Of a DNA stretch of 33,101 nt, positions 1-33,101 are shown piece by piece (the stretch's first letter is position 1; every line of letters begins with the position of its first letter). Position numbers and translations under genes: made by a program. The stretch is from Verrucomicrobiales bacterium (GTDB taxonomy: Bacteria > Verrucomicrobiota > Verrucomicrobiia > Verrucomicrobiales > DEV007). Below the pieces are notes generated by a model. It saw only the letters and a list, made by a program, of their open reading frames with translations. It ran no database searches and had not been told where the DNA came from. The stretch is from positions 1 to 33,101 of the forward strand of contig JANQMB010000212.1 of assembly GCA_028280355.1 (NCBI GenBank). The letters run 5' to 3'.

Positions 1-220
1 CCTGGGGAGGGGTGGATCCGTCGGCGCTAGCGGGTTCCGGCGACCCCTCGTCCTCGTCTTCGGCCAGCTCGATCCCCAGGTCGGCGAGCAGGAACCGGGT
101 ATCGAGGTAGGTGATGCTGAGTTCGAACTCCTCTTTCAGCCGCCCCTGGACCTCCCCGAGCGTCGCCCCGGCATCGATCCATCCCCTGAGCGCGGAGACC
201 TGTTCCTCTGTGAGATCCAT
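1..220 (-). CDS. small conserved protein, 3' end cut by the window edge
   Basis: An ATG at 218-220 (minus strand) opens a frame that runs without a stop off the left edge, giving about 73 residues. It begins MDLTEEQVSALRGWIDAGAT, continues with a helical segment ending in an LADLGIEL-type motif, and then becomes acidic and Pro/Ser-rich. The first 45 residues resemble a small family I associate with Verrucomicrobiota, in which a helix-turn-helix-like N-terminus precedes a low-complexity linker. I know no assigned function. It lies upstream-to-downstream of nothing visible on the left. The gap to the next minus-strand gene (stop at 283) is about 60 bases, so the two could be cotranscribed. The family link is from memory; the frame itself is clear. 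Confidence 0.6.
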   Translation of the reverse strand, partial: MDLTEEQVSALRGWIDAGATLGEVQGRLKEEFELSITYLDTRFLLADLGIELAEDEDEGSPEPASADGSTPPQ

Positions 221-282
221 GGGGCTGACTAATCAACGCGATGTCCGGCCGGCGCAAGGCTTCAGCCCCTACGGCGCGGGGG

Positions 283-1104
283 CTACTTGGCCTCGATGAG
301 GGTGAGGAGCGAGCGTACCTTCTTGGTCAGCGCGATGACCTCGTCCTGGTCCGGGATCTCGGGCGGCCCCTGTTCGGACTCCGGGTCGTATCCGCCGAGG
401 TCGGCGAGTATCCCCTCCAGGCCTTCGCCGAGCGCGATGATGTGTGGGCGCTGTTGGAGCTTCGGCTCGAGGCCGTGGAGGGTCTCGATGAAATAGGCGA
501 TGAGGTCGGTGCGGGTCAGCTTCGCCGCCTTGCGTTCGACGTACGGGTCGGAGGCGGTCACCGCGGCGATCTCGAAGGCGCGTAGCCAGCCGCCGAGGGC
601 GACCAGGTGGGCGATGTCGACGTCGCGCAGCATCACCATCTCCGCCTCGACGTCCGCCTGCGTCTTGGAGAGCTCGTCCTTGAGTTGCTCCCACTCCCCC
701 AGGCCGCTGCTCTCGAGGATGCTCTTGGTGTGCTTGGTGACCCGCATGCCGGCGCCGAGCACCTTCGCCTGCTTGAGCACGGCACGCCCGATCTTCTCCA
801 GCTCGGACACCTTCTCGGCCTGGACCACCAGGAACCCGTCGGAGATCAGCGTCCCCAGCCCGAGGGCGACGAGCGACCGGTCGCGCGGTATCGATTTCGG
901 GATCTCGCGTTTCAGGCGGTCGTAGGGCAGGGTGCCCAGGTCGTCGAGGTCCTCGAAGAGCTTCTTGATCGACGGTGTCGTGAACTGGTTGACGCCGAAC
1001 TCCTCGCGGACGTGCTCGTCGCCGATCAGGTCCTCCGGTACCTCCTGGGCGCCGAGGGGGGGGGCCAGTGCGATGGTGATGAGGGCGGTCGCTAGGGATC
1101 TCAT
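283..1104 (-). CDS. exported hypothetical protein, alpha-helical
   Basis: The 273-residue protein starts at an ATG at 1102-1104 with a signal peptide: M-R-S, then a hydrophobic stretch to about residue 17, and a likely cut after the Ala of PPLGA, giving a mature start near QEVPED. The rest is charged and mostly helical, with no cysteines and no catalytic motif I recognise. It is probably periplasmic. It lies on the minus strand 62 bases upstream of the small gene at the left edge and is divergent from the glycosyltransferase. The long antisense ORFs over it are GC-driven shadows. Function unknown. Confidence 0.75.
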   Translation of the reverse strand: MRSLATALITIALAPPLGAQEVPEDLIGDEHVREEFGVNQFTTPSIKKLFEDLDDLGTLPYDRLKREIPKSIPRDRSLVALGLGTLISDGFLVVQAEKVSELEKIGRAVLKQAKVLGAGMRVTKHTKSILESSGLGEWEQLKDELSKTQADVEAEMVMLRDVDIAHLVALGGWLRAFEIAAVTASDPYVERKAAKLTRTDLIAYFIETLHGLEPKLQQRPHIIALGEGLEGILADLGGYDPESEQGPPEIPDQDEVIALTKKVRSLLTLIEAK

Positions 1105-1296
1105 GGCGTGTGGCGGCGGGGCTCCGGCCGGTGGCGTGTGGCGGGCAGGCCGGGGGTGGTGACTATGGGGCCTGGGGGAGCCCCCATCGAGCGATTATTC
1201 GCAGAATTGCTTCTTGACCCCCAATATTTTAAAAGGATGATAGGCGTTCGATCGGGCGCGGGTCGGATAGTCTCTTTTTTTTTGTTTCCAACAAGC

Positions 1297-2805
1297 ATGG
1301 GCCACTTCGCGACTACGACTTGGGTGATCTGCTATTTCCTCGTCCTGCTGGGGCTGTCGGCATACGGGCTGCACCGGTATACGATGATCTATCTGTACTG
1401 GAAGCATTCGCGCCGCAAGCCGGAGCCGGGGGCGCGCTTCGACAAGCTCCCCAAGGTCACCGTCCAGCTGCCCATCTTCAACGAGATGTACGTGGTGCGC
1501 CGCCTGATCGAGGCGGTGTCGAAGATCGACTACCCCAAGGAGCTGCTGCAGATCCAGATCCTCGACGACTCGACGGACGAGACGCGCGCCATCTGCGCCG
1601 AGGAGGCCGAGAGGCTGCGGGGCTGCGGGTTCGATGTCGAGCTCATCCACCGGGTCGACCGCACGGGTTTCAAGGCCGGGGCTCTGGAGAACGGCATGGA
1701 CAGCGCCACCGGCGAGTTCATCTACATCCTGGACGCCGACTTCGTGCCCGAGCCGAGGGTCCTGCACGACATGATCCACTTCTTCACGGACGACGAGGTG
1801 GGCATGATCCAGACCCGCTGGGGGCACATCAACAAAAAGTACTCGATCCTCACCCGCGTGCAGGCGCTGTTCCTCGACGGCCACCTGGCGGTCGAGCAGA
1901 CCGCGCGCAGCCGCAGCGGCCGGTTCTTCAACTTCAACGGCACCGCGGGGATCTGGCGCAAGAGCTGCATCGAAGACGCCGGAGGTTGGGAGCACGACAC
2001 GCTGACCGAGGACCTCGACCTCAGCTACCGGGCGCAGATGAAGGGCTGGAAGTTCATCTACCTGAAGGACGTGGTGACCCCCGCCGAGCTGCCGCCGGAC
2101 ATGAACGGCTTCAAGTCCCAGCAGCACCGCTGGACGAAGGGCTCGGTGCAGACCTGCCTGAAGATGCTCGGCCCGATATGGCGCAGCAAGCTGCCCCGCA
2201 TCATCAAGCTCGAGGCGACCGCCCACCTGACCGCCAACTTCGCCTACCTGCTGCTCATCTTGCTCTGCGTGCTGGTCAACCCGGCCATGCACCCGGAGTC
2301 TGGCTGGGTGCGCACCGTGTTGCTCGATATCCCGATTTTCTTCGCCACCTCGATCTCGGTGGCGCTGTTCTACCTCACCGCGCAGATCGCGGTGAACCCC
2401 AGCCCGCTCAAGTGGATCCGCGAGATCCTCTACCTGCCCGTGCTTCTGGCGCTGGGGATCGGCATGTCCATCAACAACGGCAAGGCGGTGCTGGAGGCGC
2501 TGATGGGCAAGAAGTCCGACTTCGTGCGCACCCCGAAATACGGGGATCAGAAGAAGCGCGCCGACGTCCGCAAGGCCAGGTACCGCGCCCTCAAGTCGAT
2601 CGCCCCCGCCTTCGAGATCGCCTTCTTCCTGTATTTCAGCTACCTGGTGCTCGACGCCCTGGCGCGGGGCAACTGGTTCGGGCTGCCGTTCCTGGCGCTG
2701 TTCCAGGTGGGTTTCTTCTTCGTCGCCTACGGCTCCCTGCGCCACCTGCTGCCCGATTTCGTCTTGGGCACCGCGGAGCCCGACGAGCCCGTTCTAGGGA
2801 TGTGA
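1297..2805 (+). CDS. processive family 2 glycosyltransferase, membrane-bound (cellulose/glucomannan synthase-like)
   Basis: The 502-residue protein carries all motifs of a processive GT2 beta-glycan synthase: DDS at residues 90-92 and DAD at 146-148 (UDP-sugar and metal binding), TED at 237-239 (catalytic base) and QQHRW at 275-279 (the Q-x-x-R-W acceptor-site motif). One membrane segment precedes the catalytic domain (about 9-29) and four or five follow it (about 311-331, 342-364, 375-392, 437-455, 461-479). This layout resembles plant CslA/CslC and short bacterial homologues. There is no PilZ domain, unlike BcsA. The product is probably an inner-membrane synthase for an extracellular or cell-wall polysaccharide; the sugar cannot be read from sequence. 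I chose the ATG at 1297 because the frame upstream (from 1108) crosses an AT-rich, promoter-like stretch at 1205-1245 and a long T-run. No bcs-type partner genes are adjacent. Confidence 0.88.
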
Positions 2806-3020
2806 TCGGGCGTGTGGCCCATCCCCGTTCCGTCGGGCGCAGGGGCGAAGAGCGGGGACGTGCCGCGCGGAACGTTTAGCGATCGGGCGTCGTCGACAAG
2901 GCGCGGCACCCGCCCGGGAACGGGATGGAGATCCGTTTGCCGTCGGGTGAAGACCCAGGGGGCGGGTGAACGTCGCGGCCAGGAATCCGATTACGATGGT
3001 TCTGGGGAACCCTGTTTAGT

Positions 3021-3049
3021 TTGACATCCTTAATAGTCAATTATAGCAT
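3021..3049 (+). promoter_or_regulatory. probable promoter of the L,D-transpeptidase gene
   Basis: A perfect -35 TTGACA (3021-3026) is followed by an AT-rich stretch with a poor -10, best read as TAGCAT at 3044-3049 (17-base spacer) or TATAGC at 3042 (15). A promoter here supports the downstream ATG at 3126 as the true start, because the upstream in-frame start at 3021 lies inside the -35 box. The rest of the gap from 2806 to 3020 is GC-rich and I see nothing in it. Confidence 0.45.
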
Positions 3050-3125
3050 GGTTTTTCTCAAAATATTGGTCGCTATACCCCCTGAGGGGATCCAGAGTCT
3101 CGCCTCCGTTTTTGTCGAACCCGCT

Positions 3126-3956
3126 ATGTCACCATCGAAAGCCTTCCTGGGAGTATTGGTCGTCAGCCCGCTGTTGTGCCAGTGCGCAAGTTTGAAGCCG
3201 AAGGGGGACGAGTTGGTGGTGAGCGTCAGCGATCAGCGCCTGGTGCTTCTGAACGACGGGGTTCCGGTGAAGTCCTATCCGGTATCGACGTCGAAATTTG
3301 GCCTGGGCAGCAGGTCGCGGAGCTACAAGACGCCGCTGGGCGAGATGTATGTGCACCAGAAGATCGGGGACGGGGCGACGTCTGGGACGGTGTTCAAGAG
3401 CCGCCGCCCGACCGGTGAGGTGTTGCGGCCGAACGCCCCGGGGCGCGACCCCATCGTCAGCCGGATCCTGTGGCTGGAGGGTAAGGAACGCAGCAACCAC
3501 AACACGAGGGAGAGGATGATCTACATCCACGGCACGCCGGAGGAGCGCACCATCGGCCGCCCGGCGAGCTACGGCTGCATCCGGATGAAATCGCGAGACG
3601 TGATCGATCTCTATGACCGCATCCCCGTGGGGGCGGATGTCTCAGTCAAGCGCCGGCACCTGAGGGTGGCGGAGATCCCCTCGGCCGACCGGAGGCTGAT
3701 CGCCTCCGCCCGCAGTCGGGAGGCGGTCTCTCCAGGGGCGGGTCGTCCGGCGGGCAGGGTGGTGTATGCGGCCGCACGGCCGGCGCGCCCGCCCGCCAAC
3801 GAGCGCAAGATCGGGGCGGGGCGTGTCGCCCCGGTAGTCGGGGGCGCCGGGGTCGAGCCGCGCCGCCGCGGTGCGTTCACCAGATTGCCCACGATCACCC
3901 CCGCCCGCCCTGTCGCCGGCGGTGGGGCGCCTGGGGTCGCCTACAGGGGGCGCTAG
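3126..3956 (+). CDS. L,D-transpeptidase (YkuD family)
   Basis: The 276-residue protein has a hydrophobic N-terminus ending in a Cys-rich segment (L-L-C-Q-C at about 16-20), so it is exported and perhaps a lipoprotein, although the lipobox is not canonical. A YkuD catalytic domain spans about residues 29-175. The active-site signature is visible: His135-Gly136, then 12 residues on S-Y-G-C-I-R with the nucleophile Cys151, a variant of the usual S/T-H-G-C-x-N. Such enzymes make 3-3 cross-links in peptidoglycan or attach lipoproteins to it. The C-terminal 100 residues are Pro/Ala/Arg/Gly-rich and look disordered. The gene is monocistronic, with rpsT behind its own promoter 100 bases downstream. 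I cannot tell which peptidoglycan reaction it performs. Confidence 0.88.
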   Translation: MSPSKAFLGVLVVSPLLCQCASLKPKGDELVVSVSDQRLVLLNDGVPVKSYPVSTSKFGLGSRSRSYKTPLGEMYVHQKIGDGATSGTVFKSRRPTGEVLRPNAPGRDPIVSRILWLEGKERSNHNTRERMIYIHGTPEERTIGRPASYGCIRMKSRDVIDLYDRIPVGADVSVKRRHLRVAEIPSADRRLIASARSREAVSPGAGRPAGRVVYAAARPARPPANERKIGAGRVAPVVGGAGVEPRRRGAFTRLPTITPARPVAGGGAPGVAYRGR

Positions 3957-4000
3957 GGGCGTGGAGCTGCCGCCCCCCCCGTATCGGTGTCCCAGGATGC

Positions 4001-4028
4001 TTGACAACGCGGGGCGCCTGTCTAAATT
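4001..4028 (+). promoter_or_regulatory. sigma70-type promoter of rpsT
   Basis: TTGACA at 4001-4006 and TAAATT at 4023-4028 are separated by 16 bases. The predicted start of transcription near 4035 leaves a leader of about 20 bases before the rpsT ATG at 4056. Confidence 0.7.
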
Positions 4029-4055
4029 CGCCTCCCCTTCGCAAACAGAGCAGCT

Positions 4056-4319
4056 ATGGCGAATACAAAATCCGTTCAGAAACGCGCCCGCCAGTCGGCC
4101 AAGCGCGCCCTCGAGAACCGTGCCGTGAAGACCCGGGTGAAGACGGCTCGCAAGGCGGTGGCATCCGCCATCGAGTCTGGGGACAAGGAGGCGGCGAGCG
4201 CCCGTTTGCGCCTGCTCTCCTCCGCCGCCGACAAGGCTGCGAAGCGGGGCGTGATCCACAAGAACGCCGCCAGCCGCCTCAAGGGGATCTACACCCAGCG
4301 CATCGCGGCGCTCAGCTAG
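4056..4319 (+). CDS. rpsT: 30S ribosomal protein S20
   Basis: This 87-residue, strongly basic protein starts M-A-N-T-K-S-V-Q-K-R-A-R-Q-S and contains the conserved N-R-A-V-K-T-R, A-A-D-K-A-A-K-R-G-V-I-H-K-N-A-A-S-R and K-S/K-G-I-Y segments of S20. The length is normal for the family. It binds 16S rRNA early in 30S assembly. It is expressed alone from a good promoter just upstream, as is usual for rpsT. Confidence 0.96.
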   Translation: MANTKSVQKRARQSAKRALENRAVKTRVKTARKAVASAIESGDKEAASARLRLLSSAADKAAKRGVIHKNAASRLKGIYTQRIAALS

Positions 4320-4334
4320 CGGGATCCATCCCGC
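4319..4334 (+). terminator. short hairpin at the end of rpsT
   Basis: A six-base-pair perfect stem (GCGGGA / TCCCGC) with a four-base loop begins on the last base of the rpsT stop codon. No T-run follows, so it is at best a weak terminator or a 3'-end stabilising hairpin. Confidence 0.3.
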
Positions 4335-4425
4335 CGGGTCGCGGATAGGGGGGTCACAGCCTTCCTGCTGGAGAGGGGGGAAGGGGAGACCGCGGGTGGT
4401 CAGGCGAACTCGCCCGCGTCTATGA

Positions 4426-4980
4426 TTAGTCACCTTTCCGCGGTGCCGCACCGGGTCGCCGCACCCCGGGGTCGTCGAACAGCTCGGTGAAGTCGTTGTT
4501 CACACCGAAGTCGAGGATCTGCCAGCCGGACTTGCCCAAGAAGCAGTAGATCTCCCACTTCAAAGGGTAGTCGTCGCTGTAGGACAGGTAGGTAAAGCGG
4601 ATCATCCGGCTCCCCAGGCGGCTGATGCGGAGGGGCTCATAGGACCGGATCGCCCCGTAGGTCTCGACGATCTGCGCCGTGTCCTGAACCAGTTTGTCGA
4701 TCGCCTCCTGTTTGGAGCTCAGCGGCGAGCCCTTCATCAGGCCGGCGAAGGCCGCGGCGGAGTTGCCGGCGATGATCTCGCCGAAAAAGCTGTCGATCCG
4801 CCCGCGGATCTCGCGCTCGCCATCGAGCGTCTTGGCGACCCGGCCGATGCCCAGGGGCGGGCGATCGGTGCGTTCCCCCTGACCCGGGCAGGGCTCGGCG
4901 AACACCAGCAGCCCGATCGATAGGGCGCCGACGAATGCGGGCAGCTGGGGCGAGTTGCGGTCGGTCGGTCGGAGCCTCAT
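4426..4980 (-). CDS. exported hypothetical protein, possible NTF2-like fold
   Basis: The 184-residue protein starts at the ATG at 4978-4980. A hydrophobic segment at about residues 15-29 is a signal peptide or anchor (likely cut near E-P-C or G-Q-G). The mature part has a helix with R-I-D-S-F-F-G-E-I-I-A-G-N, a second helical block and then beta strands (R-F-T-Y-L-S-Y-S-D-D-Y-P-L-K-W-E-I-Y-C-F), ending with G-W-Q-I-L-D-F-G-V-N-N-D. That order, helices then a strand-rich half with a terminal W-x-I-x-D-F, is typical of small NTF2/SnoaL-like proteins. It is convergent with rpsT and divergent from the zinc-ribbon gene. Specific role unknown. Confidence 0.7.
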   Translation of the reverse strand: MRLRPTDRNSPQLPAFVGALSIGLLVFAEPCPGQGERTDRPPLGIGRVAKTLDGEREIRGRIDSFFGEIIAGNSAAAFAGLMKGSPLSSKQEAIDKLVQDTAQIVETYGAIRSYEPLRISRLGSRMIRFTYLSYSDDYPLKWEIYCFLGKSGWQILDFGVNNDFTELFDDPGVRRPGAAPRKGD

Positions 4981-5060
4981 CGGCCTATCGTCGCTGCGAA
5001 CGCGGGCGGTTTCAACGGGGGGCTGGGAGTTTCTCCGGCCAGTTTCTCTCGCCAGTCCGC

Positions 5061-5089
5061 TTGATCACCGCTGCGGGGAATCCTATATT
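5061..5089 (+). promoter_or_regulatory. sigma70-type promoter giving a near-leaderless mRNA
   Basis: TTGATC at 5061-5066 and TATATT at 5084-5089 have the ideal 17-base spacing. Transcription would begin near 5096, only about four bases before the ATG at 5100, so the zinc-ribbon mRNA should be leaderless or nearly so. Confidence 0.65.
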
Positions 5090-5099
5090 GTCGCCGCAC

Positions 5100-5342
5100 A
5101 TGGAGGAATCGACAGACGGCGAACCCCTCAACGAGAGGGCGCGACGGGCGGACAAAATCGTCCGCAACCCGGCGAAATATAAGATCTGCGCGGGCTGCGA
5201 GTCGATTGTCGCCGGAAAGGTCGCCCTTTGTCCGAACTGCCACGCCTACCGGTTTATCGTCGATGCAGACCGGGTTGTCGCTCAGGCTCAAGCACTTGGA
5301 CAACGGGAGGCGAGATCAGTCCTGGCCGCCGACCTCGATTAA
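5100..5342 (+). CDS. small zinc-ribbon protein
   Basis: The 80-residue soluble protein has a highly charged N-terminus, followed by C-A-G-C and C-P-N-C pairs (residues about 33-36 and 48-51) that form a four-cysteine zinc ribbon, and a C-terminal helix (V-A-Q-A-Q-A-L-G-Q-R-E). I chose the ATG at 5100 because it sits just after a well-spaced promoter; the longer frame from 4935 would run back through that promoter. A similar small protein recurs, as I recall, near translation and housekeeping genes in Verrucomicrobiota, but I know no tested function. Nucleic-acid or protein binding is a guess from the zinc ribbon. Confidence 0.72.
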   Translation: MEESTDGEPLNERARRADKIVRNPAKYKICAGCESIVAGKVALCPNCHAYRFIVDADRVVAQAQALGQREARSVLAADLD

Positions 5343-5450
5343 ACCGGCGAGAAATCCGCATCTCTCGCGGAAGATATGGCATGGATTGTGCGTCTATTTG
5401 GGGGCGAAAGGTGGTGACAGCTCAAGATGAACTGCTATTCACTTTTCGTG

Positions 5451-5478
5451 TTGACCCGCTTCTCTGGGGCGGTAAACT
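5451..5478 (+). promoter_or_regulatory. promoter of the TorF-type porin gene
   Basis: TTGACC at 5451-5456 and TAAACT at 5473-5478 are spaced by 16 bases. The leader to the ATG at 5525 contains a run of CCAA repeats (about 5500-5515) instead of a clear Shine-Dalgarno sequence. Confidence 0.6.
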
Positions 5479-5524
5479 GTCCACTTGTATTAACAACCTA
5501 ACCAACCAACCAACAGAGTAGTCT

Positions 5525-6274
5525 ATGAAAATCCGCAACATTGCAGCCAAAACTGCTGGTGTTTTCGGGTGTGCTGTCCTCCTGTCGCTGGCTTCTGCCA
5601 ACGCCGGACCGGCTGCCCCGCCGGCAGATTTTGACACCGGTGAGCCCTTCAGTCTGGGTGCCGAAGTCAGCCTCGGGTACGACTCGTCGTATATCTTCCG
5701 CGGCGTCGATTTCGGGGACAACCTCATCTGGGGCGACGTCAACATCGGCGTCCCGGTGACCGACACCGTCGATGTCACAGTCGGCGCCTGGTATGCCTCG
5801 CTGGCCGACAGGGATTATGACGAGCTGAACGTCTATGGCGGTGTGTCCGCCGACCTCGGCGCGTTCGAACTCGGTATCGGCCTCACCTGGTATGAGTTCA
5901 CTCGCACCGACGACGCCGACATCGTCGAGCCCGGTGCCAACATCGGCACCAGCGTCGGCCCCGTCGACCTCAGCCTCGGCTATTACTTCGACACCGAGGT
6001 GGACGGCCACTACATCGAGCTGTCCGGCGAGTCGACCATCGAGATCACCGACGCGGTCGCCCTCGTCCCGGGTGTGTCCGTCAGCTACGCTGACGACTAC
6101 TACGGCGTGAGCGGTTTCAACAACGTCGGCCTGAGCCTCGCTCTGCCGATCGCGCTGACCGACACCGCGACGCTCACCCCGTACGTCGCCGGCTCGATCG
6201 CCATCGACGCGCTCGAGGATCTCGGCGAAGACGACCACATCTACGGTGGTGTCGCGCTGAGCGTCACCTTCTAG
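5525..6274 (+). CDS. TorF-type outer-membrane beta-barrel protein
   Basis: The 249-residue protein has a clean signal peptide (K-I-R then a hydrophobic core, cut after A-N-A near residue 27). The mature chain consists of alternating strands such as S-L-G-Y-D-S-S-Y-I-F-R-G-V-D-F-G-D-N and ends in a terminal Phe, the outer-membrane barrel insertion signal. The early S-Y-I-F-R-G motif is what I associate with the TorF/Gcw_chp family of putative porins. It is very acidic and rich in Asp. Expression looks strong: a good promoter, its own single-gene unit and a textbook terminator. The solute it passes is unknown. Confidence 0.82.
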   Translation: MKIRNIAAKTAGVFGCAVLLSLASANAGPAAPPADFDTGEPFSLGAEVSLGYDSSYIFRGVDFGDNLIWGDVNIGVPVTDTVDVTVGAWYASLADRDYDELNVYGGVSADLGAFELGIGLTWYEFTRTDDADIVEPGANIGTSVGPVDLSLGYYFDTEVDGHYIELSGESTIEITDAVALVPGVSVSYADDYYGVSGFNNVGLSLALPIALTDTATLTPYVAGSIAIDALEDLGEDDHIYGGVALSVTF

Positions 6275-6306
6275 GTCGCAGCGACGATCTACCTCATCCT
6301 TTCACG

Positions 6307-6338
6307 AACCCCCGGCCTTTCGAGGCCGGGGGTTTTTT
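6307..6338 (+). terminator. strong rho-independent terminator after the porin gene
   Basis: A 12-base-pair stem (6307-6318 with 6323-6334) closed by a UUCG tetraloop is followed by an unbroken T-run to 6338. It separates the porin from priA. Confidence 0.92.
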
Positions 6339-6482
6339 GTACCCCATGGGGTTCCGCCGGGTCTACGGGGCGACACCTCGCTACCCCCGCCCCCCAGCGG
6401 TGGTGATGGTTGCCCGGCGCCGCGCCCCTTTTGCGGGTTGGTTTTTGTGGCTGAGGTGCTTGGATTGCTAGCAGTTCCCCTG

Positions 6483-8717
6483 ATGGATCCGGTAGTCAAA
6501 GTGTTGGTCGATGGCGCCTCGGGCCTGGAGTTCGACTACGAGCTTCCGCCCGAGCTGGCGGACCGCGTGGTCGTCGGCTCGAGGGTGCGCGTCCCGCTGC
6601 GCAACCGGGCATCGACGGGCACGGTCGTCGGGGTGGGCGAGGGGGGCGATGGCGGGGCGGCGCCGTATCTAAAGCCGATCGGGGGGGTGATCGGCGATCG
6701 CCCGATCCTCACCGGACCGCTGATCGAGCTCGGCCGCTGGATCGCCGGTTACTACTGCGCGCCGATGGAGGCGGTGATGCGCAGCCTGATCCCCGAGGCG
6801 GTGCGGGGCGAGAACCACGATTTCCAGCGACGGCAGTTCGCCAGGCTCGCCCGCGACCCCACGGAGGACGAACTGGCGGCCCTCGGGCGTCGCGCGAAAC
6901 GCCAGGCCTCCGTCCTCGCCGACCTGATCGCCGCCGGGAAACCGGTCGCCGTTGCATCGCTGGGCGCCGGCGGCCGGGCGGCGGTGGACGGGCTGGTGAA
7001 GAAGGGGCTGGTCGAGCTGGGGATGGAGGTGGTCGGCCGCGACCCGCACAGCGACGAACAGTTCGTGCCCTCGAGGCCGCTGGAGCTGACCGCGGCCCAG
7101 GCGGTGTGCCTCGATGCGGTGGTCGCCGCGATGGGGGACCCCGAGGGGGGCAAACCGCTTTTGTTGCACGGTGTCACCGGCAGCGGCAAGACCGAGGTAT
7201 ACCTCCAGGCCATCGCCGCGGCGATCGCGGGGGGCAAGACGGCCCTGGTCCTCGTGCCGGAGATCTCCCTCACCCCGCAGACCGTCGGCCGCTTCAAGAG
7301 CCGGTTCGCGGAGATCCAGGAACAGGTGGCAGTCTTGCACAGCCACCTGAGCGGCGGCGAGCGCTTCGACGAGTGGCACAAGATCGTCGACGGCAAGGCC
7401 AGGATCGTGATCGGTGCCCGCAGCGCGCTGTTCGCGCCGCTGCGTGACCTCGGCCTCATCGTGGTGGACGAGGAGCACGAGGGGAGCTACAAGCAGGACA
7501 CCGCGCCACGCTACCACGCCCGCGACGTCGCGGTGGTGCGTGGCAAGATCGAGGGTTGTGCCGTCCTGCTCGGCAGCGCGACGCCCTCGCTCGAGTCGGT
7601 GCACAACACCGGGGTCGGCAAATACCGGTTGATCGAGCTCCGCGAGCGGGTCGACGACAAGAGCCTGCCGCTGATCCGCGTCGTCGACATGCGCCAGGAG
7701 GCGCGCACCCTGTCCAAGTCCGGCGGCCCGGCGATCATCTCCGAGCGCCTCCGCACGGCGGTCGACCGGCGGCTGGAGAAGGGCGAGCAGGTGATCCTGT
7801 TCCTCAACCGGCGCGGCTTCGCGACCTCGCTGGCCTGCCCCGCCTGCGGGGAGGTGATCGGTTGTCCGCACTGCAGCGTCTCGCTCACTTTCCACCGCGG
7901 CGCCGAGCGGTTGATCTGCCATATCTGCGGCCACCAGCGCGTGGCGCCCCGGCGGTGCCCCGCCTGCCGCGACCCCTCGATCCGCTTCGCGGGCTATGGC
8001 ACCGAGAAGGTCGAGGAGATCCTGCGCAAGGTGTTCCCCTCGGCGCGGCTGGCGCGCGTCGATACCGACACCATGTCGCGCAAGGGCGCCCTGAGGGACA
8101 CCCTGGCGGCCTTCAAGTCGGCGAAGCTCGACATGCTGGTGGGCACGCAGATGATCGCCAAGGGTCTGCACTTCCCCAACGTGACGCTGGTCGGGATCCT
8201 CAACGCCGACATCGGGCTGCACATCCCCGACTTCCGCGCCGGCGAGCGCACCTTCCAGCTGCTGACCCAGGTGGCGGGCCGGGCGGGCCGCGGCGAGATG
8301 GAGGGCGAGGTGGTGATCCAGACTTTCACGCCCCACGGTCCGGCGATCCAGTTCGCCCGCCACCACGATTTCGCGGGTTTCGCCGAGCAGGAGCTGGAGT
8401 TCCGCAAGGCGTTCTGCTACCCGCCATACTACCACTGCGTGCTCGTCACCACCCGGTCGACCCACGCGCGGCGGGCGGAGTTCACCCTCGAGATCCTACA
8501 CAAGCGGTTGGTGGCCGGGCTACCCGACCGCGTGCTGGTGGGGGAGCCGGTGGAGTCGCCGCTGGCGAAGGCGGCCGGGCAGTTCCGCTATCAGCTGATG
8601 CTGCGCGCCCCCTCGTCGCGGGCGCTGGCCCGGCACCTCGGCGCCGTGATGGACGGCCTGACCTTCCCCGACGATGTCCACGTCGCCATCGATGTCGATC
8701 CGCTGCAACTTTCTTGA
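6483..8717 (+). CDS. priA: primosomal protein N', replication-restart helicase PriA
   Basis: The 744-residue protein is close to the length of E. coli PriA (732). After an N-terminal DNA 3'-end-binding domain (about 1-110) and a winged-helix region, the helicase core shows Walker A G-V-T-G-S-G-K-T (230-237) and the DEEH box (329-332). The eight-cysteine zinc module specific to PriA uses Cys 452, 455, 461, 464, 479, 482, 492 and 495. Motif VI appears as Q-V-A-G-R-A-G-R-G. It reloads the replisome at stalled or repaired forks. I chose the ATG at 6483; an in-frame TTG at 6438 would add 15 hydrophobic residues that PriA does not need. It is monocistronic. Confidence 0.95.
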   Translation: MDPVVKVLVDGASGLEFDYELPPELADRVVVGSRVRVPLRNRASTGTVVGVGEGGDGGAAPYLKPIGGVIGDRPILTGPLIELGRWIAGYYCAPMEAVMRSLIPEAVRGENHDFQRRQFARLARDPTEDELAALGRRAKRQASVLADLIAAGKPVAVASLGAGGRAAVDGLVKKGLVELGMEVVGRDPHSDEQFVPSRPLELTAAQAVCLDAVVAAMGDPEGGKPLLLHGVTGSGKTEVYLQAIAAAIAGGKTALVLVPEISLTPQTVGRFKSRFAEIQEQVAVLHSHLSGGERFDEWHKIVDGKARIVIGARSALFAPLRDLGLIVVDEEHEGSYKQDTAPRYHARDVAVVRGKIEGCAVLLGSATPSLESVHNTGVGKYRLIELRERVDDKSLPLIRVVDMRQEARTLSKSGGPAIISERLRTAVDRRLEKGEQVILFLNRRGFATSLACPACGEVIGCPHCSVSLTFHRGAERLICHICGHQRVAPRRCPACRDPSIRFAGYGTEKVEEILRKVFPSARLARVDTDTMSRKGALRDTLAAFKSAKLDMLVGTQMIAKGLHFPNVTLVGILNADIGLHIPDFRAGERTFQLLTQVAGRAGRGEMEGEVVIQTFTPHGPAIQFARHHDFAGFAEQELEFRKAFCYPPYYHCVLVTTRSTHARRAEFTLEILHKRLVAGLPDRVLVGEPVESPLAKAAGQFRYQLMLRAPSSRALARHLGAVMDGLTFPDDVHVAIDVDPLQLS

Positions 8718-8828
8718 CACAGATCGCCCTGCCGGGGGGTGCCGCCGGTGGTGGAATCGGTGTCGGCATGTTGATAACGAGGGGGTTGCGGCAGTAATCT
8801 CCCGATCCGGGAGGAGGTCGGATCCCGC

Positions 8829-8857
8829 ATGACATGCAGGAATAAATCGCCTATTCT
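8829..8857 (+). promoter_or_regulatory. probable promoter of the UGA-containing HMA gene
   Basis: ATGACA at 8829-8834 (one mismatch to TTGACA) and TATTCT at 8852-8857 have a 17-base spacer. The predicted start near 8864 gives a leader of about 37 bases to the ATG at 8901, with a weak GAAG at 8896-8899 as the only ribosome-binding hint. Confidence 0.5.
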
Positions 8858-8900
8858 CCCATCGAACGTTCAAGGCGTTCTCGCCCTACCTGATAGAAGT

Positions 8901-9236
8901 ATGAAGAAACTGCTTATTGCTACGATGGGCGTCTTTGCCTTAGGCCTCGGCTTCGCCGCCGCCGCCGACGAGGACGCAGAAGCCACCACCTACACGGTGG
9001 GGATGACTGGAGTGACCTGAAACGGCTGCAAAACTTACGTCCGTGGGGCGTTTAAGAAAGTCGATGGGGTCGTTGCAAAGGATCTGAAGAAAGACATCCA
9101 GATCACCGCTGGCGACAAGCCCGGCACGCAGAAGGTCGTCCTCAAGTCGACCAAGGAGCTGACCAAGGAGCAGCTCGTGACCGCGATGGGTCCGAAGAAG
9201 GACCAGTTCGTCGTCCAGAGCGTAAAGAAAGGCTGA
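8901..9236 (+). CDS. exported HMA-domain protein with in-frame TGA in the metal-binding motif (candidate selenoprotein, UxxC)
   Basis: Read through the TGA at 9018-9020, this is a 111-residue protein. A signal peptide (M-K-K-L-L-I-A-T then a hydrophobic core, cut after A-A-A-A near residue 22) is followed by one heavy-metal-associated domain. The HMA signature C-x-x-C-x-x-x-V-x-x-A-F/L-x-x-x-x-G-V is matched as U40-N-G-C43-K-T-Y-V-R-G-A-F-K-K-V-D-G-V, so the TGA stands exactly where the first metal-binding cysteine belongs. The frame stays open for 71 more codons, keeps the codon bias, ends in TGA at 9234-9236 and is followed by a terminator. A plausible SECIS hairpin follows the UGA. In function it would resemble periplasmic MerP/CopZ-type metal carriers or thiol-redox proteins. 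Alternatives are a nonsense mutation or sequencing error (TGC or TGT to TGA). No sel genes lie in the window. Confidence 0.72.
9031..9053 (+). promoter_or_regulatory. candidate bacterial SECIS hairpin
   Basis: Downstream of the in-frame UGA (9018-9020), bases 9034-9038 pair with 9043-9047 (C-G, U-G, U-G, A-U, C-G) around the tetraloop G-U-C-C (9039-9042). Three A-U pairs below (9031-9033 with 9051-9053) enclose a three-base bulge. The apical loop starts with G-U, 18 bases after the UGA, within the usual distance for SelB-binding elements. An alternative longer-range pairing, 9020-9024 with 9049-9053, is also possible. The stem has wobble pairs and was folded by hand only. Confidence 0.45.
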
Positions 9237-9304
9237 CGAGTCCCCGCGGACTCTCTCTCAGCCAGGTAACCGCAACTACGGAACCCGAGAACGCTTGAAC
9301 TGGG

Positions 9305-9326
9305 GGCCCCGACGCGAGTCGGGGCC
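9305..9326 (+). terminator. hairpin terminator after the HMA gene
   Basis: A nine-base-pair GC stem (9305-9313 with 9318-9326) closed by a GCGA (GNRA) tetraloop lies 68 bases after the second stop codon of the HMA gene. The following sequence is only moderately T-rich. Its position after the distal stop and not the TGA fits transcription through the whole 111-codon frame. Confidence 0.55.
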
Positions 9327-9423
9327 TCCTGCGTTTGCGGGGGGCTACTCCTATAGGGATCGTTTGAAAGCTCTCGCGATGGTCTAGATGATCGGGAATA
9401 ACGAAGGGGCGGGCAGTCCAGGA

Positions 9424-9487
9424 GGAGGGGCGGCATCCTGCCGCCCTGCTGAGGGCGCGTCGACAGGCGGCAAGATGCCGCCCCTCC
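9424..9487. repeat. 64-base inverted repeat, REP/MITE-like
   Basis: Two 22-base arms (9424-9445 and 9466-9487) are reverse complements except for one position and flank a 20-base centre. The arms begin with the GGAGGGGCGGC motif and end with GCCGCC. The element lies in the 320-base gap between the HMA gene (plus strand) and the glycine-zipper gene (minus strand). It looks like a dispersed palindromic repeat, but only one copy is in this window. Confidence 0.7.
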
Positions 9488-9558
9488 GATCGCTTGTGCC
9501 GGTCTCAGAACAGGGTTCAGCCAGCCTCCGTGACCGGTGAACCGCTTTTAGACACGCC

Positions 9559-9918
9559 CTAGTAGCGGTGGTAGCCGCCATAGCCACCGCAGTGGCGTGG
9601 TACGGGGGTGCAGTGCCCACCGTATCGACGATGATACCCGCGATGGTATCCGCCGTGATAGCTTCCGTGGTACCCCCGGTGGTCGTAGCTGCTGCCGATC
9701 AGCGCGCCGCCGAGCGCGCCGACTGCGCCACCGATCGCGGCGCCTTCGAGCGGGCGGTGGTTGTGGCTGCCGACGATGGTGCCGACCCCCGCTCCGATCA
9801 GCCCGCCGGCGACCGCCCCTGTCCCCGTCCCGGAGTGGCCGTAGTAGTGACAGGAGCTGCCAAGTAGCGCGAGTCCGAGGGCTCCGATGGCGGGGAGGAG
9901 TTTCTGTTTGATTCCCAT
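9559..9918 (-). CDS. glycine-zipper lipoprotein with His/Tyr/Gly-rich tail
   Basis: The 119-residue protein has a signal peptide ending in a lipobox (L-G-S-S-C, Cys23). Next comes a glycine-zipper hairpin at about 30-80 (G-A-V-A-G-G-L-I-G-A-G-V-G and G-A-A-I-G-G-A-V-G-A-L-G-G-A-L-I-G), and then a 40-residue tail dominated by His, Tyr, Gly and Arg. Glycine zippers usually insert in or line membranes, as in SlyB/Rcp-like lipoproteins. The His-rich tail might bind metal (inference). The gene downstream of it in the same orientation, starting at 10346, is a shorter paralogue. Confidence 0.75.
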   Translation of the reverse strand: MGIKQKLLPAIGALGLALLGSSCHYYGHSGTGTGAVAGGLIGAGVGTIVGSHNHRPLEGAAIGGAVGALGGALIGSSYDHRGYHGSYHGGYHRGYHRRYGGHCTPVPRHCGGYGGYHRY

Positions 9919-9985
9919 GGTCTTGGTACAGATGGATGTGGGGTCTTGGACGTGGGGCGGGTGGCAGATATTCGATCGGGGGCGA

Positions 9986-10015
9986 GAAAAAAGGCCGCCC
10001 GTTTCCGGGCGGCCT
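9986..10015 (-). terminator. rho-independent terminator of the second glycine-zipper gene
   Basis: On the minus strand a ten-base-pair stem (10015-10006 with 10001-9992) with a four-base loop is followed by a run of T (A-run 9986-9991 on the plus strand). It ends the gene whose stop is at 10050 and separates it from the paralogue at 9559-9918. Confidence 0.9.
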
Positions 10016-10049
10016 CGAGATCTACGGATTCTCTTGGGGGGCGTTCGCG

Positions 10050-10346
10050 CTAGTAGCGGCGGTCGTAGTAGCGGCGTTCTTCCTCGCGGCGCTGCTGTTC
10101 ATATTTCGCCTCGTCGTCGTCGCGGGCGCCGCCCAGTAGGGCGCCACCTGCCGCGCCCGCCGCGGCGCCAATGGCCGCACCCTCGAGGCCGCGGCCAGAC
10201 TGGTTGCCGACGATCGCCCCGACGCCGGCGCCCCCAAGGCCACCGATGACGGCGCCACGCTTGGAGTTCGGTCCACAGGAGGTGGTCAACATCGCCAACC
10301 CGAGGGTGGCGGAGATCAACAATGAGATACGTTTCATCGATTTCAT
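10050..10346 (-). CDS. glycine-zipper lipoprotein
   Basis: The 98-residue protein starts at the ATG at 10344-10346. A signal peptide ends in L-T-T-S-C (lipobox, Cys24), followed by K-R-G-A-V-I-G-G-L-G-G-A-G-V-G-A-I-V-G-N and G-R-G-L-E-G-A-A-I-G-A-A-A-G-A-A-G-G-A-L-L-G-G, a two-helix glycine zipper. The charged tail (D-D-D-E-A-K-Y-E-Q-Q-R-R-E-E-E) ends in Y-Y-D-R-R-Y. The zipper core, including the L-E-G-A-A-I-G element, matches the neighbour at 9559-9918, so the two arose by duplication. It is a probable outer-membrane lipoprotein of unknown role. Confidence 0.78.
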   Translation of the reverse strand: MKSMKRISLLISATLGLAMLTTSCGPNSKRGAVIGGLGGAGVGAIVGNQSGRGLEGAAIGAAAGAAGGALLGGARDDDEAKYEQQRREEERRYYDRRY

Positions 10347-10442
10347 GATGTCTGGGTAAGTTCGCCTGGTTAGACGGGAGGGGCTAGGGCTTGTTCGACG
10401 ATTTTTTCCCCTTTTGCGGAGCGGGCGTGGCCGTCGGCGAAG

Positions 10443-10485
10443 AAAAAAGCCCCGGCCTGCTTGCGCGGGTCGGGGCTTTCGTGAA
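10443..10485 (-). terminator. terminator copy A, downstream of the three-gene cassette
   Basis: On the minus strand this is a GC stem (10479-10471 with 10454-10446) followed by a T-run (A-run at 10443-10448). It ends transcription of the cassette whose last stop is at 10531. The 43-base unit matches copy B at 12253-12295 at 41 positions. Its inner stem has a mismatch that copy B lacks. Confidence 0.8.
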
Positions 10486-10530
10486 ACTGTAGCGGAACCG
10501 CTTCCGGTTCCGACCTTTGCCTTTCAGAGG

Positions 10531-10959
10531 TTAGGAGTTAAGCGTAAATCTTACAGGCGAGCCTGCACGTTGCGCCAGAAATGCGGCCTTCTCTTTTTGT
10601 TTTGCCTTACCGAAATCTCGGTCAGCCTGCTGCCAATCCCAGCCAACAATGTCAGCATGTCTTGGAGGGGGTTCCTTGGCGATGACATCAAGTTGAACCT
10701 CAAAGACATCCGCTGCCTGTATGATCGCTGCTCCTCGAACGCTGGCAGCTCGACTGGAGAGGGCGGTTGAGGCGATATTCATCAAACCCCCAATTGGGTC
10801 GGAACCATGGCGAAATACAGATGTTTCTCCGTTTTTGGGATTGGGGAGAAATGCGGATGGCTTGACGGCCGAAGTATTGGCGTGTCCAGAAGCAGTTAGG
10901 AACCGGGCGATCGGTTCGACAGCATCGACCTCTTCGGCGAGACCTGACGGCAAACTCAT
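10531..10959 (-). CDS. uncharacterised protein, third gene of the TIGR04255-linked cassette
   Basis: The 142-residue soluble protein has no signal peptide or membrane segment. Near its start it has an E-P-I-A-R-F-L motif, then V-K-P-S-A-F-L-P-N-P-K-N-G-E-T-S-V-F-R, and later an A-D-V-F-E-V-Q-L-D-V segment before P-P-P-R-H-A-D-I-V-G-W. I recognise this pattern (E-P-I-A-R-F ... K-P-x-A-F-x-P ... E-T-S-V-F-R ... P-P-R-H-A-x-I-x-G-W) as a recurring but unnamed family found behind TIGR04255-type genes. Its ATG overlaps the TGA of the gene before it (ATGA at 10956-10959), so translation is coupled. GC content is clearly lower than in the flanking genes. Confidence 0.75.
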   Translation of the reverse strand: MSLPSGLAEEVDAVEPIARFLTASGHANTSAVKPSAFLPNPKNGETSVFRHGSDPIGGLMNIASTALSSRAASVRGAAIIQAADVFEVQLDVIAKEPPPRHADIVGWDWQQADRDFGKAKQKEKAAFLAQRAGSPVRFTLNS

Positions 10960-11474
10960 ATAGCCGCAATCCGCCGAATCTCGTCGAGAATCCTAGGCGG
11001 GATTTCGCTATGCGAGTAGCGCTCTACCGCACTACCTCGGTTTGAACCATCCACCCACGCGTACGGGATCCTGCCATTGACTCCTAGGCTCATCGTAAAG
11101 GTGCTAGTCTGTGAGGGGAGCCAGTCAAACGAGACACATCCGTCCGGATCAACCGAAAGCTCCGGCATGGGCAATGAATCGGGGAGCATTCTGATAAACT
11201 CCTCGGCGTACAAGAGCGAGCTGGGTTCGACTGCGGATGCACCGTAGCCATCCCAACCTTCGGAGCCGCACTCATCCGCGAGTTCAACGAGCGTGGAGAG
11301 CGCATTCTGTCTCTCCCCGAACAAAGAAACAGATTTTTCGCTCCAGGTGGCGATCTCCTGTGCGCTCCCGTGCACAGAATCCGCTTCAGCTGATACAGCG
11401 CTGCTTGGTCGCCTCAGGGGGGCGAACGAGAGATAGCTAGCTGCTAGTCCTGCGGCGAAAATAGGCTCAGGCAT
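10956..11474 (-). CDS. uncharacterised protein, second gene of the cassette (WDGYGA family)
   Basis: The 172-residue protein carries a W-D-G-Y-G-A-S-A-V segment near residue 75, then E-F-I-R-M-L-P-D-S-L-P-M-P-E-L-S-V-D-P-D-G-C-V-S-F-D-W, a strand-rich region, and I-P-P-R-I-L-D-E-I-R-R-I at the C-terminus. The first 25 residues are hydrophobic and might be a signal or simply mark too early a start. I recall this motif order as a conserved unnamed family that sits between a TIGR04255 gene and the E-P-I-A-R-F family. Its start overlaps the upstream gene by 31 bases and its stop overlaps the next start by 4. No catalytic motif is apparent. Confidence 0.72.
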   Translation of the reverse strand: MPEPIFAAGLAASYLSFAPLRRPSSAVSAEADSVHGSAQEIATWSEKSVSLFGERQNALSTLVELADECGSEGWDGYGASAVEPSSLLYAEEFIRMLPDSLPMPELSVDPDGCVSFDWLPSQTSTFTMSLGVNGRIPYAWVDGSNRGSAVERYSHSEIPPRILDEIRRIAAI

Positions 11475-12214
11475 CGGTCGGTCAAAATGTGCATGAAAAC
11501 CTTGTTCTTCAAGCTTCTTAGCGAAATGATTCGATCAAATATCTTCCCCCAATCTGAGCACTCCATCCGATCTGTGTGAAAAACGTCTATATCTAACACG
11601 ACAGGAAGCGCGTCTTCAACTTGTTCTTGTGTGCTCTTCACGAGCCTTATCCGATTTCTGGTTTCTTGGTCGATTGCCATATGCTGTTCGAGGAACCCAG
11701 TAAACGCGAGGGGGAGGCCGGTAGTAGGGAGCGTCGGAGGTGCGCGAAAGTACTCACCGAAAGAAAGTCGCCCGTCTTTCTCGAACGGGATCGACAGCCT
11801 GTTGATCGTTCGGAGTGAGATCCGTGAGATCTTTAGGGGTTCCGCCAGATCGAGATAGGTTTCCCAAGCTGTTTTGATTGTGGGGAGGTAATCGTCGAAA
11901 CTCGAATAAGGAGCAAGTCGGTTAAAGCTGAATCCGTTGGGGCGGAACTGGACTATTTCCTTCTCGTCATGGCTTAAGTACTGTAGGGCTCCAATCGATT
12001 CGATAGTCCTGAGTTCAGGATTCTGATTCTGATCCTGCCTAAGCTCATGATGCGTCACATGTTGGCGTTTGAAATTCGGGAACGATTCTGCGAACCGTTC
12101 TCTTGCAGCAGCGTCGATTTTTTCGTGATCGGATCCTTGCGGAAGGTCGCAGTCGATATCTAGCACCGCTTCGATAATGGGAGCGTCGGTGAGTTGGGGG
12201 GTAGGGTCTTCCAT
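11444..12214 (-). CDS. TIGR04255-like protein, first gene of the cassette
   Basis: The 256-residue cytoplasmic protein opens with L-T-D-A-P-I-I-E-A-V-L-D-I, the typical start of the sporadically distributed TIGR04255 family. It continues with the family-like V-Q-F-R-P-N-G-F-S-F-N-R-L-A-P-Y and R-I-S-L-R-T-I-N-R-L segments and a C-terminal V-F-M-H-I-L-T-D-R-C-L. The length fits the family (about 240-270). To my knowledge no member has an established biochemical function. It leads an overlapping three-gene minus-strand unit with lower GC than its surroundings and terminators on both sides, features common in horizontally acquired cassettes. The family call is from motif memory. Confidence 0.75.
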   Translation of the reverse strand: MEDPTPQLTDAPIIEAVLDIDCDLPQGSDHEKIDAAARERFAESFPNFKRQHVTHHELRQDQNQNPELRTIESIGALQYLSHDEKEIVQFRPNGFSFNRLAPYSSFDDYLPTIKTAWETYLDLAEPLKISRISLRTINRLSIPFEKDGRLSFGEYFRAPPTLPTTGLPLAFTGFLEQHMAIDQETRNRIRLVKSTQEQVEDALPVVLDIDVFHTDRMECSDWGKIFDRIISLRSLKNKVFMHILTDRCLSLFSPQD

Positions 12215-12252
12215 CAGCTTTACATCATTGCGATTCGGCGGAGTTAGTCGAC

Positions 12253-12295
12253 AAAAAAGCCCCGGCCTGCTTGCGCCGGCCGGGGCTTTCGTGAA
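12253..12295 (-). terminator. terminator copy B, downstream of ppdK
   Basis: On the minus strand a perfect 12-base-pair stem (12289-12278 with 12267-12256) and ten-base loop are followed by T residues. It lies 63 bases after the ppdK stop and 38 bases before the cassette start at 12214. It is 41/43 identical to copy A at 10443-10485. Confidence 0.88.
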
Positions 12296-12357
12296 TCGGA
12301 TCGGTCGCTCGTAGGGCGCCCACGGAGGGGTAGCGCAGCACCCGAGGTCGAAACGAT

Positions 12358-15186
12358 CTAACTAATCTCGGCGCGGCTCTGGCCCTGTTCCTCGAGCGCG
12401 GCCTGCGCGGCCGCGAGCTTGGCGATCGGGATGCGGAACGGGCTGCAGCTGACGTAGTTCAGGCCGGTGCGGTGGCAGAACTTGACCGACGAGGGGTCGC
12501 CGCCGTGTTCGCCGCAGATGCCGATCTTGAGGCCCTTCTTGGTCTTGCGGCCGCCCTTGACACCCATCTCGACGAGCTGGCCGACGCCGGTCTGGTCGAG
12601 GCTGGCGAAGGGGTTGTTGCTGACCACCTCGGCGTCCTGGTAGGCCGGCAGGAACGAGCTGGAGTCGTCGCGGCTGAGGCCGAGGCAGGTCTGCGTGAGG
12701 TCGTTGGTGCCGAAGCTGAAGAACTCGGCGTGCTCGGCGACCTCCGCCGCGGTCAGCGCGGCGCGCGGGATCTCGATCATGGTGCCCACCGTGTACTTGA
12801 GCTGGCTCGCCTTGAGGCCGTGTTTCTTCCGCACCTCGGCGGCGGCCTCGTCGATCACGGCCTTCTGCAACTCGAGCTCCTTCGAGTAGCTGACCAGCGG
12901 GACCATGATCTCGGGGAGCACCTTGATCTTCTTCTTCTGCACCTCGGCGGCGGCCTCGAGGATCGCGGTCGCCTGCATCTTGGTGATCTCGGGGTAGACG
13001 ATGCCGAGGCGGCAGCCGCGGTGGCCGAGCATCGGGTTCTCCTCGTGCAGGTCGTTGATGCGGCGCCTGATGAAAGACGAGCTGACCTTGAGCTTCTTGG
13101 CGAGGTCCGCGGTCTGCGCCGGGGTCATGGTGCCGATGAACTCGTGCAGCGGCGGGTCGAGCAGGCGGATGGTGGCGGGCCGGCCCTCGAGCGCGGTGAA
13201 GATGCCGACGAAGTCCTTCTTCTGGTAGGGCAACAGCTTCCTCAGCGCCCGGGCGCGGCCGGCGTCGTCCTCGGCGAGGATCATCTGCCGCACCGCGTCG
13301 ATGCGGTTGCCCTCGAAGAACATGTGTTCGGTGCGGGTCAGGCCGATGCCCTCGGCGCCGAACTTGATGGCGTTCTTCACCTGGCCCGGGGTGTCCGAGT
13401 TGGTGCGCACGCCGAGCTTGCGCAGCTTGTCGGCCCAGCCCATGAGCTGGACGAACTTCTTGTAGGTGGCGCTGCGCCTGGCGGCCGCCTTGCCCTCGAT
13501 CAGGCCCTGGATGACCTGCGACGGCGAGGTCTTGATCTCGCCGGCGTAGACGTTGCCGACGAAGCCGTTGAGCGACAGGAAGTCGCCCTCCTTGAGGGTG
13601 ACCCCGTGTCCGCTCAGTGTCCTCTTGGCGTAGTCGATGTCCATGTCGTGGGCGCCGCAGACGCAGACCTTGCCCATCTGGCGCGCGACCAGCGCCGCGT
13701 GCGAGGACGCGCCGCCGCGGGTGGTGAGGATGCCCTCGGCGGCGATCATGCCGCGCAGGTCCTCGGGCGAGGTCTCCTGGCGGGTGAGGATGACCTTCTT
13801 GCCCTTCGCCGCGGCGGCGACCGCGGCGTCGGCGGTGAAGTAGATGTGGCCGCTGGCGGCACCCGGGCCGGCCGGCAGTCCGCTGCCGATCTTCTTCGCC
13901 TTGCGCTCGGTGGCGGCGTCGAAGATGGGGGCGAGCAGGTGGCTGAGGTCCTCCGCGGGGATGCGCAGGATGGCCTCCTCCTTGGTGATCAGCCGCTCCT
14001 TGACCATGTCGAGGGCGATGTTCACCGCGGCGAATCCGGTGCGTTTGCCGTTGCGGGTCTGCAGCATCCACAGCTTGCCCTCCTCGATGGTGAACTCGAC
14101 GTCCTGCACATCGCGGAAGTGCTTCTCGAGGATGGTGCGCACCTTGAGCAGCTCCTTGTAGGACTTGGGCAGGTCCTTGGCCATCTTGGCGACCTGCTTC
14201 GGCGTGCGCACGCCGGCGACCACGTCCTCGCCCTGGGCGTCGATGAGGTATTCGCCGTAGAACACGTTCTCGCCGGTGGCGGGGTCGCGGGTGAAGGCGA
14301 CGCCGGTGCCGGAGGCCTTGCCGGTGTTGCCGAACACCATCGCCTGCACGTTGACGGCGGTGCCCCACTCGGCGGGGATGCCGTATTTGGCGCGGTAGAC
14401 CTTGGCGCGGTCGTTGTTCCAGGAGTTGAACACGGCGTTGACCGAGCCGTAGAGCTGCTCCATCGGGTCCTCGGGGAAGTTCTTGCCGCTGCGCTTCTTG
14501 ATCAGCTTCTTGAACTCGGCGACGACCCAGCGCAGGTCGGCCTCCTCGAGCCCGGAGTCGTCGGAGACGCCGGCCTTCGCCTTGGCTTTGTCGAGGATGA
14601 CCTCGTAGGGGTCGTGGTGCTCGCCGGGCAGCTCCTCGACGCCCATGACGACGGAGCCGTACATCTGCAGGAAGCGGCGGTAGCTGTCCCAGGCGAACTT
14701 GGCGTTGCCGGTCTTGGCGGCCAGCGCCTCGACGACGGTGTCGTTGATGCCGAGGTTGAGGATGGTGTCCATCATGCCGGGCATCGACTCGCGGGCGCCG
14801 GAGCGGACGGAGAGCAGTAGCGGGTTCTTCAGGTCGCCGAACTTCTTGCCCATCGCCCTCTCGATCTTGGCGATGTTGGCGCGGATCTCGGCGTCGAGGG
14901 TCTTCGGGTAGGTCTTCTTGTTGGCGTAGTAGTAGGTGCAGACCTCGGTGGTGATGGTCATGCCGGCGGGGACCGGCAGGCCGATGTTCACCATCTCGGC
15001 GAGGTTGGCGCCCTTGCCGCCCAGCAGCGCCTTCTGCGAGCCGTCGCCGTCGGACTTCTTGCCGCCGAAGAAGTAGACGTTCTTCTTGGCGCCCCTCGAA
15101 ACCTTGCGGCGCGAGGTGGCCTTCTTGCGGGCCGGGGCTTTCTTGCGGGCGGGTGCCTTCTTGCGGGCAGCTTTCTTTTTAGCCAT
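12358..15186 (-). CDS. ppdK: pyruvate, phosphate dikinase with a Lys/Arg/Ala-rich N-terminal tail
   Basis: The 942-residue enzyme interconverts pyruvate + ATP + phosphate with PEP + AMP + diphosphate. The N-terminal nucleotide-binding domain starts at V-Y-F-F-G-G (37-42) with [12 protein letters not shown] (54-65). The phospho-His domain has [10 protein letters not shown] (His496), and the C-terminal PEP domain contains [13 protein letters not shown] (Cys891). Most PPDKs are about 875-900 residues. The excess here is residues 2-35, a repetitive basic tail of A-R-K-K-A-P units like histone H1 or bacterial AlgP/HupA-type tails. The ATG at 15184-15186 is the start; the longer frame to 15330 would run through the promoter. 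The leader is about 110 bases. Confidence 0.95.
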
Positions 15187-15302
15187 GGGTGGGATGCGTT
15201 GTGTATTGGTGGTGAGATCGGGTGGTGAGATCGCTTGTGATACGGAACCCTGACGCCCAGTTGTGATGGGGAAATCCAGATCCCCGGGCGGAAAGGAGCG
15301 CC

Positions 15303-15330
15303 ACTGTATCAGAGCGTTTTCCCCTGTCAA
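15303..15330 (-). promoter_or_regulatory. promoter of ppdK
   Basis: On the minus strand TTGACA (15330-15325) and TACAGT (15308-15303) are spaced by 16 bases. Transcription would begin near 15296, leaving a leader of about 110 bases (15187-15296) in which I see no riboswitch. The rest of the gap to the rnr stop (15331-15499) holds only short direct repeats of GAGTTCTCCC and no clear terminator. Confidence 0.72.
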
Positions 15331-15499
15331 TTAGGGGTTTGGAGGCGGTGGGAGGCGGCCGATCGGGCGCGCTTGGGGCGGTCGTCAGATGGCAGAATTC
15401 CGCCCTGCAGATACTGGGGGAGAACTCGGGAGAGGGGTGGGAGAACTCACGTCGTCGACCGTCGTGCCGCCGTTCTTGCAGAGGTGTGGTGGGCGGGTG

Positions 15500-17746
15500 C
15501 TACCCGACGATCTTGAAGTCCACCATGCGCCGTTCGAAATCGACCTTGGCGACCGCCACCTCGACGGTGTCGCCGGCCTGGAAGACGCGTTTGGGTCTCG
15601 AGCCGACGAAGCGGCTCAGGGTGCCGTCGAACCAGTAGCCGCCGCGGCATTCGGGCAGGTCGCCCTCGGCCACCAGGCCCTTGATAAAGTAGTCGGTGAG
15701 CTCGACGAACAGCCCCTTGCGGCGCACCTCGTGGACCAGGGCGGGGTGGGTGGCGGGCTTCTTCTTGCCGGCGCGCCTCGCCTCCGCCCAGAGGAACTCG
15801 AGCTGTTTGAGCTTCTGGGTCTCGAACTCGGCGTCGGCTGAGTTGCGCTCGGTGTCCGACAGGTGTTCGGCCAGCTCCTCGAGCTGGGAGAGCGGCGGCG
15901 TCTTGGCCGGGGCGGAGCCGGTGATAGCGCCGAGGACGCGGTGGACCACGAGGTCCGCATAGCGGCGGATCGGGCTGGTAAAGTGGGTGTAGTTCACCTT
16001 GGCCAGGCCGTAGTGGCCCTCCGGGTGGTGGTCGTAGCTGGCCCGCTTGAGGCTCTTGAGCAGGCCGACCTTGATGGCGTGTTCCTCCGGTCTGCCGCGG
16101 GCGGCGGCGAGCAGCTTCTGGATCTCCTCGCGGCGGCTCAGGTCACCGATGCTGTAGCCGTAGCCGAGCGCCAGCTGGCGGTAGTCGAACAGTTTGTCGG
16201 CGTCGGGTTCCTCGTGGGCGCGGTAGATCGAGGGCTTGAGCTTGTCCTTGGTGTGCTTGGCGACCGCCTCGTTGGCGGCCAGCATGAACTCCTCGATGAG
16301 CTGGTGGCTCTCGTCGTATTCGATGCGCTCCAGCGCCACCGGGCGGCCTTTCTTGTTCAGGACGGCGCGCACCTCGGGCATGTCGAGGTCGAGGCCGCCC
16401 TCCGCGAAGCGCCTCTCGCGCAGCTTCGACGCCAGCTCCCAGGCGACCTCGAGGCGCCCGCTGAACGAGTCGCTGGCGTCGGGGTTCCGCATGAGCGCGT
16501 AGGCTTCCTTGTAGGTGAAGCGGCGGGCGCTGCGGATGACCGCCTTGTGGAACTTCACCGACTGGAGCACGGCGCCCTTGTCGAAACGCATGACCGCGGC
16601 GTGGGTGAGGCGGTCCTCGCCGGGCACCAGCGAGCAGAGGCCGTTGCTGAGCGCCTCGGGCAACATCGGGATGACGCGGTCGGCGAGGTAGGTGCTGTTG
16701 CCGCGCCCGCGCGCCTCGCGGTCGAGCTTCGAGCCGGGCTTCACGTAGTGTGAGACGTCGGCGATATGCACGGCCAGTTCCCAGCCGCCGCCCTTCCGTC
16801 GCTCGACGAGGATCGCGTCGTCGAAGTCGCGCGCGTCGTCGGGGTCGATGGTGAACACCGGCCGCCGGCGCCAGTCCTCGCGGCCGGCGAGGTCTTCCTC
16901 GGTGACATGGTCTGGGAACTTCGCGGCCTCGGCTAGCACCGCCGCAGGGAACTCGCGCGGCAGGCGCCGGGCGTAGATCACCTGTAGGATGTCGATGCCC
17001 GGGGTGTCCGGGGGTCCGAGCACCTCGGTGACCTTCCCCCGCGGGTGGTTGCGGCGCGACTCCCAGTGCTCGATGGCGACCACCACCTTGTCGCCCGGCT
17101 CTGGGGCGGGGGAGGGCAGCGCCCCGGGGTCGAGCTCGACCGTCGGCGGAAGCAGGGGGTCGTCGGGTTGGGCGTAGGCGAACTTGCCCCGCCTGCGGAA
17201 GGTCCCGATCACCGCGTCGTTGCGGCGTTCGAGGACCTTGATCACGCGCCCTTCGGCGGAGCCGTCGCCGCGCGAGAACTTCTGTTCGAGGCGGCCGCGG
17301 ACCTGGTCGTTCTTGATGTGCTTCGTCCAATGCGGCGCGCCGCCGCGCTTCTGGACCCGGACGATGACCTTGTCTCCGTGCAGGCCGGTGCCGGTCGCCT
17401 CGCGTGGGACGAACACGCCCTTCTCGCGGCCGCGTTCGGGATCGACGAAGGCGTGCCCGGCCGGCTGGAAGCGCAGGATGCCGACGGCCTCGCCGCCGCC
17501 GCCCTTGCGTGGCACGTAGCGGCCTTTCTTGATCTGGCGCAGTTTGCCCGAACTCTCGAGTTCGGAGAGGATGTGGCGCAGCGACTGCCGCTGTTTGGGC
17601 GAGACGCCGAGCGCCCGGGCCAGCTCCGACTTGTTCATCGGCTGGTATTCCGGGCTGCGCAGAAACTTCAGCAACCGCCTCTCGAGGCGGTCGCCGCCAC
17701 CGCTTCCGCGGGGGCGTTTTTTGGGTGTGGGTGTGGCCGTAGCCAT
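15500..17746 (-). CDS. rnr: ribonuclease R
   Basis: The 748-residue 3'-5' exoribonuclease is of the RNB (RNase II/R) family. In order it has a basic N-terminus, a winged-helix domain (about 20-80), cold-shock domains (about 85-245), the RNB domain with the catalytic block I-D-P-D-D-A-R-D-F-D-D-A (Asp301, 307, 309 and 310 bind the metals) and a C-terminal S1 domain ending at V-D-F-K-I-V-G. The helical N-terminal domain makes it RNase R and not RNase II. It degrades structured RNA and takes part in rRNA and tmRNA quality control. The start at 17744-17746 follows a TATTAT box at 17756-17751 on the minus strand so closely that the mRNA may be almost leaderless. The lysine-rich tail seen on many RNase R proteins is absent. 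Confidence 0.94.
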   Translation of the reverse strand: MATATPTPKKRPRGSGGGDRLERRLLKFLRSPEYQPMNKSELARALGVSPKQRQSLRHILSELESSGKLRQIKKGRYVPRKGGGGEAVGILRFQPAGHAFVDPERGREKGVFVPREATGTGLHGDKVIVRVQKRGGAPHWTKHIKNDQVRGRLEQKFSRGDGSAEGRVIKVLERRNDAVIGTFRRRGKFAYAQPDDPLLPPTVELDPGALPSPAPEPGDKVVVAIEHWESRRNHPRGKVTEVLGPPDTPGIDILQVIYARRLPREFPAAVLAEAAKFPDHVTEEDLAGREDWRRRPVFTIDPDDARDFDDAILVERRKGGGWELAVHIADVSHYVKPGSKLDREARGRGNSTYLADRVIPMLPEALSNGLCSLVPGEDRLTHAAVMRFDKGAVLQSVKFHKAVIRSARRFTYKEAYALMRNPDASDSFSGRLEVAWELASKLRERRFAEGGLDLDMPEVRAVLNKKGRPVALERIEYDESHQLIEEFMLAANEAVAKHTKDKLKPSIYRAHEEPDADKLFDYRQLALGYGYSIGDLSRREEIQKLLAAARGRPEEHAIKVGLLKSLKRASYDHHPEGHYGLAKVNYTHFTSPIRRYADLVVHRVLGAITGSAPAKTPPLSQLEELAEHLSDTERNSADAEFETQKLKQLEFLWAEARRAGKKKPATHPALVHEVRRKGLFVELTDYFIKGLVAEGDLPECRGGYWFDGTLSRFVGSRPKRVFQAGDTVEVAVAKVDFERRMVDFKIVG

Positions 17747-17888
17747 AGGGATAATACAGATATGTTGGGGTGGAAAGCCCGCTACCGGCGGCTGAATTGC
17801 CGTGAGATCCTACCTCCAAACCGAGAAAACCGCCCTGGGGCGCCTTGGGGTGGTAGCGGATAGACGAGAGATCTATTGCACAAAAGCG

Positions 17889-17916
17889 TTGTTTTCGCAA
17901 AATATCCTGGTATTCT
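17889..17916 (+). promoter_or_regulatory. probable promoter of the pseudopilin gene
   Basis: TTGTTT at 17889-17894 and TATTCT at 17911-17916 are separated by 16 bases in the only AT-rich part of the 234-base gap between rnr and the pseudopilin gene. The leader would be about 58 bases. Confidence 0.5.
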
Positions 17917-17980
17917 GGGTCGGTGGCCTTGTAAACACATTGTAACCCCAAGGATCCACCCCCAACAAATCCAGTTCGCC

Positions 17981-18577
17981 ATGAAATCCCACTCGCACCC
18001 CCAGTCTAGCCGCCGGCACGCGTCGGCGTTCACCCTCATCGAACTCCTCATCGTCATCGTGATCATCGCGATCTTGGCGGCGGTCGCCTTCCCGGTCACC
18101 GCGATGGTGATGGAGTCCGCGCGCAAGACCGAGGCCAAGTACCAGGCCAAGGGGATCAAGAGCGCCATCGCCAACTACAACATGGAGTATGGCAAGTTGC
18201 CCTTCGAGCAGGGCAGCGGCGGAGGCAACATCGAGTGGGACACCAAGACCGACGACATCATCGCCCTGCTGTCCGGGCTCGACATCGACGGCCTCAACCC
18301 GCGCAAGAAGCCCTTCTACGAGGGCAAGAAGGCGAAGGGCGAGTCCGGCCAGGAGATCGGTGGCGTGTTCGGTCAGGGCGAGGGCATCCGCCTGGTCGAC
18401 CCCTGGGGGAACCCCTACCACATCGTCATCGACGGCGACTACGACAACTTGCTCGAGCCTTTCGAGGCGACCGGCGGCGAGGAACTGCGCCAGCAGATCG
18501 CGGTGTATTCGAAGGGCAAGCCGGACGACGACGGGAACTTCAAGGGGCCGGAGAAGTGGTTGAAATCCTGGCAATAA
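17981..18577 (+). CDS. type II secretion / type IV pilin-like pseudopilin (GspG-like)
   Basis: The 198-residue protein has the class III prepilin N-terminus: a 16-residue basic leader, then F17-T-L-I-E21-L-L-I-V-I-V-I-I-A-I-L-A-A-V as the helix. Glu5 of the mature protein is present. The residue before the cut is Ala16 instead of the usual Gly, which may slow processing by the prepilin peptidase. The globular part includes V-D-P-W-G-N-P-Y-H, the hallmark of GspG-type major pseudopilins, though the domain is longer than in GspG. No other secretion gene is adjacent, as is common for the many dispersed pseudopilins of Verrucomicrobiota and Planctomycetota (from general knowledge). Confidence 0.85.
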   Translation: MKSHSHPQSSRRHASAFTLIELLIVIVIIAILAAVAFPVTAMVMESARKTEAKYQAKGIKSAIANYNMEYGKLPFEQGSGGGNIEWDTKTDDIIALLSGLDIDGLNPRKKPFYEGKKAKGESGQEIGGVFGQGEGIRLVDPWGNPYHIVIDGDYDNLLEPFEATGGEELRQQIAVYSKGKPDDDGNFKGPEKWLKSWQ

Positions 18578-18614
18578 TCCAGTTGGCAAGCGCCACCGGA
18601 TCAGGTTAGTCTCC

Positions 18615-18646
18615 GCGGGGTCGGGTGCAAACCGGCCCCGCTTTTT
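18615..18646 (+). terminator. rho-independent terminator of the pseudopilin gene
   Basis: A ten-base-pair stem (18615-18624 with 18632-18641, one U-G pair) with a seven-base loop is followed by five T. A second seven-base-pair hairpin (18650-18666) lies between it and the tRNA. Confidence 0.88.
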
Positions 18647-18675
18647 GTCGGCCCCGCGACGGGGCCACCGCGAAG

Positions 18676-18749
18676 GCGGGTGTAGTTCAATGGTAGAACG
18701 CGAGCTTCCCAAGCTTGAGACGAGGGTTCGATTCCCTTCACCCGCTCCA
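18676..18749 (+). tRNA. tRNA-Gly(CCC), with encoded CCA
   Basis: The acceptor stem GCGGGTG (18676-18682) pairs with CACCCGC (18739-18745). U is the discriminator and CCA is encoded (18747-18749). The anticodon stem CGAGC/GCUUG carries loop UUCCCAA with anticodon CCC at 18708-18710, reading GGG. The T-loop GGUUCGAUUCC is present. Confidence 0.95.
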
Positions 18750-18775
18750 CCCCGCGACCTTCTAAGGTGTCGCCC

Positions 18776-19519
18776 ATGAGGCGAGCAGCTAAGATGAGGA
18801 GGACGGGCGCTGCCGTCCTGTCGGCGATCCTAGCCGCGGCCGCGGGTTGGTGCCTGGCCGACGAGGGGGGGGGGCCGGACGCCGGGATCGTGTTCTTCAA
18901 CGGCGAGGACCTGTCTGGATGGTCGGGGAACGAGGGGTTCTGGTCGGTGGAGGACGGCGCCATCGTCGGGAGCTCCGAGCGGCCGGTCGCGAAGAACGAG
19001 TTCATCTGGTCGGAGGTTCCGGTGGCGGATTTCCATCTGGTGGTGGACGTCAAGCTGACGCCGGACAAGCGCAACGCGGGGATCCAATTCCGCTCCAGGA
19101 AGGTGGACGACCATGGCCAGGCGCATGGCTACCAGGCCGACGTCGGGGCCGGGTTTTGGGGCAAGCTCTACCACGAGCACGGGCGCGGGAAGCTCGACTG
19201 GGACGATCGCGCCGCCGGGGCGGTGAAGCCGGGCGGGTGGAACCGCTATGAGATCCTCGCCGTGGGCGACCGGATCTGGACGGCGATCAACGGCACGCTC
19301 TGTGTCGCGATCCGCGATCCCGGGGGCGAGCGGTCCGGCCAGATCGCGCTGCAGATCCACAGCGGGCCGCCGCAGACGGTCCGCTACCGGGGGCTGAGGT
19401 TGACGCACGACCCGCCGGTCGAGTTGGCCGGGATGGGCGAAGCTGAACTGGACGCGAAGCTGACCGTGCTGGGGGAACCCCCGGCGAGGCCGAAGGGCCA
19501 GACGAAGGCCGGCGACTGA
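18776..19519 (+). CDS. exported DUF1080 protein (3-keto-disaccharide/glycoside hydrolase type)
   Basis: The 247-residue protein has a basic N-terminus and a hydrophobic signal segment (about 11-28). A single DUF1080 beta-sandwich follows: F-F-N-G-E-D-L-S-G-W (about 40-49), W-S-V-E-D-G-A-I-V-G, N-A-G-I-Q-F-R-S (the usual N-S-G-I-x-x-R position) and G-x-I-A-L-Q-I-H-S-G near the C-terminus. The family is abundant in Planctomycetota and Verrucomicrobiota, and some members act on 3-keto-glycosides, so a periplasmic role in sugar breakdown is likely but unproven. The start could also be the GTG at 18767 or the ATG at 18794. It lies directly downstream of tRNA-Gly. Confidence 0.82.
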   Translation: MRRAAKMRRTGAAVLSAILAAAAGWCLADEGGGPDAGIVFFNGEDLSGWSGNEGFWSVEDGAIVGSSERPVAKNEFIWSEVPVADFHLVVDVKLTPDKRNAGIQFRSRKVDDHGQAHGYQADVGAGFWGKLYHEHGRGKLDWDDRAAGAVKPGGWNRYEILAVGDRIWTAINGTLCVAIRDPGGERSGQIALQIHSGPPQTVRYRGLRLTHDPPVELAGMGEAELDAKLTVLGEPPARPKGQTKAGD

Positions 19520-19537
19520 ATCCTTGGGGGCGCCGCG

Positions 19538-19975
19538 TCACCCGGCTTCGTCCGGCCTGATGTTGTCCAGGCGCAACACGTAGGCGAAAAAGTTGTACTC
19601 GGGTGTCCCGGTGCCGGGGATCGGGGCCGACTGGAGCCGCAGGTGGCAGCGGGGGAGGTGCTCCGTCTGCACCGAGAAGCGGATGGTCTTGCGCCCCTCG
19701 CGTTCGGTGATCTCGAGGGCGGTCTCGGGGTCGGCCCCGGTTACCGTGTGGAAGAACACCCCGGCGGCGAGCAGCGATCCCGACGCCACCTCCCCCAAGG
19801 ACACCACGAAAGCGGTCTCGTCGTCGTGTTTGGTGGCAGAGACTTCGTAGCCATAGCGCGATGGCAGATGCTCCTCCTTGGAGACATCCAGGAGCACCAT
19901 GACCGGCCTCGCCTCGAGGCCAGACGCGACCAGCGCGAGGAGGGCGATGGTCGAGATTGCGGTGCGGATACCCAT
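19538..19975 (-). CDS. exported hypothetical protein
   Basis: The 145-residue protein starts at the ATG at 19973-19975 (a GTG just before it is possible). A signal peptide is followed by a likely cut after G-L-E-A. The mature part is beta-rich and contains two short K/R-rich turns and an H-L-P-R-C-H-L-R-L segment. The strand pattern V-M-V-L-L-D-V-S ... Y-G-Y-E-V-S-A resembles the secreted beta-sandwich in the SHD1-domain protein at 20878-21513 (Y-A-T-Y-G-Y-E-V-T-L), which suggests a shared fold, but I cannot align them reliably. It is convergent with the DUF1080 gene. Function unknown. Confidence 0.65.
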   Translation of the reverse strand: MGIRTAISTIALLALVASGLEARPVMVLLDVSKEEHLPSRYGYEVSATKHDDETAFVVSLGEVASGSLLAAGVFFHTVTGADPETALEITEREGRKTIRFSVQTEHLPRCHLRLQSAPIPGTGTPEYNFFAYVLRLDNIRPDEAG

Positions 19976-20182
19976 CACCTGTTGTGACGGCGGGGGGGGC
20001 GGCTTCTTAGAGGTATCGGGAAAGCGACCGGGGTCACGGCGCTAGCTCCACGATGTGCGGTTTTGCCATCTCGTGTAGCTATCGTGGCGCCTGGGGCGGG
20101 TGGGGGCTTGAAGATCACACCTGTCGGTAACCTCCCGTGCTCTCCTCGCAGCCACCATCGCAGCTTGCGCGCTATCCCCGAC

Positions 20183-20865
20183 ATCGCCCCGGCCCAAGGT
20201 GGAACGCTGAAGATCTTCTTGCTGTTCGACCAGTCGAACATGGAGGGGCAGGCCTACACCTAGACGAGCGCCCAGACCGACATCTGGAACATCCCCACCA
20301 TGCAGTTCCTGCCCAGCGGGACACCCGCGGCGACGAGCTGCCTCAACAACCTCCCCTCCGATTTCAAGCCGAGCCTGGCGAGCAGCTGGCTCGACCCGCG
20401 CGACGACGTCTGGCTGTCCACTACGACGCCACCTCCGGCGCCACCACCCTGGGGACCGACTGGCGGCCGCCGACCGCGGTCGCGGCGCGCGGCGGGACGG
20501 TCGGGCCGAACTACACCACCAGCATGAACCGGTTCGTCGCCTTCCTCGACGACCTCGACGCCGACCTGGCCGACGGTTCGGTCAGCCCGCAGACAGTCTT
20601 CGGCCCCGCGCCGCGCTTCGAGATCACCGGCGTCCAGCTGCTGCCGGGGAACCGGGTACAGCTCACCTGGAACTCCCGCCCGAGACAGAGCTACATCGTG
20701 TTATGGTCGGTGGACGGCAGCGACTTCCGTGCCGATGCCGGCGACAATTTCGCGTCGGGCGGCGAGACCACCACCACGGTGATAGGCAGCGCAGACGCCC
20801 CGATCGGGGCGGCGGCGACCCTGTTGTTCAAGGTGTCGGAGAACGCGGTGCCCGGCGGCGGCTAG
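20183..20865 (+). pseudogene. decayed sialate O-acetylesterase-like gene fused to a secreted beta-domain remnant
   Basis: One frame reads L-K-I-F-L-L-F-D-Q-S-N-M-E-G, the SGNH-type motif (normally G-Q-S-N-M-E-G) of SASA/sialate esterases. It stops at a TAG (20261-20263), resumes in the same frame as far as L-D-P-R-D-D-V-W, and then shifts near 20412 to the +1 frame with V-H-Y-D-A-T-S-G. The D-V-W-V-x-Y-D element of the esterase is therefore split across the frameshift. The 3' part (about 20600-20860) encodes a fibronectin-like C-terminal domain (F-E-I-T-G-V ... V-Q-L-T-W-N-S-R-P) often found on secreted proteins of this group. Most of the esterase core is missing, so deletions as well as point lesions have occurred. 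Confidence 0.6.
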
Positions 20866-20877
20866 ACCGGGTTCGCC

Positions 20878-21513
20878 TCAGCGCCCCCAGGTGCCGCCGT
20901 CCACCTTGGTGATCAGGTTCTTCTCCTCGAAGAGCATGCGGCCGGAGGCGTCGTAGACCCTGAGCCAGAGCCCGCCAAGGTGGTTGCCGATCGAGCCCTT
21001 GGCACTGCCGTTCATCAGGCGCCCATTGTAGGTGTTGGAGCCGGCGACAGTTTTGAAAGAGAAATCGTCGCGCGGCAGGATCTTCGAGACCTCGACCTCC
21101 CCCCTGTTCTTGACGCTCGCGGTGTTGTAGATCTGGTATTTGATCGTGATGTCCTTGGCGGTCATCCCCGAGCGGCTCTCGAGGGTCACCTCGTATCCGT
21201 AGGTCGCGTATTTGCCAGTGCTGCTGAGCTTCACCGGCGTCCGGCGGACGGCGAAGCTGTAGGTGACGTTCGCTTTCGCCCACTGCTTGAGGTACCCCTG
21301 GCTCTCCTTGGAGAACTTGCTCAGCGGGACGTCGTAGTCCTTGCGCCCCTTGCGGATCTTCACCTCGCTGTCGGACATCCGGACGATCTGCACCTTGATC
21401 GGTTTGCCGTCCGCAGAGGTCAGCTCGTGCAGCGTCTCGTCGAGACCGGACGCTGCCACCGCCGTCAGCAGCAGGGCAGCGGCGACTGAGGCAGCTTTGG
21501 CGAGGCAGTTCAC
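20878..21513 (-). CDS. exported protein with SHD1-like N-terminal domain
   Basis: The 211-residue protein starts from the GTG at 21511-21513, which gives a good signal peptide ending near V-A-A-S-G. A TTG at 21549 would add 12 residues. Residues about 27-75 form an SHD1-like barrel: T-S-A-D-G-K-P-I-K-V-Q-I-V-R, then V-K-I-R-K-G-R-K-D-Y-D-V-P-L-S-K-F-S and Y-L-K-Q-W. The remaining 135 residues form a strand-rich domain of unknown type with a W-L-R-V-Y-D-A-S-G-R-M-L motif. SHD1-like modules are very frequent in secreted proteins of Verrucomicrobiota/Planctomycetota. It is convergent with the esterase pseudogene. Confidence 0.75.
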   Translation of the reverse strand: MNCLAKAASVAAALLLTAVAASGLDETLHELTSADGKPIKVQIVRMSDSEVKIRKGRKDYDVPLSKFSKESQGYLKQWAKANVTYSFAVRRTPVKLSSTGKYATYGYEVTLESRSGMTAKDITIKYQIYNTASVKNRGEVEVSKILPRDDFSFKTVAGSNTYNGRLMNGSAKGSIGNHLGGLWLRVYDASGRMLFEEKNLITKVDGGTWGR

Positions 21514-21778
21514 TACGGCGATTGTGGTCGATCGCCGACCCTGCTGCAAGCATGGAATTGCGCCGCGCTAGCGAGCCGCTCGCCCGCTTTCGATGATGGG
21601 TAGAGGCGGGGCGCACAGCCACCACCCGGTCAGCCACGCGGGTGGCCGGATCGACCGTGTGCCGCGCCCTGGGCGACGTGCAGGACGGCGCCGGTGCTGT
21701 TGTTTGTGTCGGCCTCCTGAGGGGTCGGCGGGGGGATCCCGACGACCGATATCACTATAGGAACCGTGCGACGCCAGC

Positions 21779-22279
21779 TCAGAAACGGCGCAATTCACCC
21801 TCGAACCGGGGGGAGATATATAGATCGGAAGTCGGGTTGCACCCCGATGGCACGAACGCCTCGCTGTGTAGCGCGAGGAGATCTGCCTGCTCGGCTTCAC
21901 GATCCAATTCATCGTCGTTGATGCGGAAGTGGAGATGTGTTGCTCGGTATGCCTCGATATAGACCGACCGCGGGTGGCGCGAGCCGGAGCACTCCCCCAG
22001 ATCCCCCGCACCGATGTACACGGCAACCCACAACTGGGCGATGTTCTTCCTGGCGAAGATGTAGTTTCCCATCTGACCCAACTGGATGTTCACCGGAAGC
22101 GGCAGAACGGCGTATCGGTAGGTGCCTCCGAAGGCTCCTTTCCAGTCGTAGGTGTCGGGCTCCCCATGCAAGCAGTCGTTCCCGTGTCCCGACCGATCTC
22201 CATATTGCGTCGATCCCTGCGGGTGCCCTATCGTCTCCAGCCCCGCCATGGCGTCGGGGTCGCCTACATCCTGGTACAT
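21779..22279 (-). CDS. GIY-YIG-like domain protein
   Basis: The 166-residue protein is read from the ATG at 22277-22279. The longer frame to 22456 runs through a strong hairpin and is less likely. The central part has G-N-Y-I-F-A-R-K-N (about 71-79) followed by W-V-A-V-Y-I-G-A-G-D-L (84-94), which fit the GIY and YIG strands at the normal spacing. Downstream are A-T-H-L-H-F-R-I and a helix with E-A-E-Q-A-D-L-L-A (129-137) holding the candidate catalytic Glu. I recall a small family with exactly this N-Y-I-F-A ... V-Y-I-G ... A-E-x-x-D-L-L pattern. Whether it is an active nuclease is unclear, since the usual Arg after YIG is not obvious. It lies downstream of an XRE regulator on the same strand. 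Confidence 0.6.
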   Translation of the reverse strand: MYQDVGDPDAMAGLETIGHPQGSTQYGDRSGHGNDCLHGEPDTYDWKGAFGGTYRYAVLPLPVNIQLGQMGNYIFARKNIAQLWVAVYIGAGDLGECSGSRHPRSVYIEAYRATHLHFRINDDELDREAEQADLLALHSEAFVPSGCNPTSDLYISPRFEGELRRF

Positions 22280-22325
22280 ATCTTTTCCTCTATGTGAAAT
22301 CTCGGAGAGGGGGTCGTGGGGCAAT

Positions 22326-22354
22326 GCCCCCCCGATCTTTACGATCGGGGGGGC
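22326..22354. terminator. 12-base-pair hairpin between the XRE and GIY-YIG genes
   Basis: Bases 22326-22337 pair perfectly with 22343-22354 (a G/C run plus GATC) around a five-base loop. No true T-run follows on either strand; the plus side is pyrimidine-rich. It could end transcription of the XRE gene or act as an mRNA structure ahead of the GIY-YIG gene. Confidence 0.45.
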
Positions 22355-22534
22355 TCTCTCCTTGTGTCTCTCCTCTTGCCCAGCGGCAACCCATGGGGGG
22401 GTGCCTCTCAACATCCTCCATCGCCTCATCTTGCGCAGGCTGGGCGCGGCCGGCATCTCGCCGATCGCCGCCCCACCTGCCTCCTGTTCGGAATCTATGT
22501 TGTTGAACCCACATCCTCCGATCCGGCAACGGGA

Positions 22535-22870
22535 CTACACGAGCTCGGCCTCGGCCTCGCTCGGTTCGTAGACTGACGAAGGGTCCGGTGCCGGCTCCAT
22601 CGAGAGGCTCTCGTCATCATACAGGTTAAAAATAGGTCCAAGTGGAATATGTAGTGCCCGTGCAATTTTTACGACGACAAACAACGATGGGCTGCGTTGC
22701 CCGCGCTCGATCAGGCTGATGGTGCTCGGGTGTAACCTTGTCATTTTTGCGATTCGATACATCGACAGATTTTGAAGTTGCCGAGCCCGATGTAGTTCGC
22801 GGATAACATGCCCTACGATTGCGGCAGCGACATCGTCACCTACTATATCTCTATGATTATCCTCTCCCAT
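22535..22870 (-). CDS. XRE-family transcriptional regulator
   Basis: The 111-residue protein has a Cro/C1-type helix-turn-helix at about 19-78: V-I-R-E-L-H-R-A-R, then M-Y-R-I-A-K-M-T-R-L-H-P-S-T-I-S-L-I-E-R-G-Q-R-S-P and I-A-R-A-L-H-I-P-L-G. The acidic C-terminus has no sensor domain. The start at 22868-22870 has a strong GGAGGAG ribosome site four bases upstream, rare in this window. A near-perfect inverted repeat just upstream may be its own operator. It is followed by the GIY-YIG gene after a hairpin, which suggests a small accessory unit under its control. Confidence 0.85.
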   Translation of the reverse strand: MGEDNHRDIVGDDVAAAIVGHVIRELHRARQLQNLSMYRIAKMTRLHPSTISLIERGQRSPSLFVVVKIARALHIPLGPIFNLYDDESLSMEPAPDPSSVYEPSEAEAELV

Positions 22871-22885
22871 GTACTCCTCCCTGAG

Positions 22886-22908
22886 TGCCTAGATTGAGAA
22901 TTTAGGCA
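22886..22908. promoter_or_regulatory. candidate operator upstream of the XRE gene
   Basis: TGCCTA (22886-22891) and TAGGCA (22903-22908) form an inverted repeat with 11 bases between, extendable to eight-base arms with one mismatch. It lies 15 bases upstream of the XRE start, where an autoregulatory site would be expected. Confidence 0.4.
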
Positions 22909-23359
22909 ACCACCGTAAGAGGTTGTGGTCAACTGACATTTCACCAAGGGTTGGTTGACAATGATCATATGAATCCATTCCGGGAACTCTGATCTGGTTC
23001 CTGTTTTTGATGGTCTAGAGATTGTGGGCGGGGCCCCGTCCATATCCAAAAATCACGGCTCCCGCATGGCCTTATACTGTTTGTCAGGGTGTCAATGGCT
23101 TAGCGATGACTTGACGATCTTCTAGGGAACGCCAGACCCCTGTATATTGCTGTGAGCGCATTCGTATCGATGAAATATTGACAACCCGAACGCCGATCCG
23201 CGCTCCGTATATTTCGAAATATCTAATCCCGACTCCCGGGGTCCTTCTAGTCTGGTATTCAAGGTCGATATTTCTGCACCTCAGGCTCTGCGGTGGCCAG
23301 GTCTGTGTCGACTATTGTCCAGTGGCGAACCGGTGTGGCCGGTGGGAATTTGGTTAGAG
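22909..23359. other. AT-richer intergenic stretch with short palindromes
   Basis: This 450-base gap has no convincing gene. It holds GTCAAC/GTTGAC arms (22928-22933, 22954-22959) and a perfect 14-base palindrome ATATTTCGAAATAT (23209-23222). Related GAAATAT octamers occur at 23172-23179 and 23216-23223, with the reverse form at 23267-23274. Scattered TTGAC and TATATT boxes are present but none is correctly spaced. Confidence 0.4.
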
Positions 23360-23689
23360 ATGCAGGATCAACGTGGGGCTGGTGGTGGGGAGATTGGTGG
23401 GGGGGGCTCCAGGGATATAGGGATGTTTCCACCGGAACCGGTGTGCGACGATCTCGCTCTTGAGGAGGCGTCTTTGATCCGGGACCTCCGGTGCTGTGTG
23501 TCCGAGGGGCATGACTATACGTGCGTGATCGAGTTGATAGAGAGACGGTTTGGTGAGGTCGCTAGGAGGTACCTACATAGCGATCTCGATCCAGAGACCC
23601 TCAGGCGAAACCGGGATCGTCTATCGGGGATCAGCCAGCGCCTGACGAGGATCGGCCGCGGTCTATGCGGGTGCGACCCGGGGGGCTGA
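23360..23689 (+). CDS. small hypothetical protein, helical
   Basis: The possible 109-residue protein, read from the ATG at 23360, has a Gly-rich start. An ATG at 23423 would remove it and give an 88-residue product. The remainder is charged and helical: L-A-L-E-E-A-S-L-I-R-D-L-R, then V-I-E-L-I-E-R-R-F-G-E-V-A-R-R-Y and L-D-P-E-T-L-R-R-N-R-D-R-L, with four scattered Cys. The amphipathic pattern favours a real gene, but I recognise no family. It is convergent with the response regulator. Confidence 0.4.
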   Translation: MQDQRGAGGGEIGGGGSRDIGMFPPEPVCDDLALEEASLIRDLRCCVSEGHDYTCVIELIERRFGEVARRYLHSDLDPETLRRNRDRLSGISQRLTRIGRGLCGCDPGG

Positions 23690-23822
23690 GGGGTCGTTGT
23701 CCCCCTCCATTTGCAAAGAGAGGCGTTCGGCCAACTGGGGGTGGCGGCTGGGGAGCAGCCTATATGGGCGGGCGAACTTTGATGGTCAAGTGATGGAGGG
23801 TGTACCAGGGCGCATGGGGAGT

Positions 23823-23840
23823 GCATGCGATATCGCATGC
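23823..23840. repeat. perfect 18-base palindrome
   Basis: GCATGCGAT is followed directly by its reverse complement ATCGCATGC. It sits 23 bases after the end of the response-regulator gene, between two convergent genes. With no loop and no T-run it is more likely a protein-binding or cruciform site than a terminator. Confidence 0.5.
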
Positions 23841-23862
23841 CTGCCCTGCCCCATACCCAAGT

Positions 23863-24462
23863 TCAGTGGCAATCGACGCATCGGTCGATGCAGTGGATCA
23901 GGTTTTTTGGGCTCACTGTTTTGGCGAGGTAGAGAAGCCCCTCCTTCGCCAAACCCTTCCGGCCCAGATCCGACAGCAATCCGGTCAACATGATGACCGG
24001 CAGGTCGGACCAGCGGTCGCTGTGCCGGATCGCGATCGCGAGTTCGGGCCCCGGCGTCACCGGCATGACCACGTCGAGAATCGCCACATCGGGGCGGAAC
24101 GACTCGAGGGCCTGCATCGTCAGGTCCGGGTCCGCCACCGGCATCAGATCGTGGCGGCCGGTGCGCTCGAAATAGGTCTTCATCATCTCACGATATCCCC
24201 TCTCATCGTCGACAAGTAGGATCTTTATCTTCCGGTGCAGCGGGCCGCCATCCGCGCGGGCAGGCCTCATTTGCGATGCCTTCAAACTCGCCAATAGAAC
24301 CTCTGGATCGAGACCTCTGTCGTACGCCTCGCGGATCGCCGATATCGTATCCTCTTCATCGATCCCCCCACCGGCCGACTCGTCACTGTCCGTGGTTTCC
24401 CGAACAATGAATTCCAACCAACCGGGATCGTCGGCCTTTGGGTATGCCCTTTTCGTAGCCAT
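23863..24462 (-). CDS. response regulator, REC domain only, with N-terminal extension
   Basis: The 199-residue protein has an N-terminal extension of about 77 residues (acidic, with a short helix A-I-R-E-A-Y-D-R-G) followed by a receiver domain (78-199). Key residues are present: Asp85-Asp86 (metal), Asp130 in I-L-D-V-V-M-P (phosphoacceptor), Thr160 and Lys181. There is no DNA-binding output domain, so it probably signals by protein contacts, like CheY or Spo0F-type proteins, perhaps through the extension. No histidine kinase is nearby. A perfect TATAAT (minus strand) lies 38 bases upstream of the start, with a 15-base palindrome between it and the ATG. Confidence 0.85.
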   Translation of the reverse strand: MATKRAYPKADDPGWLEFIVRETTDSDESAGGGIDEEDTISAIREAYDRGLDPEVLLASLKASQMRPARADGGPLHRKIKILLVDDERGYREMMKTYFERTGRHDLMPVADPDLTMQALESFRPDVAILDVVMPVTPGPELAIAIRHSDRWSDLPVIMLTGLLSDLGRKGLAKEGLLYLAKTVSPKNLIHCIDRCVDCH

Positions 24463-24480
24463 GCCTTGGGTTGAGCTGTT

Positions 24481-24505
24481 TCGAGATCATCTCGAGTTCA
24501 TTATA
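24481..24505 (-). promoter_or_regulatory. -10 box and adjacent palindromic operator of the response-regulator gene
   Basis: On the minus strand a perfect TATAAT (24505-24500) precedes the gene at 24462. Just downstream lies TCGAGAT-C-ATCTCGA (24481-24495), a perfect palindrome with seven-base arms overlapping the expected start of transcription, a position suited to a repressor. The -35 is poor. The rest of the gap to 24762 is AT-rich (TATATATAAT at 24573-24582 on the plus strand) and no gene is visible there. Confidence 0.5.
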
Positions 24506-24762
24506 CCTCCATTGAATCCATTCTCGGTATTGCGAAGAATTGGAACTTTGTCAGGGAGGAGCAACCCCACTGTATATATAATGCCGTTAACAATAATTAT
24601 CATAATGTATTTGTTGTTAGGCTATTAGACATTTGTCGTCTGCGTCTTTCGCCCACTTTGGACTACGATGGGTCGCGGGCATGATTCTAACATTAATCAA
24701 ACACATCTTGTGTGGGTATCGACCTCCTGGGGGATCGTAGTTCGGTCCGGGGAATTGGGAGG

Positions 24763-25386
24763 ATGAGGTTTACACAATTGTCGGTGATCGAGATGATCGG
24801 GACGCTAATTTTTGCTCCTTGTATCTTGACGTTTATCCTCAACTCGGATGCTGTCCCCGACGCGCCTGTGGAGTTTGCCGCTATCGCCAAGCTCGATCGG
24901 TCGGCTTGGTGGACGGTCTCTAGCTGGAGGTGGGGCGTCGAGGTGACGGATGAGGGGCTTCGGTTGGTAGACGGGGGTCTGGAGCTTGACCAGATCGATG
25001 ACGGGCCGGCATCGGAGGATCCGCCGGTCTGCTTCCGCGCAAGTCTATATGACGACCCGTGCCCCCCGACATCGTGGATGGGTGGTTCCGGTCTACTCGG
25101 GGGCGACTATCGCCCCCGGGGCGTGTCCTTTGGGGGGGAGGGGGCGCCCACAGGCGGTTGGGGGAGGGCGACGAAATCCTATGGCGATGCGGCGGGCTGC
25201 TTCGAGCATACGTATGTTTTGAGGAAGGTTCCGGAGCGGTCGATATGGGAGTTCCCAGCCGTAGATCCCCCCCTCTCGCCACCGGCGGGAGATCAGCTCA
25301 GCCTGCCGGGTGAAGGGTGGGCCATGCGCCAACGCGTGGATGGGGAGGCGGGTCAGGTGCTCGTTGCCCGGGGGCGTGTGCTGTAG
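24763..25386 (+). CDS. hypothetical protein with N-terminal membrane or signal segment
   Basis: The 207-residue frame starts at an ATG right after GGGAGG (24757-24762). A hydrophobic segment (I-G-T-L-I-F-A-P-C-I-L-T-F-I-L) at about 12-26 is a signal or anchor. The rest is rich in Gly, Pro, Trp and Asp with several Cys and no recognised motif. Composition is unlike the neighbouring genes. It could be a secreted orphan or a spurious frame in GC-rich DNA. The gap after it, 25387-25577, holds nothing I recognise. Confidence 0.4.
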   Translation: MRFTQLSVIEMIGTLIFAPCILTFILNSDAVPDAPVEFAAIAKLDRSAWWTVSSWRWGVEVTDEGLRLVDGGLELDQIDDGPASEDPPVCFRASLYDDPCPPTSWMGGSGLLGGDYRPRGVSFGGEGAPTGGWGRATKSYGDAAGCFEHTYVLRKVPERSIWEFPAVDPPLSPPAGDQLSLPGEGWAMRQRVDGEAGQVLVARGRVL

Positions 25387-25577
25387 AATGGGGTGCGGCG
25401 GATCGGGGGGGCGGGTGTTTTCCCGGTGTTTGGATCGCCAGGAGGGTTTCAGACCTTTCCGTTCGGAAGGGGGCGAGATCTGTGTTGGGGGAACTTCCCC
25501 GTCGTCATGACGGAACGTATGACGCGGTGTCCCGGGTGGGGGATACCCTGGGTCTCGGGTTGGGATAGGGGGGCGTT

Positions 25578-26444
25578 CTACCGGGCGCCGACGGTCCGGA
25601 GCTGGTAGACGGGGGCACCCTGCTCTTCGCTGAGCGCCCGCATCGCCTCGTTGATCGCGGCGAAGTTTTCCGGGGCGCTGACGAAGGGGCCGGCGCCGGC
25701 GCCGCCGGTGGTGTGGGTCTCGATCAGGACGGGTTCTCCGCCCAGCCACAGGAACGCCGGGTTGCCGCTGTCACCCGCGACGAGCGCCTCGTAGAACCCC
25801 TCGCCGATGCCGTCCGCCCTGGTGAAAGCGATGCTCCTCCCGGCGAGCGAGTGCACCTGGTGCACGTGCACCTTGCGCTGCTTGTCGGTGATCAGGACAT
25901 AGGCTCCGGGCAGGCTCTCGGCATAGGTGTCCGACGGCGGCAACACCCGGTAGCTGGTCACCCCCCGCGGGACATCCTCGTGCAGCAGGACGACGGCCAG
26001 GTCGGTGGCGGCGATCTCGGCCGTACCGACGATGGCGCGGGGCACCTCGTCGCCCCTGCGGTCGTGGAAGACGACCATGCTGCCCGCCCGCCGCTGGTAA
26101 TGTTTCGCCACCAGCGCGTGCCGGGGCGAGATCAGGGTCAGCGTCCTCGGGTTGTCCCAGGCCACGCCGGTGAAGTCGATCCGCTTGGTCCAGAACCGGC
26201 TCCAGGCGACGTCGGGGGAGTCGGCCGAGACGTAGGCGTCGAACACCCAGTTTTTCTTCTGCTCTACCGGGATCAGCGCGCGGGTGCTGGCGTTGACCCG
26301 GTCGGCCAGCGGCGCCCCGGGGTCGACCGCCGCGGCACCGGGTCGCCCCCCCGGGTCACCGCCGTCGAGACAACTGGTGAGGGAGAGCGAAAGGGCGGCG
26401 GCGAACGCCATCGGGGCGGCGGCTGGTAGGGTGGGGGCGGGCAT
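25578..26444 (-). CDS. chymotrypsin-fold serine protease-like lipoprotein
   Basis: The 288-residue protein has a signal peptide ending in lipobox L-T-S-C (Cys25). A double-barrel protease fold follows, with a visible catalytic triad: His115 in L-V-A-K-H-Y after L-I-S-P-R-H-A, Asp148 in A-T-D-L-A-V-V-L-L, and Ser226 in V-A-G-D-S-G-N-P. The motif order and spacing fit trypsin-like enzymes, although the protein is compact and lacks a PDZ domain. It is probably anchored in the periplasm or outer membrane. It is divergent from the sulfatase, with 47 bases between the starts, so they may share a regulatory region. Confidence 0.8.
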   Translation of the reverse strand: MPAPTLPAAAPMAFAAALSLSLTSCLDGGDPGGRPGAAAVDPGAPLADRVNASTRALIPVEQKKNWVFDAYVSADSPDVAWSRFWTKRIDFTGVAWDNPRTLTLISPRHALVAKHYQRRAGSMVVFHDRRGDEVPRAIVGTAEIAATDLAVVLLHEDVPRGVTSYRVLPPSDTYAESLPGAYVLITDKQRKVHVHQVHSLAGRSIAFTRADGIGEGFYEALVAGDSGNPAFLWLGGEPVLIETHTTGGAGAGPFVSAPENFAAINEAMRALSEEQGAPVYQLRTVGAR

Positions 26445-26491
26445 CGCATTTCATGCTAGGATCCCGTCTGTCGGTAGGCAAGACTTGGGGG

Positions 26492-27910
<1,419 letters not shown>

Positions 27911-27929
27911 ATGCGGCCCGGTTGGGCGG

Positions 27930-28004
27930 TGGTGCGCGGGGACGGGATCGAACCGCCGACCGACTGGGTGTAAACCAGTTGCTCTACCGCTGAGCTACCC
28001 GCGC
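27930..28004 (-). tRNA. tRNA-Val(UAC), with encoded CCA
   Basis: On the minus strand the acceptor stem GCGCGGG starts at 28004 and pairs with CCCGCGC; A is the discriminator and CCA is encoded (27932-27930). The anticodon loop UUUACAC has UAC at 27972-27970. D and T loops are standard (GGTTCGATCC). Confidence 0.95.
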
Positions 28005-28280
28005 AATTATTGCTAAGATGCGTCACTAGGGCCGTTTTTCAAACGCAGGACATAGCCAAGCCGAGACGATACTCATCTGCGGGAGGGAGATCCGTACTGC
28101 GGAAAGCCGAGCAGCGTATCTCGACACTGGTACCAGCGCGGTGTTCCCCCATGAGCGTGCCCTCCCCCGGGCTCCCAGGACCGCCTCGTCCGGCCCGCCC
28201 GCGCAGGCTGGTGGTTGTCGCCCGAGCCGGGCCTATCGCTTTTTTGAGCACATTTGCTGCGTTCTGGCGTAATAGTGCTG

Positions 28281-29669
28281 ATGGAAACTCTCTCTCGCCG
28301 CCATTTCCTTTCGACAACAGCGTCTGTGACGGCCGGGTTTCTGGGGCTCCGCAGCCACGTTCCCGCCCAAGCGGCCGATCCTGAACCGTCGCTGGGCTAC
28401 GGCCCACTCCTCCCGGATCCGGATGGAATCTTCGACCTCCCCAAGGGGTTCTCTTACTCGATCATCTCCAAAACCGGGGACGAGATGGTCGATGGTCTGC
28501 TGCGCCCCGGCGGGCCCGACGGGATGGGGGCGTTCCCCGGCGAGGACGGGCGTGTCGTCGTCATCTGCAACCACGAACTCAGCTATTCGCAGAAAGACCT
28601 GGGTGCTTTTGGCAGAGGGAACGAGCGTTTCGGGCTGATCGATCCGCGGCGCCATTACGGCAAAGTGCGTGAAGATCTGCCGTGTCTCGGCGGGACGACA
28701 ACGATGGTCTACGATCCCGAGACCAAGACACTGGTCCGGCAGTTTCTCAGCCTCAGCGGTACGGAGCGGAACTGTGCCGGAGGACAGACCCCCTGGAACT
28801 CGTGGATCTCTGCGGAGGAGCCCTCCGTCCTGACGAAGCCTTCGCAGATGCTCCACCACGGGTACGCGTTTGATGTCGCTGCGTCGGAGGAGCCGGGGCT
28901 CGCCGAGCCGGTCCCCCTCAAGGACATGGGGCGATTTCGCGGCGAGGCGGTCGCAATCGATCGGGCCGACGGCTCGGTCTACCAGTCGGAGGATCGCGGC
29001 GATGGGCTCCTCTATCGTTTCCTTCCCGACGATGCGGGGAAACTGTCGGCCGGGGGCAAGCTGATGGCGCTTGCGATCAAAGGGCGCCCCAAGGCCAGCG
29101 TACGGAACTGGGACAAGGTGGAGATCGAGGTCGGGAAGCCGATCGAGATCGAGTGGATAGAAATCGACGACATCGAGTCAAAAGACGACCGCATGCGGCA
29201 CCGGGGGCACGGGGCTGGCGCAGCCTTGTTCGCGCGGGCGGAGGGCATGTGGGCCGGGGACGACGGCATCTACATCGCCTGCACAAACGGTGGCGCAAAG
29301 AAGCTCGGCCAGATCTTCCGCCTCCGCCCCGCCGATGGGACCCTCGAACTCTTCGTCGAGGCGACCGAGCCATCGGTGCTCGAGATGTGCGACAACCTCA
29401 CGGTCTCGCCGTGGGGCGACCTGGTGGTCTGTGAGGATGGCGGGGGGGAGCAGTTCCTGCGTGGTGTCACCCCCGATGGGCAAATCTACACGCTCGGTCG
29501 AAACGCCAAGAACAACAGCGAACTGTGTGGGGCCGTCTTCGCACCCAACCACCCGACCTTGTTTGTCAACATCCAGTGGAATCCGGGAATCACACTGGCC
29601 ATCACCGGACCTTGGAAACCGGCCAAAGGGCTGGGTGACCGCGCTGGAGCCACCGGTGCTGCGTCATAG
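28281..29669 (+). CDS. PhoX/DUF839 family protein, Tat-exported
   Basis: The 462-residue protein begins with a twin-arginine signal (S-R-R-H-F-L at residues 5-10 and a hydrophobic stretch to about 30). The mature part is a PhoX-like beta-propeller: L-P-K-G-F-S-Y-S-I-I-S, then N-H-E-L, G-G-T-T-T-M-V, F-R-G-E-A-V-A-I-D, S-E-D-R-G-D-G-L-L-Y-R-F and C-E-D-G-G-G-E-Q-F at blade positions where PhoX binds its calcium/iron cofactor. Known PhoX enzymes are Tat-exported alkaline phosphatases; many DUF839 proteins have no tested activity. The start at 28281 is preceded by a 276-base gap from tRNA-Val in which I see no gene. Confidence 0.88.
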   Translation: METLSRRHFLSTTASVTAGFLGLRSHVPAQAADPEPSLGYGPLLPDPDGIFDLPKGFSYSIISKTGDEMVDGLLRPGGPDGMGAFPGEDGRVVVICNHELSYSQKDLGAFGRGNERFGLIDPRRHYGKVREDLPCLGGTTTMVYDPETKTLVRQFLSLSGTERNCAGGQTPWNSWISAEEPSVLTKPSQMLHHGYAFDVAASEEPGLAEPVPLKDMGRFRGEAVAIDRADGSVYQSEDRGDGLLYRFLPDDAGKLSAGGKLMALAIKGRPKASVRNWDKVEIEVGKPIEIEWIEIDDIESKDDRMRHRGHGAGAALFARAEGMWAGDDGIYIACTNGGAKKLGQIFRLRPADGTLELFVEATEPSVLEMCDNLTVSPWGDLVVCEDGGGEQFLRGVTPDGQIYTLGRNAKNNSELCGAVFAPNHPTLFVNIQWNPGITLAITGPWKPAKGLGDRAGATGAAS

Positions 29670-30007
29670 CGGCGTGGCCGCCGTCTACGGTTCCCCGGCG
29701 GCCGCGCCGGCGCCGGTCGATACACACCCGCGCCCTGGGGATCGGTATCGTCGGATGCCTTTGACCGCTAAGCCTCATTTTGTGTTGAAGGGAGAACGAC
29801 CCACCCGACTGGTCGAGAGAGACCTGTGAACCAGGTCGCCGGCGCCCGGTTCGTCGCTCAGGTCACCGCCTTGCGGCCACCTGGTGGCCGCCCTGCTTTG
29901 GGTGGGGATTCGCCCCTCCTCAGGGGCGCGTTGGGGCGCCCTTGTCCGCCCGGGGGGCGGCGCCCTAAACCGAGCGTTAGCCCTTGGCTATCAAGGCACC
30001 GTTGGAC
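29670..30007. other. GC-rich gap with dense secondary structure
   Basis: The 338 bases between the PhoX-like gene and the CRP-like site have no plausible ORF and no atpI. Between 29840 and 29975 several short GC inverted repeats (GGTGGCC/GGCCACC type and GGGGCG/CGCCCC type) could serve as a terminator for the PhoX-like gene, without a T-run. Confidence 0.35.
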
Positions 30008-30027
30008 TTTGTGAAAAATTTCACAAA
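30008..30027. promoter_or_regulatory. consensus CRP/FNR-type operator upstream of the atp operon
   Basis: A perfect palindrome with nine-base arms around AA contains TGTGA-N6-TCACA (30010-30025), the E. coli CRP consensus half-sites at correct spacing. Its centre is about 50 bases upstream of the start of transcription predicted from the promoter at 30034-30061. Confidence 0.6.
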
Positions 30028-30033
30028 TTGCCT

Positions 30034-30061
30034 TTGAAAATCAAATGATCGGTGATTTAAT
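30034..30061 (+). promoter_or_regulatory. probable promoter of the atp operon
   Basis: TTGAAA at 30034-30039 and TTTAAT at 30056-30061 are separated by 16 bases, just after the CRP-like site. The leader to atpB (30182) would be about 114 bases. Confidence 0.6.
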
Positions 30062-30181
30062 GGCAGCGCTTCCGAGGCGCGGAGGCGTGTTTTCAGGCGA
30101 TTTCTGGCGAATTTGGGGTCTCCCCACCTGAGCTTCGGACACCGCTGACTCCGCGGCCTCGGGGGGACGACTTCACGACGC

Positions 30182-31087
30182 ATGCAACCTGCCGCGCTAG
30201 ACGCCATGACCGCCAACGGGTTCGGCCCGATGAACGTGCTCGGGGCGGTGTCGATCACGGCCGAACCGTTCCTCCCCTTCGTCCAGTGGCTGACCAACTC
30301 GGTCCTGGTCGCCGGTATCGTCGTCCTGCTGATGGTTTGGGCGACGCGCAAGGCCACCCGCAAGATTTCGCCGGTGCCCGTCGGCTTCCAAAACTTCTTC
30401 GAACTGGTCATCGAGTTCCTCTACGGCCAGGTCGAGGGCATCGTCGGCAAGAAGGTCGCCCCGCGCGCCTTCCCGCTGCTCGCCACGATCTTCCTCTTCG
30501 TCGTCATCTCCAACTGGTTCGGCCTGATGCCCGGCGTCGGCACCATCGGGTTCGGCCAGCTCAGCGGCCCGCTGACGCTCGACACCGCACCCGACGAACA
30601 CGGGCACGCCCCACATTTCGTGCCGCTGCTGCGCCCCGCCACCGCCGACCTCAACATGACCATCGGCATCGCGGCGATCTTCATGCTCACCTGGGCATGG
30701 CTGACCTACCGCGAGATCGGGGTGATCGGCTTCATCAAGCACACCTTCGCCCCGAAGGGCGGCGTGAGGGGCTTCGTCGGGTCGATCCTGGTGCCGATCT
30801 TCCTGTTCGTCGGCGTCATCGAGCTGATCTCCATCGCCTTCCGCCCGGTCTCACTCTCGCTGCGACTGTTCGGCAACGTCTTCGCCGGCGAGACCCTGCT
30901 GCACGCCATGGGGGGGATCCTCGACGGGCTGCACCCGGTGATTTCGTTCCTCGGCAGCATCCTCCTGCCGCTGCCCTTCTTCTTCCTGGAGATCCTGGTC
31001 GGGGTGCTGCAGGCGACCGTGTTCGCCCTGCTCTGCGCCGTCTACATCCAGATCTCCACCACCCACGACGAGGAGCACGACCACTAG
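30182..31087 (+). CDS. atpB: F-type ATP synthase subunit a
   Basis: The 301-residue integral membrane protein forms the proton half-channels. Hydrophobic helices include [30 protein letters not shown] and the conserved fourth helix [14 protein letters not shown] with the essential Arg228. A long polar loop (about 120-145, with H-G-H-A-P-H) separates helices, and the C-terminus is D/E/H-rich. It is the first gene of the atp operon here; atpI is not present upstream. The ATG at 30182 lacks a Shine-Dalgarno sequence. Confidence 0.96.
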
Positions 31088-31182
31088 GCTCCACACCAAC
31101 CCTTTGCCCGTCGGGACCATGCGCAAGGCGTGGGCGGCGGGCGAAAAGAAAACAGAAAAGACAACCCAACCAGATCGGAACA

Positions 31183-31428
31183 ATGGACATCTTCATGACT
31201 CTCATGACCCTCCTCGCCACGCAGAGCGGCAACTTCGCCCTCGGCATGGCGGGCATGGGTGCGGGCATCGGCATCGGCTTGACCGGTTTCGCCGCCGCGC
31301 AGGCCGTTGGCCGCAACCCCGGCGCGTTCGGTAACATCCTTACCATCGCCATCATCGGCATGGCGCTCGCCGAGGCGGTCGCCATCTACGGCCTCCTGGC
31401 CGCGATGGGGATCTTCGGCGGCACCTAG
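31183..31428 (+). CDS. atpE: F-type ATP synthase subunit c
   Basis: The 81-residue protein is a two-helix hairpin with a glycine-repeat first helix ([12 protein letters not shown]), the loop G-R-N-P (43-46), and the ion-binding Glu64 in A-L-A-E-A-V-A-I-Y. The residue after Glu is Ala, not Ser or Thr, and the Na+-type Gln in helix 1 is missing, so the ring most likely translocates protons. It follows atpB after 95 bases. Confidence 0.96.
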
Positions 31429-31521
31429 GCTCCTCGAGGCGGGTGCCGGGGGCGACCCCTCCGGCAGCCGCCAGCCCCCACGAAAAACCGATCTAGTTAG
31501 AGAAACTTCCCCGACGACTTC

Positions 31522-32070
31522 ATGACCGCGTTTCCCTTTCTCATCTTGGCCAAGGCGAGCGAGCCCGCGGGCGGGGGCATCGCCGAGAGCCTCGGCCTCC
31601 ACTGGGCCAAGTTCCTCGCCCAGGTCCTCCTCTTCCTCATCGTCTACCTGATCCTCAAAAAGTTCGCCTTCGGGCCGATCATGGCGATCCTCGAGGATCG
31701 CAAGAACCGCATCGCCGAGGGCGAGGAGAACTTGAAGAAGATCGCGGCCGACATGGAGGCCGCCGAGGCCAAGCAGGCGGAGATCGTCGGCGAGGCGAAC
31801 ACCAGGGCCGACAAGATGATCGCCGAGGCGCGCGAGAGCGCCGAGGCGCTGGCCGAGAAGAAGCGGGCCGAGGCCACCAACGAGGCCGCCGGGATCGTCG
31901 CCAAGGCGCGCGAGGCTGGCGAGCTGGAGAAGAACCAGATGCTCTCTGAGCTGAAGCGCGACTTCGGCCGCCTGGTGGTCGACACCACCTCCAAGGTCAC
32001 CGGCAAGGTGCTGACCGGCGAGGACCAGGATAAGATCAACCAGGAGACCGCCGCCCAACTCTCTCTCTAA
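31522..32070 (+). CDS. atpF: F-type ATP synthase subunit b
   Basis: The 182-residue protein has a membrane segment ([15 protein letters not shown], about 31-45) followed by K-K-F-A-F-G-P-I and a long Ala/Glu/Lys-rich coiled coil forming the peripheral stalk. The first 25 residues include a Gly-rich periplasmic segment. One b-type gene only, so a homodimeric stalk is expected. Confidence 0.94.
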
Positions 32071-32106
32071 TCCCGAACTTCGATCTCCGAACCCCGAGCC
32101 CCGACG

Positions 32107-32499
32107 ATGAAGGTCTCCAAAGACGCCGCCCGCGCCGCCCGCCAGCTGCTCCGCCTCAGCTACGAGGGCGGCAAGCTGCAGCGCGAGCGCGTCAAGGACA
32201 TCGTCAGACGGGTCGGCGAGGGCAAGCCGCGCGGCTACCTGGCCATCCTCCAGGAGTACGGCCGCCTGCTGCGCCTCGAGGCCGGCAAGCGCCAGGCCGT
32301 GATCGAGAGCGCCGTCGAGCTGGGCGCCCAGGTCGGCAACGAGCTGCTCGACGACCTGCGCTCGAAATACGGCGACGACCTCTCCGCCGAGTTCAAGGTC
32401 GAGCCCGCGCTGCTCGGCGGCATGCGCGTCAAGGTCGGCAGCGACGTCTGGGACGGCAGCGTCCGCGCGCGCCTGACCGCCCTCAAGGACAAGTTCTAG
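32107..32499 (+). CDS. atpH: F-type ATP synthase subunit delta, short form
   Basis: The 130-residue protein is shorter than the usual 175-185. The C-terminal signature is intact ([19 protein letters not shown]), as is the preceding [10 protein letters not shown] region. The N-terminal helical bundle that binds the alpha subunit crown appears truncated to three or so helices. Position between atpF and atpA confirms identity. Such short forms may be normal in this phylum. Start at the ATG at 32107; no upstream in-frame start could restore a full N-terminus because the stop of atpF lies 36 bases before. Confidence 0.9.
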
Positions 32500-32544
32500 C
32501 AGGACACCAATTTCCAATTTCAACTTTCCAATCCCAACCACGCC

Positions 32545-33101
<557 letters not shown>

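Follow-up and report, generated by a model that had tools for sequence, protein, structure and literature searches.

Introduction

Is the TGA at codon 40 of a short open reading frame from a Verrucomicrobiales bacterium a stop, or is it read as selenocysteine (Sec, U) in an exported protein of the heavy-metal-associated (HMA) type? The frame lies in a stretch of 33,101 nucleotides, here called the window, and ordinary gene calls would close the gene at 9020, after 39 codons. The original prediction, made from the letters of this stretch, read through the codon and proposed a selenoprotein with a UxxC motif. Comparison with relatives shows Sec decoding, the SECIS hairpin, downstream selection and the fold class, and on this footing the window gene is very probably a genuine selenoprotein with an HMA fold. 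Its function is weighed below between binding of soft metals or reduced selenium, redox chemistry, and the handling of selenium in the cell envelope. Coordinates are collected in Table 1.

Table 1 Features of the candidate selenoprotein gene and its surroundings; positions are those of the window.
Feature	Position	Strand	Basis or remark
priA, upstream neighbor	6438..8717	+	Pfam PriA domains; order priA - selenoprotein also in L012, L013, and G793
Full selenoprotein gene	8901..9236	+	111 residues with Sec40; ATG to TGA stop
N-terminal signal peptide (MKKLLIATMGVFALGLGFAAA), about residues 1-22	8901..8966	+	Read from sequence
HMA domain, ferredoxin-like, beta-alpha-beta-beta-alpha-beta, residues 29-110	8985..9230	+	AlphaFold2, Foldseek, Pfam HMA in relatives
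In-frame TGA, predicted selenocysteine U40, position 1 of U-x-G-C	9018..9020	+	TGA or Cys in aligned homologues
TGC, Cys43 of U-N-G-C, second ligand or resolving Cys	9027..9029	+	Invariant in A1 and A6
Bacterial-type SECIS hairpin	9037..9051	+	Covariation in sets of 14 and 66 sequences; Cys homologues do not retain it
SECIS arms (ACGTC / GGCGT)	9037..9041 / 9047..9051	+	
SECIS loop (CGTGG)	9042..9046	+	
Possible terminator, a GC-rich hairpin 3' of the gene	9305..9326	+	Sequence; T-poor tail; not listed by terminator scan

Results and Discussion

Reading frame on both sides of the TGA

The translation of 8901-9236 reads MKKLLIATMGVFALGLGFAAAADEDAEATTYTVGMTGVT-U-NGCKTYVRGAFKK...VKKG; after the signal peptide the protein runs TTYTVGMTGVT-U-NGCKTYVRGAFKK, and both start and length of the gene are conserved among relatives. 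The TGA is followed by 71 codons up to the stop at 9234-9236. Codon-usage fit to the window is 0.57 downstream of the TGA versus 0.26-0.30 in the DNA after the gene, as the original prediction of a continuation with normal codon use would have it; over 19 pairs of relatives with the TGA form, dN/dS in the part after the TGA is 0.13. Because selection is this strong and codon usage fits, the downstream part is, on sequence evidence, protein-coding and under purifying selection. The prediction also had the frame end before a terminator: a strong GC hairpin does follow the gene, but its tail is poor in T and the terminator scan does not list it (Table 1), so that this remark is only partly right. 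In two related loci (L009 and L010) a hairpin with a T run is found 3' of the selenoprotein gene.

Homologues and the Sec/Cys position

Among 84,980 species genomes scanned, six relatives were found, 54-58% identical; all come from Verrucomicrobiales or Verrucomicrobiaceae MAGs, and all (6/6) share the TGA codon and the x-G-C after it. The nearest homologues of the window genome (G000; MAG of 4.42 Mb, 370 contigs, 85.6% complete) likewise place it among Verrucomicrobiales MAGs. A class-wide profile search (384 genomes) gave matches in 22, with the TGA form in 8 and forms without in-frame TGA in the others; an order-wide search (387 genomes) matched 142 genomes, and 65 of the 150 matches listed, from 59 genomes, have one in-frame TGA. 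A phylum-wide search with A4 gave only weak matches beyond the order, the best at E 6.7e-9; many lie in frames as long as a P-type ATPase. No relative was found among the viral contigs searched. Over the 48 nt that begin at this codon, the comparison set used below comprises 66 distinct TGA and 39 distinct Cys sequences. Homologues thus have Cys or TGA at the position, and the TGA falls on the first cysteine of the HMA C-x-x-C motif, as had been read from the window.

An error of sequencing or assembly (TGC to TGA) might be suspected in a MAG of 370 contigs. The same TGA occurs, however, in independent assemblies from different projects, six independent Verrucomicrobiales MAGs among them, so that an error is scarcely credible and the recurrence at this one codon is more than chance.

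Two loci hold a longer form. In L198 (about 7000-7521; G655) and L157 (G747) a single frame encodes two HMA domains with one in-frame TGA each; this tandem double-Sec form has U-G-G-C twice, and the G747 copy is truncated where its contig ends.

SECIS hairpin

The strongest evidence for Sec decoding is a predicted hairpin 3' of the TGA, which the original prediction did not contain. Counting the T of TGA as 0 in a gap-free alignment, its arms are +19..+23 and +29..+33, around a loop of five nt. In 14 TGA sequences the five core pairs are standard in 14/14, with changes on both sides at three pairs; in the 66 TGA forms five core pairs are kept in 60 and four in 6, and in the Cys forms all five are kept in 0/39. 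Pairing across the 66 TGA sequences extends to 98.2% of cells, versus 25-47% for control structures slid by 1-3 nt; compensatory cells number 28, versus 4.1 in shuffles. When the region 3' of the TGA was folded as a single sequence, its z-scores did not stand out; the hairpin became visible only in the alignment.

Loop positions 2-3 are G-T in 65/66 TGA sequences (G-G in one); the loop codon is therefore CGT or AGT in 65/66, although both are rare among their synonyms in the window (CGT 3.8% of Arg codons, AGT 1.2% of Ser codons). In the SECIS of E. coli fdhF, SelB contacts G and U at loop positions of this kind. For the selD gene of the window genome, too, a hairpin is predicted about as far downstream of the in-frame TGA, with loop GGTC. 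A bacterial SECIS is expected to be a hairpin immediately downstream of the UGA whose small apical loop contains a G (PMC1088965), and the hairpin at 9037-9051 has this form.

One Cys form, from G243 (L027/L053), a genome without SelA, groups with the TGA forms; of its hairpin the 5' arm and loop are kept and the 3' arm is lost. This looks like a Sec-to-Cys change with hairpin decay, on a long branch whose placement is unsure.

Selenium machinery and co-occurrence

Sec machinery, named in the original prediction as a check, is present in the window genome: tRNA-Sec (on C300, at 63.7 bits, and called as SeC, tca, by ARAGORN as well), SelA (470 bits), and SelD (354 bits; own in-frame TGA at a CGU-AAK motif). 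SelB was found as a C-terminal fragment of 221 residues only (wing domains, contig end, C124); a further match (C189, 189.5 bits) was rejected as SelB, being EF-Tu. Matches to RF01852, which below about 55 bits also include Ser/Leu-type tRNAs, were counted only with support from length, score, or ARAGORN.

Of the 56 genomes with the TGA form, 55 have SelA (two of them as fragments scoring under the cut-off), against 1 of the 44 that have Cys forms only. The TGA genome without a SelA match, G054, is 75% complete; its tRNA-Sec gene lies about 1 kb from the selenoprotein gene, on the same contig. The sole exception to the co-occurrence is G654, in which SelA is present and the only form found has no in-frame TGA. 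Genus g334 is mixed: G757 has the TGA form and SelA, G702 and G719 have neither. Since two Sec/Cys changes suffice on the tree, the co-occurrence does not represent many independent events; an independent-pairs test was not significant, with too few changes.

These data also bear on the view that the TGA truly ends translation, or is a disabling mutation, leaving a peptide of 39 residues or a pseudogene. TGA is a normal stop in the window, used by 4 of the 11 genes taken for codon counts; against this stand one TGA codon conserved in 66 distinct sequences, the covarying hairpin, the low dN/dS downstream, and the Sec machinery, which make a stop very improbable. The TGA is thus best read, from comparison of genes and genomes, as a recoded UGA, neither a nonsense mutation nor a sequencing error.

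Signal peptide and HMA fold

The charged start and hydrophobic stretch of the signal peptide are retained in relatives; in G273 and G243 the N-terminus resembles a lipoprotein signal instead (by eye). The AlphaFold2 model, built with seven sequences, has low confidence over the signal peptide and a confident domain at residues about 29-110 (block pLDDT 84-93), in which U40, modeled as Cys, lies between strand 29-36 and helix 41-52, i.e., in the beta1-alpha1 loop. Foldseek matches are HMA domains and MerP (1osd, rank 2), at modest scores (best E 4e-3, query TM 0.4-0.5). The HMA assignment of the original prediction is supported by fold and by relatives: Pfam HMA (PF00403) is matched by relative L014 at 38.4 bits, above the cut-off of 24.8, and by 15 of 17 family members at E<=0.01; the window protein alone scores weakly, 18.1 bits, below that cut-off. 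The Met of the HMA motif GMTC is not kept in TGA forms. A PF00403 search of the protein's own genome gave none at E<=0.001; a P-type ATPase of this genome, found via TIGR01525, nevertheless has a CxxC HMA-like stretch, so that the empty search is not taken to mean that other HMA domains are lacking.

Relation to known proteins

The closest likeness is to MerP (TIGR02052), the periplasmic mercury-binding protein, which is also an exported single HMA domain with C-x-x-C in the loop where the window protein has U-x-x-C. TIGR02052 is the best NCBIfam match of the window protein, at 26.1 bits, far below the cut-off of 92.55; unlike MerP, the window protein has Sec for the first Cys, other residues flanking the motif, and no adjoining mer operon. 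Two further NCBIfam models contain Sec: NF041115, UxxU metal-binding (seleno)protein, is HMA-like with Sec at the first motif position but has two Sec, whereas the window motif is UNGC (21.6 bits, cut-off 95); NF045683, MerT/CopZ fusion-like heavy metal transport selenoprotein, has a CopZ-like part but is a fusion model of 235 positions, whereas the window protein is small and exported (12.5 bits, cut-off 375). The window protein and two relatives stay far below the cut-off of every Sec-HMA or MerP-like NCBIfam model.

In the literature, the GOS survey lists mercuric transport protein MerP as a selenoprotein (Table 2 there; 2 sequences, 1 sample, no Cys homologue), a table entry without motif or sequence to compare (PMC2398784). 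A cation-transporting E1-E2 ATPase selenoprotein with UxxC has been inventoried together with the UxxU metal-binding protein (PMC13188914); like the window protein it has UxxC, there in a metal-transport protein, but it belongs to the P-type ATPases, whereas the window protein is small and exported. None of the 119 families in that 2026 inventory is a small exported HMA protein with UxGC (PMC13188914; open-licence literature). Sec in HMA/MerP-like proteins is thus already on record, and the small exported UxGC form is uncatalogued there.

Gene neighborhood

The gap between priA and the selenoprotein gene is 138-184 nt (window, L012, L013, G793); in L009-L011 the gene lies downstream of a ZnuA-like gene. 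In the window its neighbors are priA and glycine-zipper genes, and neither a mer operon nor a dedicated metal partner was seen beside it. Further downstream, three genes on the minus strand (10531-12214), one of the TIGR04255 family, lie between the glycine-zipper genes and PPDK; the equivalent stretch in the syntenic L012 is a much shorter gap, and PADLOC gave no match on 10531-12214.

A different setting is found in genus g2. In 7/7 inspected genomes (L180 and L182, from G755 and G680, respectively, and five more) the gene is divergent from MnmH/SelU (115-169 nt) with a NifS-like gene next; in 4 of these 7, SelD, SelA, and a putative selenate ABC transporter (TIGR04553) lie within about 13 kb. 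The island of G680 additionally has SenB-like and ArsS genes. This arrangement suggests a selenium link of the HMA selenoprotein in g2, a link absent in the window. In G071 an exported thioredoxin-like protein, a possible redox partner, is encoded 27 nt downstream of a Cys form (L059, 8364-8843).

Proposed mechanism and function

Translation would start at 8901; a SelB-tRNA-Sec complex, placed by the hairpin whose loop begins 21 nt past the UGA, would insert selenocysteine at UGA 9018-9020, and translation would then run on to 9236. The product would be exported via its signal peptide and would fold as an HMA (MerP/CopZ-like) domain with U-x-G-C in the loop before helix 1. The selenolate-thiolate pair may then bind a soft thiophile in the cell envelope, Hg2+, Cu+, Ag+, Cd2+, or reduced selenium species; binding would parallel that of Hg2+ by MerP, with Sec lowering the pKa and raising the affinity. 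We give a binding or carrier role for the U-x-G-C protein about an even chance.

A purely redox role appears less probable; the HMA domain would then be the scaffold of a thiol/selenol oxidoreductase in the periplasm. Most Sec sites are redox sites, U-x-x-C motifs included (PMC13188914), and the thioredoxin-like gene next to the Cys form of G071 and the loss of the GMTC Met in TGA forms point the same way; the fold, however, is HMA and not thioredoxin-like, and no thioredoxin neighbor was noted in the inspected TGA-form loci. The more specific version, a U-x-G-C selenenylsulfide reduced by an exported thioredoxin, is likewise a minority reading.

Roles other than binding, transport, or redox are together rather unlikely. 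One candidate is that the protein handles selenium in the envelope, binding selenite-derived or selenide species or shielding them from metals, for uptake. The g2 island, with MnmH/SelU and NifS-like genes adjoining in every inspected genome, and the nearby tRNA-Sec gene of G054 favor it; yet the gene is not near selenium genes in the window and in other lineages, Cys forms occur in species without SelA, and co-location may reflect only co-regulation or joint transfer, so that selenium handling is a doubtful explanation at present. It overlaps with the binding role preferred here, as reduced selenium could be the ligand.

Significance

On a bolder reading, which we regard as rather improbable, these genes would form a clade-wide envelope selenoprotein family of the Verrucomicrobiae whose HMA domain carries or reduces selenium, or shields it from soft metals, for uptake, double-HMA, double-Sec forms included. 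The finding adds a well-supported selenoprotein family to the Verrucomicrobiae, a group unnamed in the 2026 prokaryotic selenoproteome inventory (PMC13188914). Sec in an exported site of the metal-binding type would tune both redox properties and the affinity for metals, and the natural Cys homologues permit a direct Sec-versus-Cys comparison of the benefit of selenium at such a site.
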